Source: an uncultured delta proteobacterium (GTDB lineage Bacteria; Myxococcota_A; Polyangia; Polyangiales; Polyangiaceae). From it: a stretch of DNA of 64,000 bases. Shown here piece after piece: positions 1-64,000 of this stretch (positions are counted from its first letter, which is position 1; the number at the start of each line of letters is the position of its first letter). The notes under the pieces are model-generated. The model saw only the letters and a program-made list of their open reading frames with translations. It was not told where the DNA came from and searched no databases. Where the stretch lies: assembly GCA_903892415.1 (NCBI GenBank), contig CAITIQ010000179.1, positions 1 to 64,000 of the forward strand, given 5' to 3'. Made by a program: the position numbers and the translations under genes.

Positions 1-2
1 AG

Positions 3-161
3 CAACACTATCGAGAGCTGAGAGCTCGCGGTCACTCTCATGGTCGCGCAGTGCGAGGGGTCGTCGACCGTCTCCTCAAGGTCCTCGTCGCGGTACTCGC
101 CTCGGCTCAGCCCTACGACCGCGCCAAGCGGCCTGTGCAAAACCTCGCGATCGCGGCTTGA
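3..161 (+). mobile_element. C-terminal fragment of an IS110/IS1111-family-like transposase, truncated by the window edge
   Basis: Frame 3 reads QHYRELRARGHSHGRAVRGVVDRLLKVLVAVLASAQPYDRAKRPVQNLAIAA-stop. This resembles the IS110 C-terminal pattern (FYxxLxxRGKxxxxAxxAVxRKLLxxLxAML). Not in the supplied ORF track because it has no start. Confidence 0.6.
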
Positions 162-176
162 CGAACGGTAGGGAGT

Positions 177-261
177 CCGTGCCCGATCTCTGAAAAAGCT
201 GTGCGAGCCGGGCGGGCACCGGAGAGAAGGGCACGTTCACGGGAGAGAGAATCGGGCACGG
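177..261. repeat. Inverted repeat / potential stem-loop downstream of the transposase fragment
   Basis: CCGTGCCCGAT (177-187) is the exact reverse complement of ATCGGGCACGG (251-261). Pairing extends through CTCT/AGAG with one bulged A. Confidence 0.6.
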
Positions 262-309
262 TCACGGGCACGGGCACGGGCGAGAGGAGAGCGCCGGGCG
301 CATGCTCAC

Positions 310-1095
310 TCAGGCCAATACGATATCGAAGGTCCCTAGCAGGGCGTCGCGGCCTTTGGCTTGGCCTGGGGTGAGTGGAATCACGAGCGAGTTCTTCACG
401 AAGGGATCGATCGGGATGTACGGATCTCCCTCGAAGTAGAGCTGGGTGGTCAGGGCGATGCCTTGCTCGTGACTGACCTTGTAGTGAATGTGGGCCGGGC
501 GGTATTGCGCGCCATTCAGGTACCAGCCGGGCTTGATGGTGAGGAAGCTGTAGCGGCCGTTGGCGTCGGTCTCGATGCGGCCGCGCAAGACGAAGCCCTC
601 GTTATCGTAGCCGCCGCCGTCGTCGGCTTGCCACACGTCGACGATCGCGCCGGCGAGCGGCGTCTCACAGTCGCAGCCGAACACCGTCCCTTCGATGCGG
701 AGGAGCTCGCCGGGAAGATCGTCGGCGAGGTTGGAGTCGAAAGGAGCGTCGGCTTTGTAGAAGGGCCCGAGGATGTTGTCCTCGCTGACGAAGCAGCCTG
801 CGGTCGGCCCACGCTGCTTGCATTGGGCCAGCGGGTTCGCGCCGCCTCCTTCTCCGCCCATCCCACCGCTGTTCGGCATTCCACCCTGACCGAGGCCACC
901 GGCTCCGGCTTCTCCGCCAGCACCGGCTTCGCCGCCAGCGCCGCCTGCTCCGGTGCCCGAGGCGGCCTGCGAGTCGTCCCCGCAGCCAACGATCGGCACC
1001 GAGCTCGCGAACAACTGCAAGACCTGCCTGCGCGAGAGACCACCTTGCTTCAACCAATCGAGCTTGCTGCGTTGCATCTTCACGAGCGGCAGCAT
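310..1095 (-). CDS. Intradiol ring-cleavage dioxygenase-like secreted protein
   Basis: ORF 310..1272, probable start MLPLVKMQRSK. Signal/lipobox-like VPIVGC, Gly-rich linker, then dioxygenase-like GTVFGCDCETPLAGAIVDVWQADDGGGYD...RGRIETDANGRYSFLTIKPGWY...YRPAHIHYKV. Confidence 0.8.
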   Translation of the reverse strand: MLPLVKMQRSKLDWLKQGGLSRRQVLQLFASSVPIVGCGDDSQAASGTGAGGAGGEAGAGGEAGAGGLGQGGMPNSGGMGGEGGGANPLAQCKQRGPTAGCFVSEDNILGPFYKADAPFDSNLADDLPGELLRIEGTVFGCDCETPLAGAIVDVWQADDGGGYDNEGFVLRGRIETDANGRYSFLTIKPGWYLNGAQYRPAHIHYKVSHEQGIALTTQLYFEGDPYIPIDPFVKNSLVIPLTPGQAKGRDALLGTFDIVLA

Positions 1096-1166
1096 GCGGG
1101 CGTTTTGTCGTCTGCACAATCCGAACGTTTCGAACACGATTGTTCGGCAAGGGCGTTCGCTCGAGC

Positions 1167-2549
1167 TCAGCCGTTGAACACGATCAGCTTCTCGCGCGAG
1201 AGCTCGGCCAGTGAATAGGGCAGGCCGCCCACGCCGAGGCCCGACTCTCCCCAGCCACCAAACGGCATCCAATCGGCGCGAAAAGCCGTGTGATCGTTGA
1301 TCAGCACCGTGGCCGCTCGCAGGCTGCGCGCGGCTTGCAAGGCGGCGTCGATGCGGGCGGTGAAGATGGCGGCTTGGAAATGCCAGCGCGAGGCGTTGGC
1401 CAGCTCGACGGCCGCGGCGAGCGAGGGCACCTCTTGCAGCGTGACCACCGGACCGAACACCTCCTCGCGCATCAGGCGGCAGTCGCTGGGCGCTCCCTCG
1501 ACGACGGTGGGCGCAAACGCTTGCTGACCGATCGGTGTTCCGCCCGTCAGCAGCTGCGCGCCGCCGGCCTTGGCTTCCGCGAGCCAGCTCGCGATGCGCT
1601 CGACTTCGCGCGCGCGAATCAGCGGCCCCACCGCTGTCTCGGCGGAGCGCGGATCGCCTACCGTCAGCCGCTTCACTTCAGCGAGCAGCGCCTCACGGAA
1701 GTTCGCCGCGACCTCGCGCTGGACGAGCACCCGCTGCACGCTCACGCACACCTGGCCGGCGTGGTAGTAGCCGCCTTTGGTGACGAGCGCGGCGGCTCGT
1801 TCGAGGTCGGCTGTGGCGTCGATGATCACCGGCGCGGTCCCGCCGTGTTCGAGCGCGAGCCCGGTGCCGCTCGCGGCGACGCGACGCAGCTTCCAGCCGA
1901 CGGCGGCGCTGCCGATGAAGTTCACGAAGCGAACGCGCGGGTCTGCAACCAACGCTTCACTGACGTCGTTGTCGACGATCAAGAGCTCGGCCCATTCGCT
2001 GGGTAGGCCGGCCTGGTGCAGGAGCTGCAGCAGCTTCTGCGCCGAGAGCGGCGTCTCCAAGGCTGGCTTTACCAGCACCGGGCAACCGGCGATCAAGGCC
2101 GGCCCAACCTGATGAACGATCAAATTGAGCGGGTGGTTGAAGGCGCTGATGGCGAGCACGGGGCCCAGCGGTTCGCGGATGGTGAAGGCGATTCTGCCAG
2201 CGGTCGCAGCTGTGGCTCCCATTGGGATGGCGTGCCCGGCGAGCCGCTCGCCTTCGCCAGCCAGGAACTCGAGGCCGGCCGCCGCGCGGGTCACCTCGAC
2301 GCGCGCATCCAGCAGCGGTTTGCCGCCCTCGGTCGCGATCAGCAGCGCTAGCGCTTCGTGTTGGTTGCGTACTTCCGCTGCCACGCGGCGGAGGATCGCG
2401 ATGCGTTCGGCCATCGGCAGCGGACCTCGAGCGTGCGCTTCGCAGGCGCGGACCAGCGCGCGTTCAGCGTCTTGTCGCGTCTGGCGCGGGAGCTCTGCGA
2501 CCAGCGAGCCATCGAACGGGGAGCGGACGTCGAGCGTTGAAGCTTGCAT
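1167..2549 (-). CDS. Aldehyde dehydrogenase family protein
   Basis: ALDH motifs: ISAFNHPLNLIVHQVGPALIAGCPVLVKPA, FIGSAAVGWKL, ALEHGGTAPVII, GQVCVSVQRV (catalytic Cys), EEVFGPVVTL, PFGGWGESGLG. Confidence 0.9.
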   Translation of the reverse strand: MQASTLDVRSPFDGSLVAELPRQTRQDAERALVRACEAHARGPLPMAERIAILRRVAAEVRNQHEALALLIATEGGKPLLDARVEVTRAAAGLEFLAGEGERLAGHAIPMGATAATAGRIAFTIREPLGPVLAISAFNHPLNLIVHQVGPALIAGCPVLVKPALETPLSAQKLLQLLHQAGLPSEWAELLIVDNDVSEALVADPRVRFVNFIGSAAVGWKLRRVAASGTGLALEHGGTAPVIIDATADLERAAALVTKGGYYHAGQVCVSVQRVLVQREVAANFREALLAEVKRLTVGDPRSAETAVGPLIRAREVERIASWLAEAKAGGAQLLTGGTPIGQQAFAPTVVEGAPSDCRLMREEVFGPVVTLQEVPSLAAAVELANASRWHFQAAIFTARIDAALQAARSLRAATVLINDHTAFRADWMPFGGWGESGLGVGGLPYSLAELSREKLIVFNG

Positions 2550-2622
2550 CTTCCTCTATTGCCACAGCGTCCTTGGTGACGGCTATTGCAACGGCGATGA
2601 GCGGAGGCGATTCTCTCTGGCC

Positions 2623-3750
2623 ATGTCGACCAAGCGTAAGATCGCCATCAACACCGGCGGCGGCGATGCCCCCGGTCTCAACGCCGTGATTCGTGCCTCG
2701 ACGCTGGCCGCGCTCGAGCACGATTGGGAAGTCTGGGGCATTCGTTACGGCTACCGCAGCCTGCTGGACGATGAAGTCGGCTTGATGCGGCTCGACCGCG
2801 CGGCGGTGCGCGGCATTGCGCACCTCGGTGGCACCATTCTCGGGACGGCCAACCGCGGGGACCCGTTCCACTTCCCGACCTTGGATCCGGCCACCGGCGC
2901 CTTGGTGCCGAAGGATCGCTCAGCGGATCTGGTGCGCCGCTTTCACGAGGAGGGCTTCGAGGCGCTGATCGCGATCGGTGGCGACGGCTCGCTTTCGTTG
3001 GCGCACAAGCTCGGCGGGCTGGGTTTGGGCCAGGTGGTGGGCGTGCCGAAGACCATCGACAACGACGTCGCTGGCACCGACATCACCTTCGGCTTCGATA
3101 CCGCGGTCTCGATCGCGACCGAGGCGATCGATCGCCTTCACACAACGACCGAATCGCACGAGCGCATCATGGTGGTGGAGCTGATGGGCCGGCACGCCGG
3201 GTGGATCGCGATGGTCGCGGGCGTGGCCGGAGGCGCTGACGCCATCCTGATCCCGGAGGTCCCCTACGACCTGCAGGCGGTGGCCGCCAAGGTGCTGCAA
3301 CGCGAGCGCCGCGGACGGAAGTTCTCGATCATCGTCGTGGCCGAGGGCGCAAAGCCGATCGGCGGTGGGCTCACCGTACGCTCGGAGGGCGACGTGTTTC
3401 GCCGGGTGGAGGTGCTCGGCGGCGTGGCCGAGAGCGTGGCCAAGCAGCTCGGCCCGATGACCGGGAAAGAGACGCGCTCGATGGTGCTCGGGCACTTGCA
3501 ACGTGGCGGTTGGCCGTCGGCGAGCGATCGGGTGCTGGCCCTGCGCTTCGGCGCGGCCGCCATAGGCACACTCGCCACGACGAAGGAAAGCGGCATGGTG
3601 GCCATGCACAACAACACGGTTACATTGGTGCCTTTCTCGGAGGTTGCAGGCAAGACACGGTCTGTTCCAACCTCGGGAGGAATCCTAGAAACAGCGCGTT
3701 CCCTGGGGATCTGCATGGGGGATGAACCTTCCGGTCACTTCGACACGTGA
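2623..3750 (+). CDS. pfkA: 6-phosphofructokinase (ATP- or PPi-dependent)
   Basis: INTGGGDAPGLNAVIR, IGGDGS, GVPKTIDNDVAGTD, MGRHAGWIA. Start taken at ATG 2623 (MSTKRKIAINTGG) inside the longer ORF. Confidence 0.92.
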   Translation: MSTKRKIAINTGGGDAPGLNAVIRASTLAALEHDWEVWGIRYGYRSLLDDEVGLMRLDRAAVRGIAHLGGTILGTANRGDPFHFPTLDPATGALVPKDRSADLVRRFHEEGFEALIAIGGDGSLSLAHKLGGLGLGQVVGVPKTIDNDVAGTDITFGFDTAVSIATEAIDRLHTTTESHERIMVVELMGRHAGWIAMVAGVAGGADAILIPEVPYDLQAVAAKVLQRERRGRKFSIIVVAEGAKPIGGGLTVRSEGDVFRRVEVLGGVAESVAKQLGPMTGKETRSMVLGHLQRGGWPSASDRVLALRFGAAAIGTLATTKESGMVAMHNNTVTLVPFSEVAGKTRSVPTSGGILETARSLGICMGDEPSGHFDT

Positions 3751-3829
3751 GTGTTTGACCCGCGAGGCAATGCCCCGATATCGTTCTCTCGCTTTTCCAC
3801 CGAGCGTGGATGCAGGAAGCTCCGACAAG

Positions 3830-6409
3830 ATGACGAAGGTTCTCGTTTTCGAGAGTGATGCTGGTTTCGCTGGTGAACTCCGCACTGAGCTCAGCCGCAT
3901 GGGCTGCACAGTGCAGGTAGTTGATGACGGAAATGTGGGCGTCGCTACGGCCCAACAGGATCCGCCCAACTTGATCCTGTTGTCGATCGAGTTGCCCCGA
4001 ATGAACGGGTTCTCGGTTTGCAACAAGCTAAAGAAGGACCCTCAGCTCAAGGACGTGCCGCTGATCATCATGTCGAGTGATTCGACCGATGACACCTTCG
4101 AGCAGCACAAGAAGCTGCGCACCCGCGCGGAGGACTACGTCCACAAGCCGATCGCGCTGGGCGAGCTGCTGGAGCACATTCGGCGGCTCGTGCCGCTCGG
4201 AGATGCCCGCGGCGAAAATGACGACGCCATCAACATCGATGATTCGATCGAGCTGCTCGACGCCGAGGACGTGGAGGAAGCACCCGTTTCGGTGAGCCCG
4301 CCGGTCGCCCCTGCTCCTGCCGCTGCGCCGCCGCGTCGGCCGATGAGCGTCGCGCCCAGAGGTCCGGCCTCGGTCGTGCCGCAGGCACCGATCTCGGTTT
4401 CTTCTACGCCGCTGCGCGGTGAGGCCGAGATCGACGAGTTCATCGGTGACGCGTTCGACCGCTTGATGGGGGATGACGAGCCCAAGGCCGCACCGCCCGC
4501 TCCGGAGAAGGCCGCAGAGCCTGCTGCTCCGCCGCCCAAGGCCGAGAGCGTTGCTCCACCGCCCGCCGCTGCTCCGCCGCCTCCAGCGGCTGCGAGCGTG
4601 CCTCCGCCGGCCAAGCCGTCCTCGCTGGTTCCACCTCCACCCGCGGTAGAACGAGCCGCCAGCGTGCCGCCCCCGGCGCCCGTGCCTGAGCTGCGAGCGC
4701 CCTCGGTTCCACCGCCGGCTGCACCGCCTGCGCCTGCTGCACCACCGTCTGCGCCCGTCGCTGCGGCCTCGAACGAAGAAGCCGACAAGCTACGTACGGA
4801 GCTCTCGCGCGCAAAGGACGAGATCGTTCGATTGTCGAAGGAGTCCGCTGCCGCCAAGGCGCATAGCGCACGGCTCGAGTCGGACTCGCACGGGCCGAGT
4901 GATTCGGAGGTCCTGCGCCGCGAGATCGACGATCTGCGCCAGCGTTTGGCGACGGCATCCACGGGCAAAGCTGGCGTCTCCAGCAAGGAGTTCCTCGACC
5001 TCCGAGAGGCGCTCAACAAAAAAGACAAAGAGCTGATCAACCAGCGCCACGACATTTCGAGGAAAGACAAGGAGCTGATCGACCTACGCGATCTGAACCT
5101 CTCGCTCGAAAAAGAGAAGGCGGATCAGGTCGACAAGCTGCTCGAGCTGGAGCGGCAAAAGGATGATCTCGAGTCGTCGGTGGAGTCGCTGCGCGCCGAC
5201 AAAGATCTCGCGAACAAGCGCGCCGACGACTTCCGCGCGCGGCTCGACAAGACGCAGACGAACCTGGCGACGCGTGACGGTGAGCTCGCGCAAGCCAAAG
5301 AGACGCTGGTCGCCAAGGAGGCCGAGTTCGCCGCTTCGGCCGAACAGCTGCGCAAGGAGAAGGCCGACGACATCGCGCGCACGGTGGCCGAGAAGGACGC
5401 TGCTCTCGCAGCTGCGTTGAGCGCCGCCGCGAGCGAAAAGGCCGAGGCCCTGCGCGCGGAGAAGAGCGCTCATGAGGCTGCTTCACGCGAGGCCGAGGCC
5501 AAACACCAAGAAGCGGTCGTCCAGCTCAAAGATCTGCACACCGGTCAGACCGCGCGGATCAACGAGACGCACGAGAAGAAGGTCGAGGAGCTCAAAGCCG
5601 CTCATGCCGCCGCTGTCGAGGCCGAGCAGGACGCACACAAGCAGGCGTTGGCCAAGCAGCTCGAGGAGTGGCAAGCCAAGCTCGCGGAGAGCGAGGCAAC
5701 CCGCGCCGCGGAGAAGTCCAGCGCCGAGGCTGCGCTACAAAAGCGTGAGAAGGAGCTGACCGAAGAGCGCGAAGCGGAGAAGTCCCGCGGCGAGGCTGCA
5801 CTGGCCAAGCGCGAGAAGGAGCTGACCGAAGAGCGCGAGGCAGCGATCAGCAAGCTCGAGGGCGAGCGCGACGCCAAGGTCAAAGCCCTGACCGAACAGG
5901 CTGAGGCGGCCAAGGCCAAGGCCGATGGCGAGATCAGCGCCCTTAGCACCAAGCTCGCGGACACCGAGCGTGAGCTTGCCAGCACCCAGGGTGAAAAGAA
6001 GGACGTCGAGCAACGGTTGGCCGACTCGAACGCGGCCGGTGAAAAGCTCAAGTCCGAGCTCGAGACCCGCACGACCGAACGAGACAACACGCAGCAGGAG
6101 CTGGATTCGACCAAGACCGATCTGGGCGAAACCAAGACCGCTCTGGCCGAGACCAAGTCCACGCTCTCCGAGCGCGAGACCAAGGTGGTCGAGCTCGAGC
6201 GCAGTTTGCAAGCCAAAGAGGCGGATCTGGAGAAGGCCCAAGGCGAGATTGAGCTGCTCAGCGGCTCGCTCTCGGTCGAACGTGCGCGGGTGGAGAAGGC
6301 TCGCCACAAGTGGGGCGAAGACAAGGCCTCCCTCGATCGCGCACGTCAGGCGCTGACGAGCGCTCTCGAGCGGATCTCTGAAGCCGAGGCGCGCAAGCTC
6401 GACGAGTAG
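3830..6409 (+). CDS. FrzS-like protein: N-terminal pseudo-receiver, Pro/Ala-rich linker, long C-terminal coiled coil
   Basis: MTKVLVFESDAGFAGELRTELSRMGCTVQVV...LILLSIELPRMNGFSVCNKLKKDPQLKDVPLIIMSS...QHKKLRTRAEDYVHKP, then PPPA-rich linker and about 500 aa of Glu/Lys/Ala-rich heptads. Confidence 0.8.
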   Translation: MTKVLVFESDAGFAGELRTELSRMGCTVQVVDDGNVGVATAQQDPPNLILLSIELPRMNGFSVCNKLKKDPQLKDVPLIIMSSDSTDDTFEQHKKLRTRAEDYVHKPIALGELLEHIRRLVPLGDARGENDDAINIDDSIELLDAEDVEEAPVSVSPPVAPAPAAAPPRRPMSVAPRGPASVVPQAPISVSSTPLRGEAEIDEFIGDAFDRLMGDDEPKAAPPAPEKAAEPAAPPPKAESVAPPPAAAPPPPAAASVPPPAKPSSLVPPPPAVERAASVPPPAPVPELRAPSVPPPAAPPAPAAPPSAPVAAASNEEADKLRTELSRAKDEIVRLSKESAAAKAHSARLESDSHGPSDSEVLRREIDDLRQRLATASTGKAGVSSKEFLDLREALNKKDKELINQRHDISRKDKELIDLRDLNLSLEKEKADQVDKLLELERQKDDLESSVESLRADKDLANKRADDFRARLDKTQTNLATRDGELAQAKETLVAKEAEFAASAEQLRKEKADDIARTVAEKDAALAAALSAAASEKAEALRAEKSAHEAASREAEAKHQEAVVQLKDLHTGQTARINETHEKKVEELKAAHAAAVEAEQDAHKQALAKQLEEWQAKLAESEATRAAEKSSAEAALQKREKELTEEREAEKSRGEAALAKREKELTEEREAAISKLEGERDAKVKALTEQAEAAKAKADGEISALSTKLADTERELASTQGEKKDVEQRLADSNAAGEKLKSELETRTTERDNTQQELDSTKTDLGETKTALAETKSTLSERETKVVELERSLQAKEADLEKAQGEIELLSGSLSVERARVEKARHKWGEDKASLDRARQALTSALERISEAEARKLDE

Positions 6410-6460
6410 CGGCTAGTAGAGCGTCCGCTCGCTGTCTTCGTGCAGCGGCGGGCGCGACGT

Positions 6461-6883
6461 TCAGGTCCGTTCGCCGAGCAGGCTTTCGGGCCTGAAGGCC
6501 CGCGGTAGCAGCGTCTCGAGCGTGGTCTCGTAAAAGGCTTCGCGGGCGTCAGCGCCCACCAGGCGAATGGGCAGGTCGAGGGCGAACTCGGCCAGGACCT
6601 GGCGGCACATGCCGCACGGCGTGCCGGCCTCTTTGCCGCGGGTCACGATGGCGATGGCGATCGGCTTGGACTCGCCGGCCGCGACCATGCTGACGATGGC
6701 GGTGCGTTCGGCGCACACGGTCAGGCCGTAGGAAGCGTTCTCGACGTTGCAGCCAGCGAACACGCGGCCGGAGGCGGTCAAGATCGCCGCGCCTACGTGG
6801 TAATTCGAGTACGGCGCGTAGGCTCGAGCCCGCGCTTGTTCGGCCTGCTGCAGTAGCGCTTCCCAGTCGATCGGTTGGGTCAT
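6461..6883 (-). CDS. cdd: Cytidine deaminase
   Basis: ARAYAPYSNYHVGAAILTASGRVFAGCNVENASYGLTVCAERTAI...GTPCGMCRQVLAEF zinc-binding deaminase signature. Confidence 0.93.
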   Translation of the reverse strand: MTQPIDWEALLQQAEQARARAYAPYSNYHVGAAILTASGRVFAGCNVENASYGLTVCAERTAIVSMVAAGESKPIAIAIVTRGKEAGTPCGMCRQVLAEFALDLPIRLVGADAREAFYETTLETLLPRAFRPESLLGERT

Positions 6884-7770
6884 TGCGCCGGCACCAAGCG
6901 ACCAACGTTGGCGATCCAACTCGCGAGCAACGACTCGAAGCGGCTCTTGGTCGCGCGTGCCGTCTCTTCGACCTCAGCGTGATCGAGCTCGCCTTTGGAG
7001 ATGCCGGCCGCGAGGTTGGTGATGCAGCTCATCGCGCCGACGAGCACGCGCTGATGACGCAGGGCGATCACCTCCGGCACCGTGCTCATGCCGACGGCGT
7101 CGGCACCGATCACGCGCAGCATGCGGATCTCGGCGGGGGTCTCGTAGCTCGGGCCCAACATCGCGGCGTACACACCTTCGCTCAGCGGCACTCCGACCTG
7201 CTTCGCGGCGTCCGCTGCAGCCGCTCGCACCTGGGCTGAGTAGGCCTCGGTGAGGTCGGGGAAGCGCGGTCCCCAGGCGTCGACGTTCGGACCTGCGAGC
7301 GGGTTTCTGCCCATCAGGTTCAGGTGGTCACGCAGCACCATCAGGTCCCCGGGAGCCATGCCGTCGCGAATGCCGCCGGCCGCGTTGGTGATGAGCACCG
7401 CCTTCGCGCCCAAGCGGGAGAGCAAGCGCGCACCGAACACGACTTTGCTCATCGCGTGGCCTTCGTAAGCATGAACACGGCCTTGCAGACAGGCGACCTC
7501 GACGTCGCCGACCCGGCCAAGCACCAGATTGCCAGCATGACCGACGACCGCTGATTGCGGCATGAACGGGATCTCGGCGTACGGAATCGAAACGCGTGCC
7601 TCGAGCGTGTTGGCGAAGCTGCCGAGGCCTGAACCGAGGATGAGTCCGACCCGCGGCACCAAGCTGGTTTTGGCTTGGACATAGGCGGCAGCCGACTCGA
7701 GTTCCTGCAGACTCGAGCTCTCGTCGTTGGCTTCGTGGCGGGGTGCGGTGGAGGACGCGGGGAGTGTCAT
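6880..7770 (-). CDS. Purine-nucleoside phosphorylase (trimeric, class II-like)
   Basis: LILGSGLGSFA, GHAGNLVLGRVGDVEVACLQGRVHAYEGH, ITNAAGGI, DHLNLMGRNPL, GPSYETPAEIRMLR. Overlaps the cdd start by 4 nt. Confidence 0.92.
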   Translation of the reverse strand: MTLPASSTAPRHEANDESSSLQELESAAAYVQAKTSLVPRVGLILGSGLGSFANTLEARVSIPYAEIPFMPQSAVVGHAGNLVLGRVGDVEVACLQGRVHAYEGHAMSKVVFGARLLSRLGAKAVLITNAAGGIRDGMAPGDLMVLRDHLNLMGRNPLAGPNVDAWGPRFPDLTEAYSAQVRAAAADAAKQVGVPLSEGVYAAMLGPSYETPAEIRMLRVIGADAVGMSTVPEVIALRHQRVLVGAMSCITNLAAGISKGELDHAEVEETARATKSRFESLLASWIANVGRLVPAQ

Positions 7771-7913
7771 GGCCCCCGAAGACTAAACGCTTCCGTCGAA
7801 AGGGGGGAACGTGTTAGCCTGCCGCCCCGATTTCAGCCGAAGGTTGGAATTGATCCTTTCAATCCTTCCGCTGTCAGATCCGCACCATTCGCGGAATTCC
7901 TTCAAGGACGACC

Positions 7914-8252
7914 ATGAGCAACAAGTTCGCCGATCTCATCAAAGAAAAGAAGCTCAACCCCAAGCGACTTCTCGCGATCTCGGTTGAGCTCGAGAAGCTC
8001 CGCCCGGTTGATCGCGCCGCCAAGTTGGCGAAGCGCACGGCGAAAGCCAAGATCGCCGCCGGCAAAGAAGACAAGAACGCTGCCCCGATCGCCAAGCCCC
8101 GCAGCGGCCGGCCGATCACGCCCCGCGCCATTGAAGCCGCTCTCGCTGGCAAGTCCCTCACCGGCCCGCAGAAGACGCGCATGCTCAAGGCTGTGAACGC
8201 TCTCCTCGAGGTCAAGAAGGCCCCCGCAGTCGAGCTCAGCGCTCTCTTCTGA
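7914..8252 (+). CDS. Small, Lys/Arg/Ala-rich basic protein of unknown function
   Basis: 112-aa ORF, MSNKFADLIKEKKLNPKRLLAISVELEKLRPVDRAAKLAKRTAKAKIAAGKEDK. Isolated, and followed by a strong hairpin at 8294. Confidence 0.65.
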   Translation: MSNKFADLIKEKKLNPKRLLAISVELEKLRPVDRAAKLAKRTAKAKIAAGKEDKNAAPIAKPRSGRPITPRAIEAALAGKSLTGPQKTRMLKAVNALLEVKKAPAVELSALF

Positions 8253-8293
8253 GCAACGCTGCCGTACGTCCCTAGGACATGCGGTGCCTGTAA

Positions 8294-8321
8294 CCGAGCG
8301 ATCTCGAAAGAGGTCGCTCGG
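8294..8321 (+). terminator. 12-bp GNRA-capped hairpin, likely terminator for 7914..8252
   Basis: CCGAGCGATCTC-GAAA-GAGGTCGCTCGG followed by TTGCGTTTGT. One G:T wobble. U-tract is weak. Confidence 0.6.
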
Positions 8322-8481
8322 TTGCGTTTGTACGTCGTTGGTGGCCTGCGACGCTGACGCTCAGCGCTTGTCTCGAGCATGCTCTTCCCATGCGGGAGGA
8401 AGGTGCGTGACGGTTGCGCTAACCTTGGCTCGTGGTTCACGCTCAGCGCTGCGCAGCACGCATCAGCCAGCGAGAGTGGCG

Positions 8482-9834
8482 ATGACCCCCGAGGAACTCG
8501 CCGCCACACCCGAATGGTCGGTCGTCACGCGCTCGAGCGAAGAAGATGCTCTGCTCCTTCACCAGGTAACGCTCGCGCACGCGTTCGCGGCGGTCGACGA
8601 GGCGCTGCGAGAGTTCGTGAACCAGGCTTGGAAGCTCGACGCGCTGAGCGATCTCGTTCCCCCCGGTCTTGTCGTCCCTCAGATCTGCGTGAGAGGAAAA
8701 CACCGGGCATCCGACGTCGCCGAGGATCTCACCGCGTCCCCGTGGCGGCGCGATCTCGTCCTCGTGTGGGGGGTCGCGCCGCCAGCGCACGAGTTCGCGA
8801 TCGGGATCGGCTGGTCACTCGATCCAAAGGGATTCGATGAGTCGCTCGCCGATCCGGTCGCGACGCCCTTCTCCTCACTGTCCGCCGCTCTCTGCGCCGA
8901 TGTGGCCGCCCTGATTCCCGAGGGGGTGCGTACACGTCGGCGGAAAAGGCGCCCGCGCGCAGAGCCGCTTGCCCTCACGGCAGAACGAGAGGCAGAGATC
9001 CTCGCGCTCGTCGGGATTGGAGCGTGGAAGGTCGCGCGTCACGTCGGCGTAGGCCGCGCGGCGTACCCCCATGCACGGATCTTCGCGTTGGGCGGAGGGG
9101 CGACGTTCGACGCAGCGTTCGAAGTGCTCGAGGCGATGCCGGACGTACGCCTCGTCTCGGTTCAGAACGAGCGTGGCAGGGGCTACTTCACGATGACCTT
9201 TTCCGTGCGGAAGGGTGATGAACGGTGCGGGCAGCTCCACCTCTGCGACGAGCCGGCCGCGGGTGGAATCCTGCTCTGCCTCGAGTCGGCGACGGCATCG
9301 GAACTCACCCGATGGAACGCCTACGTCGCGCAGGAGCTGCCGATCCTCGATGACGGAGCGCTCCTCGACGCTGTGGAGCGCGCCGAGCCAGATGCGTCTG
9401 CGCCTTGGTTCGCCGCGTCGCTCGCCCTCTTGCGTGGACGTGAAGCGTTCGTCGCGCGGGTGGCGAACGCGAGGCGCGCGGCGCGGCTCTCGGCCGAGAA
9501 TGCGTGCGACGTACTCGTCGCTGCCGGCGCGATCGGCGTCGCTGCACTCGAACATGAATCATTGAGCGTACGACCGGCGCCCTTCGACGGGCTCTTGCGC
9601 TTGGTTCGGGATTGGCGCGTGCTCTCTTCGAAGGTGACCCCGGAGGTGAAGGCCTCTCTTCGAGGGCTCGACTCGTTGCGTCCGGAAGTTCGACGGCGTG
9701 CGACCCTGGAGCTCGCGACGGTCGCGCCATTGGTGCTCGCGCCGCTCGAAGAGGCCGAGCGTCGGGAGAGCGACAAGCCCACGCGTGCTCTCCTCCGGGC
9801 GGTCGTAACCCTGGTCGCGCTTACGCGTTCGTGA
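8482..9834 (+). CDS. Uncharacterised protein
   Basis: Long ORF; probable start MTPEELAATPEWSVV (ATG 8482). Helix-rich Ala/Leu/Arg C-terminus. No family recognised. Confidence 0.6.
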   Translation: MTPEELAATPEWSVVTRSSEEDALLLHQVTLAHAFAAVDEALREFVNQAWKLDALSDLVPPGLVVPQICVRGKHRASDVAEDLTASPWRRDLVLVWGVAPPAHEFAIGIGWSLDPKGFDESLADPVATPFSSLSAALCADVAALIPEGVRTRRRKRRPRAEPLALTAEREAEILALVGIGAWKVARHVGVGRAAYPHARIFALGGGATFDAAFEVLEAMPDVRLVSVQNERGRGYFTMTFSVRKGDERCGQLHLCDEPAAGGILLCLESATASELTRWNAYVAQELPILDDGALLDAVERAEPDASAPWFAASLALLRGREAFVARVANARRAARLSAENACDVLVAAGAIGVAALEHESLSVRPAPFDGLLRLVRDWRVLSSKVTPEVKASLRGLDSLRPEVRRRATLELATVAPLVLAPLEEAERRESDKPTRALLRAVVTLVALTRS

Positions 9835-9909
9835 CGAACGCCTCGAAGACGATGAACCGTTCGGAACTCGATCCCACGAGGTCGAGAACGACGACGCTCA
9901 CTACCCTGC

Positions 9910-12900
9910 TCATAGCTCGCCATTATCACACGGGGTCACAACGTTGAGCACGTTGGGCCCCAGCTCGCTGGCGATGAGCCATGCCCGCTCGGCCGGTAAG
10001 CGTTGGGCCTGCAAGAAGGGCCACGGTCCGCTGAGCAATCGCGCTCCGTCTTTGCCGACGAGGGCGCACTCGAGCGGCGATAGCTTCAGCTCGCGGCCGA
10101 GCGCCGAGCGACCGCTCACCAGAAGTTCCAGCGCCTCTTCGCTCGCCGCAGGCTCGTTCGCCGCCTCGCCCTCGTCTCGCGGGAGCGGAAGCCTTTGGTG
10201 CGTTACTTCTCCGCCGTGCGCGCTACGCAGCTCGAGCCCGCCTGGCGCAAAACCCACAGCGAGCAGCTCGCCCTCGAAGCGCAACTCGCCCAAGGGGCGC
10301 AGGTCTTTGGCGGCAAAGACGCTTACGCTGCGATCGGCGCAGACGGCGGCGAGCAGGCGCTCGTCGTGCGAATGATGCAGCGAGCTGACGCTGGCCGCGA
10401 GCGTGACCGAACCGAGTTCGCGCGTCCCGAGCACGCTCCAAAGCCGAAGCGTGAAGTCGCGAGACCCCGACACCAAAAGCCCGCTGGTCGCGAGCACCAA
10501 CGCGCTGGTGATGGCCGCGCCATGCCCTTGGAAGGCGGCGGAGCGACGCAGCCCCTCGGGCGTTCGTCGGAACAGCGCCAGCTGGCCGTCCTGCGCGCCC
10601 GCCACCAGCATGCGGCTGGTCAAAGCCAGAGCCGTTACGCTCGTATCGAAGGCGCGTTCACGCAGCTTGCTGCGACCATCGGCGCGCTGAAAGAGCTCGA
10701 GTCGCCCATCGTGATAACCGAGGGCGTATTCGTCCCCACGCGGCGCAATCGCCATGCAGTTGATGCGCCTGCTGGGCTGCTCGGCTTCGCTCGCTTGTTG
10801 GTTTGCGATCTCATGTGCGCGCGCGGTTCGATCGGTGCCTGCGCTCCAAAGCGTCTGCTTTGGGCCGAAGGCCAAGCTGTTGATCCAACCTTCGTGAGCA
10901 ACGAAGGAGTGCGTATTCGGCGCGACGCTCACGAGGTGCACCTTCCCGCTGCTGCCCGCACAAGCGATGCGCGCTGCTTGCGGGTCGAAGCTCGCGGCAA
11001 AAAGATGCTCGCTCGGGAAGCTCAGTTCGCTGCGGAGTTCGAGCCGTGGCGCGGCTGCGCTGGAGCTCGTCGCAAGCCGCTGCAAAACGCCATCGTGCCG
11101 TGCGATCAGCCATTCGCCCGCGTGCCTTTCCACGGCCCAGACGCTGCCCTCGAGCTGCGGCTCCAAGCGCTCATGCGCCGTCTCTCCCTCGCGAAAGTTC
11201 GAGCTCGAGGCGAACAGGCTGAGACCGCCGCGTGAGCAGCCGACGAGCAGCAGCCCGAGGTCGAGCGCAAGGTAGGTGATTTCGGCGTGGGCCTGACCCT
11301 GCCAAAGCAGCTCGCGGCTCGGCGAGTAGACGCGCACACAACCATTGCGCGCGCCTGTCGCGAGGTCGCCTTCGGGCGAGTAGGCGACTCCCCAAACCGG
11401 AGCGTCATGAGCGAGCTGCGCGATCCGTTCGCCGCTGCCAGCGTCCAGCAGCACCACGTGCTCATCGGTCCCGCACGCGAGCGTTCGGCCGTCGGGCGAA
11501 AACGCGACCGTCAGCGCCCTGCGCGAAGTGAGCGTGGTGCAGTCGAGCTCGGCGCCCGTGTTGGCGTCCCAACGTCGCAGTGTGCCGTCCGCGGAGCAGG
11601 TGGCGACGGTGCGCCCATCCGGGCTCACGGCCAGGCTCAACACCTCGGCGCGGTGGCCACGTAGGATCAGCGCTGGCCGGCCTGCTCGAGCTTGGTCGCG
11701 AGCTTGCGCGCGTAGCCACGGCCGAGCGCCGCTCGGGCCTTCGAGCCCTTCGAGCTGCAGCACGCTGCGCAGCGCTTCGGGCCGTTCGGCCAGGAGCGCG
11801 CCATGACGTCGCATGGCGTCGAAGCGCGCGGATTCGAGCAGCGCCAAATCGGCGAGCACCTCCGGAAGCATCCCAGCTTGCAGCCGCGCTTCGATCCCGT
11901 CGGCGTCCTCTGCGAGCGCGCGGGCCTCTGCTTTGGCCCCGGCCTGCCACAGATGGCGTACGTGATGTCGCTGCGCATAGTCGCCCTGCGTTCGCGCGCA
12001 CATCGCTGCAAACGCCTGGTGCATGCGACGCACGCCAGCTTCGCCGAGCACGCTCCCTTGCAGGAATTCGGCGAATCCGCCGTGCCAAAGTCGCAGCTCC
12101 CCAAGCTCGCTGCGCTCGAGCGCGGCGCTGAGCGCTTCGAGCGCGATGCGACAGTCTTGAAGGCTAGCCGCCTCGAGTTCGAGCTCGGCCAGCACAAGCT
12201 GCACGCGCTCCAGCCGAATGGGCTCTGCTGCGAGCGCGAGCACCTCGGCGAGCCGTTGGCTGAGTTCACCTCCTGCGCGCCGAGCTTCGAGCAGCAGCCC
12301 CTCGAACAGCGCCTCACTCGAGGCTGCCACAGCGGCCTGAGAGAAGTCGTCTGCACGCGCCCATTGCGTCAAACTTCGGTCCACGAGCAGCGGGCTACCG
12401 CCGGTCGTTTCGTGCAGTTGCGCGAGCTGTTCCACGCTTGGCTTGCGGGCTCGCGCGGAGAAGCGGTCCGCGGCCACGAGCTCGGTTTCGCTGCGCGAGA
12501 AGGGCGGCAACGCAAGCTCGAACAGGTTGGGCAGGCGCATGCGCAGGCTGGTCAGCAGCGAGAGCAGCGGTCGAGCCGAGAGCACGAACAGCGCGCGTGG
12601 CGGCAGATAGGCGGGCAGGAAGGAGAGCGCTCGTTGCACATCGTCGAGCTCATCGAGCCCGTCGAGTACGAGCACGACCTGCTCCCGCTCCTGGCCCAAC
12701 AATTCCAACGCCTGCACGAGCTCGTTCTTGAGGTCGTCGGCGGAGGCCGAGGCAAGCAGCTCGTACGCGTCCGAGCTGAACGGACGCGACGTCTTGGCCA
12801 AGGTCTGTCGGATCAGCGACGCGACGAAGCGCTGCGGCTCCTTGTGACTCTTCACGAAGTGAAAGGGCGCATCGCAGAGCCTCGAAAGTTCGGCGAGCAG

Positions 12901-13074
12901 CGCCGACTTGCCCGAGCCGAGGCCTCCGAGCACTGCGGCGTAGCCTGTGCGAGGCGCAGCCTCGGGCTCGCGCAGCAACGTCGCCAGGACCTGCTCACGC
13001 CCGCGGAATCGGGCCAAATGGGCGTCGCGCTCGGCTCGCGCTTGCGGCAGTGCCTGATCGTTCTTTTGCGTCAC
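9910..13074 (-). CDS. STAND/NACHT-type NTPase with C-terminal WD40 repeats
   Basis: Walker A GGLGSGKSALLAEL, Walker B VVLVLDGLDELDD, then repeated LRGHRAEVLSLAVSPDGRTVATCSADGTLRRWD-type WD40 units. Likely GTG start at 13074 (V/MTQKNDQALPQARAERD); upstream part of the ORF looks non-coding. Confidence 0.8.
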   Translation of the reverse strand: MTQKNDQALPQARAERDAHLARFRGREQVLATLLREPEAAPRTGYAAVLGGLGSGKSALLAELSRLCDAPFHFVKSHKEPQRFVASLIRQTLAKTSRPFSSDAYELLASASADDLKNELVQALELLGQEREQVVLVLDGLDELDDVQRALSFLPAYLPPRALFVLSARPLLSLLTSLRMRLPNLFELALPPFSRSETELVAADRFSARARKPSVEQLAQLHETTGGSPLLVDRSLTQWARADDFSQAAVAASSEALFEGLLLEARRAGGELSQRLAEVLALAAEPIRLERVQLVLAELELEAASLQDCRIALEALSAALERSELGELRLWHGGFAEFLQGSVLGEAGVRRMHQAFAAMCARTQGDYAQRHHVRHLWQAGAKAEARALAEDADGIEARLQAGMLPEVLADLALLESARFDAMRRHGALLAERPEALRSVLQLEGLEGPSGARPWLRAQARDQARAGRPALILRGHRAEVLSLAVSPDGRTVATCSADGTLRRWDANTGAELDCTTLTSRRALTVAFSPDGRTLACGTDEHVVLLDAGSGERIAQLAHDAPVWGVAYSPEGDLATGARNGCVRVYSPSRELLWQGQAHAEITYLALDLGLLLVGCSRGGLSLFASSSNFREGETAHERLEPQLEGSVWAVERHAGEWLIARHDGVLQRLATSSSAAAPRLELRSELSFPSEHLFAASFDPQAARIACAGSSGKVHLVSVAPNTHSFVAHEGWINSLAFGPKQTLWSAGTDRTARAHEIANQQASEAEQPSRRINCMAIAPRGDEYALGYHDGRLELFQRADGRSKLRERAFDTSVTALALTSRMLVAGAQDGQLALFRRTPEGLRRSAAFQGHGAAITSALVLATSGLLVSGSRDFTLRLWSVLGTRELGSVTLAASVSSLHHSHDERLLAAVCADRSVSVFAAKDLRPLGELRFEGELLAVGFAPGGLELRSAHGGEVTHQRLPLPRDEGEAANEPAASEEALELLVSGRSALGRELKLSPLECALVGKDGARLLSGPWPFLQAQRLPAERAWLIASELGPNVLNVVTPCDNGEL

Positions 13075-13179
13075 CCTGCGAGTGAACGGGGCCGTGCGAG
13101 GTTCGTCAACCTTCGCCGCACCTGCGCGTAGGGGGCGGTCAGTTGGCCGGATCGCGATCGGCGTGCTAGCGCAAGGAGC

Positions 13180-14079
13180 ATGTACCGCCGTTCTGTGATG
13201 TTTGCAGCGCTGGCTGGGCTGTTCGGCCTTTCGTTTGCGGGCATCGCCGAGGGCGCCCCGGAGGAGAACCCTCCGCCCGGGTCGATGGTGGAGCTGCATC
13301 CCAAGAGCGCGCCCTTCCCGACGAAGGACAGCACCTACAAGGACGACACCGTCCTGGCCTTCATCCCCGAGCACTTCAACTTCCCCGCCAACGGCAAGGT
13401 GGACGTGATCGTCCACTTCCACGGTCACAAGGGCACCGCTCACCGGGCGATTCGCGGCCACATGCTTCGTGAGCAGCTCAACAAGAGCAAGCAGAACGCC
13501 ATTCTGGTCGTGCCGCAGGGCCCGGTGATGGCCTCCGACGGTGACTTCGGCAAGTTGATGCGGAAGAACGGCCTCTCCAAGCTGCTGAACGAGGTGCTCG
13601 GCTCGCTCGCCAAGGACAAGAAGCTCGGCGGCAGCGGCAAGCCCAAGCTCGGCCGCGTGATCGCTTCGGCGCACTCGGGCGGCTATCGCGCTGCGGCGAT
13701 GGCCATCAAACACGGCGGCGTGGACCTGCGTGAGGTCTACCTGTTTGACGCGCTGTACGGCGAGCTCGAGCAGTTTGAGGCGTTCGCAGCCAAAAAGAAG
13801 AAGCTCGTCAGCTACTTCGTCGGCGGGGAGCCGATGACCAACAGCCTGGCCCTAGCCGATACCCTGAAGGGCAGGGGAGTGAAGGTCCTGGTGGAGAGCG
13901 GCGACGTCCGGCTCGACCGCGAGGACCTCGTGAAGGGAAAAGCCTTGTTCCTGCGCGGTCGGGCCAGCCACGGCACGGCGACGTTTGAAGAAGGCGCGCT
14001 GCGAGACTGCCTATTGGCCAGCTGCCTCAAAGGCAACGGCACCAAAGAATGGCATCAGCAGAAAGACAAGAAGCGCTAG
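13180..14079 (+). CDS. Secreted alpha/beta-hydrolase-like protein
   Basis: Signal peptide MYRRSVMFAALAGLFGLSFAGIAEGA; VDVIVHFHGHKGTAHRAIRG; nucleophile-elbow-like SAHSGGYRAAA. Confidence 0.65.
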   Translation: MYRRSVMFAALAGLFGLSFAGIAEGAPEENPPPGSMVELHPKSAPFPTKDSTYKDDTVLAFIPEHFNFPANGKVDVIVHFHGHKGTAHRAIRGHMLREQLNKSKQNAILVVPQGPVMASDGDFGKLMRKNGLSKLLNEVLGSLAKDKKLGGSGKPKLGRVIASAHSGGYRAAAMAIKHGGVDLREVYLFDALYGELEQFEAFAAKKKKLVSYFVGGEPMTNSLALADTLKGRGVKVLVESGDVRLDREDLVKGKALFLRGRASHGTATFEEGALRDCLLASCLKGNGTKEWHQQKDKKR

Positions 14080-14475
14080 CCGCCCTCTTGCGAGTCGGCC
14101 GTTCGAGTCCCGTCCCCGTTTCCCCGTCCCCCGAAACCGAACAGCTAGATCAGTCGCCGACGTCCGGAGTCGCTCGGGCGCTCCTTGAGATCCACGACAA
14201 CCAACACAACCGTGAGGCAAATGACGATCGCCAAAAGCATGGTCGTTCTCTCGCTCCAGACAAACAAGCGGGCCAAATTCTGTGCAGATTAATAGCGAAA
14301 AAGGTGCGCCTTTTGCCTACACGACCGGCCTTTGCTCCTTCTATCAACCTTCGGTTGAATGCCCTCCCTACGGGCTGCATCGGAAACGGGGATGGCGCAG
14401 CATGCATCGGCTCTTCAGACCTCTGCCAAAGCAACCAGCGCGGATGGCCTTCGCGGCCGACCGGCTGTTAGTCTC

Positions 14476-15081
14476 GTGACCGTGCAAGCTGACGTGAATG
14501 ACGTGCTCGAGAAGGCCAAGGCGGGGGACCGCGAGGCCTTTCGTGAGCTGTTCCGGCGTCATCGCTCGGACGTCGCACGGCTCGCCTATCGCATGCTGGG
14601 CAACCAGACCGACCTCGAGGACGTGATCCAGGAGGTTTTTCTGCAGGTCCACCGCAGCCTCGCGGACTTTCGCGGCCAGTCGAAGTTCTCCACGTGGCTG
14701 CATCGCGTCACCGTGAACGTGGTGCTGATGAATCGGCGAGCCGCTCGCTCCCGGCCTGTTTTCGCTGCCGAGGCGATCACCGATGAAGAGGTTGAAGGCG
14801 GTCACCGGCCGGATGAAGAGGCCTCCCGCAACGAGCGCATGGCCGCCTTCCGCCGAGTGCTGGAGAAGCTGCCGGAGAAGAAGCGCACGGTGTTCGTCCT
14901 GCACGAGATTGAGGGCCTGCTCCCGGCCGAGATCGCTGAGATGGTGGATGCGCCCGTGCTCACCGTGCGCACCCGCCTTTTCTACGCGCGCAGAGAGCTG
15001 TGCGAGCTGATGCGAGCCGAGCCTAGCCTGGTCCACCTCGCCAAGACCCTGACTGAAGATCGCGAGGCCGGCTGTGAGTGA
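14476..15081 (+). CDS. ECF-type RNA polymerase sigma factor
   Basis: GDREAFRELFRRHRSDVARLAYRMLGNQTDLEDVIQEVFLQVHRSLADFRGQSKFSTWLHRVTVNVVLMNRR...LPEKKRTVFVLHEIEGLLPAEIAEM. Probable GTG start at 14476. Confidence 0.9.
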   Translation: MTVQADVNDVLEKAKAGDREAFRELFRRHRSDVARLAYRMLGNQTDLEDVIQEVFLQVHRSLADFRGQSKFSTWLHRVTVNVVLMNRRAARSRPVFAAEAITDEEVEGGHRPDEEASRNERMAAFRRVLEKLPEKKRTVFVLHEIEGLLPAEIAEMVDAPVLTVRTRLFYARRELCELMRAEPSLVHLAKTLTEDREAGCE

Positions 15082-16384
15082 GGAATCTCGAGATTCGAGC
15101 CCGGACGCCCGGGTCCTGCGGCACTTGGTGAAGGAGTACGAGGCGGAGACGCCCCCGCAGCTCGATTGGGACCAACTTGAGTCGCGGCTTTTTGCCTCGC
15201 TGGATAGCGCAGCCCCGCGTGGTCGCAGCGAAGCGAACGGTGAGCGCGAGAGTCTGCTCGACGGCGCGGAGCTCGGGCGCAAGTCGGTTACGCCGGCGGC
15301 GCAAGTTCAGGATCGACCGTCGTTGTTCGCAGCCCAGGCGAAGGCCAAGAAGCCGCCGGTCTATGTTTACGCTGCCGCGGCCTTTCTCGCCGCCGCAGGC
15401 ATCTTCGGCTTGCTCGCCGTTCGCTACCGCTCGTTGCAACAGCCTGCTCCCACGTTTGCGGTCAAGGAAGTGGTCGATCCAGCGTCGATCCCCGAGGCGC
15501 CCGGCATGTCTGGCTATCGTGAACTGGGCGCGCTCAAGTCGGGCGACATCGTGGAGGCTTCGGTCGGAGCCGTCGCCTTCGGCCAGCAGGGCGCCGTGGA
15601 GTGGACGTTGGCCGCAGGAAGCCGGCTTGTCGTGAAGACGCCGATGGGCGCTGAGAACGTGCACGTGGTCGAGCTCGACAGCGGCTCGGTCAAGGGGCGC
15701 GTCCACGAGCAGTCCTCCGTGCGTTTCGTGGTGACGGCTGGGGAGACCGAGGTCGTCTCCTTCAGCGAGGGCGCTGTGTTCACCGTTACGCGCTCCTCCA
15801 AGCGCATCGTCGTTCACATGGAGGAGGGCGTTGCTACCGTCGGCAAGCGCGGTTCGGCCGAGCAGCCGCATCGCATCGAGGCCCCGGTGCACGCGGCCTT
15901 GGCGCTGGACGGCGTCAGCGGCTTCGAGATCGTGCCGACCGAGACGGTGGAGGCCTCAACTGCGCCAAAGTCAGCGGCGACCACAATGGACGCCGCGCCC
16001 GACGTCGCAGCAACAACCGCCAAACCAAGCCTGCCCGAGGTTCCAAGCCCTCCGGTGAGCAAGACCAGCGCGCCCTCTGCGACGACGGGCTCCGCGCCGG
16101 TGGAGACGCCGGTGGTCAAGCGCGGCTCGCTCGCAACAGCCACGGCTTCGGTGCTGGCGTGCATGAATCAAGCGCGGGCCAAGCAGCGTGAAGAGTCCAA
16201 GTCCGACGTCAAGGTGACCGTCTCGTCGACGCTCAAGGTCAGTGTCGACGCGGACGGCAAAGTGAAGGGTCTTTCCTTCAGCCCGCCGCTCGCCCCGGCC
16301 TTGCAGAATTGCGGCGTGTCCCTCTTCGGCACCACGTTTGAGCCCGGCGAACGCACCGAGCTGATTCCGGTTCAGCTGCAGTAG
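15074..16384 (+). CDS. FecR-domain single-pass membrane protein (probable anti-sigma/sensor partner)
   Basis: Overlaps the sigma gene by 8 nt (GTG 15074). TM segment YVYAAAAFLAAAGIFGLLAV; FecR-like LAAGSRLVVKTPMG...VVELDSGSVKGRV...FVVTAGETEVVSFSEGAVFTV. Confidence 0.75.
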   Translation: MSEESRDSSPDARVLRHLVKEYEAETPPQLDWDQLESRLFASLDSAAPRGRSEANGERESLLDGAELGRKSVTPAAQVQDRPSLFAAQAKAKKPPVYVYAAAAFLAAAGIFGLLAVRYRSLQQPAPTFAVKEVVDPASIPEAPGMSGYRELGALKSGDIVEASVGAVAFGQQGAVEWTLAAGSRLVVKTPMGAENVHVVELDSGSVKGRVHEQSSVRFVVTAGETEVVSFSEGAVFTVTRSSKRIVVHMEEGVATVGKRGSAEQPHRIEAPVHAALALDGVSGFEIVPTETVEASTAPKSAATTMDAAPDVAATTAKPSLPEVPSPPVSKTSAPSATTGSAPVETPVVKRGSLATATASVLACMNQARAKQREESKSDVKVTVSSTLKVSVDADGKVKGLSFSPPLAPALQNCGVSLFGTTFEPGERTELIPVQLQ

Positions 16385-16461
16385 GCGAGCGCGGGAGCGA
16401 GAGCGCCTTCCGCGCTGCGATCGCTCTTTTCGCGCCGCCAAAACTTGGGCAGAACGCCGTT

Positions 16462-17004
16462 ATGGCGCACACGATCGAAGTAGCGAAGTCCGGGCGAGCA
16501 GCCTGTCGTAGCTGTCGAAAGCCGATTCCCAAAGGGGAGCTGCGCTTCGGTGAAGAGACCGTCAACGCCTTCGCCGAAGGCGACATGACCTATCGCTGGC
16601 ATCACCTCAAGTGCGCCGCGTCCAAGCTCAGCGCCGAGCTGCGTGAGGGGCTGAGCGCCTTCGCTGGGGAGGTGCCGGAGCGCGAGGAGATCGAGGCGCT
16701 GATGGCGAAGGCCGACGCGGCAAAGCCACCGCCCTTTCCGCACGCCGACAAAGCGCCGACCGGCCGGGCCAAATGTCTCGGTTGCAGCGAGAGCCTGCCG
16801 AAGGGCGCTCTGCGCGTAGTGATCGAGCGCGAGATCGAGCGCGGCATGTCGGTAACCAAGGGCGCCGGCTACCTCCATCCGAAGTGTGCGGCCGGCTACG
16901 TTGAAAGCCAAGGCGGCTCGCATGAAGAGCTCACGACCGGGCTTCGCCAGAACACCCGCGACCTGAGCGAGAGCGAGCTCGACCAGCTCTTTGCTGAGGT
17001 CTAG
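16462..17004 (+). CDS. Protein with two tandem PARP-type zinc fingers
   Basis: Finger 1: HTIEVAKSGRAACRSCRKPIPKGELRFGEE...YRWHHLKCAA (CxxC...HxxC). Finger 2: GRAKCLGCSESLPKGALRVVIE...GYLHPKCAAGYV (CxxC...HxxC). Matches the eukaryotic PARP1 ZnF pattern AKSGRASCxxCxxxIPKxxLR. Confidence 0.82.
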   Translation: MAHTIEVAKSGRAACRSCRKPIPKGELRFGEETVNAFAEGDMTYRWHHLKCAASKLSAELREGLSAFAGEVPEREEIEALMAKADAAKPPPFPHADKAPTGRAKCLGCSESLPKGALRVVIEREIERGMSVTKGAGYLHPKCAAGYVESQGGSHEELTTGLRQNTRDLSESELDQLFAEV

Positions 17005-18184
17005 CCACTTGCCTCGCCGCCCCACGACCAACCTCGCCGCTCTCGGGACGACCATCTTCGAGACCATGTCGCGGCTCGCTGAAGCCAGCGGCGCCATCAA
17101 TCTCGGGCAGGGCTTTCCCGATGAAGGTGGGCCAGAGGGCGTGATCGCCGAGGCCGTGCGCACCCTGCGCGAGGCCAGCAATCAATACCCACCGATGGCC
17201 GGGCTGCTTGCGCTGCGTTCGGCGATAGCGCGGCACGAGCTGCATTATTACGGCCTTGAACGGGACCCAGCCACGGAGGTGCTCGTGACCTCCGGCGCCA
17301 CCGAGGCCCTCGCGGCCACGTTGCTTACCTTGGTATCCCCGGGTGATGAGGTATTGGTCTTCGAGCCGGTCTACGACTGCTATCTGCCAATGATTCAGCG
17401 CGCCGGCGGAGTCGTCGTCCCGGTGCGACTCGCAGCACCAGACTTTGAGCTGAGTGAAGAGCGCCTGCGCGAACGCCTGACTTCGCGGCTACGCGTCATT
17501 CTGCTCAACAATCCGCAGAACCCGTCGGGCAAAGTCTTTTCGCGCGCCGAGCTCGAGTTGATCGTGCGCGTGGCGCAGGAGCATGACGCCATCTTGGTTT
17601 GCGACGAGGTGTATGAGCACTTGGTGTTTGGGGCGCACGAACATATCCCTGCCGCCAGCCTGCCCGGCGCTCGCGACCGCACCCTGAAGATCGGCTCGGC
17701 AGGGAAGGTCTTCTCGATGACCGGGTGGAAGGTCGGCTGGGTGACCGGGCCCGCCGAGCTCGTCTCGCTCGTCGCGCGAGCTCATCAGTATCTGACCTTC
17801 ACCACTCCACCCAATCTGCAAGCGGCGGTCGCCTGGGGGCTCGATCACGAGCGCGCTTGGATCGGCGAACTCACCCGTGCGCTCGAGGACAAGCGCGATC
17901 GGCTCGCTGCGGGCCTGACTTCACTTGGGTTCAGCGTGCTTCCGAGCGCGGGCACCTACTTCTTGAACCTCGATCTTTCAGCCTCCGAGTGGGCCCAGCG
18001 CGACGAGGCCTTCGCTCGCCATTTGACCGAGCAGCTCAAGGTCGCCGCCATTCCGCTGCGGTCGTTCTACGTCGAGTCACCGTGCTGCGACTTGGTGCGC
18101 TTCTGTTTCGCCAAGAAGCACGACGTCCTGCAGGCGGCGCTTGGGCGGCTCAGCACGGCGGTTGATGCGAACGGCCGCCCGTGA
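16991..18184 (+). CDS. PLP-dependent aminotransferase class I/II (methionine/kynurenine aminotransferase-like)
   Basis: AINLGQGFPDEGGPEGVI, LLNNPQNPSGKVFSRAEL, VCDEVYEHLVF, KIGSAGKVFSMTGWKVGWVTGP. Exact start uncertain. Confidence 0.9.
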   Translation: MLRSSHLPRRPTTNLAALGTTIFETMSRLAEASGAINLGQGFPDEGGPEGVIAEAVRTLREASNQYPPMAGLLALRSAIARHELHYYGLERDPATEVLVTSGATEALAATLLTLVSPGDEVLVFEPVYDCYLPMIQRAGGVVVPVRLAAPDFELSEERLRERLTSRLRVILLNNPQNPSGKVFSRAELELIVRVAQEHDAILVCDEVYEHLVFGAHEHIPAASLPGARDRTLKIGSAGKVFSMTGWKVGWVTGPAELVSLVARAHQYLTFTTPPNLQAAVAWGLDHERAWIGELTRALEDKRDRLAAGLTSLGFSVLPSAGTYFLNLDLSASEWAQRDEAFARHLTEQLKVAAIPLRSFYVESPCCDLVRFCFAKKHDVLQAALGRLSTAVDANGRP

Positions 18185-18197
18185 GAGCAACAAGGCC

Positions 18198-18572
18198 ATG
18201 AAAGCGGAATCGAAGAACGTTCTCGGTGGACCCCTCGCCGATTGCTCCAAATCTCCCATGACGGGCTTCTTTCGCGATGGTTGCTGCAACACGAGCGACG
18301 AGGACGCGGGGTCGCACACCGTCTGCTCGGTGGTGACGGCCGACTTCCTTCGCTTCTCCAAGAGTCGCGGTAACGATCTATCGACGCCTGCGCCGCAATA
18401 CGGCTTTCCCGGCCTCAAGCCTGGGGATCGCTGGTGCCTGTGCGCCGCCCGCTGGCGAGAGGCGCTCGAGGCGAAGGCAGCGCCGCTGGTGGTGCTCACC
18501 GCGACGCACGAGCGCGCGCTCGAGGTGGTTTCGCTAGCCGACCTCAAGCGTCACGCGATTGATATGAACTGA
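18198..18572 (+). CDS. DUF2237-family protein
   Basis: NVLGGPLADCSKSPMTGFFRDGCCNTSDEDAGSHTVCSVVTADFLRFSKSRGNDLSTPAPQYGFPGLKPGDRWCLCAARW. Confidence 0.85.
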   Translation: MKAESKNVLGGPLADCSKSPMTGFFRDGCCNTSDEDAGSHTVCSVVTADFLRFSKSRGNDLSTPAPQYGFPGLKPGDRWCLCAARWREALEAKAAPLVVLTATHERALEVVSLADLKRHAIDMN

Positions 18573-18575
18573 CAG

Positions 18576-20780
18576 CTACTTGGTTGGGAATCCGCGCTTC
18601 TTCAGCAGCGCGGTGACCTCGGGATCGCGACCGCGGAATTGACGGTAGGCCTCGGCGCGATCGGTCGAGTTGCCGGGCGCCAAGATGAACTTGCGCATCT
18701 TGTCGGCGGTGGCTTTGTCGAACACGTTGCCGGTCGCCGTGAAGGCCTCACGGGAGTCCGCGTCCATCACCTCGGACCATAGGTAGCTATAGTACCCGGC
18801 CGAGTACGAATCGCTGGTGAACAGGTGGTTGAACTGGGGCAGCCGGTGCCGCATCACCACCTCCTTCGGCGCGCCGATGCGCTTCATCGTGTCGCGCTCG
18901 AAGGCGTCCGGGTCGATGTTGCCGTCAGCGAGCGTGTGTAGCTCCATATCGACGATCGCTGCCGACAGGTACTCGACTGTGGTGTAGCCGGTATTGAACT
19001 GGCTGGAGGCTACGACCTTATCCACCAGCGCTTGAGGCATCGGCTTCTTGGTCTCGACGTGCAAGGCGAACTTATCGAGCACCGGGCGAGTGAGCACCCA
19101 CATCTCGTGCACCTGCGACGGGTACTCGACGAAGTCCCGCGGCGTCGAGGCGAGGCCGGGGTAGTTCACCTCCGACAAGAGCCCGTGCAGCGCGTGTCCA
19201 AACTCGTGGAACAGCGTTTGGGCGTCATCGAGCGAGATCAGGACGGGCTCTTTGTCTCCGCCTTTTTGGAAGTTGTTGTTGTTGGAGGTGATGGGCGTAA
19301 TCACCTTGCCGGTGAAAGACTCCCGACCGCGATACCCCATGGCCCAAGCGCCCGAGCGCTTGTTCGCGCGGGCGAAGTAGTCGCCGTAGAAGAGCCCGAC
19401 ATGTTTGGAGCTGGCCTTGTCGGTCACTTCCCAAACCCGAATATCCGGTCGGAAGGTGGGCACCGTCCCGGTGATCTCGCGAAAGCTCAAGCCATAGAGC
19501 TCCCCCGCCATGAAGAAGCTCGCCTGGATCATGTTGTCGAGGGCGAAGTAAGGCTTAATCTCCGCTTGGTCGAGGCTGTACTTCGCCTTGCGTACCTTCT
19601 CGGCGTAATAGAGATAGTCCCACGGCTCGAACACGAGGTTCTTGACGTCCTTCTTGGCGATGGCCGTCATGTCTTTGACCTCCTCGCCGACCCTCGCGAC
19701 GGCAGCCGGCCAGACCTTCATCATCAGGTCTTTGGCCTTCTTCGGATCGACGGCCATCGTATCGGCCATGCGCCAGTGGGCGTGTGAGGCATAGCCCAGT
19801 AGTTTGGCGCGCTCGGCGCGCAGGCTCATGATCTTGGTGATGCTGCTGTTGGCGTCATTCGCCCCGCCGTTGTCACCGCGGTTCTTGAAGGACTTCCAAA
19901 CTTTCTCGCGCAGGTCACGGCGGGAGGACGAGGCCAAGAAAGGATCGACGCTCGAGCGCGTGTTCATCACCACCCACTTGCCCTCGAGCCCCTTCTCCTT
20001 GGCCGCGGCAGCGTAGGAGCTGCGCAGCGAGTCGGAGAGCCCGGCGAGGTCCTCCTTCTTCTCGAGCACGACCCAGGTGTTCTCGTCGGCGAGGACCTTG
20101 TTACCAAAGTCGATGAACAGCACCGCCAGCTCCTGGTTGATGTCACCGAGCCGCTTTTTGCCGGCCGCGTCGAGCTTGGCGCCGGCCCGTACATACATAT
20201 CGAAGGTGCGCTCCACCAAGCGCTTCTGCTCGGCGCTGAGCCCGGCGGAGTTGCGTGCTTCGTAAACGGCCGTGAGCCGGGCGAACAACTTCTCATTGAA
20301 GGTGATAGCGTCATAAGCCGCAGCGATCTTGGGGGACCACTCGCGATCGATCGCTTGGACGTCCTCGGTATTGAGGTTGCTCGTAAACACACTGAATAGC
20401 GTCTCTGCGCGCGACTGGTGGCGGCCTGCGTTCTCGAGCGCCGCTACCGTGTTGGCGAAGGTCGGCGGCTCGCTGTTATTGGCGATGGCCTCGGTCTCGG
20501 CCTTGAGCACGGCGATCCCCAGCTCGAACGCTGCGGGGAACAGGCTGGGCTTCAGCTTGTCCCACGGCGGAACTCCACCATATTGTCCTTGCCACTCGCT
20601 CAGCACCGGGTCCTGGTTGGCCTTGGCCAGAAGGTCTTTCAGGCTCGGCGCCTGCTCAGCCGTAGGGCCTGGAACAGAGACCGACGCAGTCGTCTGTGGA
20701 ACCGTTTCAACGTTGTGAGAGGGGCCACACGCTAGGAGCATCGTGGCGAACCCTGTTATCTTGAGGAGCTCGTGCGACAT
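18576..20780 (-). CDS. M3-family (thimet/Dcp-like) metallopeptidase, lipoprotein
   Basis: Lipobox FATMLLAC; zinc motif LFHEFGHALHGLLSEVNYPGLAST.DFVEYPSQVHE. Confidence 0.9.
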   Translation of the reverse strand: MSHELLKITGFATMLLACGPSHNVETVPQTTASVSVPGPTAEQAPSLKDLLAKANQDPVLSEWQGQYGGVPPWDKLKPSLFPAAFELGIAVLKAETEAIANNSEPPTFANTVAALENAGRHQSRAETLFSVFTSNLNTEDVQAIDREWSPKIAAAYDAITFNEKLFARLTAVYEARNSAGLSAEQKRLVERTFDMYVRAGAKLDAAGKKRLGDINQELAVLFIDFGNKVLADENTWVVLEKKEDLAGLSDSLRSSYAAAAKEKGLEGKWVVMNTRSSVDPFLASSSRRDLREKVWKSFKNRGDNGGANDANSSITKIMSLRAERAKLLGYASHAHWRMADTMAVDPKKAKDLMMKVWPAAVARVGEEVKDMTAIAKKDVKNLVFEPWDYLYYAEKVRKAKYSLDQAEIKPYFALDNMIQASFFMAGELYGLSFREITGTVPTFRPDIRVWEVTDKASSKHVGLFYGDYFARANKRSGAWAMGYRGRESFTGKVITPITSNNNNFQKGGDKEPVLISLDDAQTLFHEFGHALHGLLSEVNYPGLASTPRDFVEYPSQVHEMWVLTRPVLDKFALHVETKKPMPQALVDKVVASSQFNTGYTTVEYLSAAIVDMELHTLADGNIDPDAFERDTMKRIGAPKEVVMRHRLPQFNHLFTSDSYSAGYYSYLWSEVMDADSREAFTATGNVFDKATADKMRKFILAPGNSTDRAEAYRQFRGRDPEVTALLKKRGFPTK

Positions 20781-20828
20781 GGCTGGCCTTTTGCCCTGGC
20801 CAGCGCGCGGACGCACGTACAACCGGCG

Positions 20829-21470
20829 TCAGGGCGCAGAGAACAACGCAACGAGCGACTGCACGAGGTCCTCGTCGAAGACCTCGCGCGGCAGATCCAA
20901 ACCGCTCTCTCGTAGTCGCTGAAAGGCCGCCAGGGACCCGAATAACACACTGGCGGTGCGCAGCATGCGGAGCGGGATGAGCCGGCTGTCCTTCATTCGC
21001 AGATAGGGCCCCAATTTCTGCATCAGCTCAGAGGCGCCAGGGCCGTTCGCCGCGCGCAAGGAGGGCAACGGATAACTTCGGCTAAAGGAGAGCTCCGCGC
21101 AGATTTGCAGGTAATGCGGACCACCATCGGGGTCATCGAGCTTGGCGGCTAGCGGTGTCACCAGGATCTTGACCAGGTTGACGAGCGACTCCTTGCCCTC
21201 GGCTTGCAACGCCGCGAGCTGCGCCGGAAAGGCGGCGTCAATCGGGCCGGAGTGCCGGCTTAGCAGGGCCTCCAACAGGTCTCGCTTGTCTCCGAAGTGA
21301 TAGAGCACTGCGGAGTGGTTGCGTTGTCCCGCGTGCGCCGAAACCTCACGCAAGGACACAGCATCAACTCCACGCTCGGCGAAGAGAGCCTCCGCCGATC
21401 GAAGAATCGCAAGCTGTGTAACCTCGGCCTTCACACTCCCATGGTTAGTGCGTTTGGCCACGATTGTCAT
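20829..21470 (-). CDS. TetR/AcrR-family transcriptional regulator
   Basis: ILRSAEALFAERGVDAVSLREVSAHAGQRNHSAVLYHFGDKRDLLEALL HTH. Start placed at MTIVAKRTNHG. Confidence 0.85.
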   Translation of the reverse strand: MTIVAKRTNHGSVKAEVTQLAILRSAEALFAERGVDAVSLREVSAHAGQRNHSAVLYHFGDKRDLLEALLSRHSGPIDAAFPAQLAALQAEGKESLVNLVKILVTPLAAKLDDPDGGPHYLQICAELSFSRSYPLPSLRAANGPGASELMQKLGPYLRMKDSRLIPLRMLRTASVLFGSLAAFQRLRESGLDLPREVFDEDLVQSLVALFSAP

Positions 21471-21504
21471 CGCCGTTGCTTCTGGAGAAGCGGATGAAGC
21501 GGTC

Positions 21505-22953
21505 ATGCGGTACGCTCTCCCGCGCTCTGGGCGTAGCTGCGTGAACCCCATATTCTCTCTCTCCGCCGCCGCTTGCCTACTTGGGCTATTTTTCGCCGGG
21601 TTCTCGTGGTTCATGTCACGCGCTCCTGGTTTGCAGCAGCTCAACGCCTTCGGCTGGTCCTGCCTCACCGGCGCAGCCTATGCAGCCTGCAACTCAGTGA
21701 TGTTGGCGCCGGTAGCTCCAGAGGTTGGCGTCTGGACTTGTCGCTTGAGCATGGTGATCGCCGGTTTGCACGGCGCCTCCTGGTTCTTCTACCGGGCTGC
21801 TCGCGAGCATAGGTCGCTCACTCGGTTGGAGCAGGGCCTGGTTGCCGGTGGTTTGGGCGGTGCGCTGCTAGCATTGATACCAAACGCTCTCTACTCAGAC
21901 GCTTGGGAACACCATATCCCGTGGCTTGGGATCACCTACCAAGATGCGCGCGCCACCACGCTTGGGGAGCTCTGTTTTGCCTACTTTGCATTAGCGCTCT
22001 GTGTACCGTTTTTTAGGAGCGTCCGCGCGCTCTGCGCTGGTGACCGGACTGAACTCGCAGACACGGTGGGAATGGGGCTCTTGTTACTTGCCGGAGTCAA
22101 TGACGGCCTGGTTTCGTCGGGCGTCTCTCCGCTGCCCTACTTATTAGATCTTGGCTACTTGCTATTGATCTGTTCGGTGGCCGCGTCCCTCGCAGCGCGT
22201 TTCCGGGCCACGACCATTCGCTTGGTCCAGGCACAGGCCGAGTTACTAAAGCACGAGCGGCTCGCCGCCTTGGGTGAGATGTCGGCTGTGGTCGCGCACG
22301 AGGTGCGTAACCCGGTCGCGGTCATCTTCAATGCGTTGGCCACCATTCGCAAGCAGTCCCCGTCCGAGAGTCAGCGAGCTGAACTCTTGGCGATTGTCGA
22401 GGAGGAGGCGGGCAGGCTCAATCGCATGGTGTCCAATCTGCTCGAATTCGCCAAGCCGCGCTATGTGGCAATGTCGCTCGTCGACTTGCCAAAGTCGGTG
22501 ACCAGCGCCGTGCAAGGAGCCTCTGCCGCACGGGCCGGTGACCCGACTCACGGCGCCGCTTCGATCGTCGTGCGCATCGCAGAGGACCTTCCGCCGTTGC
22601 ATTGTGACCCTGAGCTCGTCCGCCAAGCGCTCATGAACCTAATCTCGAATGCCCTACAATCTCCCGGTCGTCGCGGCCCAGTGGTGGTGGAGGCTGCGGT
22701 GGACGTGCCGCGCAATCGCGTTGAGCTTTCGGTGATTGACGATGGCCAGGGTGTACCGAAGGAGGATGAGCAACGGATCTTTCACCCGTTCTTCACTACG
22801 CGCCCGACCGGGGTTGGGCTGGGCCTTCCGGTGGTCATGCGCATCGCCGAAGCGCACGGGGGTGAGCTCGTTTATCGAGGGACGGCTGGCGGCGGGGCCA
22901 CCTTCACCCTCTGTCTGCCGATTGGAAGTGCAGGCTCAGCTGCGCAATCGTAG
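21505..22953 (+). CDS. Membrane-bound sensor histidine kinase
   Basis: Multiple N-terminal TM segments; H-box GEMSAVVAHEVRNPVAVIFNAL; N/G boxes LMNLISNALQSP, DDGQGVPKEDEQRIFHPFFTTRPTGVGLGLPVV. Confidence 0.9.
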   Translation: MRYALPRSGRSCVNPIFSLSAAACLLGLFFAGFSWFMSRAPGLQQLNAFGWSCLTGAAYAACNSVMLAPVAPEVGVWTCRLSMVIAGLHGASWFFYRAAREHRSLTRLEQGLVAGGLGGALLALIPNALYSDAWEHHIPWLGITYQDARATTLGELCFAYFALALCVPFFRSVRALCAGDRTELADTVGMGLLLLAGVNDGLVSSGVSPLPYLLDLGYLLLICSVAASLAARFRATTIRLVQAQAELLKHERLAALGEMSAVVAHEVRNPVAVIFNALATIRKQSPSESQRAELLAIVEEEAGRLNRMVSNLLEFAKPRYVAMSLVDLPKSVTSAVQGASAARAGDPTHGAASIVVRIAEDLPPLHCDPELVRQALMNLISNALQSPGRRGPVVVEAAVDVPRNRVELSVIDDGQGVPKEDEQRIFHPFFTTRPTGVGLGLPVVMRIAEAHGGELVYRGTAGGGATFTLCLPIGSAGSAAQS

Positions 22954-23793
22954 AAAGCCGGCGCGGTCGAGCTCAACGGCGTTCTCTTTGAGCAGCTTGC
23001 CTACGGCGCGTTTGAACGACTTTTTACTCAGCCCGAACCAACGACGGAGCTCTTCTGGGCTCGACTTGTCACCAAGCCGCGGTACGTCGGCGCGTGCAAT
23101 GACCTCGAGAATTTTGGCGGCGTCATTGACCACCTCTTCGTGCGGCAGCGCCCTGAGCGAGAGCTCCAACTTGCCATCCGCGAGCACGCGGCTAACCCTG
23201 AATCGAGCGGCCTGCCCTCGCATCAGGTTGTGCGGCTCCGAAGCGGGCACCATGCCCACGGCACGGCGTTCAAGAATGACGAATAGCCCTTTGTCTTGTT
23301 CGTTACGCCAGGCCTCTCCTTGCAAATAGTCCCCGGCCTTCGCCGTGATCGAGTTCTGGCGCAGGAGTTCTGCGACGCGTGTCGTACCTATCAATCGACG
23401 CGAAGCATCCAGCTTGATACCAACCGCATAACTTCCACCCACGTTGAGCTCAGTGGTCTGCTCAGCAAACGGCACCAGTAGCTCCTTGGCCATGCCCCAA
23501 TCAACGAACGCCCCAAAGTCTGTGCGCGCGGTCACCTTCAGAAACGCTACTTGCCCACGCTCGAGCTTGGGCCGCCGCGTCGTGGCGATCGGCCGTGCTT
23601 CAGAGTCGAGGTGAACAAATACCTCGAGCTTGTCACCCACCTGTGCGCCTTCCGGAACCTCCGGACCGATCAACAACACCGTCGAATCAGGGCGGCTATC
23701 GTCGAAGGCGCCCACGTCCAAAAACGCCCCTGGTGGACCAAATCGTTTGATGGGGAGCGTTACGGTCGTAGCAAGCAGGTCATCGAAGGCCAT
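22936..23793 (-). CDS. CvfB-like S1 RNA-binding-domain protein
   Basis: MAFDDLLATTVTLPIKRFGPPGAFLDVG...LKVTARTDFGAFVDWGMAKELLVPFAEQ. C-terminal winged-helix GLSKKSFKRAVGKLLKENAVEL. Confidence 0.85.
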   Translation of the reverse strand: MAFDDLLATTVTLPIKRFGPPGAFLDVGAFDDSRPDSTVLLIGPEVPEGAQVGDKLEVFVHLDSEARPIATTRRPKLERGQVAFLKVTARTDFGAFVDWGMAKELLVPFAEQTTELNVGGSYAVGIKLDASRRLIGTTRVAELLRQNSITAKAGDYLQGEAWRNEQDKGLFVILERRAVGMVPASEPHNLMRGQAARFRVSRVLADGKLELSLRALPHEEVVNDAAKILEVIARADVPRLGDKSSPEELRRWFGLSKKSFKRAVGKLLKENAVELDRAGFLRLRS

Positions 23794-23849
23794 GCTCGGA
23801 CCCTACACAACTGCAACACCAGCGGCCATCCTCGAACCTTATGCGCAGC

Positions 23850-24515
23850 TCAGTTGCAGCACTTCAGGGCCTGAGGCTGGCCACAGCTCATCGGATCGGG
23901 GTCACATTGATTCAACCAGGGTACGAGCGGACCGAGGGTAACCGGCGTGGTGCCCGCATGGAGCAGCTGCCCATTCAGGCCTTTAGCTTCAACGTAAATC
24001 TCGGCCGGCGCTCCTTCGCTGGCGTTGGGCGGCAAGTCAATCCCGTCGGCCAATAGTGCGTAAAAGCCCGCCGCTTGATTGGAGTGTAGCGTGACGACTC
24101 GTTCTCCGGCCAAGGCGAACGGGACGCCGTCGGGGCCGCGCGCCGCAACCGAGACCCGAAGCTCGCTCGGGCAGTCCTCGCACAAGATTGCGGCCCATAG
24201 ATGAACCCCGCCTTGGGGACCCGACACACGCGGAACCACCTGACCCGCGCGAAGGGGCTCGAAGCAAACCTCTCCGGTCCCGAGCTCGAAGCTCGCACTT
24301 GCCCGAACCTGCCCGCACGGCGACGGCGTTTCTCCGCACGCCGCGTTAGCACCTCCGTCGACGGCGCTCGAGCCGCCACCCCCGTCGTTGCGGGGGTCGT
24401 TCTCGCTGAGGGCGCAGCTCGAAAGCAGCAGGTACAGTCCTGCTAAGCGCGTCGTGGTTGAGCGACCTGCCACGAGATCATCCTTGCTGCAGCCTCTACT
24501 TTGGGCAAGGTGCAT
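23850..24515 (-). CDS. Hypothetical lipoprotein
   Basis: LAGLYLLLSSCALSEND lipobox; Cys-containing mature region; no family recognised. Confidence 0.6.
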   Translation of the reverse strand: MHLAQSRGCSKDDLVAGRSTTTRLAGLYLLLSSCALSENDPRNDGGGGSSAVDGGANAACGETPSPCGQVRASASFELGTGEVCFEPLRAGQVVPRVSGPQGGVHLWAAILCEDCPSELRVSVAARGPDGVPFALAGERVVTLHSNQAAGFYALLADGIDLPPNASEGAPAEIYVEAKGLNGQLLHAGTTPVTLGPLVPWLNQCDPDPMSCGQPQALKCCN

Positions 24516-24599
24516 CAGCGTGCGGCGACGAAAGTAGCGTTAGGAAACCTTTCCGTTAAGCCCCCCGCATTGGTGCCGTTCCCATCGGTAGTAGTGCCC

Positions 24600-25181
24600 A
24601 TGACATCCGCGTCCCACCCAAGTTCTCCTCCTCCCAGCTTTGTGCGGCCGTCGCTACCCGCCAACGAGGAGAGCCGGTTGGCGGCACTTCACGCGCTAGC
24701 GTTGCTAGATTCTGGCGTTGATAGCCGCTTCGACCGTCTCACCTCGCTCGCGGCGGACTTCTTCGCCGTACCCATGGCGATCGTGAGTTTGGTCGACGCG
24801 CATCGGCAATGGTTCAAGTCAGCGTGCGGCCTGAACGTGAAAGAGACTCCTCGCGATATCTCCTTCTGTGGGCACGCCATTCACGAGGAGACCTTGATGG
24901 TGGTGGAGGACGCGACGCTCGACCAACGCTTCGCCAACAACCCGCTAGTGATCGGGCCACCCCACGTTCGCTTCTATGCGGGTGCTGTCCTGCGAGACGT
25001 CACGGGCCACGCGATTGGCACGCTCTGCATCATCGACACCAAAGCGAGAGTCTTCTCCGAGCAGGACAGGCGGCGCCTGGTCTCCTTTGGCGAACTTGTG
25101 GAGCAAGACGTAGCTCACCACACCGACCTGCGGCATCTGCGCGGAGTGCTCACGCAGTTGGAGCTCGAGACCACACTTTAG
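24600..25181 (+). CDS. GAF-domain protein
   Basis: SRFDRLTSLAADFFAVPMAIVSLVDAHRQWFKSACGLNVKETPRDISFCGHAI...VRFYAGAVLRDVTGHAIGTLCIID. Confidence 0.88.
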   Translation: MTSASHPSSPPPSFVRPSLPANEESRLAALHALALLDSGVDSRFDRLTSLAADFFAVPMAIVSLVDAHRQWFKSACGLNVKETPRDISFCGHAIHEETLMVVEDATLDQRFANNPLVIGPPHVRFYAGAVLRDVTGHAIGTLCIIDTKARVFSEQDRRRLVSFGELVEQDVAHHTDLRHLRGVLTQLELETTL

Positions 25182-25202
25182 CTTTCGCGCGCCCCAACGA
25201 AA

Positions 25203-25232
25203 AAAGCCCAACCTCGATTGAGGTTGGGCTTT
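25203..25232 (-). terminator. Rho-independent terminator for the RRM gene
   Basis: AAAGCCCAACCTC-GATT-GAGGTTGGGCTTT perfect 13-bp stem; on the minus strand it continues into TTTTT. Confidence 0.88.
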
Positions 25233-25280
25233 GCTGCAAGCTCCTACCGAGCGAAAGCTCGACGGAAGTCTGCGTGAGTC

Positions 25281-25631
<351 letters not shown>

Positions 25632-25885
25632 GAGATTCTCGATTCGTAGAAACGGCCTGCGTAAGTTGCCATCCAATCAGCCGTGGGATCGGAAGGAGGG
25701 TTTTGGAACTTCTTCCTCAACCCTCGCGTCGTTGCCTTTTGCAGCGAGGTCCGCGGTCCCGGAGTGAAGCGAGAGAGCGTCGTCGTGTAGCGGGAAACTT
25801 GCCTGAGACACGTTCGTAAGTCGGAAGCGTGGTGCGCGCAAGGAAGTCTTTTCAAATCACGACTTATTCTCGCGAAGGGCCTGCG

Positions 25886-27112
25886 CTACGGCTCGAGCAG
25901 AGAGTTGGGTGGGGACGGGCAATCAAGCGTGCGGATGAAGGCCACGAGGTCGTCAACGTTGCGGCCCACGTTTACTCCATCGAGCAGCGGGTCGAGCTGG
26001 CCAACTTGTGCGCCGTCACCCTGGTCTCCATCATTCCCATCGTTGCCACGCCCGCCTCGGCGGTAGGTATTTCGGATGAAGCCCTCGAGCGTCTCGTGTT
26101 CGCCCGTGTGGCCAAAGAGGCGGCGCTGTCCGGCGCCGCGCAGGCTCGCGGTTCGGAACGCGCCGCGCGTGCCGGTTTCAGTGCTCATGCCAGCAAGCTT
26201 CGCCGCCCCCGCTGCTGGGTCGTCCGAGTAGCTGCCCGCCCCATTGAACGGATTGGCGAGTAGCGAGGGAATGGCCCGCTCTCGACCAACATCCTGCGCG
26301 CTCTCACTCAGCCCCAAGTTGTGGAATTCACCGTCGGAAAACGCCTTGCCGCTGTGGCAGCGTACGCAGCCTTCACGCATGAAGGCTGCTGCGCCGTTGC
26401 TTTCCTCCTCCGTCAACTCGAGTTCGCCACGCACCCATTGATCGAAGCGGGTATCGGTGCATAGTAGCTTTCGCTCATAAGCCTCTATCGACTTGCCGAC
26501 ATTCGTGAAGATCCGCTGCGCGATATCCTTTTGCTCTTCGGTCATCGCCAGCCACTCGCTCGAATCGGGCTTTGCTCTGGCCGGTAATGCACTCAGGTCG
26601 GGGAGCTGGCCAAAGACGGCCTCGTAGTCTGTGCGGTAGTTCTCGGCGATGAAATGAGCGACCTCGTTGCGCGTGAAGTCCATCTCCTTGGGGTTCTCGA
26701 GCGCCATGAGCGGCTGTAGCCAAAGCGAGTCGGCTCCGCCGTCCCACAAGAAGAAGGTCTGCATGGCAGCAGCGGTAATGGGCATGGCGTGTCGCGTTCC
26801 GGCCTGGCCCTCCACACCCAACGAGCGCGACCTCGGGTCGGAGAAGCCTTCCTCGGGGTCGTGGCAGGACGCACAGGCAACCTCGCCGGTTCGGCTGAGC
26901 CGAGTATCGAAGAATAGCCGCTGTCCGAGGGCTGCGGCCGACGGATCATCCGCGTGAGCGTTGGTGCTGGACGGTGGCAAGTCACTCGCGACGAGTTCCA
27001 TCTCGAGCAGCTCTTCTTCATTGTTTGCGTCGAGGCCGCGGTCACCTCCTTCACGGTCGCAGGCGATCATCAATGCAATGGAAAAACGCGGCAGAAGTGC
27101 GCGCATACGCAT
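25886..27112 (-). CDS. Di-haem cytochrome c peroxidase / MauG-family lipoprotein
   Basis: CASCHDPEEGFSD and CVRCHSGKAFSDGEFHNLG haem motifs; SIEAYERKLL; lipobox IALMIAC. Confidence 0.88.
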   Translation of the reverse strand: MRMRALLPRFSIALMIACDREGGDRGLDANNEEELLEMELVASDLPPSSTNAHADDPSAAALGQRLFFDTRLSRTGEVACASCHDPEEGFSDPRSRSLGVEGQAGTRHAMPITAAAMQTFFLWDGGADSLWLQPLMALENPKEMDFTRNEVAHFIAENYRTDYEAVFGQLPDLSALPARAKPDSSEWLAMTEEQKDIAQRIFTNVGKSIEAYERKLLCTDTRFDQWVRGELELTEEESNGAAAFMREGCVRCHSGKAFSDGEFHNLGLSESAQDVGRERAIPSLLANPFNGAGSYSDDPAAGAAKLAGMSTETGTRGAFRTASLRGAGQRRLFGHTGEHETLEGFIRNTYRRGGRGNDGNDGDQGDGAQVGQLDPLLDGVNVGRNVDDLVAFIRTLDCPSPPNSLLEP

Positions 27113-27388
27113 GTTGCAAACGTCCTTTCGGGCTGACCTGCGCCGCTAGGCTTGAACAAGTTCACAATGGGCGAACGAGCAAGCTCCGGTGTCCCCCGGC
27201 GCGAGTCAGTTATCGTGTTTGCTTGTGTTGGCCGCAGCTTCACAATCTCTTCAACGTCGACTGCGGATTCCGCATGCAGGGTGTCGATATCGCATTGTGT
27301 AGGAGCGCGGAGCGCAGGCCCCGCAGCAAATGGGGGGCGGTATCGGGCTGAAGTCCGCGAGCCAAAGCGCCGTGTTAGCTTCCGCAAA

Positions 27389-29146
27389 ATGATGCGCCAA
27401 CAAGGTCTACTGCTCGCTACGTTCGTATCCTTCTCCCTTGGCTGTTCGAGTGAGGCCACTCCAACGGCGGGGGGCAAGAGCGCGGCGCCCGCAACGAGCG
27501 GCAGCGGCTCGGCGGCCGCGTCAGCCTCTGGCCCGAGCATGAAGGGCAGCAAGGGCTCTGCTCCCGGTGGCGACGCCGCCGTTCCCGAGGCACCGGCCGG
27601 CGAGCCGGTACCGGTGTTCAAGACGCATGAACTACCTGCGCCAAGCAAGCCGGTAGCCGGCTTCTTACCGAACACGGGCGGCTTCAAATTTCAGAACTAC
27701 GGCAATGACAAGGGCTACCGGAACCTTACCTCCTTGGAGTTGCGCCGAATGTTCGGTGACAAGGTTTGCTCCAGCCTCGAGGGGGACAGTTGCATCCTCA
27801 CGCCGCAGGCCGAGCAGTGGATGGAGCAGCAGAATAAGGGGATGGGCGGCGGCCACTGCGAGGGCTTCGCCGCGTTGAGCGTGCTGATGCAACGAGGGCA
27901 GATCGACCCGGCGCTATTTGGCGCTTCGGGGGCGTTTGGCTTGGAGATCGACGGCAATGAGAAGCTACAGCGCGAGATCGCCTATTGGTTCGTGACCCAA
28001 GGCGTACTGCCGATGGCGCAGGCGGAAGACAAGACGCTGACTCCCACGGAGGTCGTCGCCAAGATCGAGGCTGAGCTAAAGAGCGGCAATGAGTCCTATA
28101 CGCTTGGTATCTACCAGCCGGGCTACACGGCAGGCCATGCCACCACTCCCTACGCTGTTGTCGAGAAGGAGAACGACATCGTTTGGATTCTTCACTACGA
28201 CAACAACTATCCCGGTGAAGAGCGCCGTATCGAGGTTGATAAGAAGGCCAACACCTGGAGCTACACCACCGCCGCCGATCCGAACGGCGCTGAGTCGGGC
28301 TACAAGGGTGATGCCTCCACCAAGACGCTGACGATTGCTCCTTCCTCGGTGCGCACTGGCCCGATGGTCTGCCACTTCTGCGGTGATGCCGAGGCTGGCG
28401 GTGGAGGGGCAGCCAAGGGCTCGCTTGGCGCTCTGGCGCTGCGCGAGATCATGATGGAGGGAGGCGGAGACGTGCTGATCACTGATGGCACCGGCAAGCG
28501 TCTCGGTTACGTGGACGACAAGCTCGTCAACGAAATCCCTGGTGCCTTGTTTGCCGCAGAAAAGTCCGGTGACCCCGACGGCGAGCCCTCTTACTTCGTA
28601 CCCACGGGCAAGGAGTTGAAGATCCTCCTCGACGGTTCAGACCTGCAGCAGGAGTCCCCGTCTGACCTCGTGCTCGTGGGTCCAGGCTATACGCTGGGAG
28701 TCGAGGGAATTTCGCTGGGCAAGGGACAACGAGACGAGATCGACTTCGCGGCTGATTGGAGCTCGGTTCGCTATGTCACGCAGCAAAGCGAGACCCCGAC
28801 GATCGTGGTCGGAATCGAGACGGCCGGTGCTGACTATACGTTTGAGTTGAACGTGGATGGCGACGGCGACGGACAGACGGTCGCGCTCGGGCTCGACCTT
28901 GCTAAGGGGCAGCTCGTATTGAACGTGGATGGCGGCCCCGCTAAGAGCAACTTCTCCTTGGAATTGGAGATGATCACCGACAAGGGCAAGCAGACCTTCA
29001 AACACAAGGGCCTCGACGTCGGAGCCGATCAGGTGGCTCGCTTCGACTACGGCGGCTGGAAAGGCGATAAGGCTCCGTTGCACGTCGTCATCCTGGACGG
29101 CGCCGGCGCGGTCGTAGAGGAAGAGGACGCGAGCGACGAGGAGTAG
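27389..29146 (+). CDS. Large lipoprotein with possible papain-fold (C39/transglutaminase-like) domain
   Basis: Lipobox ATFVSFSLGC; MGGGHCEGFAALSVLM, YTAGHATTPYAVVEKENDIVWILHYDNNYPGEERRI give a Cys...His...Asp order. Family not confirmed. Confidence 0.6.
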   Translation: MMRQQGLLLATFVSFSLGCSSEATPTAGGKSAAPATSGSGSAAASASGPSMKGSKGSAPGGDAAVPEAPAGEPVPVFKTHELPAPSKPVAGFLPNTGGFKFQNYGNDKGYRNLTSLELRRMFGDKVCSSLEGDSCILTPQAEQWMEQQNKGMGGGHCEGFAALSVLMQRGQIDPALFGASGAFGLEIDGNEKLQREIAYWFVTQGVLPMAQAEDKTLTPTEVVAKIEAELKSGNESYTLGIYQPGYTAGHATTPYAVVEKENDIVWILHYDNNYPGEERRIEVDKKANTWSYTTAADPNGAESGYKGDASTKTLTIAPSSVRTGPMVCHFCGDAEAGGGGAAKGSLGALALREIMMEGGGDVLITDGTGKRLGYVDDKLVNEIPGALFAAEKSGDPDGEPSYFVPTGKELKILLDGSDLQQESPSDLVLVGPGYTLGVEGISLGKGQRDEIDFAADWSSVRYVTQQSETPTIVVGIETAGADYTFELNVDGDGDGQTVALGLDLAKGQLVLNVDGGPAKSNFSLELEMITDKGKQTFKHKGLDVGADQVARFDYGGWKGDKAPLHVVILDGAGAVVEEEDASDEE

Positions 29147-29181
29147 CCGCAAGCCGCACGAGGTTGGTGGGGCGCGCCCTG

Positions 29182-31368
29182 CTATTGTTCTTCGAGCGCC
29201 CCGCTGTCCGCAGTTGTTTGCAGTTCCGAATTGGGCAGTGGGTGGTCTGCCTCTCCGTGGCTGGTGAAGCGCTCGAGGAGGCTCAGCAAGCGTGCCGCCA
29301 TCTCTGGTTGCCTATCCGAAAGGTCCACCAATTCCTCAGGGTCCTTGGTGAGGTTAAAAAGGGCTGCCGTATTGCGCCGGCGATCGACGATTAACTTGTA
29401 GTCGCCCAGGATGACGGCCTTGAGATCTTGGCCTTGGGTCGGGCCCTTGAAGCGATGCCCCTCGGTGAACACAGGCCGGTCTTTCGGATAACGTTGTTCG
29501 AGAATGAGCGGTAGCAGGTTCAGTCCATCGAGCTCGTTCGACGGAGCGCGCGCCAGCGCCACCAACGTTGCCGTCAAGTCGATGGCCGCAACGGGTTGCG
29601 TATAACTCTTCGCCGCAACACCGGGCAGCTTGATGATCAACGGGACACGCACTTGCTCGTCGAAGAGCGAGGTCCCATGGCCGCTGTGCCGATGTTCGCT
29701 GAAGGCTTCACCGTGGTCGGCGACGAGCGCCACGACAGTGCGGTCCAGCAGTTGGCGCTGCTCGAGCTGGGTCAGTAAGTCTCCGAAGGCGCGGTCGAGC
29801 TCGCGTAGCCCCTCTCCGTAGCGCTCGCGACTGCGCTTGTTCTCGTGCGGGTCGTAGAAGTGAATCCACTGAAACCACGGCTCCTCCTGCGCCGGGGTCA
29901 GGTGGAGCAAGGCTTGCTCCAGAACTCGCTGGGAGGTTGGAAAGCTCCAGTCTTTCTCGGTTAGATCGTCAAACTGCTGAAAGCCCCGCTCGAAGCCTAC
30001 GCCCGGGCGAAAGAAGTCTCCATCCGCATAGGCGGTGGCCATCGTCCGGTAACCCGCAGCCGAAAGGCGCTCCGCTAAGGTGTTGTTCGGTGGAACGTTC
30101 GCGATCGTGGTGTAGGACTGAGCCGGCCGCTTGCCCTCCGCCGAGTGAGGGTTGATGAACCGTCCGCCGACCCAGGGCCATAACTCCCAGTCGATGTATG
30201 CGCTGTAGCGGCCACACATCAGAGTTCCCATGCCCAGCGCTGTGCGTGGGCCACCGGAGTATGCGCGCTCGAAACGCGAGCTGCTCTCGGCAAACGCCAG
30301 AAGGTTCGGTACGTCGGCCGTGTTCTTCGTGAAGATGTCTCCGCGCAGCGTATCCACCGAAACCAAAAGCAGATTCAGCCGCTTTGGTAGTGGATTGAAG
30401 CTTAGCTCTTGCTCGAAGCGAATCGGCTCTCCGATCGGAACGACCTTCTTGCGCGGGGGAGCTGGCAATAGCGAGAGCATTGACTGGCCAAGCGGGGAAC
30501 GCTGCAGCGAGCTCCGCAACTGGATGTCCTGCAAACGGCCAACGGTGGCAGTCGCATATCCGAGCGCTCCGATTGTCAAGGCGAAGGCCAACGCGCTGGC
30601 GGGCCGCAGAGCTCGCGACGGAACAAGCGAAGCAAGGCCGCGCAGCCCCGCATCGAGGGTGAGCAGGCCCAGCACGCCCAGCCAGAGGTGGACGTCCGGG
30701 TACAGGTCAACCAGCACCCTGCGGTCGACCTCCAAGAGCGCGACGCCAAAGACGACGACCGCTCCAGCCGCCGCTCTCTGGTAGCGCGAAAGGACCGCCT
30801 CAGCGCTGGGGATTACGAAGCGCGTTGCGAGCGGCAGCACCAGCGCGGTCGATACGAGCCAAGACGCCAAGAACAAGCCGACATGGAGCTCGCCCGTGCG
30901 CGGCTGGACGTTGACCATTGTCCCGGTGGCGACGTTCATAGCGATAAAAGCGGCTGTCAGCGTCGCGGCGGACCAAAGCGATGCAAACCCCCACTTGGAC
31001 GCCGGGTACAACGTTGGCGTTCCAGCCAGCGAGAAGGCAATTGCGGCAGCCAACGCCGTAAGAACAAGGGCCGCAGGCGTCCAACTGGGCAATGCGTTGC
31101 CTGCCAGCCACCAGCGTACGAGTCCAAGCGTCAGCGGCCCCAGGGCCAAGGTCGCCGGGGCAAGACGCTTGATGACGGGGAGGACTCGCTGTGGAACCGC
31201 TACGCGCGTGAAAGCGAACTCAAGCAGATTGAGAACGACGCTTGCGAGTGCAAGCCAGCCGGCGAGCGTTAGCAGTGCCGCGGGACTGAGCGACCGCGCG
31301 TCGCTCGCTACCACGTAGGCGAGCGTTAGGACGGTAGCGATGGCTCGAGTCGGCAGCGTTCGAAGCAC
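29182..31368 (-). CDS. Membrane-anchored sulfatase-fold (alkaline-phosphatase superfamily) protein with probable Thr nucleophile
   Basis: N-terminal multi-TM region; LLLVSVDTLRGDIF, SGGPRTALGMGTLMCGRYS, VALVADHGEAFSEHRHSGHGTSLFDEQVRVPLIIK. Confidence 0.85.
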   Translation of the reverse strand: MLRTLPTRAIATVLTLAYVVASDARSLSPAALLTLAGWLALASVVLNLLEFAFTRVAVPQRVLPVIKRLAPATLALGPLTLGLVRWWLAGNALPSWTPAALVLTALAAAIAFSLAGTPTLYPASKWGFASLWSAATLTAAFIAMNVATGTMVNVQPRTGELHVGLFLASWLVSTALVLPLATRFVIPSAEAVLSRYQRAAAGAVVVFGVALLEVDRRVLVDLYPDVHLWLGVLGLLTLDAGLRGLASLVPSRALRPASALAFALTIGALGYATATVGRLQDIQLRSSLQRSPLGQSMLSLLPAPPRKKVVPIGEPIRFEQELSFNPLPKRLNLLLVSVDTLRGDIFTKNTADVPNLLAFAESSSRFERAYSGGPRTALGMGTLMCGRYSAYIDWELWPWVGGRFINPHSAEGKRPAQSYTTIANVPPNNTLAERLSAAGYRTMATAYADGDFFRPGVGFERGFQQFDDLTEKDWSFPTSQRVLEQALLHLTPAQEEPWFQWIHFYDPHENKRSRERYGEGLRELDRAFGDLLTQLEQRQLLDRTVVALVADHGEAFSEHRHSGHGTSLFDEQVRVPLIIKLPGVAAKSYTQPVAAIDLTATLVALARAPSNELDGLNLLPLILEQRYPKDRPVFTEGHRFKGPTQGQDLKAVILGDYKLIVDRRRNTAALFNLTKDPEELVDLSDRQPEMAARLLSLLERFTSHGEADHPLPNSELQTTADSGALEEQ

Positions 31369-31443
31369 GCGCCGTCCCTACCACAGCGCGAGCATGGTTG
31401 GCGCTTCCTTGGCGTGGCCGGTGCTCCGCGAATGCCGCTTCCC

Positions 31444-32010
31444 TTACGGAAGAGCGGTGGCGCAGCAGCTATCACCCTTCTCACAGGAGATGGTGGGCTG
31501 GGTACAGGTTACGGTCTGTTCGTCGCGTGAGCAGGTGCACTCGGCTCCGAGCAGGGTACCCTCCGGACCAATGACTTCTGCGCATTGGGTCTCGTGGACC
31601 TGCTTGTTCTTGTATTCGAAGAAGCTGCAGAGACCATTCTCTGTGTCTGTGCCGCCCCAAGGGCCCACGGTGCATAGACTATAGGCCAGCCCAACGTCTC
31701 CGCACTCGCTGAACCCGGCGCCGCAGGAGTAGCCGCGTAGAATCGTCTCGCAATTGATAAAAGCGCGGGCCTCTTCGCTGCATGCTGGTTTGTCGTCAAA
31801 GACGTAGTCACAGTTCTCAAAACACTCTTCGTTGGTCCATTGGTAGCAATCGAGTGTGGCCTGGCAATAGGCAATGCACTCCGGATTGTTACCTATGTAG
31901 AAATCGTCCTGCAGGTCCTCGAGCCAACGTTCTCCAGGCGGGCCTTCGGCATCGCAGGCGCTAAAAACCGTCAGGCCGATGACTTGTATAACTCGATTGA
32001 GACGCATCAC
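31444..32010 (-). CDS. Cys-rich exported protein A
   Basis: CIAYCQATLDCYQWTNEECFENCDYVF...CETILRGYSCGAGFSECGDVGLAYSLC. GTG start overlaps upstream stop. Confidence 0.7.
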   Translation of the reverse strand: MMRLNRVIQVIGLTVFSACDAEGPPGERWLEDLQDDFYIGNNPECIAYCQATLDCYQWTNEECFENCDYVFDDKPACSEEARAFINCETILRGYSCGAGFSECGDVGLAYSLCTVGPWGGTDTENGLCSFFEYKNKQVHETQCAEVIGPEGTLLGAECTCSRDEQTVTCTQPTISCEKGDSCCATALP

Positions 32011-32687
32011 ACTGGCACCGATGAGCAGCAGCCACCGCTATACATGTCAAAGCCGCAGACTTGACCGGCGTTTTCGCAGGTCTTGACCGGTTCGTCGCCA
32101 AAGTAGCAGGTACAGGTGCGGGTGCCGTCGGCCGGGTTATCTAGGCACTCTTCGACCAGAATATCTCCGCCGCATAGGCCGCTGCTGGAGCAACCGTTGG
32201 GAAGGGTGAGAATGGCCGAGCCAACACAGTACGAGGGCGGAGCACACTCATTGAGCGCAATCACCTCTTTGAGACAGTCGAGGGTCGTCAGGGAGCATTC
32301 CTCTGGAGCAAGCCGATCGAGGCAGTCAATGATTGCTTTGGCTTCCGCTTCGCAACCTTCGATGATTACGCTCTCGCAGTTGGTTTCACAGAAGCCCTTC
32401 CAAACCTGACAGTCAAACGAGCCCGAGCAGAGCCCACTGCAGGCAGCATCTACTTCAGCGCGCGTCGCTGTCGGTAACTGGTCGCTTTCTTCGGTTTCGA
32501 TGGGAATGAGCACAATTTCTTGCGAGCAGGCTGGTAGCAGCAAGAGTGCGAACAAGTGCGCTCTTACTCGTCTGCTGCCCGCGGAGACCGTGGGTTGATG
32601 GAGATAGCGTGAGGTCATCGAGGATGGAGCTACCTCGTTGGCTGCAGACGGCTCACCATTCTTCGTTCGTCCGCTTTTATTGTTCAT
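32007..32687 (-). CDS. Cys-rich lipoprotein B (similar Cys pattern to 31444..32010)
   Basis: Lipobox LFALLLLPAC; CSGLCSGSFDCQVWKGFCETNCESVIIEGCEAEAKAIIDCLDRL. ATG 32687 overlaps the stop of the upstream gene. Confidence 0.7.
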   Translation of the reverse strand: MNNKSGRTKNGEPSAANEVAPSSMTSRYLHQPTVSAGSRRVRAHLFALLLLPACSQEIVLIPIETEESDQLPTATRAEVDAACSGLCSGSFDCQVWKGFCETNCESVIIEGCEAEAKAIIDCLDRLAPEECSLTTLDCLKEVIALNECAPPSYCVGSAILTLPNGCSSSGLCGGDILVEECLDNPADGTRTCTCYFGDEPVKTCENAGQVCGFDMYSGGCCSSVPV

Positions 32688-33667
32688 AGCTTGAAGCCCA
32701 CTCCCAAGGAGCCCGAACAAAGCGGCCAGCCAACCGAGGCCGCGGTACGGCCATCAACGACATAATCCGTCTTCGGCAGCGTTAGCCCGCACCCAAACTC
32801 CGAGTCGATCGCGAACTGCTCTGTCGCCCATAGCGATAGTCCGAGCGAGAGATTGAGGACGGCTGTCGCGCCGAGGTCATCACCGTTCGCGCGTTGGGCT
32901 GAGCCTTCGGCTTCGGCGTAGGCGACGTGGACGCCCAGTCCGAGAGAGGCGCGCGGGTCGAGCCAACGTGAGTCGGGGAAGGGGTGCACCTCCGAGACGA
33001 ACATGCCAAGCCCTTGACTGAGCGATAGGTCTCCTTCCAGGACCGATAGCGAGGCTGGAAAGGTCGGAGGAACGATGGTTGCGCCGAGCGTTAGGTAGTC
33101 TCCGGCCTGCAGTCCGATGTCGGCGGCGAGGTGAGCGCTCGGTGGGAAGCCCGTGCCGCCGAACAGCACCGTTGGTGCGAGCCGCAAGGTGAGGATGGGC
33201 GCACTAGGCACCGCGAGCGCGGGCCCAAGAATCCGTTCCACGACATCGGAGCTGCGCGTTGGGGAAGGGCTGATGCGGATCTCGAGCAAGCTGGCTCTGA
33301 GCAGCTCAACGCTCTTTGTTACCGCGGTTGCCTCTGAGCCCGCGCCCCCTTCGACCGGGATGCGGCGAAGCACCATCTTCTCGGTGGTCCTGTCGGCAAT
33401 CCAAATATCCATTCCGGCCGGCTGGCGCTCGAGCAGGATGGTGGCGATCGCGTCGTTGTCCTCGGCCATGGTCTCGAGCACCCTCGGATCGGAGCTGGCA
33501 GGGCGTTCTCTAAAGACTGTATCGATGCCCAGTTGGGCGAGCTCAGCTTGCAAGCGAAGGGCGAGCGGACCCTCCGCGAGGACGACGACTCGGTCGGCCG
33601 CATAGAGGCTCCGGGGCGCGCCGAGGGCCAAGAGGCCGGCTAGCGTCAATTCAAGGCGCCGCTTCAT
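32684..33667 (-). CDS. Exported protein, possible outer-membrane beta-barrel
   Basis: Signal MKRRLELTLAGLLALGAPRSLYAA; C-terminal alternating hydrophobic strands ending GSLGVGFKL. Confidence 0.65.
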   Translation of the reverse strand: MKRRLELTLAGLLALGAPRSLYAADRVVVLAEGPLALRLQAELAQLGIDTVFRERPASSDPRVLETMAEDNDAIATILLERQPAGMDIWIADRTTEKMVLRRIPVEGGAGSEATAVTKSVELLRASLLEIRISPSPTRSSDVVERILGPALAVPSAPILTLRLAPTVLFGGTGFPPSAHLAADIGLQAGDYLTLGATIVPPTFPASLSVLEGDLSLSQGLGMFVSEVHPFPDSRWLDPRASLGLGVHVAYAEAEGSAQRANGDDLGATAVLNLSLGLSLWATEQFAIDSEFGCGLTLPKTDYVVDGRTAASVGWPLCSGSLGVGFKL

Positions 33668-34829
33668 CGAGGATGGTTTTCGCGAGTCGAGCGTGCGCTC
33701 CGTTGGGGAAGCGCGCGAGATAACGGCTGGCGGCAGCGCGCGCTGCTTGCTTGTTGCTGCCGCGATGTTGAATCTCGAGCAGGCGGCCAAGCGCCTCCGG
33801 TGCAAGCGTGCCGTTCGGTGCTTCCGCGAGGTACTGCTCGAAGAAGGTCCCCGCCGAGGCCGATGGGAACGCGGCTACACCCAGCGAAAAGAGCGCGCGT
33901 TGAGCTTCGAGCGAGCCTGCAAAGCGCTCTCGGACTTTGGTGTACGCGCGGACGCCGAGAGAGGACTTCCCGCCCAACCGACATGCATCACCAAGCAGCA
34001 GCAGTTCTGACGCCGAACTCCTGGCCAGAACGCCATCGAAGCCGGCCGACTCCGCTGCCTCCACGGCCTGCTTGTATTTGCCTTCGAGGGCGAGCGCCTG
34101 CCAGTTGGGTTGGTCGTTCGAGGCGCTTGGCTTCGACGTCGACGGCGCAACGACTGTCGCGCTGGCGTTCGAGGGGGCTTGTGCCGTAGGGGCTGGCGAC
34201 GGAGGCGATACTGCGCTTTCGGGCTTTGCGCCGAACTCGAGCCTTTGGCCCGCGACCACGAGCCGTGGCTCGACTTCACCACCACTGACGCGAACACTGC
34301 CGTCCAACATCTCGAGATCGAATCGCTCGCTCTTCGGCTCCCAGGTCAGATCGAAGCGAGTGCCTTTCACCTCGACGAGGTACGGTCCGGCCAGAAACTC
34401 CCAACGCCGCCCTCGTTCGGGGGGCACCGAGATCCGCATTCGACCTTGCTGCAATCGCACGCGCCCCCCGAGGTCGTTGCGCTCGATAACCTGGCCCTGG
34501 CCGCCCATAGCGAGCAAGACGGTGGTGCCGTCCTCAAACACGAACGCACCGTCCTCGGCAGCAGCGGTCAGTGCGCTCGGAACCGGCTGTGGCGCGGATG
34601 CGACCCGCGGTGGGTCGGCAGGCTGGACGTCTTTGCGCAGCAGAGCGAACAACAGCAGGGCGATGGCCACGGCCGCCGGGCCGAGCACCCAACTCCAGCG
34701 CCATGCTGGCTTTGGTCGCGAGGTGCGTGAGCGTCGCAACGTTTCACGAACGACTTGCTCGGACAGCCGCTCTGCGGCTTGATCCTGACGCTTTGCAACG
34801 GCGCGGCCGAGGTCTTCGAGCGAGTTCAT
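33651..34829 (-). CDS. FecR-domain membrane protein with C-terminal TPR-like region
   Basis: TM WSWVLGPAAVAIALLLFALL; FecR-like GRVRLQQGRMRISVPPERGRRWEFLAGPYLVEVKGTRFDLTWEP; C-terminal repeats FAGSLEAQRALFSLG...ALGRLLEIQHRG. Confidence 0.75.
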   Translation of the reverse strand: MNSLEDLGRAVAKRQDQAAERLSEQVVRETLRRSRTSRPKPAWRWSWVLGPAAVAIALLLFALLRKDVQPADPPRVASAPQPVPSALTAAAEDGAFVFEDGTTVLLAMGGQGQVIERNDLGGRVRLQQGRMRISVPPERGRRWEFLAGPYLVEVKGTRFDLTWEPKSERFDLEMLDGSVRVSGGEVEPRLVVAGQRLEFGAKPESAVSPPSPAPTAQAPSNASATVVAPSTSKPSASNDQPNWQALALEGKYKQAVEAAESAGFDGVLARSSASELLLLGDACRLGGKSSLGVRAYTKVRERFAGSLEAQRALFSLGVAAFPSASAGTFFEQYLAEAPNGTLAPEALGRLLEIQHRGSNKQAARAAASRYLARFPNGAHARLAKTILDEAAP

Positions 34830-35533
34830 GCGTCCTCCGCTTTGGTGAAGCGGCTTTCGGCGAGCCACGGTACCAGCGCCGGTTGGTTCTTGGCCAACGA
34901 GGTAAACCGCTTGTTTGCCTCGGAGATCCGGCGTTTGACGGTCGCGAGTGAGACGCTCATGCTCTCGGCAACCTCGGTGAGCTCCATGCCTTCGAGGTAA
35001 CGCAGCGCGAAGGCTGTGCGCTCTTCCTCGCTGAGCTTGTTCAATATCTCGTAAACGGCGACCAGAGCCGCACGGCCCGCTTCGTCGTGCTCCTCCGGTA
35101 GGTCCAACTCATCGACTTGTACCCGCTCTCCGAAAAGCCACCGCCAACGAGCCCTCCGCTGCAAAACCCGGCGGGCCCGCATCACTGCCAACGTCGTCAG
35201 CCAGGAGCGAAAGGCTCGCGGGTCTCTCAAGGTCGGAAGATCCTGCATGGCTCGCAACAGAACCTCCTGTGCCTGATCGACGACCTCGGGGTCCCCGCCC
35301 AGGATTCGCATCAGCACACGAGTGACGCGCGGCGCATGCCGAACGATGAGCGCCTCTTCGGCTTTGCGATCCCCAGCGAGCGCCGCTCCAACGAGCTGTT
35401 CATCCGTCAGCTCGGGCGTCAGGCGCAGGAGCACTCCGCCTGCGCGGTCGCGGTTGAAAGCAGTCACCACGGCTGTATGCTCGTTGATTCTCGTCAAACG
35501 GCTCAGAAAAAACTCAGCAGCCAACGATTCCAC
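34826..35533 (-). CDS. ECF-type RNA polymerase sigma factor
   Basis: [86 protein letters not shown]...[37 protein letters not shown]. Confidence 0.88.
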
Positions 35534-35563
35534 CGAAGGTAGACGTCGCCACGCACCAAACGA

Positions 35564-35591
35564 AAAAACCGCGAAGTTTTTCGCGGTTTTT
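35564..35591 (-). terminator. Terminator downstream of tRNA-Pro
   Basis: AAAAACCGCGAA-GTTT-TTCGCGGTTTTT perfect stem with flanking A/T runs. Confidence 0.85.
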
Positions 35592-35595
35592 CTTC

Positions 35596-35673
<78 letters not shown>

Positions 35674-35840
35674 TCGCCGTGACGCGTTCTCCACGACGCG
35701 GCAAGGCGCGGACATTGGTCTCCCGCGCCTCACATGTCAAGCAGTTCTCGCCACTCTCCAAAAGATGACGTGGGTTTCGTTAAAACCTGACTCGGTCGTT
35801 GTTTCTTTGCGCCTCAAGGCGGTCCACAACGAGGCCCAGA

Positions 35841-37376
35841 ATGATTCGGCCTGAAATGGAGGCAGAACTCGGCCTCGGGGGTGGAGCGCTGACGAGGTTC
35901 CTCGACCCTAGTGCCCGGTTTTCGCTAACGCGCTTCCTCATGCTGCGGCTGCTGGGGTTGGTCTACGTCGCCGCCTTCGCTAGCTCGGTTTTCCAGAACG
36001 GCTTGCTGATTGGGGAGGGCGGTCTCCTACCGGCAAAGCACTATGTGCTCGCGCTCGCCGCCAACGGGTCTGCGATGCGTGTTGCGCCCTCGGTCTTTCA
36101 CTTGATTGGAACAAGCGACGCTGCGCTCTCGGCAGTTGCTGGTCTTGGTCTCGCGCTCTCTGTGACCGTGGCCTTGGGGGTGACGAATGCACTGGTGAAC
36201 TTCGTTTTGTGGATGCTTTACCTCTCGCTCGTCCAAGTCGGGCAGGAGTTTTACAGCTACGGCTGGGAGCTGCAGCTTTGTGAAACGGGCCTTTTGGCTG
36301 TCTTTCTCGCGCCTCTCAACAGCCTTCGTCCGTTTCCATCACGTCCGCCGGCGGCGGTGGTGCTTTGGCTTTTCCGCTGGCTAATCGTGCGAGTGATGCT
36401 GGGGGCGGGGCTGATCAAGCTGCGTGGTGACAGCTGTTGGCAGGACCTAACTTGCCTCGACTTTCACTTTGAAACCCAACCGATACCAGGCCCATTCTCG
36501 GCGTTTTTTCATCGCTTGCCCGGCTGGCTACACTCCTGCGGCGTGCTGCTCACCTTGTTCATCGAGCTTTTGACGCCGCTCGGAGCGTTCGGTCCACGTC
36601 GCCTTCGCATCTCCGCAGGTGTCCTGTTCGTGGGGCTTCAGGCGCTGCTGATAGTGAGCGGAAACCTCTCGTTCTTTAACTGGCTCACCATCGTTGCGGC
36701 GTTGGCGTGTTTTGATGATGCGGCCCTCGAACGGGTGACGCCCCGGTGGTTGGCAGCGTGTGCTGCCTCCGTGAGAGCTCGACCCAGTCGTGCCTCTCTG
36801 TGGTGCTCCGGCGGCTTTGCTGGCTACGTTGCGCTGCTGAGCATCGACCCAGTCGCCAACTTGGCCAGCCCGCGACAAGCGATGAACAAATCGTTCGAGC
36901 CGCTGCACATGGTCAACAGCTATGGCGCCTTTGGAGGGGTCAATCGGGAGCGGCTGGAAGTCGTGCTCGAAGGTAGTAAGTCCAGCGATCCCGCCGATGC
37001 ACAGGCCTGGAGAGAATACGTTCTTCCGTGCAAGCCAGGTCCCACGTCACGGCCCCCATGTTGGCTTAGCCCCTATCAGCGCCGCTTGGATTGGCAACTC
37101 TGGTTCCTGTCGTCCGGAACGGTCGAGGACCACCCGTGGTTCGTCCGCTTGGTGGCTAAGTTGCTAGCGGGCGACCACCAGCTGCTCTCGGAGTTCGCCG
37201 TGGACCCGTTCGCGGGCGAGCCGCCGACTTGGGTTCGGGCGAGGCTCTTCCGTTACCAGTTTGGCTCCGGGGAAACGTGGGAGCGCGTCGAGGTCGGCGA
37301 GTACCTGCGACCCGTCGATCGTTTCGACCCCGAACTAGTGGCTTATTTGGAGGCTTTGGAGCGAGTCGAGCCGTGA
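35841..37376 (+). CDS. Lipase maturation factor (LMF1/LMF2)-like membrane protein
   Basis: YVAAFASSVFQNGLLIGEGGLLPAKHYV, YSYGWELQLCETGLLAVFLAPL, WLFRWLIVRVMLGAGLIKLRGDSCWQDLTCLDFHFETQPIPGPFSAFFHRLP, NLSFFNWLTIV. Confidence 0.9.
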   Translation: MIRPEMEAELGLGGGALTRFLDPSARFSLTRFLMLRLLGLVYVAAFASSVFQNGLLIGEGGLLPAKHYVLALAANGSAMRVAPSVFHLIGTSDAALSAVAGLGLALSVTVALGVTNALVNFVLWMLYLSLVQVGQEFYSYGWELQLCETGLLAVFLAPLNSLRPFPSRPPAAVVLWLFRWLIVRVMLGAGLIKLRGDSCWQDLTCLDFHFETQPIPGPFSAFFHRLPGWLHSCGVLLTLFIELLTPLGAFGPRRLRISAGVLFVGLQALLIVSGNLSFFNWLTIVAALACFDDAALERVTPRWLAACAASVRARPSRASLWCSGGFAGYVALLSIDPVANLASPRQAMNKSFEPLHMVNSYGAFGGVNRERLEVVLEGSKSSDPADAQAWREYVLPCKPGPTSRPPCWLSPYQRRLDWQLWFLSSGTVEDHPWFVRLVAKLLAGDHQLLSEFAVDPFAGEPPTWVRARLFRYQFGSGETWERVEVGEYLRPVDRFDPELVAYLEALERVEP

Positions 37377-37379
37377 GCG

Positions 37380-37820
37380 TCAGCGCAGGACCTGAGGGTT
37401 GGTCAACACTGCGCTGAGGTCACCGCAGTGAACGGCTGGCGCTGGCTTGATCTCGGGGTGCTTCTCGTTGAAGCGCTTGGCGACGTCGTTGCATGTGCCT
37501 CCGTGCCCGCACGCAACGGTGTAAACAACAGTTGGCCCGCCCTTGTACGACGACCGCACGTCATATTTGACGATGGCTACCTCTCCCACCCGGTTCTGCG
37601 GCACCTGGTCGACGCGCGTCCACGCCGAGTTGGTCGAGAGGACATTGCGAATCAGTTGGAGCCGGGCCTCTTCATTGGCGCCGTCTCCTGGTAGAAGAAT
37701 CGCAGTCGCAGAGTAACAAGTGGCGTCGGCCTCTTTTACGCTGCCGTCTGCGAGCGCGTTGGTTGAGAGGGTGGCGAAGGCAACGCAAGCAAACCAGAGC
37801 GCGGGTCGTTGGGTGTTCAC
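37380..37820 (-). CDS. Hypothetical secreted protein
   Basis: Signal MNTQRPALWFACVAFATLSTNALA. No family recognised. Confidence 0.6.
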   Translation of the reverse strand: MNTQRPALWFACVAFATLSTNALADGSVKEADATCYSATAILLPGDGANEEARLQLIRNVLSTNSAWTRVDQVPQNRVGEVAIVKYDVRSSYKGGPTVVYTVACGHGGTCNDVAKRFNEKHPEIKPAPAVHCGDLSAVLTNPQVLR

Positions 37821-37941
37821 GACAGGCGTTTACGTGGAACCAGGCGGTTTCTTCCGACTTGGCAGCCAGGCAACATGGACACACGTGTGTAACACTCGCA
37901 ATCGCTTCCCATCAAACCTAGCCCCACGATTCGTTCCGAAG

Positions 37942-37962
37942 CTATTGACTTATAGTCAATAG
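37942..37962. promoter_or_regulatory. Perfect palindrome, candidate operator
   Basis: CTATTGAC-TTATA-GTCAATAG in the AT-rich divergent intergenic region between 37820 and 38083. Confidence 0.5.
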
Positions 37963-38082
37963 TGTATTAGCTTCATCACGTTCTCTCCGAGTGTTGCGTG
38001 AATCTGGCGGAGACCGTGGTGAAGTGGCGCTCAGTTGCCTACATTTACCCTGAGCGATTGATCGCTCCTCCCTGGATCCACT

Positions 38083-39183
38083 ATGAATCACCGCTTTTTG
38101 GCGAGACTTTGCACCCTCGGTGCCGCCTTGTCGTTGGCTTGCGGTCCGTCGCAGGGAGAAACAACAAGCTCTGCGATTACAAGCGTTTCAGCGACAGGCA
38201 CTGAGCGAGTTCCAGCCCCGCCGAGCGCGAGTGCTGAAGCGCGGACGGGCCGCGGAACTGGCCAAGGTCAAGGTCAGGGCCAAAAAAGATTCGGAGATTC
38301 AGCGGCTTACGTCGATGGGAAGGCGCTGGGGGTGCTGCGCTATTTCGAGCTGCCGCCGGACCTGAAGTACTTCAACTACCCGCTGGCGAACGGGAAGAAT
38401 GCGCAACGATATCGGGTGGCTGAGTACATCGAAGCGGTGGGGGTCCCGCTCGACAAGGTCAAGGCTGTGCACTTCGTGGGCGGTCGCAATCGGACGGCGG
38501 TGGTGGCGGGGGAGGAGATTCGTAAACAACGAGACGTGTTGGCTTTTTCGTTCACTCGCGAGACCGCGGGCAAAGCTCGAATGCACTGGCCGCCGGGCAT
38601 TCAGAGCAACACGACCATCGACGCGATCGTGAACCTGTTGATCTACGTCGAGCGCGAGGTCCCGACTTACGATTCGAAAAAGAAGGCCTTTTTCGACAAA
38701 GAAACGAAACGGTTCGAGGGAGTTCCGTACGCCGATCCTGACGCGGCGATCCGCGGGACGCGGGTGTATGTAGACGGCGTCTATCAGGCCTCGGTGAAGC
38801 GAAAACTGCTCCCGGATGCCGTGTTATCGCCACGTTACAGCGTTACAAACCCCGTCTTCTCGGTCGAAAAGTACCTCGGATGGATCGGCGCAAAACCGCA
38901 AGAGACCACGACTTTTGCCGTGGTTCAGGGTGACAGCGTGGTGCTTCGGATGGACCAAAAGAGCTGGAAAACAGCTAACGCCTCCCTGGATTTCTTGATT
39001 TCCAAGGGGAGCGAGGGGCGTGTGATCGTGCTCGGCGAGGACGGCAGCACCCGCTTTCCAGCTCATTCTCTCCATGTTTTCTCGAAGAAAAAGCCTCATC
39101 AGCGGCTATTGACCGCTCCGATCGAGCCGCCGAACCCTGGATCAGAGGAGGCCCAGCCTGCTCCGGAAGAATCCCCCGAATAG
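38083..39183 (+). CDS. Hypothetical lipoprotein
   Basis: Lipobox LGAALSLAC; Gly/Gln-rich linker GTGQGQGQGQ; no family recognised. Confidence 0.65.
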   Translation: MNHRFLARLCTLGAALSLACGPSQGETTSSAITSVSATGTERVPAPPSASAEARTGRGTGQGQGQGQKRFGDSAAYVDGKALGVLRYFELPPDLKYFNYPLANGKNAQRYRVAEYIEAVGVPLDKVKAVHFVGGRNRTAVVAGEEIRKQRDVLAFSFTRETAGKARMHWPPGIQSNTTIDAIVNLLIYVEREVPTYDSKKKAFFDKETKRFEGVPYADPDAAIRGTRVYVDGVYQASVKRKLLPDAVLSPRYSVTNPVFSVEKYLGWIGAKPQETTTFAVVQGDSVVLRMDQKSWKTANASLDFLISKGSEGRVIVLGEDGSTRFPAHSLHVFSKKKPHQRLLTAPIEPPNPGSEEAQPAPEESPE

Positions 39184-39256
39184 CGCGGTTTTTGACTAGC
39201 GCAAGGCTGGCACGCTGGATGCAACGTTCCGTCACGTGACCGCAAAGGGAGATGAC

Positions 39257-40963
39257 ATGAACCGAACCAGCCTTCGCCGAAACCTGGGTGTGCTCGCGGG
39301 TGTTTCACTCGCTATGACGTTGGCCTCCAGTGCATCGGCCGCGCCGCTGTCCTTGTCGCCGGTGGTGATGCAGTTCGCCGACGGCAACGACGCTGGCCCG
39401 CAAGAGACCGATGGCGGTCCCGGTCACGAGCAGTCGTCTGTCACCTACCTCGAGAAGGACGGCAAGACCTACCTCGTCACGATCTACATGAGCTCGAAGG
39501 TCAGCGAGGAAGACGCGGCCTGGCAATGTAAGTGCAGCTCTGTTGAACTCACCACCGACGGGCTGCCCAAGGTCGTCGCGGACCAGGTGCAGCTCACGGC
39601 GAACCGCAACGGCGACCGTCACTGCAACCACCCGAAGGCTGCCTCCGACGGCAAGCGCGTGGTTTGGCTCTTCGGCACCGACGAAGACTCGAACAACACC
39701 GAGACGTACGTCAGCGCCGTTGACGAGATGTGCAACACGCTGATGGAGCCGAAGCAGGTCAGCACGACCAACGGCAACAACAACGGCGCACCCGACATCT
39801 CCTACAACGGGCAGGGTTACTTCACCGGCGGATACCTCAGCACCAACAACAACGACACCAGCTACGCGATGGGCCTCAAGGTCACCGAGCTCGGTGGCAG
39901 CAGCATCGACATCGAGCGCACCTACTTGGAGGGCGTGGTTGCTCCCTCGAACATCGGTCGTCCGACGATTGCGCGCATCGACGATGAGTACTCGCTCTTC
40001 TGCGCTTCGCAAGGCAACAACCGACCCCCGGAGGACGGCGTCAAGTGCGCGAAGCTCAACAACATGACGGGCGAGGTCATGTACTCGCAAATCATCGCCG
40101 CTTCGCAGCCGAATCAGAAGATCTACATGAACCAGCCCACCGTCGTGAAGATGGATAACGGCCAGTTCGCACTGCGCGTGCTCGAGTCGAGCGGTGAGGG
40201 CAAGACCAACAACAAGAAGGGGTCGAACCGGTCGCACGACTACATCATCTCGCCCTCGACCGAGAACTTCCTCATCGCCGCTCATGAGGAGAACCTCGGC
40301 AACTACCCGACTCACTCGGCGACCTGCTCCGGCGCCTACGGCCTCGAGGGCAAGCGTCACTTCGGCGTGTTCGCCGCAGCGATCACCGGCAACAGCCAAC
40401 CGCTGATTCAGTTCTTCGAGCTCAACAACAGCCAAATCAAAGCCGACCCGACCCACAATACCTGGGTTGCTGGTTGGTACGCTGACTCCGGCAAGCTCGC
40501 GAACATGTACGGTCACAACCCCGGCACCCAGGGCCGCGACTTCTTGCGCTGCATCGGCGACGTGCCCAACCCCGGCTTCGGTCAGCCCAACGGCTTCTAC
40601 CCGAGCGTGAAGAGCTTCTTCGTGATTCCCCACGCCGGCCGCATCCCCGGCGAGGAGAAGAACTCGCAGTGGTTCACCCTCGTTCCCGGTCACACCACGG
40701 TTCCGGCAACGCCCGCTCCTCCCGCCGACGTGAAGGATGTCGAGCTCGGCACGCAAGGTGAGAAGCCCACCGAGTCCGAGCCGCCCGCCCCCACCGAGCC
40801 CCCCACCGACGAGCCGACCGACGAGCCGCCCTCGGTTCAGGTCAACAACACCTCTGGTAGCTGCTCGACCAACGGCACCGGAAGCAGCTCGAACACTGGT
40901 GCGATTGCTTTGGCCCTTGGAATTGCTTTGGCGCTCTCAGCGCGCCGCCGAAAGGATGGCTGA
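39257..40963 (+). CDS. Secreted protein with MYXO-CTERM-like C-terminal sorting tail
   Basis: Signal MNRTSLRRNLGVLAGVSLAMTLASSASA; Pro/Glu-rich stalk; C-terminus GSCSTNGTGSSSNTGAIALALGIALALSARRRKDG (Cys + TM + Arg cluster). Confidence 0.75.
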   Translation: MNRTSLRRNLGVLAGVSLAMTLASSASAAPLSLSPVVMQFADGNDAGPQETDGGPGHEQSSVTYLEKDGKTYLVTIYMSSKVSEEDAAWQCKCSSVELTTDGLPKVVADQVQLTANRNGDRHCNHPKAASDGKRVVWLFGTDEDSNNTETYVSAVDEMCNTLMEPKQVSTTNGNNNGAPDISYNGQGYFTGGYLSTNNNDTSYAMGLKVTELGGSSIDIERTYLEGVVAPSNIGRPTIARIDDEYSLFCASQGNNRPPEDGVKCAKLNNMTGEVMYSQIIAASQPNQKIYMNQPTVVKMDNGQFALRVLESSGEGKTNNKKGSNRSHDYIISPSTENFLIAAHEENLGNYPTHSATCSGAYGLEGKRHFGVFAAAITGNSQPLIQFFELNNSQIKADPTHNTWVAGWYADSGKLANMYGHNPGTQGRDFLRCIGDVPNPGFGQPNGFYPSVKSFFVIPHAGRIPGEEKNSQWFTLVPGHTTVPATPAPPADVKDVELGTQGEKPTESEPPAPTEPPTDEPTDEPPSVQVNNTSGSCSTNGTGSSSNTGAIALALGIALALSARRRKDG

Positions 40964-40966
40964 CCG

Positions 40967-41896
40967 ATGCGACTCTCCCTCGGAACACTTCTCGCATTCG
41001 CGATGGGGGCGGCCGCGCTGGTCGCTTGTGAAAAAGGGCCGAGCATCACGCTGACACCCGACGACGATGACGGTGGCGGCAGCTCTAGCAGCGGCGAAGC
41101 CGGCTCGACGGGGACAGCCGGCATGGGCGGGGAGGGCGGAATGTCTTCCTCCGGCGGCGCCAAGGCGATGTTCGTCGAGCAGGTCTTTCCCGCGATCAAC
41201 ACTGCCTGCGGCTCCTGCCACAGTGGCGCTGAACTCGCCGGAGCTGCACCGCTGTTCTGGGCTGCTTCGGCAGACGCTTCCTACACGGCCATCGTTGGTT
41301 ATGCGCCGAGCCTGATCGCTGTTCCGGACAACAGCAATCTCGTGCTTCACGGTGCGCACACCGGTCCGGCTCTCACCGCAGGTCAGATGACCACCGTGCG
41401 AGCTTGGTTGGAGCTCGAGGCGGAGGAGCGTGGGCTTGTAGGAGGTGGCGATGACCCGACTCCGCCCCCAACCGAGACGCTTGCAGGCGCACTCGAAGAG
41501 TTTGGCAATTGCATGAACCTCGAAGACTGGATTTCTACCGGCATGAACACGGTGGCGAACGCGCAAACTGCAGCGGGTTCGTGCGTGGGATGTCACAGCT
41601 CCGGCGAGGCGGGCGCTTGGCTCTCCGCACAAGAGCAAGAGACCTTCGAGATGAACCGCGACTTCCCCTACGTGAAGAAGCTGGTATCCGGCACGGTCAA
41701 TGAGAACGGCGCCTTCGCTGGGCTGGTCGAGGCGCGCCGCTTCATCAACAAGGGGCTTGAGGCCGGTAACTGCAACCCTCAGATCGACAACTGTCACCCG
41801 GTCTACTCGATGCCGCCGCCCCAGATCGCCGCGATCGAAGACTTCGTCGACCTCACGTTGGCTCGCGTGGCGGCTGGCAACTGTCCGACGCAGTGA
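40967..41896 (+). CDS. Cytochrome c-like lipoprotein
   Basis: Lipobox GAAALVAC; CGSCHSGAELAG and CVGCHSSGEAGAW haem-binding-like CxxCH motifs. Confidence 0.75.
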   Translation: MRLSLGTLLAFAMGAAALVACEKGPSITLTPDDDDGGGSSSSGEAGSTGTAGMGGEGGMSSSGGAKAMFVEQVFPAINTACGSCHSGAELAGAAPLFWAASADASYTAIVGYAPSLIAVPDNSNLVLHGAHTGPALTAGQMTTVRAWLELEAEERGLVGGGDDPTPPPTETLAGALEEFGNCMNLEDWISTGMNTVANAQTAAGSCVGCHSSGEAGAWLSAQEQETFEMNRDFPYVKKLVSGTVNENGAFAGLVEARRFINKGLEAGNCNPQIDNCHPVYSMPPPQIAAIEDFVDLTLARVAAGNCPTQ

Positions 41897-41918
41897 TCCG
41901 AGATAGAGTGAGGGCCGA

Positions 41919-43172
41919 ATGAGGTCCGCCGATCCCCGTCTGCGCGTGCTGTTCTTGATAGCCGTCGCATGCGGGGTTCTGCTTTCGACGGATTGGCGGA
42001 TTCTGGCGGTCAGCTCGAGCTGCATGGTCGGCCTCAGCTTGGCCTTCGGGTTTGGCGTGCGCAGGGCCCTCCGGCAGTTGCGAAAGCTGGCCGTGTTTGC
42101 GGCCGTGATCATCGGTTCAAACCTGCTCGTGAGTGAAGACCCGGAGGGCGATCGATTTTCGGAGGTCGTGCTTTGGGGCCACTCTGCGAGCGTCAACGTT
42201 GGTGCGCTGCTGGTTGGACTTGCGATGGTCTTACGCGTGGTGACCATCGTTTTTGCGTCGCACGTCGCACGAGCGGGAGACGCCCGGGCGATTGCTCTCG
42301 GGCTGCGTAAGCTGGGATTGCCGGCGATGTTCGCCTCCTCGGTCGATGCCGTGTTTGCGCTACTCGGCGGCGGTGGTGGCGGTGGCGGTGGCGGTGGCGG
42401 TGGCGGTGGCGGTGGCGGTGGCGGTGGCGGTGGTCGCAGACGGCAGGTGGAGTCCAGCGCTCCAGCCTCGTCCGAGCAAGGTGCCTTTGCGGCGTTTCTG
42501 GCGGCCATTCGGAAGATGGCTGCCGGCGACGTTGGCTTCATCACCGAGCGAGCTCGCCAACGGATTCGGCAGGCCGAGGCCCACGTGCTCGAGTCCGACG
42601 AGCGCTCGACCAGCGAGAGCGCGCATGAGATCGCCGTGATCGCTGGCCTAACGTTGACCATGTTGGCGATTCGCGCGGTGAAGATCCTCCCGGCAATTCC
42701 GTTCGCGCCTGGGCACAAGTTGGTGCTCCTCACGCCGATCTATGTGCTTGCCACGCTAATGACGCGTGGTCGCGCCGGCGCGACCTGGGTCGGCCTTACG
42801 ATGGGCATCGTCTCCTTTCTCACCGGGGACGGGAAGTACGGCGCCTTCGAGATTCTCAAACACGTCGTACCGGGCATGCTTTGCGACCTGTTCGTTCCGC
42901 TGCTCACGGCGGCCGGCCGGCGCCCTGGCCGGCTCGAGTGGATCGTGGCCAGTGCGTTGATCGCTGCAGGCAGGTTTGCCGCTATCTTTGTGGTAACTCT
43001 GACTGCGCAGCCGCCCGCGTTGGCCTTCGCAATTTTACTTCCAGGCTTGGCGGTTCACGTCACCTTCGGCGTGCTCGCGGGGTGGATTGTTCCAGCAGTG
43101 GTTTCAGCGTTTGAGGGCTCCTTCGTCAAGGGCGTGGCGAAGATAGCGTTGCAAACGAAGGTCGATGGGTAG
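41919..43172 (+). CDS. EcfT-like (CbiQ family) transmembrane protein fused to a second TM domain, interrupted by poly-Gly tract
   Basis: N-terminal DPRLRVLFLIAVACGVLLS...VGLAMVLRVVTIVFASHVARAGDARAIALGLRKLGLPAMFASSVDAVFALL (EcfT-like). C-terminal TM domain resembles ECF S components (LVLLTPIYVLATLMTRGRAGATWVGLTMGIVSFLTGDGKYGAFEILKHVVPGML). Confidence 0.65.
   Translation: MRSADPRLRVLFLIAVACGVLLSTDWRILAVSSSCMVGLSLAFGFGVRRALRQLRKLAVFAAVIIGSNLLVSEDPEGDRFSEVVLWGHSASVNVGALLVGLAMVLRVVTIVFASHVARAGDARAIALGLRKLGLPAMFASSVDAVFALLGGGGGGGGGGGGGGGGGGGGGGGRRRQVESSAPASSEQGAFAAFLAAIRKMAAGDVGFITERARQRIRQAEAHVLESDERSTSESAHEIAVIAGLTLTMLAIRAVKILPAIPFAPGHKLVLLTPIYVLATLMTRGRAGATWVGLTMGIVSFLTGDGKYGAFEILKHVVPGMLCDLFVPLLTAAGRRPGRLEWIVASALIAAGRFAAIFVVTLTAQPPALAFAILLPGLAVHVTFGVLAGWIVPAVVSAFEGSFVKGVAKIALQTKVDG
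42366..42434 (+). repeat. In-frame GGTGGC hexanucleotide repeat encoding 23 consecutive Gly
   Basis: ggcggcggtggtggcggtggc...ggtggt, 69 nt, directly read. Confidence 0.97.
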
Positions 43173-43191
43173 AGCTAGTGAAAGGGTACGC

Positions 43192-44031
43192 ATGAGCAAG
43201 CTGGTTTCGGATGATGGGCGCACTCACATCGTTTCGCCTTTGATGCGCGAGTCTTTGGTGGACCGCCGCGTGGTTGGTAAGACCAAGTCTGAGCATGAGT
43301 TTTCGATCATGCCGGACGTCACGCTGGTCAGCGTTGGCGGCCATTCGATCTTTGACCGCGGCAAAGAGGCGATCCTCCCGCTGGTCGCTGAGATCGCCGC
43401 GCTCCGCGGTAAGCACAAGATGATCCTCGGCGTGGGCGGAGGCACCAGGGTCCGTCATACGCTTTCGGTCGCTCTCGATCTAGGGCTGCCAACGGGCGGC
43501 ATCGCTCAGCTCGTTGGGGCGATGGAGGAAGCGAACGCCGTGTTCTTGAACGCGCTGTTGGCGAAGCACGGTTCGATCGTGATGCAACGCGAGCACTTCT
43601 GGGAGCTGCCGCTCTATCTCGAGAGCGGGATGTTGCCGATCGTGATCTCGATTCCGCCGTATCACTTTTGGGAGCCCCCGCCCGAAGAAGGCCCCTTGCC
43701 CGCGCACGGCTCTGACTTCGGCTTGTTCATTCACGCTGAGGTGCTCGGCATGAAGCGAATGATCTTCGTCAAAGACGAGGACGGTCTTTTCGATCACGAT
43801 CCGAAGAAGCACGCCGACGCCAAGCTGATCGCGCGGACGACGCTGTCCGAACTAAGCGCCGCGATGCCCGATGAGATGATCCTCGATCGGGCGCTGTTCT
43901 CGGTGTGGAAGCATTCGAAGCACATCGAACGAGTGCAGATCGTCAACGGCCTCAAGCCTGGGCTGCTGGCTCGTGCGCTCGCAGGCGAAGACGTTGGTAC
44001 GGTGATCACCAAGGAGACGGCCAATGCTTGA
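43192..44031 (+). CDS. mosA: Molybdenum storage protein subunit alpha-like (amino-acid-kinase fold)
   Basis: HIVSPLMRESLVDRRVVGK...LVSVGGHSIFDRGKEAILPLV...VGGGTRVRHTLSVALDLGLPTGGIAQL...KHIERVQIVNGLKPGLLARALAGEDVGTVIT. Resembles A. vinelandii MosA (HVISPLARQTLQDRDL...[29 protein letters not shown]), from memory. Confidence 0.85.
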   Translation: MSKLVSDDGRTHIVSPLMRESLVDRRVVGKTKSEHEFSIMPDVTLVSVGGHSIFDRGKEAILPLVAEIAALRGKHKMILGVGGGTRVRHTLSVALDLGLPTGGIAQLVGAMEEANAVFLNALLAKHGSIVMQREHFWELPLYLESGMLPIVISIPPYHFWEPPPEEGPLPAHGSDFGLFIHAEVLGMKRMIFVKDEDGLFDHDPKKHADAKLIARTTLSELSAAMPDEMILDRALFSVWKHSKHIERVQIVNGLKPGLLARALAGEDVGTVITKETANA

Positions 44032-44827
44032 GCGAAAGAACATCGATAGTGCGCTCTCGGGCTCCACGCTCACCTCGTCGAAGTTCGACGGCTTTGACTA
44101 CTCGCCCGAAGCGATGATGCCCGACGTGAAGGTGCTCAAAATCGGCGGGCAGTCGGTGATGGATCGCGGTCGTGTGGCGCTGTTTCCCATCCTCGATGAG
44201 ATCGTCAAAGCCAAGGACAAGTACCAGCTGCTGCTTTGTTGCGGCGGCGGGACGCGAGCGCGCCACATCTACAGCGTCGCAAGCGATCTGGAGTTGCCGA
44301 CGGGTTTGCTCGCGGCGTTGGGTGGCTACGTCCCTCGGCAGAATGCCCGCATGTTGCAGATGCTGCTGGCGAAGCACGGCGGTCTCTTCATCATGCACGA
44401 CGACTTCGAGAAGCTGCCGCTCTACTTCAAACTCGGTTGCATGCCGATCATGACGGGCATGCCGCCGTTTGGTTATTGGGAGAAGCCCAACGAGGAAGGG
44501 CGCATCCCGCAGCACCGCACCGACGCTGGCGTGTTCCTCTCGGCGGAGGTCTTGGGCGTGAAGCGCGCCATCTTCGTCAAAGATGAAGACGGCCTTTTCG
44601 AGGACGATCCGAAGAAGAATAAGGACGCGAAGTTGATTCGGCGCATCGGCGCGAAGGAGCTCTTGGCGCGCGACCTTCCGGACCTCGCGATTGAGCGTGT
44701 CGTGATTGAGTACCTCGCGCGGGCGCGCTTCTGTCACGAGCTGCAGATCGTGAACGGACTCGTTCCCGGTAACCTCACGGCAGCCTTGGCCGGAGAGGAT
44801 GTCGGTTCAATCATTTACAAGGATTGA
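44024..44827 (+). CDS. mosB: Molybdenum storage protein subunit beta-like (amino-acid-kinase fold)
   Basis: VLKIGGQSVMDRGRVALFPILDEIVKAKDKYQLLLCCGGGTRARHIYSVASDLELPTGLLAALG...MIFVKDEDGLF-like...HELQIVNGLVPGNLTAALAGEDVGSII. Resembles A. vinelandii MosB, from memory. Overlaps mosA by 8 nt. Confidence 0.87.
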   Translation: MLERKNIDSALSGSTLTSSKFDGFDYSPEAMMPDVKVLKIGGQSVMDRGRVALFPILDEIVKAKDKYQLLLCCGGGTRARHIYSVASDLELPTGLLAALGGYVPRQNARMLQMLLAKHGGLFIMHDDFEKLPLYFKLGCMPIMTGMPPFGYWEKPNEEGRIPQHRTDAGVFLSAEVLGVKRAIFVKDEDGLFEDDPKKNKDAKLIRRIGAKELLARDLPDLAIERVVIEYLARARFCHELQIVNGLVPGNLTAALAGEDVGSIIYKD

Positions 44828-44868
44828 CAGCTCCCGTTCGCAGCGACCGCGGCCCAATATTGCGAAAA

Positions 44869-44893
44869 GCGAGAGGAGCTGGTCTCCTCTCGC
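44869..44893 (+). terminator. 10-bp hairpin downstream of mosB
   Basis: GCGAGAGGAG-CTGGT-CTCCTCTCGC. No clear U-tract, so function uncertain. Confidence 0.5.
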
Positions 44894-44924
44894 CTTGGCC
44901 GACGTTGGCCCGCAAGGAACCGAG

Positions 44925-45818
44925 ATGAAAAGAGCCGCCGTTCTGCTGTCGTTGTTCGCTTTTGCCTGTGGTCCCGACGCAGGTGCTGGTGCAGGCTCCG
45001 GTAGCGCCAAGGCCAGCTCATCGGCGGCGAAGCCCGCGTCAGCCAAGCCTTCGGCTTCGGCCTCGGCTGCAACTTCCGCCGCGCCCGACGACAAGAAGGG
45101 CGGCAAGATGTCGAACTGTCCGAGCGGGGTCGCCAACGCAAAGACCGACATCAAGGACACCGACAAGGGCGTCGAGATCACCGTGACCGCGTCGGAGAAG
45201 GCGGACATCGAGGAGATCAAGGCTCGCGCGAAGAAGCTCGAAGAGCACGGAAAGAGCCCGTCGGAGGCCGACAAGGGCAGCCACAGCGGTAAGGGCGGCG
45301 GCGGTGGTGGCATGGGCCGCTGTCCGGTGGTGCTCAACGATACCAACGTGACGGTGGCTGTGGTGGACACCGGGGCGAAGTTCACGGTGGAGCCCAAGGA
45401 CGTGAAGGAGCTCGAGTGGCTGCGTCGTGAGTCGAAGGAACGGCTCGCCGAGATGGGGATGGATAAGGGCGAGCGCAAAATGGCGAACTGCCCGAGCTCG
45501 GTGAAGGACGCGAAGACCTCGGTCAAAGAAGCAGGCGCCACCGTCGTGGTGACCATCACTTCGAAGGACGCCGCTTCGACGAAGGAGATCCGCGAGCGCG
45601 CAAAGAAGCTCAGCGAGGGCAAACACGACCAAAAGGGCAAACACGACGGCGGCGGTTCAGGACCGCAAGCAGGTCAGTGCCCAGCCGCGATCGAAGGCAC
45701 CACGGCGGCGGTGAAAGAAGTTGAAGGGGGCGTGGAGATCACGCTTACGCCGGCCAAGAAGGAAGAGCTGAAGAAGGTGTTGGAAGAGGCCCAAGCTCGA
45801 GCGAAGCCCTTCGAGTGA
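44925..45818 (+). CDS. Lipoprotein with four diverged tandem repeats
   Basis: Lipobox LFAFAC; four units of CP-x-V...-EITVT...-EEIK.RAKKL type. Confidence 0.75.
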   Translation: MKRAAVLLSLFAFACGPDAGAGAGSGSAKASSSAAKPASAKPSASASAATSAAPDDKKGGKMSNCPSGVANAKTDIKDTDKGVEITVTASEKADIEEIKARAKKLEEHGKSPSEADKGSHSGKGGGGGGMGRCPVVLNDTNVTVAVVDTGAKFTVEPKDVKELEWLRRESKERLAEMGMDKGERKMANCPSSVKDAKTSVKEAGATVVVTITSKDAASTKEIRERAKKLSEGKHDQKGKHDGGGSGPQAGQCPAAIEGTTAAVKEVEGGVEITLTPAKKEELKKVLEEAQARAKPFE

Positions 45819-46082
45819 TGCGCTCTCGTTCGTGCTTGCTCCCGCTGCTCGTGCTTGCCTGCGGGGACCCGCCCGAGCGGTGAGTGCACCGACGACTTGC
45901 TCTGTTTGCTCTCCGAGGCGGGCACATCGGGCGAGTGCACGCCGCTCCCAGCGGACTGCGCTGATTACCCCAAGTGCACCGACCCTTGCTTTCAAGCGTT
46001 CATGCTCGAGAACTGCCAAGCCGGAGGAGAGTGCAGCTCGGTCAGCGGGCGAGTGACGGTGACGTGTAACGGCGTGCCGTAG
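45818..46082 (+). pseudogene. Probable frameshifted Cys-rich lipoprotein gene
   Basis: ATG 45818 reads MRSRSCLLPLLVLACGDPPER-stop (signal + lipobox). A different frame continues as GECTDDLLCLLSEAGTSGECTPLPADCADYPKCTDPCFQAFMLENCQAGGECSSVSGRVTVTCNGVP. Confidence 0.6.
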
Positions 46083-46112
46083 GCCGTCGACTCGGTATCG
46101 TCCTTTCGCTCG

Positions 46113-46928
46113 TCACTTGTTGCGTTTGAAGAACGGCTCCTCGCCGGGCGGTGTTTTTCCAGTGTTCGGTGGGACCGGCGCCGCCGAGGTCTTTACCGTC
46201 GCTGGCGTTGGGGCCGTTGTGGTGGTCGGGGTCACCGGCTTTGCGCTTGGCTCGGGGGTGGCGGTGGGCAAAGGCTGAACGCTGGCCGTTGCAGCTGGGA
46301 TCGGCTCGACCGTCGGTGTTTGCGTGAGGGCAGGCGGGGTGGGCTTCGTATCGGCGGTTGCAATGGCCGACGGGGGACCGCCAGACTTGGTGCTGGTCCC
46401 ATTGAGCAGAATGAGCGCCAGTACGAGGACGACCAAACCCAAGAGGCCGGCTGCGACGAAGAGCCGTAGCGTTGCGCGAGGGAGACGGCGCTTGTCGCGA
46501 ATCTCTTTACGAAGATCCTCGGCGAGAGCGTCTTGGTAGATCGAGCGTTTGTAGGCCGAGATGTCGCCAAAGTCGACGTTCGGCGGCGGGCCGAGGTGAA
46601 GCCTGAGGCGAGCCTCCATCAAGCGCGCGAAGTCAGCGGAGCCAACCTGGGCGCGTTTGATCGCCGCGTCATTGCTGTCCTTGGCGCGCATCCACTCGCC
46701 TTTGGGAATGCCTGCCTTCTCCCAGCCGGAGCGTGCGTCTTCCTCGCGGTCTTGCCAATTCGGAAGGCCAGGCTGTGAGCCCGCGTCCACCGTGGTGTCG
46801 GCGCCGCTCTCGGCTTCGCTGCCACTCATCGCTGCCGCATTTCTTCCTGTCGTTGGGGACAAGCGCACCCCAGAGGCTTCTCGTGAATTCTCAGCATCTG
46901 GGTCGGTTCGCGGCGCGTCCTCAGTCAT
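46113..46928 (-). CDS. Hypothetical single-pass membrane protein with Pro/Thr-rich tail
   Basis: TM LRLFVAAGLLGLVVLVLALILL; start ATG 46928 (MTEDAPRTDP). Confidence 0.65.
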   Translation of the reverse strand: MTEDAPRTDPDAENSREASGVRLSPTTGRNAAAMSGSEAESGADTTVDAGSQPGLPNWQDREEDARSGWEKAGIPKGEWMRAKDSNDAAIKRAQVGSADFARLMEARLRLHLGPPPNVDFGDISAYKRSIYQDALAEDLRKEIRDKRRLPRATLRLFVAAGLLGLVVLVLALILLNGTSTKSGGPPSAIATADTKPTPPALTQTPTVEPIPAATASVQPLPTATPEPSAKPVTPTTTTAPTPATVKTSAAPVPPNTGKTPPGEEPFFKRNK

Positions 46929-47019
46929 GACCGTCGAAGCGTAGTGAATCCCGCGTGGAATGGCCAACCCCGCTCCCAGTTGGCTTGCTTTCCAGCCGTT
47001 GTCGCGCCACACCCGCCGC

Positions 47020-47943
47020 ATGCCGAAATCTCTTTGGGGCGCTGAACTCGAGCTTTCGGACGCACCGGTGCTTGGCTCCACCCTGTTCGTGGTGGACGGC
47101 AACAACCTCGCGTATCGCGCCTTCTACGCGCTGCCTCCCGAGCTCGCGACGAAGTCCGGCGAGCCCACCAACGCACTGCTCGGCTTCGCCAACATGCTCT
47201 TTCGCTTGGTGACCGACTACAAGCCGAAGGGCGTGGTGGTGACCTGGGACAAGAAGCCCGCCCATCGCTTGGCTAGCCACGAGGGCTACAAAGCTGGACG
47301 CAAGCCGATGCCCGACATCCTGCGTCAGCAGTTCCCACACTTCGCCGATTTGGTGGCGGCGTTTGGCTATCCAAACCTGAGCGTGGAAGGCTGGGAAGCC
47401 GATGACGTGATGGCGACGTTGGCGGCGAAGTCCGATGCGCTTGCGATGAAGACCGTCGTTGTCTCCACCGACCGAGATGCGTTTCAGTTGGTGACCGAGC
47501 ATGTGTCGTTGATGATGACGCCGCGTGGCGTGGCCGAGGTGCTCTGCTACACGCCGGAGCGAGTCAAGGCGCGCTACGGGCTGGAGCCGCTACAGATCCC
47601 TGACTTCATCGCGCTCAAGGGCGATAGCTCCGACAACATTCCGAGCGTTCCAGGGTTTGGTGAGAAGACAGCCGCTGAGGCGCTGATGCGTTTCGGCTCG
47701 ATTGAACGCTTGATCGAGAACGCCGACCAACTGCCGAAGGCCAAGCGCGCCGCGCTGTTGCAGCACGCTGACCAGGCGCGCGCATCGAAGGCGCTCTCCA
47801 CCTTGAAGCGAGACCTCGATCTGCCGGTAAAGCTGGAGGAGTTGACCACGGTCAAACCTGACCGTTCGGGGCTGGCGGCGTTTTGTGAACGGTTTGAGTT
47901 CAAGAACATCCTCAATCGAATGGCGCTGCTCGAGGCGAGTTGA
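47020..47943 (+). CDS. Stand-alone 5'-3' exonuclease (Pol I N-terminal/FEN-like)
   Basis: LFVVDGNNLAYRAFYALP, NALLGFANMLFRL, VEGWEADDVMATLA, VVSTDRDAFQLV, FIALKGDSSDNIPSVPGFGEKTAAEAL. Start may be 46960. Confidence 0.92.
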   Translation: MPKSLWGAELELSDAPVLGSTLFVVDGNNLAYRAFYALPPELATKSGEPTNALLGFANMLFRLVTDYKPKGVVVTWDKKPAHRLASHEGYKAGRKPMPDILRQQFPHFADLVAAFGYPNLSVEGWEADDVMATLAAKSDALAMKTVVVSTDRDAFQLVTEHVSLMMTPRGVAEVLCYTPERVKARYGLEPLQIPDFIALKGDSSDNIPSVPGFGEKTAAEALMRFGSIERLIENADQLPKAKRAALLQHADQARASKALSTLKRDLDLPVKLEELTTVKPDRSGLAAFCERFEFKNILNRMALLEAS

Positions 47944-48019
47944 GCTTGGGAAGAGGCTTGGTTTCGAGCGCGTTCTGCGACTGATTGACAGCTTTGCTGG
48001 TCATGAGGAGCATCCTCCG

Positions 48020-49276
48020 ATGGTGAGCCTGCGCACGGTTATGCGGTCGAGTCTCTGTCTCGTGATGTTGAGTTGCGGTGGGGGAGGTGAGGGGAGCGGG
48101 AGCGCGAGTGCGAGCGCGAGTAGCAACCGCTCGTCGGCGAGCCCGGGATCGGCGAGCGCCTTGCCGTCTGCGGCTTCGGCATCTTCCGCGCGAGCGTCCG
48201 CAAGCTCCGCATCGGCTCCCGGCATGGCTCACCTCAAGTTCCTCGCCGAGGGCCGAAAGCTCTCGAAGGAGAAGCAGTACAAGCAGGCGATCGCCTCATT
48301 CGATAAGGCGCTGGTCACTGCTCCCAATGACGCCCGCGTGCTTTCGGAGATTGGTTACGCAGCCCTGCTCGACAAGGACCTCGCGCGCTCGGAGGACGCT
48401 AGCGAAAAGGCGCTGAAGAGTTCGAGCGACCCCAAGCTCCGCGCCCAGGTGCTCTACAACCTCGGCCGCGTCGCCGAGGCTCGCGAGGACAAGGGTCTTG
48501 CGGCGAAGCACTACAAGCAATCGTTGGAGTTGCGCGAGAACGGTGAAGTGGCGAAGCGGTTGGCCTCGGTGGGCGGCGCTAAGGCGGAAGCGCCTTCAGC
48601 CTGCAATCAGGCCTTTCCATCCATTGAGGCGCTCTGCAGTTGTCAGAGCAAGCGTGAAGACCTCTTGGTCGCCCCGGGGACCAAGCGTTGTCAGGCTCTC
48701 AAATCTGACTTTGCCGAGAAGCGCCTTTCGGTGATCGAGGTGTCGGCCGAGACGATGGGTGTGGACGCGAGCAAGCTGCTGGTTGCCAAGGACGCGGATG
48801 GCTTTCGCGTTGTGGCCGAGGTGGGCCGTACCTACGTGCCGGGCGCTTTTGGCGTCAACAACGAGTCCACCGTGAAGTCCGCGATCGGTAAGAAGCTGAA
48901 GCAGTTCACCGTGGTCGAGGTCATTCACGTGCAGGAGAATCACGACGCGAATTTGGCCGGGCTGGAGGTCTGTCACGAGGCCTACGAGATTCACACGCTG
49001 TGCGTCCTCGACGAGAAGGCCCCCACTCGTTGTGCGCTTGCCATTCCGGTTGAATCATCGATCGGCTGTGGGCCCGGCGCTGAGCCGGATCCGAGTGAGA
49101 CCGACGCCGCCATCTTGGCCATGGCCAAGAGCGCGAAGGACGGCGCTTACAAGCACGAGGCCAAGACCTCGTTTAGCTGGGATGAAAACGGCGAATTGAC
49201 GGTCAAGCTCGAGCGCGGTGATGCCACGATTTTGCCCAAGTCCTTGCTCGGTAAACACGCGCTCTTGGCACCGTGA
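48020..49276 (+). CDS. TPR-containing lipoprotein
   Basis: Lipobox LCLVMLSC; Ser/Ala-rich linker; TPR-like EGRKLSKEKQYKQAIASFDKALVTAPNDARVLSEIGYAALLDKD. Confidence 0.75.
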   Translation: MVSLRTVMRSSLCLVMLSCGGGGEGSGSASASASSNRSSASPGSASALPSAASASSARASASSASAPGMAHLKFLAEGRKLSKEKQYKQAIASFDKALVTAPNDARVLSEIGYAALLDKDLARSEDASEKALKSSSDPKLRAQVLYNLGRVAEAREDKGLAAKHYKQSLELRENGEVAKRLASVGGAKAEAPSACNQAFPSIEALCSCQSKREDLLVAPGTKRCQALKSDFAEKRLSVIEVSAETMGVDASKLLVAKDADGFRVVAEVGRTYVPGAFGVNNESTVKSAIGKKLKQFTVVEVIHVQENHDANLAGLEVCHEAYEIHTLCVLDEKAPTRCALAIPVESSIGCGPGAEPDPSETDAAILAMAKSAKDGAYKHEAKTSFSWDENGELTVKLERGDATILPKSLLGKHALLAP

Positions 49277-49356
49277 GTCGCCTCGGTTGATTGGTCTCGC
49301 TGTCTCTTGAGTGCGCCTCAGATCCTTGCCACCGTCTGCGCTCCTGGGAGGCGATC

Positions 49357-49995
49357 ATGAAGTTTTTCTACAATCCGATCTCGACGTACTCGCAAAAGGC
49401 GCTGATGGCTCTGCTGGAGAAGGGCGTTTCCTTCGAGCCGCAGGTGGTGAACCTGATGTCGCCTGAGGCTCGTACGGCCTATGAGGCGGTCTACCCGCTC
49501 GGGAAAATCCCGCTGCTCGTCGACGACGACGGGACGTTGCTTCCGGAGTCGTCGGCCATCATCGAGTTCATCGAGCTACGCTTTGCGGGCCAAGGCACGC
49601 GCCTGCTCCCGAGCGACCCGCGCGCAGCCGTTGAAGCCAGGCGTTGGGATCGCTTCGCCGACTGCATGCTGAACGAGCCGATGGGGAAGATCTTCTTCGA
49701 CGGCCGACGGCCTGCTGATCAGCGTGATCCCGCGGGCGTCAAAGACGCCTTCGCCACGGTGCAAAAGGGCATGGCCTACCTCGATGCGCACCTGGCGAAG
49801 AACACCTGGCTCGCTGGCGAGTTCTCCCTCGCTGACTGCTCAGCAGCGCCGCCGCTCCTCTACTTGAAGAACGTTGCTCCGTACGAGAGCTTCAAGAACG
49901 TGACCGCGTACGCTTCGCGTTTGCTCGAGCGGCCGTCGTATTTGAAGGTCATGTCCGAAGCGATGCCCATCTTGAAAGCGATGATGGGCGGCTGA
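49357..49995 (+). CDS. Glutathione S-transferase family protein
   Basis: MKFFYNPISTYSQKALMALLEKGVSFEPQVVNL...GKIPLLVDDDGTLLPESSAIIEFIE...NTWLAGEFSLADCSAAPPL. Confidence 0.88.
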   Translation: MKFFYNPISTYSQKALMALLEKGVSFEPQVVNLMSPEARTAYEAVYPLGKIPLLVDDDGTLLPESSAIIEFIELRFAGQGTRLLPSDPRAAVEARRWDRFADCMLNEPMGKIFFDGRRPADQRDPAGVKDAFATVQKGMAYLDAHLAKNTWLAGEFSLADCSAAPPLLYLKNVAPYESFKNVTAYASRLLERPSYLKVMSEAMPILKAMMGG

Positions 49996-50096
49996 GAGCC
50001 GTTCGAGGTTGATGCAGATCAGCCGGACGATGAACGAACAAAAGGCCGAGCTCCGTGAGGGAGCGCGGCCGTTGTCGTTCGGCGTTGCTAGCGTTG

Positions 50097-51686
50097 CTAG
50101 AAGGATTGAACGCAAGAATCGAAAGTGCCCGACGGAAGGAAGCGAGCGCGCAGGCAGACGAGGCCGGGTTGGCCGTTCGGCGCGGTCAGGCCGCCCGAGG
50201 TTGCTCCCATCCCGCCCGTCGCCGGGGGAATGGTGATGGTGCTGTTTTGCATGGTCAGCTGGTCGGCGAAGACCTCCCCACCAACCTGAGCGATCAGCAC
50301 TGCGGGACCGCCAGCGCCGCCGGCACCGGGGCCGCCCGCGCCGCCGGCACCGCCGTCTCCGCCTGGGCAACCAGTTGTCGGGGCGGAGGCTTGTCCACCT
50401 TTACCTGAGAGCCCGCCTGGTGCGCCTGGCAGCCCGTTGGCGCCTGCCCCTCCAGGGGCTCCAACTAACGTCGTGTCAACCAAGTCCAGCATCGTATTGA
50501 AGGCAACGATGGCTGCGCTGGCTCCACCGTTTTGGCCTCCCGGACCTCCGCCGCCACCGCAGGCGCCTGAGCCACCGCCGGCGCCAGCGCGTCCGATGAT
50601 CATGGCGCTGCCGCCGCCACCACCGCTGCCTGGGCTACCTGGCTGGCCGTCCCCACCACCGCTCGGCTGATACCCAGCCATGGTGAAGATTCCGAGCAGT
50701 GGCGCCTCCATCCCGGGTGCGCCGGTGTTCCCCGGGCCTCCCGGACCACCAGGGTTGCACACTCCTCCACTGCTGACGCCGCCTGCCCCGCCGTTCGAGC
50801 CTAGTCCCGAAGCTCCGGTCAAGCCAACGTTGCAGGTTGAGCCGTTTCCTCCGGATACGTTGACCAAGCCGCACGTTTGCGCGCCTCCAAGAGAGGTCTG
50901 AGCGCAAGCGGCGGTCGCGTTCTGCCCGTCGTTGCCGTCCAAGCCCTGGAGCGGTGCAGAGCCCGAGGCGCCGGGGCTGGCCGCCGCAGCATTGACCCGC
51001 GAGTTCTGAAGTCGGACGTTGCCGCCAACGATCACCAGCGTCACGGCGCTGCCGTTCAGCGGCCCAGCCAGGTCTACTAGCAGCGAATCGAGCAGAACGT
51101 CTTCGTTGGGCCCGAGGTTGAGTCGCAATGTCGGGCCTGGTTCGGTTGCACGCAGTGTGGTCCGTGTTCCGTCCGCCGACCAGGTCTCGGTGAGCCCACC
51201 GTAGACAGCACCTCCCTTGGTTTTCGCGGGGTTGCCATCGACGTTTCCCGTCGTCACGTAAATCGACTGGCCGGGCGCCTGCGCGTCGAAGGCCTCCTGC
51301 AGGGCGGTGAATGGGGCATTCTTTGAGCCGTCCCCTCCGGGAGCGGCGCTACGGCTTACGAACAACCCACACTGGGCTCCAACCGTTTGCGAGACATCTC
51401 CCACCGTAAACGTGGTCGGGTCGCACTCATCCACGGTGGTGCTACCGCCTTGCCCACCCTCGCCGCCGAGGCCGCCAGTTCCACCTATCCCACCGCCTCC
51501 GCCGCTCCCGCCCAGGCCGCCGCCGCCGCCCTGTCCACCGCTGTTCGCGCCGCCGGTCGCCGGCCCCGCTCCAGAGCCGCCGCTTGCGCCGGTTCCAGTG
51601 AGCTGGCCCTCCTCAATACCGAAGATCAGGTTGCAACCAGAAAGTCCGAGTCCAAGAAGGGAAGGCAAAAGCAGAGAAGCACGCAT
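50097..51686 (-). CDS. Gly-rich lipoprotein, possible beta-helix region
   Basis: Lipobox LGLGLSGC; GG-rich linker; DGSKNAPFTALQEAFDAQAPGQSIYVTTGNVDG (right-handed beta-helix entry-like); long PGGxGG collagen-like stretches. Confidence 0.7.
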   Translation of the reverse strand: MRASLLLPSLLGLGLSGCNLIFGIEEGQLTGTGASGGSGAGPATGGANSGGQGGGGGLGGSGGGGGIGGTGGLGGEGGQGGSTTVDECDPTTFTVGDVSQTVGAQCGLFVSRSAAPGGDGSKNAPFTALQEAFDAQAPGQSIYVTTGNVDGNPAKTKGGAVYGGLTETWSADGTRTTLRATEPGPTLRLNLGPNEDVLLDSLLVDLAGPLNGSAVTLVIVGGNVRLQNSRVNAAAASPGASGSAPLQGLDGNDGQNATAACAQTSLGGAQTCGLVNVSGGNGSTCNVGLTGASGLGSNGGAGGVSSGGVCNPGGPGGPGNTGAPGMEAPLLGIFTMAGYQPSGGGDGQPGSPGSGGGGGSAMIIGRAGAGGGSGACGGGGGPGGQNGGASAAIVAFNTMLDLVDTTLVGAPGGAGANGLPGAPGGLSGKGGQASAPTTGCPGGDGGAGGAGGPGAGGAGGPAVLIAQVGGEVFADQLTMQNSTITIPPATGGMGATSGGLTAPNGQPGLVCLRARFLPSGTFDSCVQSF

Positions 51687-51765
51687 GCCTCGAAGTTTGT
51701 CCTAGTTCAGCGAGGCTGACCAGTGCCAGCTTCCTACGCTGGCTGGCGCTTGATACAGTCCGCCC

Positions 51766-53889
51766 ATGGCTTTCATCTTTCAGGCGCGGGGGCTCGCCTC
51801 GAGGTTGCTGCTTCCGTCCGCGACCCTTCTCCTCGCCGCGTGTTCGCTGATCAACGCTCCCGATGAAGTGAAGCCCGGTAGCGGGGCTGGCGGTAGCGGC
51901 GCCACCGGCGGTGGAGGCAATGGCGGCGGCGGTGCGGGGGCCGGCGGCTCCGGCGGAATGACCGCCTGTACCGGCAACGAGGAGTGCGCGAGCCTGACCA
52001 CCGCCTGCGCGACTGGTGAATGTTCGGACGGGAGCTGCGTTGCAACCCCGCAGCCGGCGGGCACCGAGTGCGGTGCAGCGGCCGGTCAATGTGACTTGGC
52101 GGACACTTGTGACGGCGCCGGTCAATGCAGCGTCAACTTCCAACCCAACGGCAGCTACTGCAGCGACTGTGAAGCGGGGCTTGGCAACTGCGCCGCCTGC
52201 AATGCAGGCGTTTGCGGAGATTGTGGAGGCCGCGCGACGCTCAAGACCTTCCGTCATCCGCTCAGCACCAGCGGCTGGACCTTGACGGGCGGTTGGAAGA
52301 TTTACGCCGAGACGCCGCCGGAGAGCGAGAAGTCGTTCAACGGTGGCTGCGACAACGGCTTCGACGATGATGGTGATGGGCTGACCGACCTGGACGACCC
52401 TGGTTGTGACAGCCGAGGGGACCCGAGTGAGTTCCAACCCAGCGCCTGCGCCGATGGCAACGACAACGATGGTGACACGCTTACCGATCTGGCCGACGCC
52501 GATTGTTCGTCGATCGGCGATGACAACGAACGCTTCACTGGGCCGATCGCCTTCGATCACCCGGTGCTTGGCACCGACGGGAATCGCAAGGCACCCTATG
52601 GTTACTTCCTTCAACCCCCTCCTGGCATTCCAGGGGGCGCTGAGCTCGAGCAGTCCTCCGCCACAAGCCCCGCCACGCTGATACCAACCCAGCTCGAGTT
52701 TCTCTCCTGGAGCATGGATGAAGGCAGCAACTTTGACCTCAAAGCGGTCCAACTTTCGCTTGATGGCACGAGCTTCACCACCATCGCCATCTGCCCCCAG
52801 GGGCAGCCCGGCGCCTTCCCGTTCTGCCAACCGTCCAATCAGTTTTCGCCTAAGCCGCCCGGTGCCTGGGACGTCGTGACTCTCCCAGTCCCGCTGGACT
52901 TCCAGGGACAGCTCGGGTTTGTGCGCTTTGTGCTCGATACCAAAGACGCTTGCTGCGAGTGGGAGCGAGGGTGGTATGTTGACGCTCTCAACTTCGCTCA
53001 GGATTGCGCCTGCGCAGCTAACACCGATTGCAGCTTCCTCGATTCGGGTTGTGCCACCGGCGAGTGCGACCAAAGCAACAAGGAGTGCGCGCTCGCAGCT
53101 CAAGCGGAGGGCACGGCTTGTGCGGGGCCCGAAGACGCCGGGTGCGGACAGTCGGCTTGCGATGAACACGGCTTTTGCAACGCCAATGAGGTCGCCTTCG
53201 ACGGGGACAGCTGTTCGAGCTGTGGCACCGAGCCGTGCGATGCGTGTGCGGCGTCGCAATGCCTCGAGTGCCCAGCGGTTCAGACCGTCGACTTCCTCTC
53301 GCTCAACAACTTCGTCTTCAGCGGTGACTTCGCGTCCGCCAGCTGTCTAGCGGCGAATTCGGTGACGCCTACGCAGGCACCTTGCTTCCCCAACAGCCCC
53401 GACTTGGGCCAGCCAAATTTCGCGCCAGTGCTCGGCAGCAACGGCTCGCGCACCGGCATCTCCCCCTACGCCGGCCAGTCTGAAGTGAGCAGCGCCACGA
53501 TGCGTACGGCTCCGACGCTGGTCCCAACGGCGTTGACCTTCCGCAGCTGGCACCAAGATCGCGGTGGCAACGACACCTTCGTTCCGCGCGATACCAAGCT
53601 GATTCGCGTCTCGGTCGATGGCGGCAACCAATGGACCACGGTGCTCAATTGCGACGGCAATATGACCACGCCGTTCTGCATTCCATCGCCGCCCAACGTC
53701 AACCGCCCGCTCGATCAGTGGGACGACATCTCGCTGCCCATCCCGGCCAACCTGCAGGGGCAGAACGGCATCTTCGAGTTCTCTTACAACACCGTTGATT
53801 TTGGCGCTGGCTGGGAGCGCGGTTGGTATGTGGACGACCTCAACATCAATCGCTGTGATTGCCTCTTTGAGTGCTCAGTTGCGAACTAG
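51766..53889 (+). CDS. Large Cys-rich lipoprotein with duplicated beta-sandwich-like module and DxDxDG motifs
   Basis: Lipobox TLLLAAC; NGFDDDGDGLTDLDDPGC and ADGNDNDGDTLTDLADADC; two copies of WSMDEG/WHQDRG...WERGWYVDxLN modules. Confidence 0.72.
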   Translation: MAFIFQARGLASRLLLPSATLLLAACSLINAPDEVKPGSGAGGSGATGGGGNGGGGAGAGGSGGMTACTGNEECASLTTACATGECSDGSCVATPQPAGTECGAAAGQCDLADTCDGAGQCSVNFQPNGSYCSDCEAGLGNCAACNAGVCGDCGGRATLKTFRHPLSTSGWTLTGGWKIYAETPPESEKSFNGGCDNGFDDDGDGLTDLDDPGCDSRGDPSEFQPSACADGNDNDGDTLTDLADADCSSIGDDNERFTGPIAFDHPVLGTDGNRKAPYGYFLQPPPGIPGGAELEQSSATSPATLIPTQLEFLSWSMDEGSNFDLKAVQLSLDGTSFTTIAICPQGQPGAFPFCQPSNQFSPKPPGAWDVVTLPVPLDFQGQLGFVRFVLDTKDACCEWERGWYVDALNFAQDCACAANTDCSFLDSGCATGECDQSNKECALAAQAEGTACAGPEDAGCGQSACDEHGFCNANEVAFDGDSCSSCGTEPCDACAASQCLECPAVQTVDFLSLNNFVFSGDFASASCLAANSVTPTQAPCFPNSPDLGQPNFAPVLGSNGSRTGISPYAGQSEVSSATMRTAPTLVPTALTFRSWHQDRGGNDTFVPRDTKLIRVSVDGGNQWTTVLNCDGNMTTPFCIPSPPNVNRPLDQWDDISLPIPANLQGQNGIFEFSYNTVDFGAGWERGWYVDDLNINRCDCLFECSVAN

Positions 53890-54364
53890 CTGGTTCTGCG
53901 TCGCCTTGCTTTGTGCAGCGTGTTCGAGCGAGCCAGCGCCAGCCGGCTCGGCGAAGACGTCGGCGGCGCCGGCAGCGACTTCAAGCTCCGCTCCTCCGCC
54001 CGCCGTTTCCAGCTCGCCTGCGGCCTCCTCGCCCGGCAAGGACTTCGTCGCGGGGCAGCAGGTGCAGGTCACCTGGAAGGGCGCCGATCGCGCCAGCAAG
54101 AGCGTCAAGCGCTCGAAGGACGAGGCGAAGAAGCTGGCGAGTGAGGTGCTCGAGCGCGCCAAGAAAGGCGAGGACTTCGTCAAGTTGGCGAAGGAGTACT
54201 CGGACGACCCAGACGCCAAAGACCGCGACGGCAGCGTTGGTACGGTCAAACGCGACGACGGCAAGCTGCCGGTCTACCAGCAGCTGTTCGACCTGAAGGT
54301 TGGCGAGCTCAGCGGCGTTATCGAGGCCAAGACTGGCTTCTACGTGCTCAAGCGGACGCAGTAA
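53879..54364 (+). CDS. Parvulin-type (PpiC) peptidyl-prolyl isomerase-like lipoprotein
   Basis: Probable TTG start overlapping the upstream stop; lipobox VALLCAAC; AKKLASEVLERAKKGEDFVKLAKEYSDDPDAKDRDGSVGTVKRDDGKLPVYQQLFDLKVGELSGVIEAKTGFYVLKR. Confidence 0.82.
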   Translation: MRTSWFCVALLCAACSSEPAPAGSAKTSAAPAATSSSAPPPAVSSSPAASSPGKDFVAGQQVQVTWKGADRASKSVKRSKDEAKKLASEVLERAKKGEDFVKLAKEYSDDPDAKDRDGSVGTVKRDDGKLPVYQQLFDLKVGELSGVIEAKTGFYVLKRTQ

Positions 54365-55339
54365 CTACCAACGGAGGACGAGCTTGCCCTTGACGGCTCG
54401 CCCTTCCATCAGCTCGAGCGCAGCGCGCGCCTCGGTCATCGGCAGCACCCGATCGATCGAAGGCTTCAAGTTGCCCGCCGCGATCTCAGCGAAGATACGT
54501 TCGGCGTGGGCGCGATTGCGCTCGGGCTCGCGCACCGCAAACGAGCCCCAAAACACGCCCACGACTTGGCAGCCCTTGAGCAGCGTCAGGTTGAGCGGGA
54601 TCTTGGGGATCTCCCCCGAGGCAAAGCCGACCACGAGATAGCGCCCCTTCCACGCGATCGAGCGCAGCGCCGGCTCAGCGTATTTGCCACCAACAGCGTC
54701 GTAGATGACGTCGGCGCCGTTACCGCCGGTCAAGGTGCGCACGCGCTCCTTAAGATCCTCGCTCGAGTAGAGGATCGTCTCGTCGGCGCCCAGCGCGCGA
54801 CAGTGCGCGAGCTTCTCCTCGCTGCTTGCTGCGGCGATCACGCGCGCACCGAGCAACTTACCGAGCTCGATCGCCGCGCTGCCAACTCCGCCGGCTGCGC
54901 CGAGCACCAGCAGCGTCTCTCCAGCGCGCAGCTCCGCCCGATCGACGAGCGCGTGCATGGTGGTCGCGTAGGTCAACAAGGCTGCCGCCGCAGTCTCGAA
55001 CGGAACGGCGTCCGGCAGCTTGACGAAGGTGGCCTCGTTGGCCGCCACGCGTTCGGCGAAAGCACCGTGGACCATCGTCCCAGCCACGCGATCTCCGACC
55101 ACAAAGTTTTTGACGCCAGCACCAACGGCTTTCACCAGTCCGGCCAGTTCACCGCCGAGGATGAACGGCGGTTCTGGCTTGAACTGGTACTTACCGTGGG
55201 AGAGCAGCACGTCCGGGAAGTTGAGCGAGCCAGCGTGCACCTCCACAAGGATCTCTCCGGAGGAGACGCTGGGCTCAGCGACGGTGGTGATCTCGGTTCC
55301 TTGGGGGCCAATCAACTGACACTGGGTTACGGCGCGCAC
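54365..55339 (-). CDS. NADPH:quinone oxidoreductase / zinc-type alcohol dehydrogenase-like
   Basis: GGELAGLVKAVGAGVKNFVVGDRVAG, LVLGAAGGVGSAAIELGKLLGARVIAAASSEEKL, GRYLVVGFASGEIPKIPLNLTLLKG. Confidence 0.9.
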   Translation of the reverse strand: MRAVTQCQLIGPQGTEITTVAEPSVSSGEILVEVHAGSLNFPDVLLSHGKYQFKPEPPFILGGELAGLVKAVGAGVKNFVVGDRVAGTMVHGAFAERVAANEATFVKLPDAVPFETAAAALLTYATTMHALVDRAELRAGETLLVLGAAGGVGSAAIELGKLLGARVIAAASSEEKLAHCRALGADETILYSSEDLKERVRTLTGGNGADVIYDAVGGKYAEPALRSIAWKGRYLVVGFASGEIPKIPLNLTLLKGCQVVGVFWGSFAVREPERNRAHAERIFAEIAAGNLKPSIDRVLPMTEARAALELMEGRAVKGKLVLRW

Positions 55340-55348
55340 GGCAGGACT

Positions 55349-56572
55349 CTATCTCACGATTCGATCGTCGAGCACCCACTCATCCCAATAGGCAGGCCAG
55401 CCGGGGTAGGTGATGCGCATGAAATCCCCCTCGCGCTTGATCACCCGCGCCGGCCAGTTCTTGTTTTGCCAGGTCACCGTGAGTTCGGTGCCTTCGGCGA
55501 AGGAGGTGAAGCGGATGGGCGTGAGCGCCGCCGTCATCAGTTTTTCATCCCAAGCGTCGGCGTAGCTGAAGAAGCGTACGGTCGCTTGCTCCTGCTCGGT
55601 CTCGACCACACGCCCGACGCGAGGGCCTTTGCGCGAGGGCGCCTTGAAGTAGTTTCCGCGCTTCGGGTCGGGCGCCGCCGCAGTGTTGATCGCCTTGCTG
55701 AGAGGCCAGGCTTGAAGTCCCTCCGGCAGATGAATGCCGGCGCGCTGCTGCTCTCGGAATTTCATCGCATCACGCACCTCTTGTGCGACTTCTCCAAGCT
55801 CCACCAGCCCATCGGCGTCGCGATCCGCTAGCGCTTCACCTGCAAGAGAGTCGAGCAGGGTCTGGGTGAAGGTCCAATTGGCTGTCGATAGGTTCGAACT
55901 CTCGGCCGAGGCTAAACTCGCGGCGACGAGGCCCTGGCTGTTGAGCGCTCGAGCAACTGTTTCAAGCTCGCCCGAATAGCAGCAGTCTGCGAGCAGTAGC
56001 ACACGAGCCCCGCGCGGAGCTTTGCTCAGCGAGTCCTGGACGTCGCGCATCGATAGGCCGGTCTCGTCGGTCTTGTTGAGATCGAGGTCGTGCGACGCGA
56101 AGTACACCGTCCCACTCGGGCCCCGTACGCCATGCCCCGCGTAGTAAAAGATGAGCACGCCATCCGGGCGCACCTTTGCTGCAGCCTGCTCGAGCTCGCG
56201 CTTGATGTTCGCCCGTGTGGCCTGCTCGTCGAGCAGGCGTTCGACCTGTGCTCCTTTCTGGGTTTGCAGCAGCCTCGCGAGTTCGAGATCTTTGCGCGCG
56301 CGCTTGTCGAAGCTTGCGAGGCCAGGGTCTTGCCAGCTGAGCACCCCGCTGATCACCGTTTGCACCGACTTGCCTTCGAGCAGAGCTGGGCCTGCAGCAG
56401 CTAGCGGTTCGGCCGACTTGTTCGCGCGCGGTTTGGCTGAGGACTCCGCCGAGCGACTTCGTTTCGGCGGCTTGTCATCCTCCGGGTCCTCCTTCGCCCT
56501 TCGCTCGCCGGAGCAGCACAGCAGCGATAGCGCGAGTTGCGACGCAAGCATTGCGCGTGAGACGGACCGCAT
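55349..56572 (-). CDS. Caspase-like (C14) lipoprotein with C-terminal Tudor-knot/agenet-like segment
   Basis: VLIFYYAGHGVRG (His) and VLLLADCCYSGELE (Cys); C-terminus EGTELTVTWQNKNWPARVIKREGDFMRITYPGWPAYWDEWVLDDRIVR. Confidence 0.82.
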   Translation of the reverse strand: MRSVSRAMLASQLALSLLCCSGERRAKEDPEDDKPPKRSRSAESSAKPRANKSAEPLAAAGPALLEGKSVQTVISGVLSWQDPGLASFDKRARKDLELARLLQTQKGAQVERLLDEQATRANIKRELEQAAAKVRPDGVLIFYYAGHGVRGPSGTVYFASHDLDLNKTDETGLSMRDVQDSLSKAPRGARVLLLADCCYSGELETVARALNSQGLVAASLASAESSNLSTANWTFTQTLLDSLAGEALADRDADGLVELGEVAQEVRDAMKFREQQRAGIHLPEGLQAWPLSKAINTAAAPDPKRGNYFKAPSRKGPRVGRVVETEQEQATVRFFSYADAWDEKLMTAALTPIRFTSFAEGTELTVTWQNKNWPARVIKREGDFMRITYPGWPAYWDEWVLDDRIVR

Positions 56573-56652
56573 GTCGGCAGGCTAGCGTGAAGCCACGACG
56601 CGAGGCCACGGGCGCGGTGGACGAAGGCGGAACCACGCGTTAGAGAGAGATT

Positions 56653-57960
56653 GTGCTCACCGCTGGTCATCCGCTGCGCGACGGGCGCTACCGCATCACG
56701 CGCGTGCTCGGGGAAGGGTCGCAAGCAACCACCTTCGAGGCGGTCGACGCGAAGCTTGGTCGGCTGGTGGCGATCAAACGCTTTCAGGTTCGCGGCGCTG
56801 CGTCTTGGAAGGACGTTGAACTAGCGGAGCGTGAAGCCGTTGTGCTCGGCGCGCTCAAACACCCGCTGATCCCGGGCTACGTCGAGCACTTCGAAGAAGA
56901 GGCGGTGCTCTACCTCGTGACTGAGCTCGTCCCTGGGCAGAACCTGCGTCAGCGCGCCTCAGGCGGCACCATGAGCCTGGACGAGGTGTTGCGACTGCTC
57001 TCGGACCTGAGCCAAGTGATTGAGTATCTGCACGCCCTTCATCCGCCGGTGATTCACCGTGACATCAAGCCCGGAAACATCATCCGTCGCGAGGACGGGC
57101 GGTTCATGTTGGTGGACTTTGGTTCGGTGCGCGCCAAGCTCGAACTCTCTCAGGGCAGCACCGTAGTCGGCACCTTTGGTTTCATGGCGCCGGAGCAGTT
57201 TCAGGGCCGTGCGTTGCCGCAGTCGGACGTGTATTCGCTTGGAGCGACAGTGCTCTCGTTGATGACCGGCACTGAGCCGGAGAAGTTGCCCCATCGAGGG
57301 CTAGCGATTGATGTGGGGGCCAGTCTCGGGCCCTCAGCGGATCCGCGCATCGTTGGCCTGCTCGAGCAGATGCTAGATCCGGACCCGGATCGGCGGCTGC
57401 GCAACGTTTCAAGCTCGTTGCAGGTGTTCCGTCGGCTTCGCGGAGGCAGGGCTGCGCAGCCCAAACAGGCTGAGCCGCGCTCTTCGCGACCTTCGCGGCG
57501 CAAGCCTCCGGGGGGATCGTTTACGGCGTTCCCGCCGTGGTCAAAGCGCTACCAAGCTAGGTCGCTGGGGCGCAGCGCCGAACTCGCTCCTCCGCGCGAG
57601 ATCGCCCTGCCGCTCCTCTCAATCGCTCGTGCGGCCGTTTACTTCGGCGCGGTGTTCTTCGCTCCGCTCTTGCTCTCGTTGCTTTCGATCGTCTTTGGCA
57701 AGCCGTTGCGCCGGGCCGCCTTCCAAACGCGGGAGGCCGGTGAAAAGGCGCTGCGCGCGATGGATCTCAAAGCGCAGTCGTTTCTTTCGCAACCCCTTCA
57801 CGAGCCGGTCGCAGAGCCTGTTCCGGTCACGCCAGCCGCTGCGCCGTCGCCAGTTGCCGACGCCCAACGTCGCGTCGTCGCCGACGCTCCGGCTGCGCGC
57901 GAGGACTTGAACGAGGAGCCCGAGCAGACCGCAGAACAGCGCTCGGCGACCCGCCTCTAG
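56653..57960 (+). CDS. Hanks-type Ser/Thr protein kinase with C-terminal TM region
   Basis: YRITRVLGEGSQATTFEAVD, VAIKRF, VIHRDIKPGNIIRRED, MLVDFGSV, GTFGFMAPEQFQG. GTG start at 56653. Confidence 0.93.
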   Translation: MLTAGHPLRDGRYRITRVLGEGSQATTFEAVDAKLGRLVAIKRFQVRGAASWKDVELAEREAVVLGALKHPLIPGYVEHFEEEAVLYLVTELVPGQNLRQRASGGTMSLDEVLRLLSDLSQVIEYLHALHPPVIHRDIKPGNIIRREDGRFMLVDFGSVRAKLELSQGSTVVGTFGFMAPEQFQGRALPQSDVYSLGATVLSLMTGTEPEKLPHRGLAIDVGASLGPSADPRIVGLLEQMLDPDPDRRLRNVSSSLQVFRRLRGGRAAQPKQAEPRSSRPSRRKPPGGSFTAFPPWSKRYQARSLGRSAELAPPREIALPLLSIARAAVYFGAVFFAPLLLSLLSIVFGKPLRRAAFQTREAGEKALRAMDLKAQSFLSQPLHEPVAEPVPVTPAAAPSPVADAQRRVVADAPAAREDLNEEPEQTAEQRSATRL

Positions 57961-57965
57961 GGCTG

Positions 57966-59960
57966 TCAGAACTTGAACGTCAGCATGGTTGTTTCGTTGG
58001 GCTTGATCACCGCCCCGCGAGACTTGGCTGCGCCACTCGTTGGTTTGCAGACCACCGTGTGTTTGCCGGCAGGCAACGAAACGCTAAGCGAAGAGCCGCT
58101 GCCCTTCGTTGCTCCGTCGACGCTGAAGGAGCAGGACCCGCCGGTGGCGATGGCCAAGAGGCGTCCGCTGCCGCCCGCCGGCGTGGGCTCAGCCTTCGGC
58201 TCGGGCTTGGGTTCCGGCTTGGGTTCGGGCTTGGGCTCCGGCTTCGGAGTTGGCTCTTTGGTTCGAGGGTTGGGCTTTCCCGGGACCGGCTTGGGGGGTG
58301 CATCCCCGGTGGTCACGACCACGGGGCCAGCCGGTTCATCCGGTTGCGCCGAAAGCTGGATGGCAGGCCGTTCAACCGTTGGCTCCGCCGGTGGGGTTGG
58401 GGGTGGGTTATTGGCCGGTGCAGCGGGTTGAACAGGAACGGAGACAGGCCCAGCCTCTTGGGGCCGTCCGGCGTCAGCCGCAACCTTGGGCGATTCGCGA
58501 AGCAGTAGGAGCAGCACGACGGGCAGCATCACCGCGGTGGCCGCGAGCGCACCCCACAAGATCCGGATATCGAAGCCCCCGCGTGTTACCGGTTTGGGCG
58601 ACAGACTCGGCTGAGTGAGCGGCGGTGGGCTCGTGTCGAACCGGCCGCTCACTTCGGCCGCCTGCACCGGACGCTGGCGAGGTGCTGTCATCTTCCCGGC
58701 GCCGAGGAAGGGGGAGGGAGGCAGCGAAGGGGGCGGCGGCGGCACAGGAAGTCCGCGGGTGGAGTAGGCGGTGGGCATTGGTGACGCAGGGTCCACCCCA
58801 CGTTGCGAATCGGGCGCCATGGCCCGCATGCTCGCGGTCAATTCGCGAGCGATGAGCGGCAAATTCGAGCCGGAGCCGCTGGCTCCGCCGAGCACTTGGG
58901 TCGCCTCTTCATCACCAGGCAGATCTTCGAATTCGGCGTTGGAGATCGCCACCGGCCGCGACATCGGCGGCGGGATCACGCTGCTGCGCGAGGGCGGGGG
59001 CGGCACATAACTCGGCGGCGGTGCAGGAACGGCGCCGCTCTTGCGTTGTTTTGCTCGATGGGCGATCTGCGCGATGCGTTCGATCAAGACCTGGCCTTCC
59101 GCGGGCGCATACGGCCCCAACGAATGGGCGAACGAATGAACGTTCTTGAAGCGTCGATCGATGTCCTTGGCCAGCGCCCAGGAAAGGATGTTGTCGATGT
59201 CCGGAACGACGTCCCCGCGCAGCGAGGTGATCGGCGGGGGCTCCTCACGCGTGATCGCCAACATCAAGCGAGCCACGTCACCAGCGAAGGGCGGCTTACC
59301 GGCGAGCAGGAAGTAGAGCACCGCTCCCAGCGACCAGACGTCGGTGCGGACGTCCACCGACTTTGCTTTGCGCACGAGCTCGGGCGACGAATACGACGAC
59401 AGCCCGAACAGCGCGGTCGCGGTCAAGGAGCTACCGCCCGCGGGCGCCGCTGCATCGCGCATCAACTTGGCGGTGCCAAAGTCGGTGATCTTGAGCAGCG
59501 GTGTCCCGCTCGGCCTGCGCGCGACCATCATGTTGGGCGGGGAAAGCTCGCGGACAATCAGGCCGTGTGCGTGCGTTTCAGCGACGCACTCGGCGGCCTG
59601 CAATGCCAGCAGCACGGCTTCGGGGACGGGCCTCGGGCCGTAGTTCTGCACGTAGGTATTGAGCTCCTCGCCCTCGACGTGCTGACGCACCAAATAGAAC
59701 GAGCCATCCGACTGCGTACCGACATCGATGATGCGGGCGGCATGCTCCGACTCGAGCTTCGACAGGACGCGGGCTTCTCGGCGGAACCGCTCGATTTCGC
59801 GGTCATCCCCAGTGCCGGCCAGCAGCAGCTTGATCACCACCCTCTGGTCAAACTCGACGTGGAAGGCTTCCAACGTGAGCGTAGGGATACGCGACAAGAT
59901 CGCGCGTACGCGATACTTGCCACCGATTACGTCGCCCGGGTGAATGTCGTCTGAGCGCAT
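57966..59960 (-). CDS. Kinase-fold protein, probable pseudokinase, with TM and PEGA-like tail
   Basis: VVIKLLL, LIVRELSPPNMMV (HRDxKPxN degenerate), ITDFGTAKLM, SSYSSPELV; KPEPKPEPKPEP linker; C-terminal GGSCSFSVDGATKGSGSSLSVSLPAGKHTVVCK. Confidence 0.83.
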   Translation of the reverse strand: MRSDDIHPGDVIGGKYRVRAILSRIPTLTLEAFHVEFDQRVVIKLLLAGTGDDREIERFRREARVLSKLESEHAARIIDVGTQSDGSFYLVRQHVEGEELNTYVQNYGPRPVPEAVLLALQAAECVAETHAHGLIVRELSPPNMMVARRPSGTPLLKITDFGTAKLMRDAAAPAGGSSLTATALFGLSSYSSPELVRKAKSVDVRTDVWSLGAVLYFLLAGKPPFAGDVARLMLAITREEPPPITSLRGDVVPDIDNILSWALAKDIDRRFKNVHSFAHSLGPYAPAEGQVLIERIAQIAHRAKQRKSGAVPAPPPSYVPPPPSRSSVIPPPMSRPVAISNAEFEDLPGDEEATQVLGGASGSGSNLPLIARELTASMRAMAPDSQRGVDPASPMPTAYSTRGLPVPPPPPSLPPSPFLGAGKMTAPRQRPVQAAEVSGRFDTSPPPLTQPSLSPKPVTRGGFDIRILWGALAATAVMLPVVLLLLLRESPKVAADAGRPQEAGPVSVPVQPAAPANNPPPTPPAEPTVERPAIQLSAQPDEPAGPVVVTTGDAPPKPVPGKPNPRTKEPTPKPEPKPEPKPEPKPEPKAEPTPAGGSGRLLAIATGGSCSFSVDGATKGSGSSLSVSLPAGKHTVVCKPTSGAAKSRGAVIKPNETTMLTFKF

Positions 59961-60121
59961 CGAGGAACAGTGAACATTCTTGCACGATCCGTGGCCAATG
60001 ACGCATGCCAAAGTCGATCGCCAAGCGGCTCCGGGCGATCCGTGTGACGTTTTGTTAGCAAGGGCCGGCTCTGTGCAACTCAACCGGGCCAACCCACACG
60101 AACGGTGGTAGTGTGCCTCGC

Positions 60122-60436
60122 ATGCGCCTCATCTATTCCTCCGTCTTTGCTGTTTCACTCTTGGGAATTGCGGCTGCAGCTTGCAGTGACGAGCCCGAGC
60201 CGCAGTATCCGCAGCAGGGCTACCCGCAGCAGGGCTACCCCCAGCAGCAGGGTTACCCGCAGCAATACCCCACGCAGCAGTACCCGACGCAGCAGTACCC
60301 GCAGCAGACGGCTACTGCCACCGCTCAGCCCACCACGCCCTTCGGCCTGCCCATCCCCAGTGGCCTGATCCCCTCCGGGTTCACGCTGCCCAGCGGCTTG
60401 CCCGGTTTCCCCACGGCAGCTCCTCCCGCTCAGTGA
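60122..60436 (+). CDS. Small lipoprotein with YPQQ repeats
   Basis: Lipobox LLGIAAAAC; QYPQQGYPQQGYPQQQGYPQQYPTQQYPTQQYPQQ. Confidence 0.72.
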   Translation: MRLIYSSVFAVSLLGIAAAACSDEPEPQYPQQGYPQQGYPQQQGYPQQYPTQQYPTQQYPQQTATATAQPTTPFGLPIPSGLIPSGFTLPSGLPGFPTAAPPAQ

Positions 60437-60499
60437 GCCATTCCGCCGAAGGCGGAGTTCAGGTCAGCTGTTGTTCCTGGTGCGGATGAAGCGTTAAGC

Positions 60500-61657
60500 T
60501 TGCAGCCGCGCCTCACGGCGGCGCCCAACATGGAGAGTAGCGCGCTACCCATTCCCAAAGACCCCCGATGGCGAAGGCTGTTGGGGGTCACGTTGTTTAT
60601 CGGCCTGCTATACGCGTTTCGCAATTTAGCGCCGGTGCTGATCTGCTTCGTCATCTTCGAGCGGGCGCTCGGCTTCTTGGCTGAACGCATCGCGCGCAAG
60701 ACGCAGGTCAAGAAGGCTTACGCCGTTGGTGGCCTGCTGCTGGTGCTCACGGCCCTGGTTTCAACCGGTGGGTTCTTTGGGGTTCGTGGTCTGATTCAGA
60801 TCGTTGAACTGGCCAAGACCGACGGTCAGGCCTGGGTCGAGTCGATCACCGAGAGCGGGCTGATTCAGCGCGCTCGCGCCCAGCTTGGTACCGACTCGCA
60901 TGCCTTCACTGAAGGCGCGCGCGGTTACGCCCTTCAAGCATTTGGCTACATTTCGGCGACCGCCTACGTGGCCATCTTTGTGTTCGTCGGCTTCATCCTC
61001 GCGGTCATGTACCTGTTCGAGCAACGCGAGATCGATGATTGGCTCGAAGGTCTCGAGCCCAAGAGCGTGATTGGCACACTGACGCGCTGGCTCGGGTACG
61101 TGGCTGACGCCATCGCCATCACCGTGCGCCTTCAGGTCGTCGTGGCGATCTTCAATGCGGTTTTCACGTTGCCACTGCTGCTGTTCCTTGGGCTGCCCAA
61201 TGTCCCGCTGCTGTTCTTGATGGTACTGCTCTCGGGCATGGTGCCGGTCGTCGGCGGGGTTTTTTCGGGCCTGGTACTTTGCCTCGTGGCCTACGACGCC
61301 AAGGGCTTCGTGGGCGTCGGCATCTTCCTTGGGGTGACCTTCGTATTGAGCAAAGTCGAGAGCTACTACCTTTCGCCTCGGCTCACGGCGCAGCACGTGA
61401 AGCTGCCTGGGATCATGCTCGTCGTCAGCTTGTTGATGTTCGAAACGGTGTTCGGATTTTGGGGCTTGTTCCTCAGCTTCCCGGCGCTGTACGTGGCGCT
61501 TCGCATCGCCAACGAATGGAAGGTGGAGGACGTGGAGCGGCGCAGCCGAATGAGCTCCATCCCACCGATCGCAACGGCGACGCCGGTGCCTCGCTCCGCC
61601 CCGAGCGCCGCGCGGCCCAGCACAAAAAGACCGCTAGACCCCGTCGAATCCCCATGA
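60500..61657 (+). CDS. AI-2E family transporter
   Basis: Multi-TM; LLFLGLPNVPLLFLMVLLSGMVPVVGGVFSGLV, YLSPRLTAQHVKLPGIMLVVSLLMFETVFGFWGLFLSFP. Confidence 0.88.
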   Translation: MQPRLTAAPNMESSALPIPKDPRWRRLLGVTLFIGLLYAFRNLAPVLICFVIFERALGFLAERIARKTQVKKAYAVGGLLLVLTALVSTGGFFGVRGLIQIVELAKTDGQAWVESITESGLIQRARAQLGTDSHAFTEGARGYALQAFGYISATAYVAIFVFVGFILAVMYLFEQREIDDWLEGLEPKSVIGTLTRWLGYVADAIAITVRLQVVVAIFNAVFTLPLLLFLGLPNVPLLFLMVLLSGMVPVVGGVFSGLVLCLVAYDAKGFVGVGIFLGVTFVLSKVESYYLSPRLTAQHVKLPGIMLVVSLLMFETVFGFWGLFLSFPALYVALRIANEWKVEDVERRSRMSSIPPIATATPVPRSAPSAARPSTKRPLDPVESP

Positions 61658-62835
61658 AGCTTCAAGCTCTGTTCGTCGCGTCGGCGTTGGTTTGCAGCGT
61701 TGGTTGCAGCTTCTCCCAGCCGGCCTTTCCGCGAGGCCCGTATCGCGTCATGGAGGCGCCCGACACCGAGCAGCGCATCCAACGCATCACTTGCTCGCTC
61801 TCGGTCAAAGGGCAACGCATGTCGCTGGCGACCGCGATGCAAAAGTACCGAGTGCCGGGCGTGAGCGTGGCGGCGATGTGGGGCGGTCAAGTGGTTTGGG
61901 CGCGCGGCTTTGGCTCGGCCGACCTCAACAAGCATCGTTTGATGACGCCAGAGACCACCTTGCAAGCCGCAAGCGTTTCCAAGCCAATGACGGCGGTCGC
62001 CGTGATGCGCATGGTCCAAGCGGGCGAGCTCAACCTTGACGAGGACGTAACCGACGTCGTCGATTGGGAGCCCGGCAAAGCCGATAGTCGCATCACGCTC
62101 CGTCAGCTGATGTCGCACACCAGCGGTCTCGGCGTGCACGGCTTCGGTGGTTACAAACGCAACCGCGAGGAGCTGCCCAGCGCTCTCGACATCCTCGATG
62201 GCAAAACGGCTAACTCAGCGCCGGTGCGGTTCGCTGGTCCTCCGGGCGAGTCGCGCTATTCGGGCGGCGGCTTCACCTTGGTGCAAGCATTGGTGGAGGA
62301 GGAGATGGGCGAAGAGTTCGAGGAGGCCATGTACGACTGGTTGATTCGGCCTTTTCGCCTAACGCACAGCACCTTCCACCAGCCGCTCGAGGGGGACAAC
62401 CTTGCCTACGCTGCCACTGGCTACGTTGAAGGCGTGCCGGTCCCACTCGGTCATCACGTCTACCCTGAGAAGGCTGCCGCGGGCCTTTGGACGACGCCGA
62501 CGGATCTGCTCACCGTCGCCGCCTCGCTGATGAACTCCTACAACGGCGGGCCGGGGCCACTGTCGCCGGCGTTCGCCCGGCAGATGTTTACGCCCGTCGC
62601 GCCTGGGCAGAAGTTCGGTTTGGGTTTCGCCGTGCGCAACGAAGGGAACGTGCTCGAGGCGTGGCACAGCGGCGTGAACCACGGCTTCACTTCGCTCGTG
62701 ACCTTCCGCTCGGATGGCTCGGGCGCTGCGGTGCTGGTCAACGCCAACGGTCCGTTGGCAGGAGCCATCGTGGATTCGATCGGAGAAGAGTACGGCTGGC
62801 GTGGCAGCAAAGCCGGCGTTGCTTGCGCGCCCTAG
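61654..62835 (+). CDS. Serine hydrolase (beta-lactamase class C-like) lipoprotein
   Basis: ASVSKPMTAVAVMRM (SxxK), RQLMSHTSGL, YSGGGFTLVQALVEE, WHSGVNHGF. 4-nt overlap with the AI-2E gene. Confidence 0.88.
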   Translation: MKLQALFVASALVCSVGCSFSQPAFPRGPYRVMEAPDTEQRIQRITCSLSVKGQRMSLATAMQKYRVPGVSVAAMWGGQVVWARGFGSADLNKHRLMTPETTLQAASVSKPMTAVAVMRMVQAGELNLDEDVTDVVDWEPGKADSRITLRQLMSHTSGLGVHGFGGYKRNREELPSALDILDGKTANSAPVRFAGPPGESRYSGGGFTLVQALVEEEMGEEFEEAMYDWLIRPFRLTHSTFHQPLEGDNLAYAATGYVEGVPVPLGHHVYPEKAAAGLWTTPTDLLTVAASLMNSYNGGPGPLSPAFARQMFTPVAPGQKFGLGFAVRNEGNVLEAWHSGVNHGFTSLVTFRSDGSGAAVLVNANGPLAGAIVDSIGEEYGWRGSKAGVACAP

Positions 62836-62951
62836 CGGCTGCACCAAAACCAGGCGCTAGCGCGAACCACCTGCGCTGTTCGGGTGCACGCAGCGCGCGA
62901 ACCCGGCCCATTATTCCCGAAACTAGCCCAGCTTTCCCGACGGCACGCAGC

Positions 62952-63878
62952 GTGCTGAAGCACGCTCCGGAGGTGAACGTGGAAGAAGGCTTGGATGTTC
63001 GTTTTTGGGGTGTGCGCGGCAGTCTCCCGAGTCCCGGACCGGAGACGGCGATGGTTGGCGGTAACACCGCCTGTGTCGAGGTTTGTGGCGGCGGTTCGCG
63101 GGTGATCTTGGATGCTGGCAGCGGCATTCGCGCGCTGGGTGACTCGCTGATGGCGAAGGGAGAAGGCGAGGACCTCACCATCCTGCTTTCGCATGTGCAT
63201 TGGGATCACGTGATGGGGCTGCCGTTCTTTGCGCCGCTCTACGCTGGAAAGACGCCGATCACGATCGCCGCTGGCCCGCTTGGGTTGCCGGTGGAGTCAG
63301 CCTTGGAACGGCAGATGTCACCGCCGCTCTTTCCGGTGAGCTACGACGCCGTTCGTTCGCGGGTGAAGACTGTCGACCTCGCGGCCGATCGTCACTTTCG
63401 CGTGGGAGCGCTCACCATCACCATGTTGCCGCTGATTCATCCGGATCCGGTGATTGCCTATCGCATCGCCTTCGGCAGCAGCTCGGTGGTCTACGCCACC
63501 GACACCGAGCACCTCGAGGGGCAGCTCGACGAGCGGCTGCTCCGCTTCGCACGCGGCGCCGATATCCTGATCTACGACGCGCAATACACCCCGGAGGAGT
63601 ATCGCGGTGAGGTCGGGCCCTCGCGAAAAGGCTGGGGTCATTCGACCTTCTTGGCCGGGGCTGAGCTAGCCCGCGCAGCCAACATCAAGACGCTCGCGCT
63701 CTTTCACCACGATCCGCGTCGCACCGACGCCGAGGTCGCAGCCATCGTTCAGCGCTGCCGTGAGCACTTCCCGAGCACCGTGGCCGCGCGCGAGAACCTC
63801 TCGTTGCGGGTCGAGGTCCCGCCCTCGGTGGCGAGCAGGCACCGAGCCGAGTTGCAGCAGGTCGCTGCGTTGCCGTGA
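62952..63878 (+). CDS. MBL-fold metallohydrolase
   Basis: VRFWGVRGSLPSPGPETAMVGGNTACVEV, LLSHVHWDHVMGLPFF, YATDTEH, WGHSTF. Probable GTG start at 62952. Confidence 0.9.
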   Translation: MLKHAPEVNVEEGLDVRFWGVRGSLPSPGPETAMVGGNTACVEVCGGGSRVILDAGSGIRALGDSLMAKGEGEDLTILLSHVHWDHVMGLPFFAPLYAGKTPITIAAGPLGLPVESALERQMSPPLFPVSYDAVRSRVKTVDLAADRHFRVGALTITMLPLIHPDPVIAYRIAFGSSSVVYATDTEHLEGQLDERLLRFARGADILIYDAQYTPEEYRGEVGPSRKGWGHSTFLAGAELARAANIKTLALFHHDPRRTDAEVAAIVQRCREHFPSTVAARENLSLRVEVPPSVASRHRAELQQVAALP

Positions 63879-63899
63879 GCCGCTGAGCGATACTGAGAC

Positions 63900-63918
63900 T
63901 GATAGTTGATGACTATCA
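63900..63918. promoter_or_regulatory. Palindrome, candidate operator
   Basis: TGATAGT-TGATG-ACTATCA, perfect 7-bp arms, intergenic at the right edge. Confidence 0.4.
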
Positions 63919-64000
63919 ATGCGGTCGTTTCGTTGTCTTGGCGCTCATGAGAGATGCTCCTTAGAGTTCCTGAGTCGGCGGTCAATCAAGCCGAAACGAA

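Follow-up and report, generated by a model that had tools for sequence, protein, structure and literature searches.

PARP-type zinc fingers are regarded as a eukaryotic means of sensing breaks, linked to PARP1, DNA ligase III (LIG3) and plant enzymes. What, then, might two such fingers do in a bacterial protein of only 180 residues that carries no catalytic domain? The question is raised by a gene located in the window, i.e., the whole stretch of 64,000 nucleotides from an uncultured member of the Polyangiaceae that was analysed here (contig CAITIQ010000179.1). A survey of bacterial PARPs from 2014 described mainly WGR-PARP architectures and linked bacterial PARPs to horizontal transfer (PMC4245714), and in the open literature (most subscription papers lie outside this scope) no dedicated paper on bacterial zf-PARP proteins was found. 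Judged against that literature, what is new at the level of sequence is that a known domain occurs in bacteria as a tandem pair with no catalytic part. It is proposed, with a probability of about 0.62, that the protein is a stand-alone binder of strand breaks or an adaptor, which would act by occupancy, since no catalytic domain is present. The "minimal nick sensor or adaptor" of the original prediction appears to be the best-supported reading.

The dN/dS ratio against four relatives is 0.20-0.22, which establishes that the gene is real and constrained, being under purifying selection. Since, in addition, the protein aligns along its length with about 25 homologues found in other genomes, the two-finger match, as judged by alignment, is far beyond chance. 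The HMM search that had been proposed as a check was significant: against Pfam PF00645 the whole protein scores 80.6 bits (gathering cut-off 39.3) in two stretches, as expected of two tandem PARP-type fingers in a stand-alone protein, and finger 2 taken alone lies below this whole-protein cut-off (27.3 vs 39.3 bits). PF00645 is the sole Pfam family in the protein, so that the ADP-ribosyltransferase domain is absent as predicted. NCBIfam and PADLOC searches of the protein returned no match, and PHROGs gave two weak matches only, both to families of unknown function. The gene is the one zf-PARP locus in its own 10.85-Mb genome. Its parts are listed in Table 1.

Table 1. Positions in the window of the zf-PARP gene and of the segments of its product.
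Feature	Position	Strand	Characteristics
Stand-alone tandem zf-PARP protein, 180 aa	16462..17004	+	ATG to TAG; PF00645 E 1.5e-22 in two stretches; dN/dS about 0.2
Finger 1, residues 6-64	16477..16653	+	Zn ligands C15, C18, H48, C51; putative grip R12; second invariant R28; putative stacking aromatic F37; LIG3-like; 55.5 bits
Helical linker between fingers	16654..16749	+	Helix 74-87, PPPFPHADKAP segment; AlphaFold secondary structure
Finger 2, residues about 97-156	16750..16929	+	Zn ligands C105, C108, H139, C142; putative grip R102; second invariant R118; PARP1-F1-like; 27.3 bits
C-terminal helical tail	16921..17001	+	Helices 154-164 and 170-179 (AlphaFold)

All eight CxxC...HxxC zinc ligands are present, in agreement with the claim that they are intact in both halves. 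The motif that had been quoted for both, KSGRAxCxxCxxxIPKGxLR...HxxC, is exact in finger 1, which carries KSGRAACRSCRKPIPKGELR, but finger 2 has only a related form of it (PTGRAKCLGCSESLPKGALR). The C-terminal end is conserved in near relatives as well (NTRxLSExELDxLFAEV-like). The AlphaFold2 model, built from three sequences, has a mean pLDDT of 83.8 and a pTM of 0.60, and the orientation of one finger to the other in it is not reliable. When the model was compared with the PDB by Foldseek, the first match was the PARP1 N-terminus on nicked DNA (9mi8; 3.7e-11), which answers the proposed comparison with PARP1 F1/F2, then F1F2 (2n8a; 9e-10), followed by single PARP1 fingers and the LIG3 ZnF, with nothing else at E 0.001. 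Foldseek probability of the predicted model is 1.00 to PARP1 F1, F2, F1F2 and the LIG3 ZnF, with TMt of 0.4-0.63 for predicted single fingers and a whole-length TM to PARP1 of 0.42. Among viral structures (BFVD) the best matches are stand-alone medusavirus proteins, which likewise have zf-PARP without an enzyme (about 220-250 aa) but come from eukaryotic giant viruses and show 24-26% identity over 126-148 alignment columns (E 2.7e-7 to 2e-5).

How close is the pair to its eukaryotic counterparts? PDB sequence matches of the protein are PARP1 and DNA ligase III only, and a profile of 24 relatives run against solved proteins scored 79.6 bits with PARP1 F1F2 and 53.7 bits with the LIG3 ZnF, with none outside these two. 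By profile, finger 1 is nearest to the LIG3 ZnF (55.8 bits, ahead of PARP1 F1 with 51.5 and F2 with 47.5) and finger 2 to PARP1 F1 (41.2 bits; F2 34.0, LIG3 24.6), a comparison made with few eukaryotic sequences and a short alignment. Like PARP1 F1-F2 (PF00645; PDB 9mi8, 2n8a, 4av1), the protein has tandem fingers, CxxC...HxxC ligands, equivalents of R18/R122 and F44 and the same predicted fold; unlike PARP1, it is without Zn3, BRCT, WGR, HD and ART, while its linker and helical tail are different, identity across the pair is about 20-23% and finger 1 is nearer to LIG3. The N-terminal zinc finger of LIG3 (PDB 1uw0), described as an initial nick sensor (PMC11952658), is the nearest to finger 1 (43% identity; RxG..VxNxF..GDM..WxHxKC), yet in LIG3 a single finger is fused to a ligase, whereas here there are two fingers and, within the 180 residues, PF00645 only and no ATP-dependent ligase core.

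In PARP1, R18 (Zn1) and R122 (Zn2) provide the grip on the phosphate backbone and F44 stacks on the exposed base (PMC8150716). Their alignment equivalents are R12, R102 and F37, the last match being approximate, with a loop of variable length around F37. All 27 proteins of an alignment carry R12, R28, R102 and R118, with either F or Y at position 37, and 26 of them keep the zinc ligands; at further loci of the order the contact arginines agree, with a single exception (R102K in one). On the basis of these alignments, the PARP1 contacts with a DNA break are conserved at residue level in both fingers.

Break binding is what homology and residue conservation together would predict. The small cytoplasmic protein would bind strand breaks, whether nicks, gaps or ends, regardless of sequence, each finger gripping the phosphate backbone by its conserved arginine (R12, R102), as do PARP1 F1F2 and the DNA ligase III ZnF, and the hydrophobic loop of finger 1 (F37) packing on the base pair exposed at the break. 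The finger pair may clamp both sides of a nick, so that the break is marked or shielded by occupancy and could then be handed to repair enzymes via the helical tail or via other proteins; the adaptor role and the repair partner are steps that we infer.

The survey of Myxococcota for finger number and neighbours, suggested together with the original prediction, showed zf-PARP in this phylum to be mostly a stand-alone two-finger protein and yielded no conserved neighbours. A scan of genome contigs gave just two close relatives (L032 and L033). Since the gene is patchy (zf-PARP in 32 of 379 sampled Myxococcota genomes), it is not part of essential core repair. A two-finger profile matched in 54 of the 184 genomes of the order, most matches spanning both fingers. 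In a tree of 27 proteins, family f26 stays together and family f1 is split over two well-supported subfamilies, which fits an old duplication or transfer with losses.

Do the fingers have to recognise breaks at all? They might serve some purpose other than repair, e.g., nucleoid organisation or transcription, by binding a nucleic acid structure or a different partner without being break-specific. For the LIG3 ZnF, binding to the intact nucleosome, a target without a break, is known as well (PMC11952658), and the fingers are only weakly basic in many homologues. Here each finger alone has a net charge of +4, and because of the helical parts the full-length chain is slightly acidic (-2, pI 6.3); several relatives are clearly acidic, a charge that speaks against the break-binder reading. 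Such a role also fits the gene surroundings, since no conserved repair neighbour was found in zf-PARP neighbourhoods. Against it, few positions apart from the zinc ligands are as conserved as the break-contact arginines and the base-stacking aromatic, and the fold of the predicted model matches break-bound PARP1, so that a role away from breaks, although the strongest of the alternatives, is rather improbable, at about one chance in five.

The neighbourhoods are uninformative in other respects. In about 60 of them no conserved functional partner was found, not even in comparison with a genome of the same genus; widely shared neighbour families look promiscuous and a few genes are common inside one genus only. 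No LexA-like box was found upstream of the gene. An overlap with the start of an aminotransferase gene had been reported, but it arises only from the mechanical longest-ORF start (TTG 16991); an in-frame TTG at 17009 lies 4 nt past the TAG. This TTG is presumably the real start, as it keeps the N-terminus expected of class I aminotransferases and removes the overlap. The aminotransferase was missing from all other zf-PARP neighbourhoods tested, and the linkage, together with any functional meaning of the overlap, was rejected as incidental. Also near the gene, at 9910-13713 on the minus strand of the window, is a frame of 1267 aa whose architecture is STAND-like, with WD40 repeats next to an ATPase of the AAA/NACHT type.

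Both zf-PARP and WGR are present in PARP1 itself, which makes the exchange of these two DNA-binding modules on common bodies in bacteria the main new point. The bodies of 12 multidomain zf-PARP proteins include DUF4132, HEAT, Ank, LRR-like, DUF3553 and TIGR02996 (Pfam, NCBIfam), and in 7 of the 12 the non-finger body has BLASTP alignments to proteins with WGR in place of the fingers, with E down to 2e-43 (DUF4132 type), 1e-14 (L035 type) and 2e-14 (SMI1-like region). The combination of WGR and DUF4132 was already known (PMC11674859). Bacterial WGR proteins (MolR type, WGR-DUF4132, WGR-TIGR02996) thus share non-finger bodies with the multidomain zf-PARP proteins, the two modules appearing to occupy the same slot, though WGR is a different domain. 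The 180-aa protein has no such body, so that the exchange would support its role indirectly. Co-occurrence was rejected as evidence: WGR is found in 22/32 zf-PARP genomes vs 66/347 others (p 1e-8), but zf-PARP genomes are larger (median 9.0 vs 5.7 Mb within class), and once genome size is taken into account the association within class is no longer significant (logit z 1.1), which explains the raw figure. A conserved catalysis-free two-finger protein in a bacterial order and the exchange with WGR suggest that ADP-ribosylation is not required for the sensing module to work, and may offer a minimal system for studying break recognition apart from PARP catalysis. It is tentatively suggested, as a possibility less likely than the strand-break binder itself, that myxobacteria have a modular strand-break sensing network made of PARP1 parts (zf-PARP pairs, WGR) without ADP-ribosylation, in which stand-alone finger pairs and WGR pairs would be adaptors and the modules would be swapped onto common effector bodies (DUF4132, LRR/TIGR02996, SMI1-like).

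The fusions of zf-PARP to Ank, LRR-like, DUF4132/HEAT and SMI1-like bodies have another possible meaning, namely that the fingers belong to a conflict or stress module in which they would detect broken DNA and activate partners, as is conceivable for the Ank, LRR-like and DUF4132 fusions. In Deinococcus, genes of a DUF4132 protein and a WGR protein are strongly upregulated on DdrO depletion (PMC8533742). However, the stand-alone protein is without a PADLOC match, tblastn against phages and plasmids gave no match for the gene and no conserved defence neighbourhood was found, which makes this reading unlikely, more so than a non-repair role.

The least probable alternative, and a very improbable one, is that the protein belongs to a split PARP, as its DNA-binding half, and activates an ADP-ribosyltransferase encoded elsewhere in the genome, since PF00644, the PARP catalytic domain, is absent from the protein (it is thus no clade 1 PARP enzyme) and was detected neither in its own genome nor in 29 of the 32 zf-PARP genomes, although a transferase that has diverged very far, or one encoded in the 7% that the assembly lacks (completeness 93%), could escape the search and the genome overlap is weakly positive (3/32 vs 8/347, Fisher p 0.057). 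The PF00644 search works in the phylum, as 11 of 379 Myxococcota genomes were positive; in the three zf-PARP genomes concerned the match is on other contigs than zf-PARP.

Several further loci deserve mention. In the genome of the strand-break binder candidate itself, on another contig, a frame that encodes ATP-dependent DNA ligase domains and, by a home-made profile, a WGR-like C-terminus (L072:31-1704; G000:C342) directly precedes a 218-aa protein of two WGR domains, i.e., the other PARP1 break-binding module, likewise doubled and catalysis-free. The 924-aa protein L067:6844-9618 (-) combines ankyrin repeats and a C-terminal pair of zf-PARP fingers with an SMI1-like region that is also found in a WGR protein. 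In L035:7528-10734 (+) and L062:362-3214 (-) zf-PARP fingers are fused to a long C-terminal body without a Pfam family, the end of which matches the WGR protein L128. Single-finger proteins of about 470-490 aa (L058:7267-8685 (-), L068:8175-9647 (+), L069:8446-9882 (+)) share a body of unknown family, belong to one bacterial family (f4) and occur in several copies in some genomes. Finally, in a close homologue (L029:1076-1624 (-), G213:C79), from a genome in which a PARP catalytic gene is present too, each finger retains a single zinc ligand and the other three are replaced (C18T, H48K, C51A; C108T, H139R, C142A), the sole such case among the stand-alone proteins examined. The four conserved arginines and the stacking aromatic are kept in this homologue, which looks like a protein turned zinc-free.
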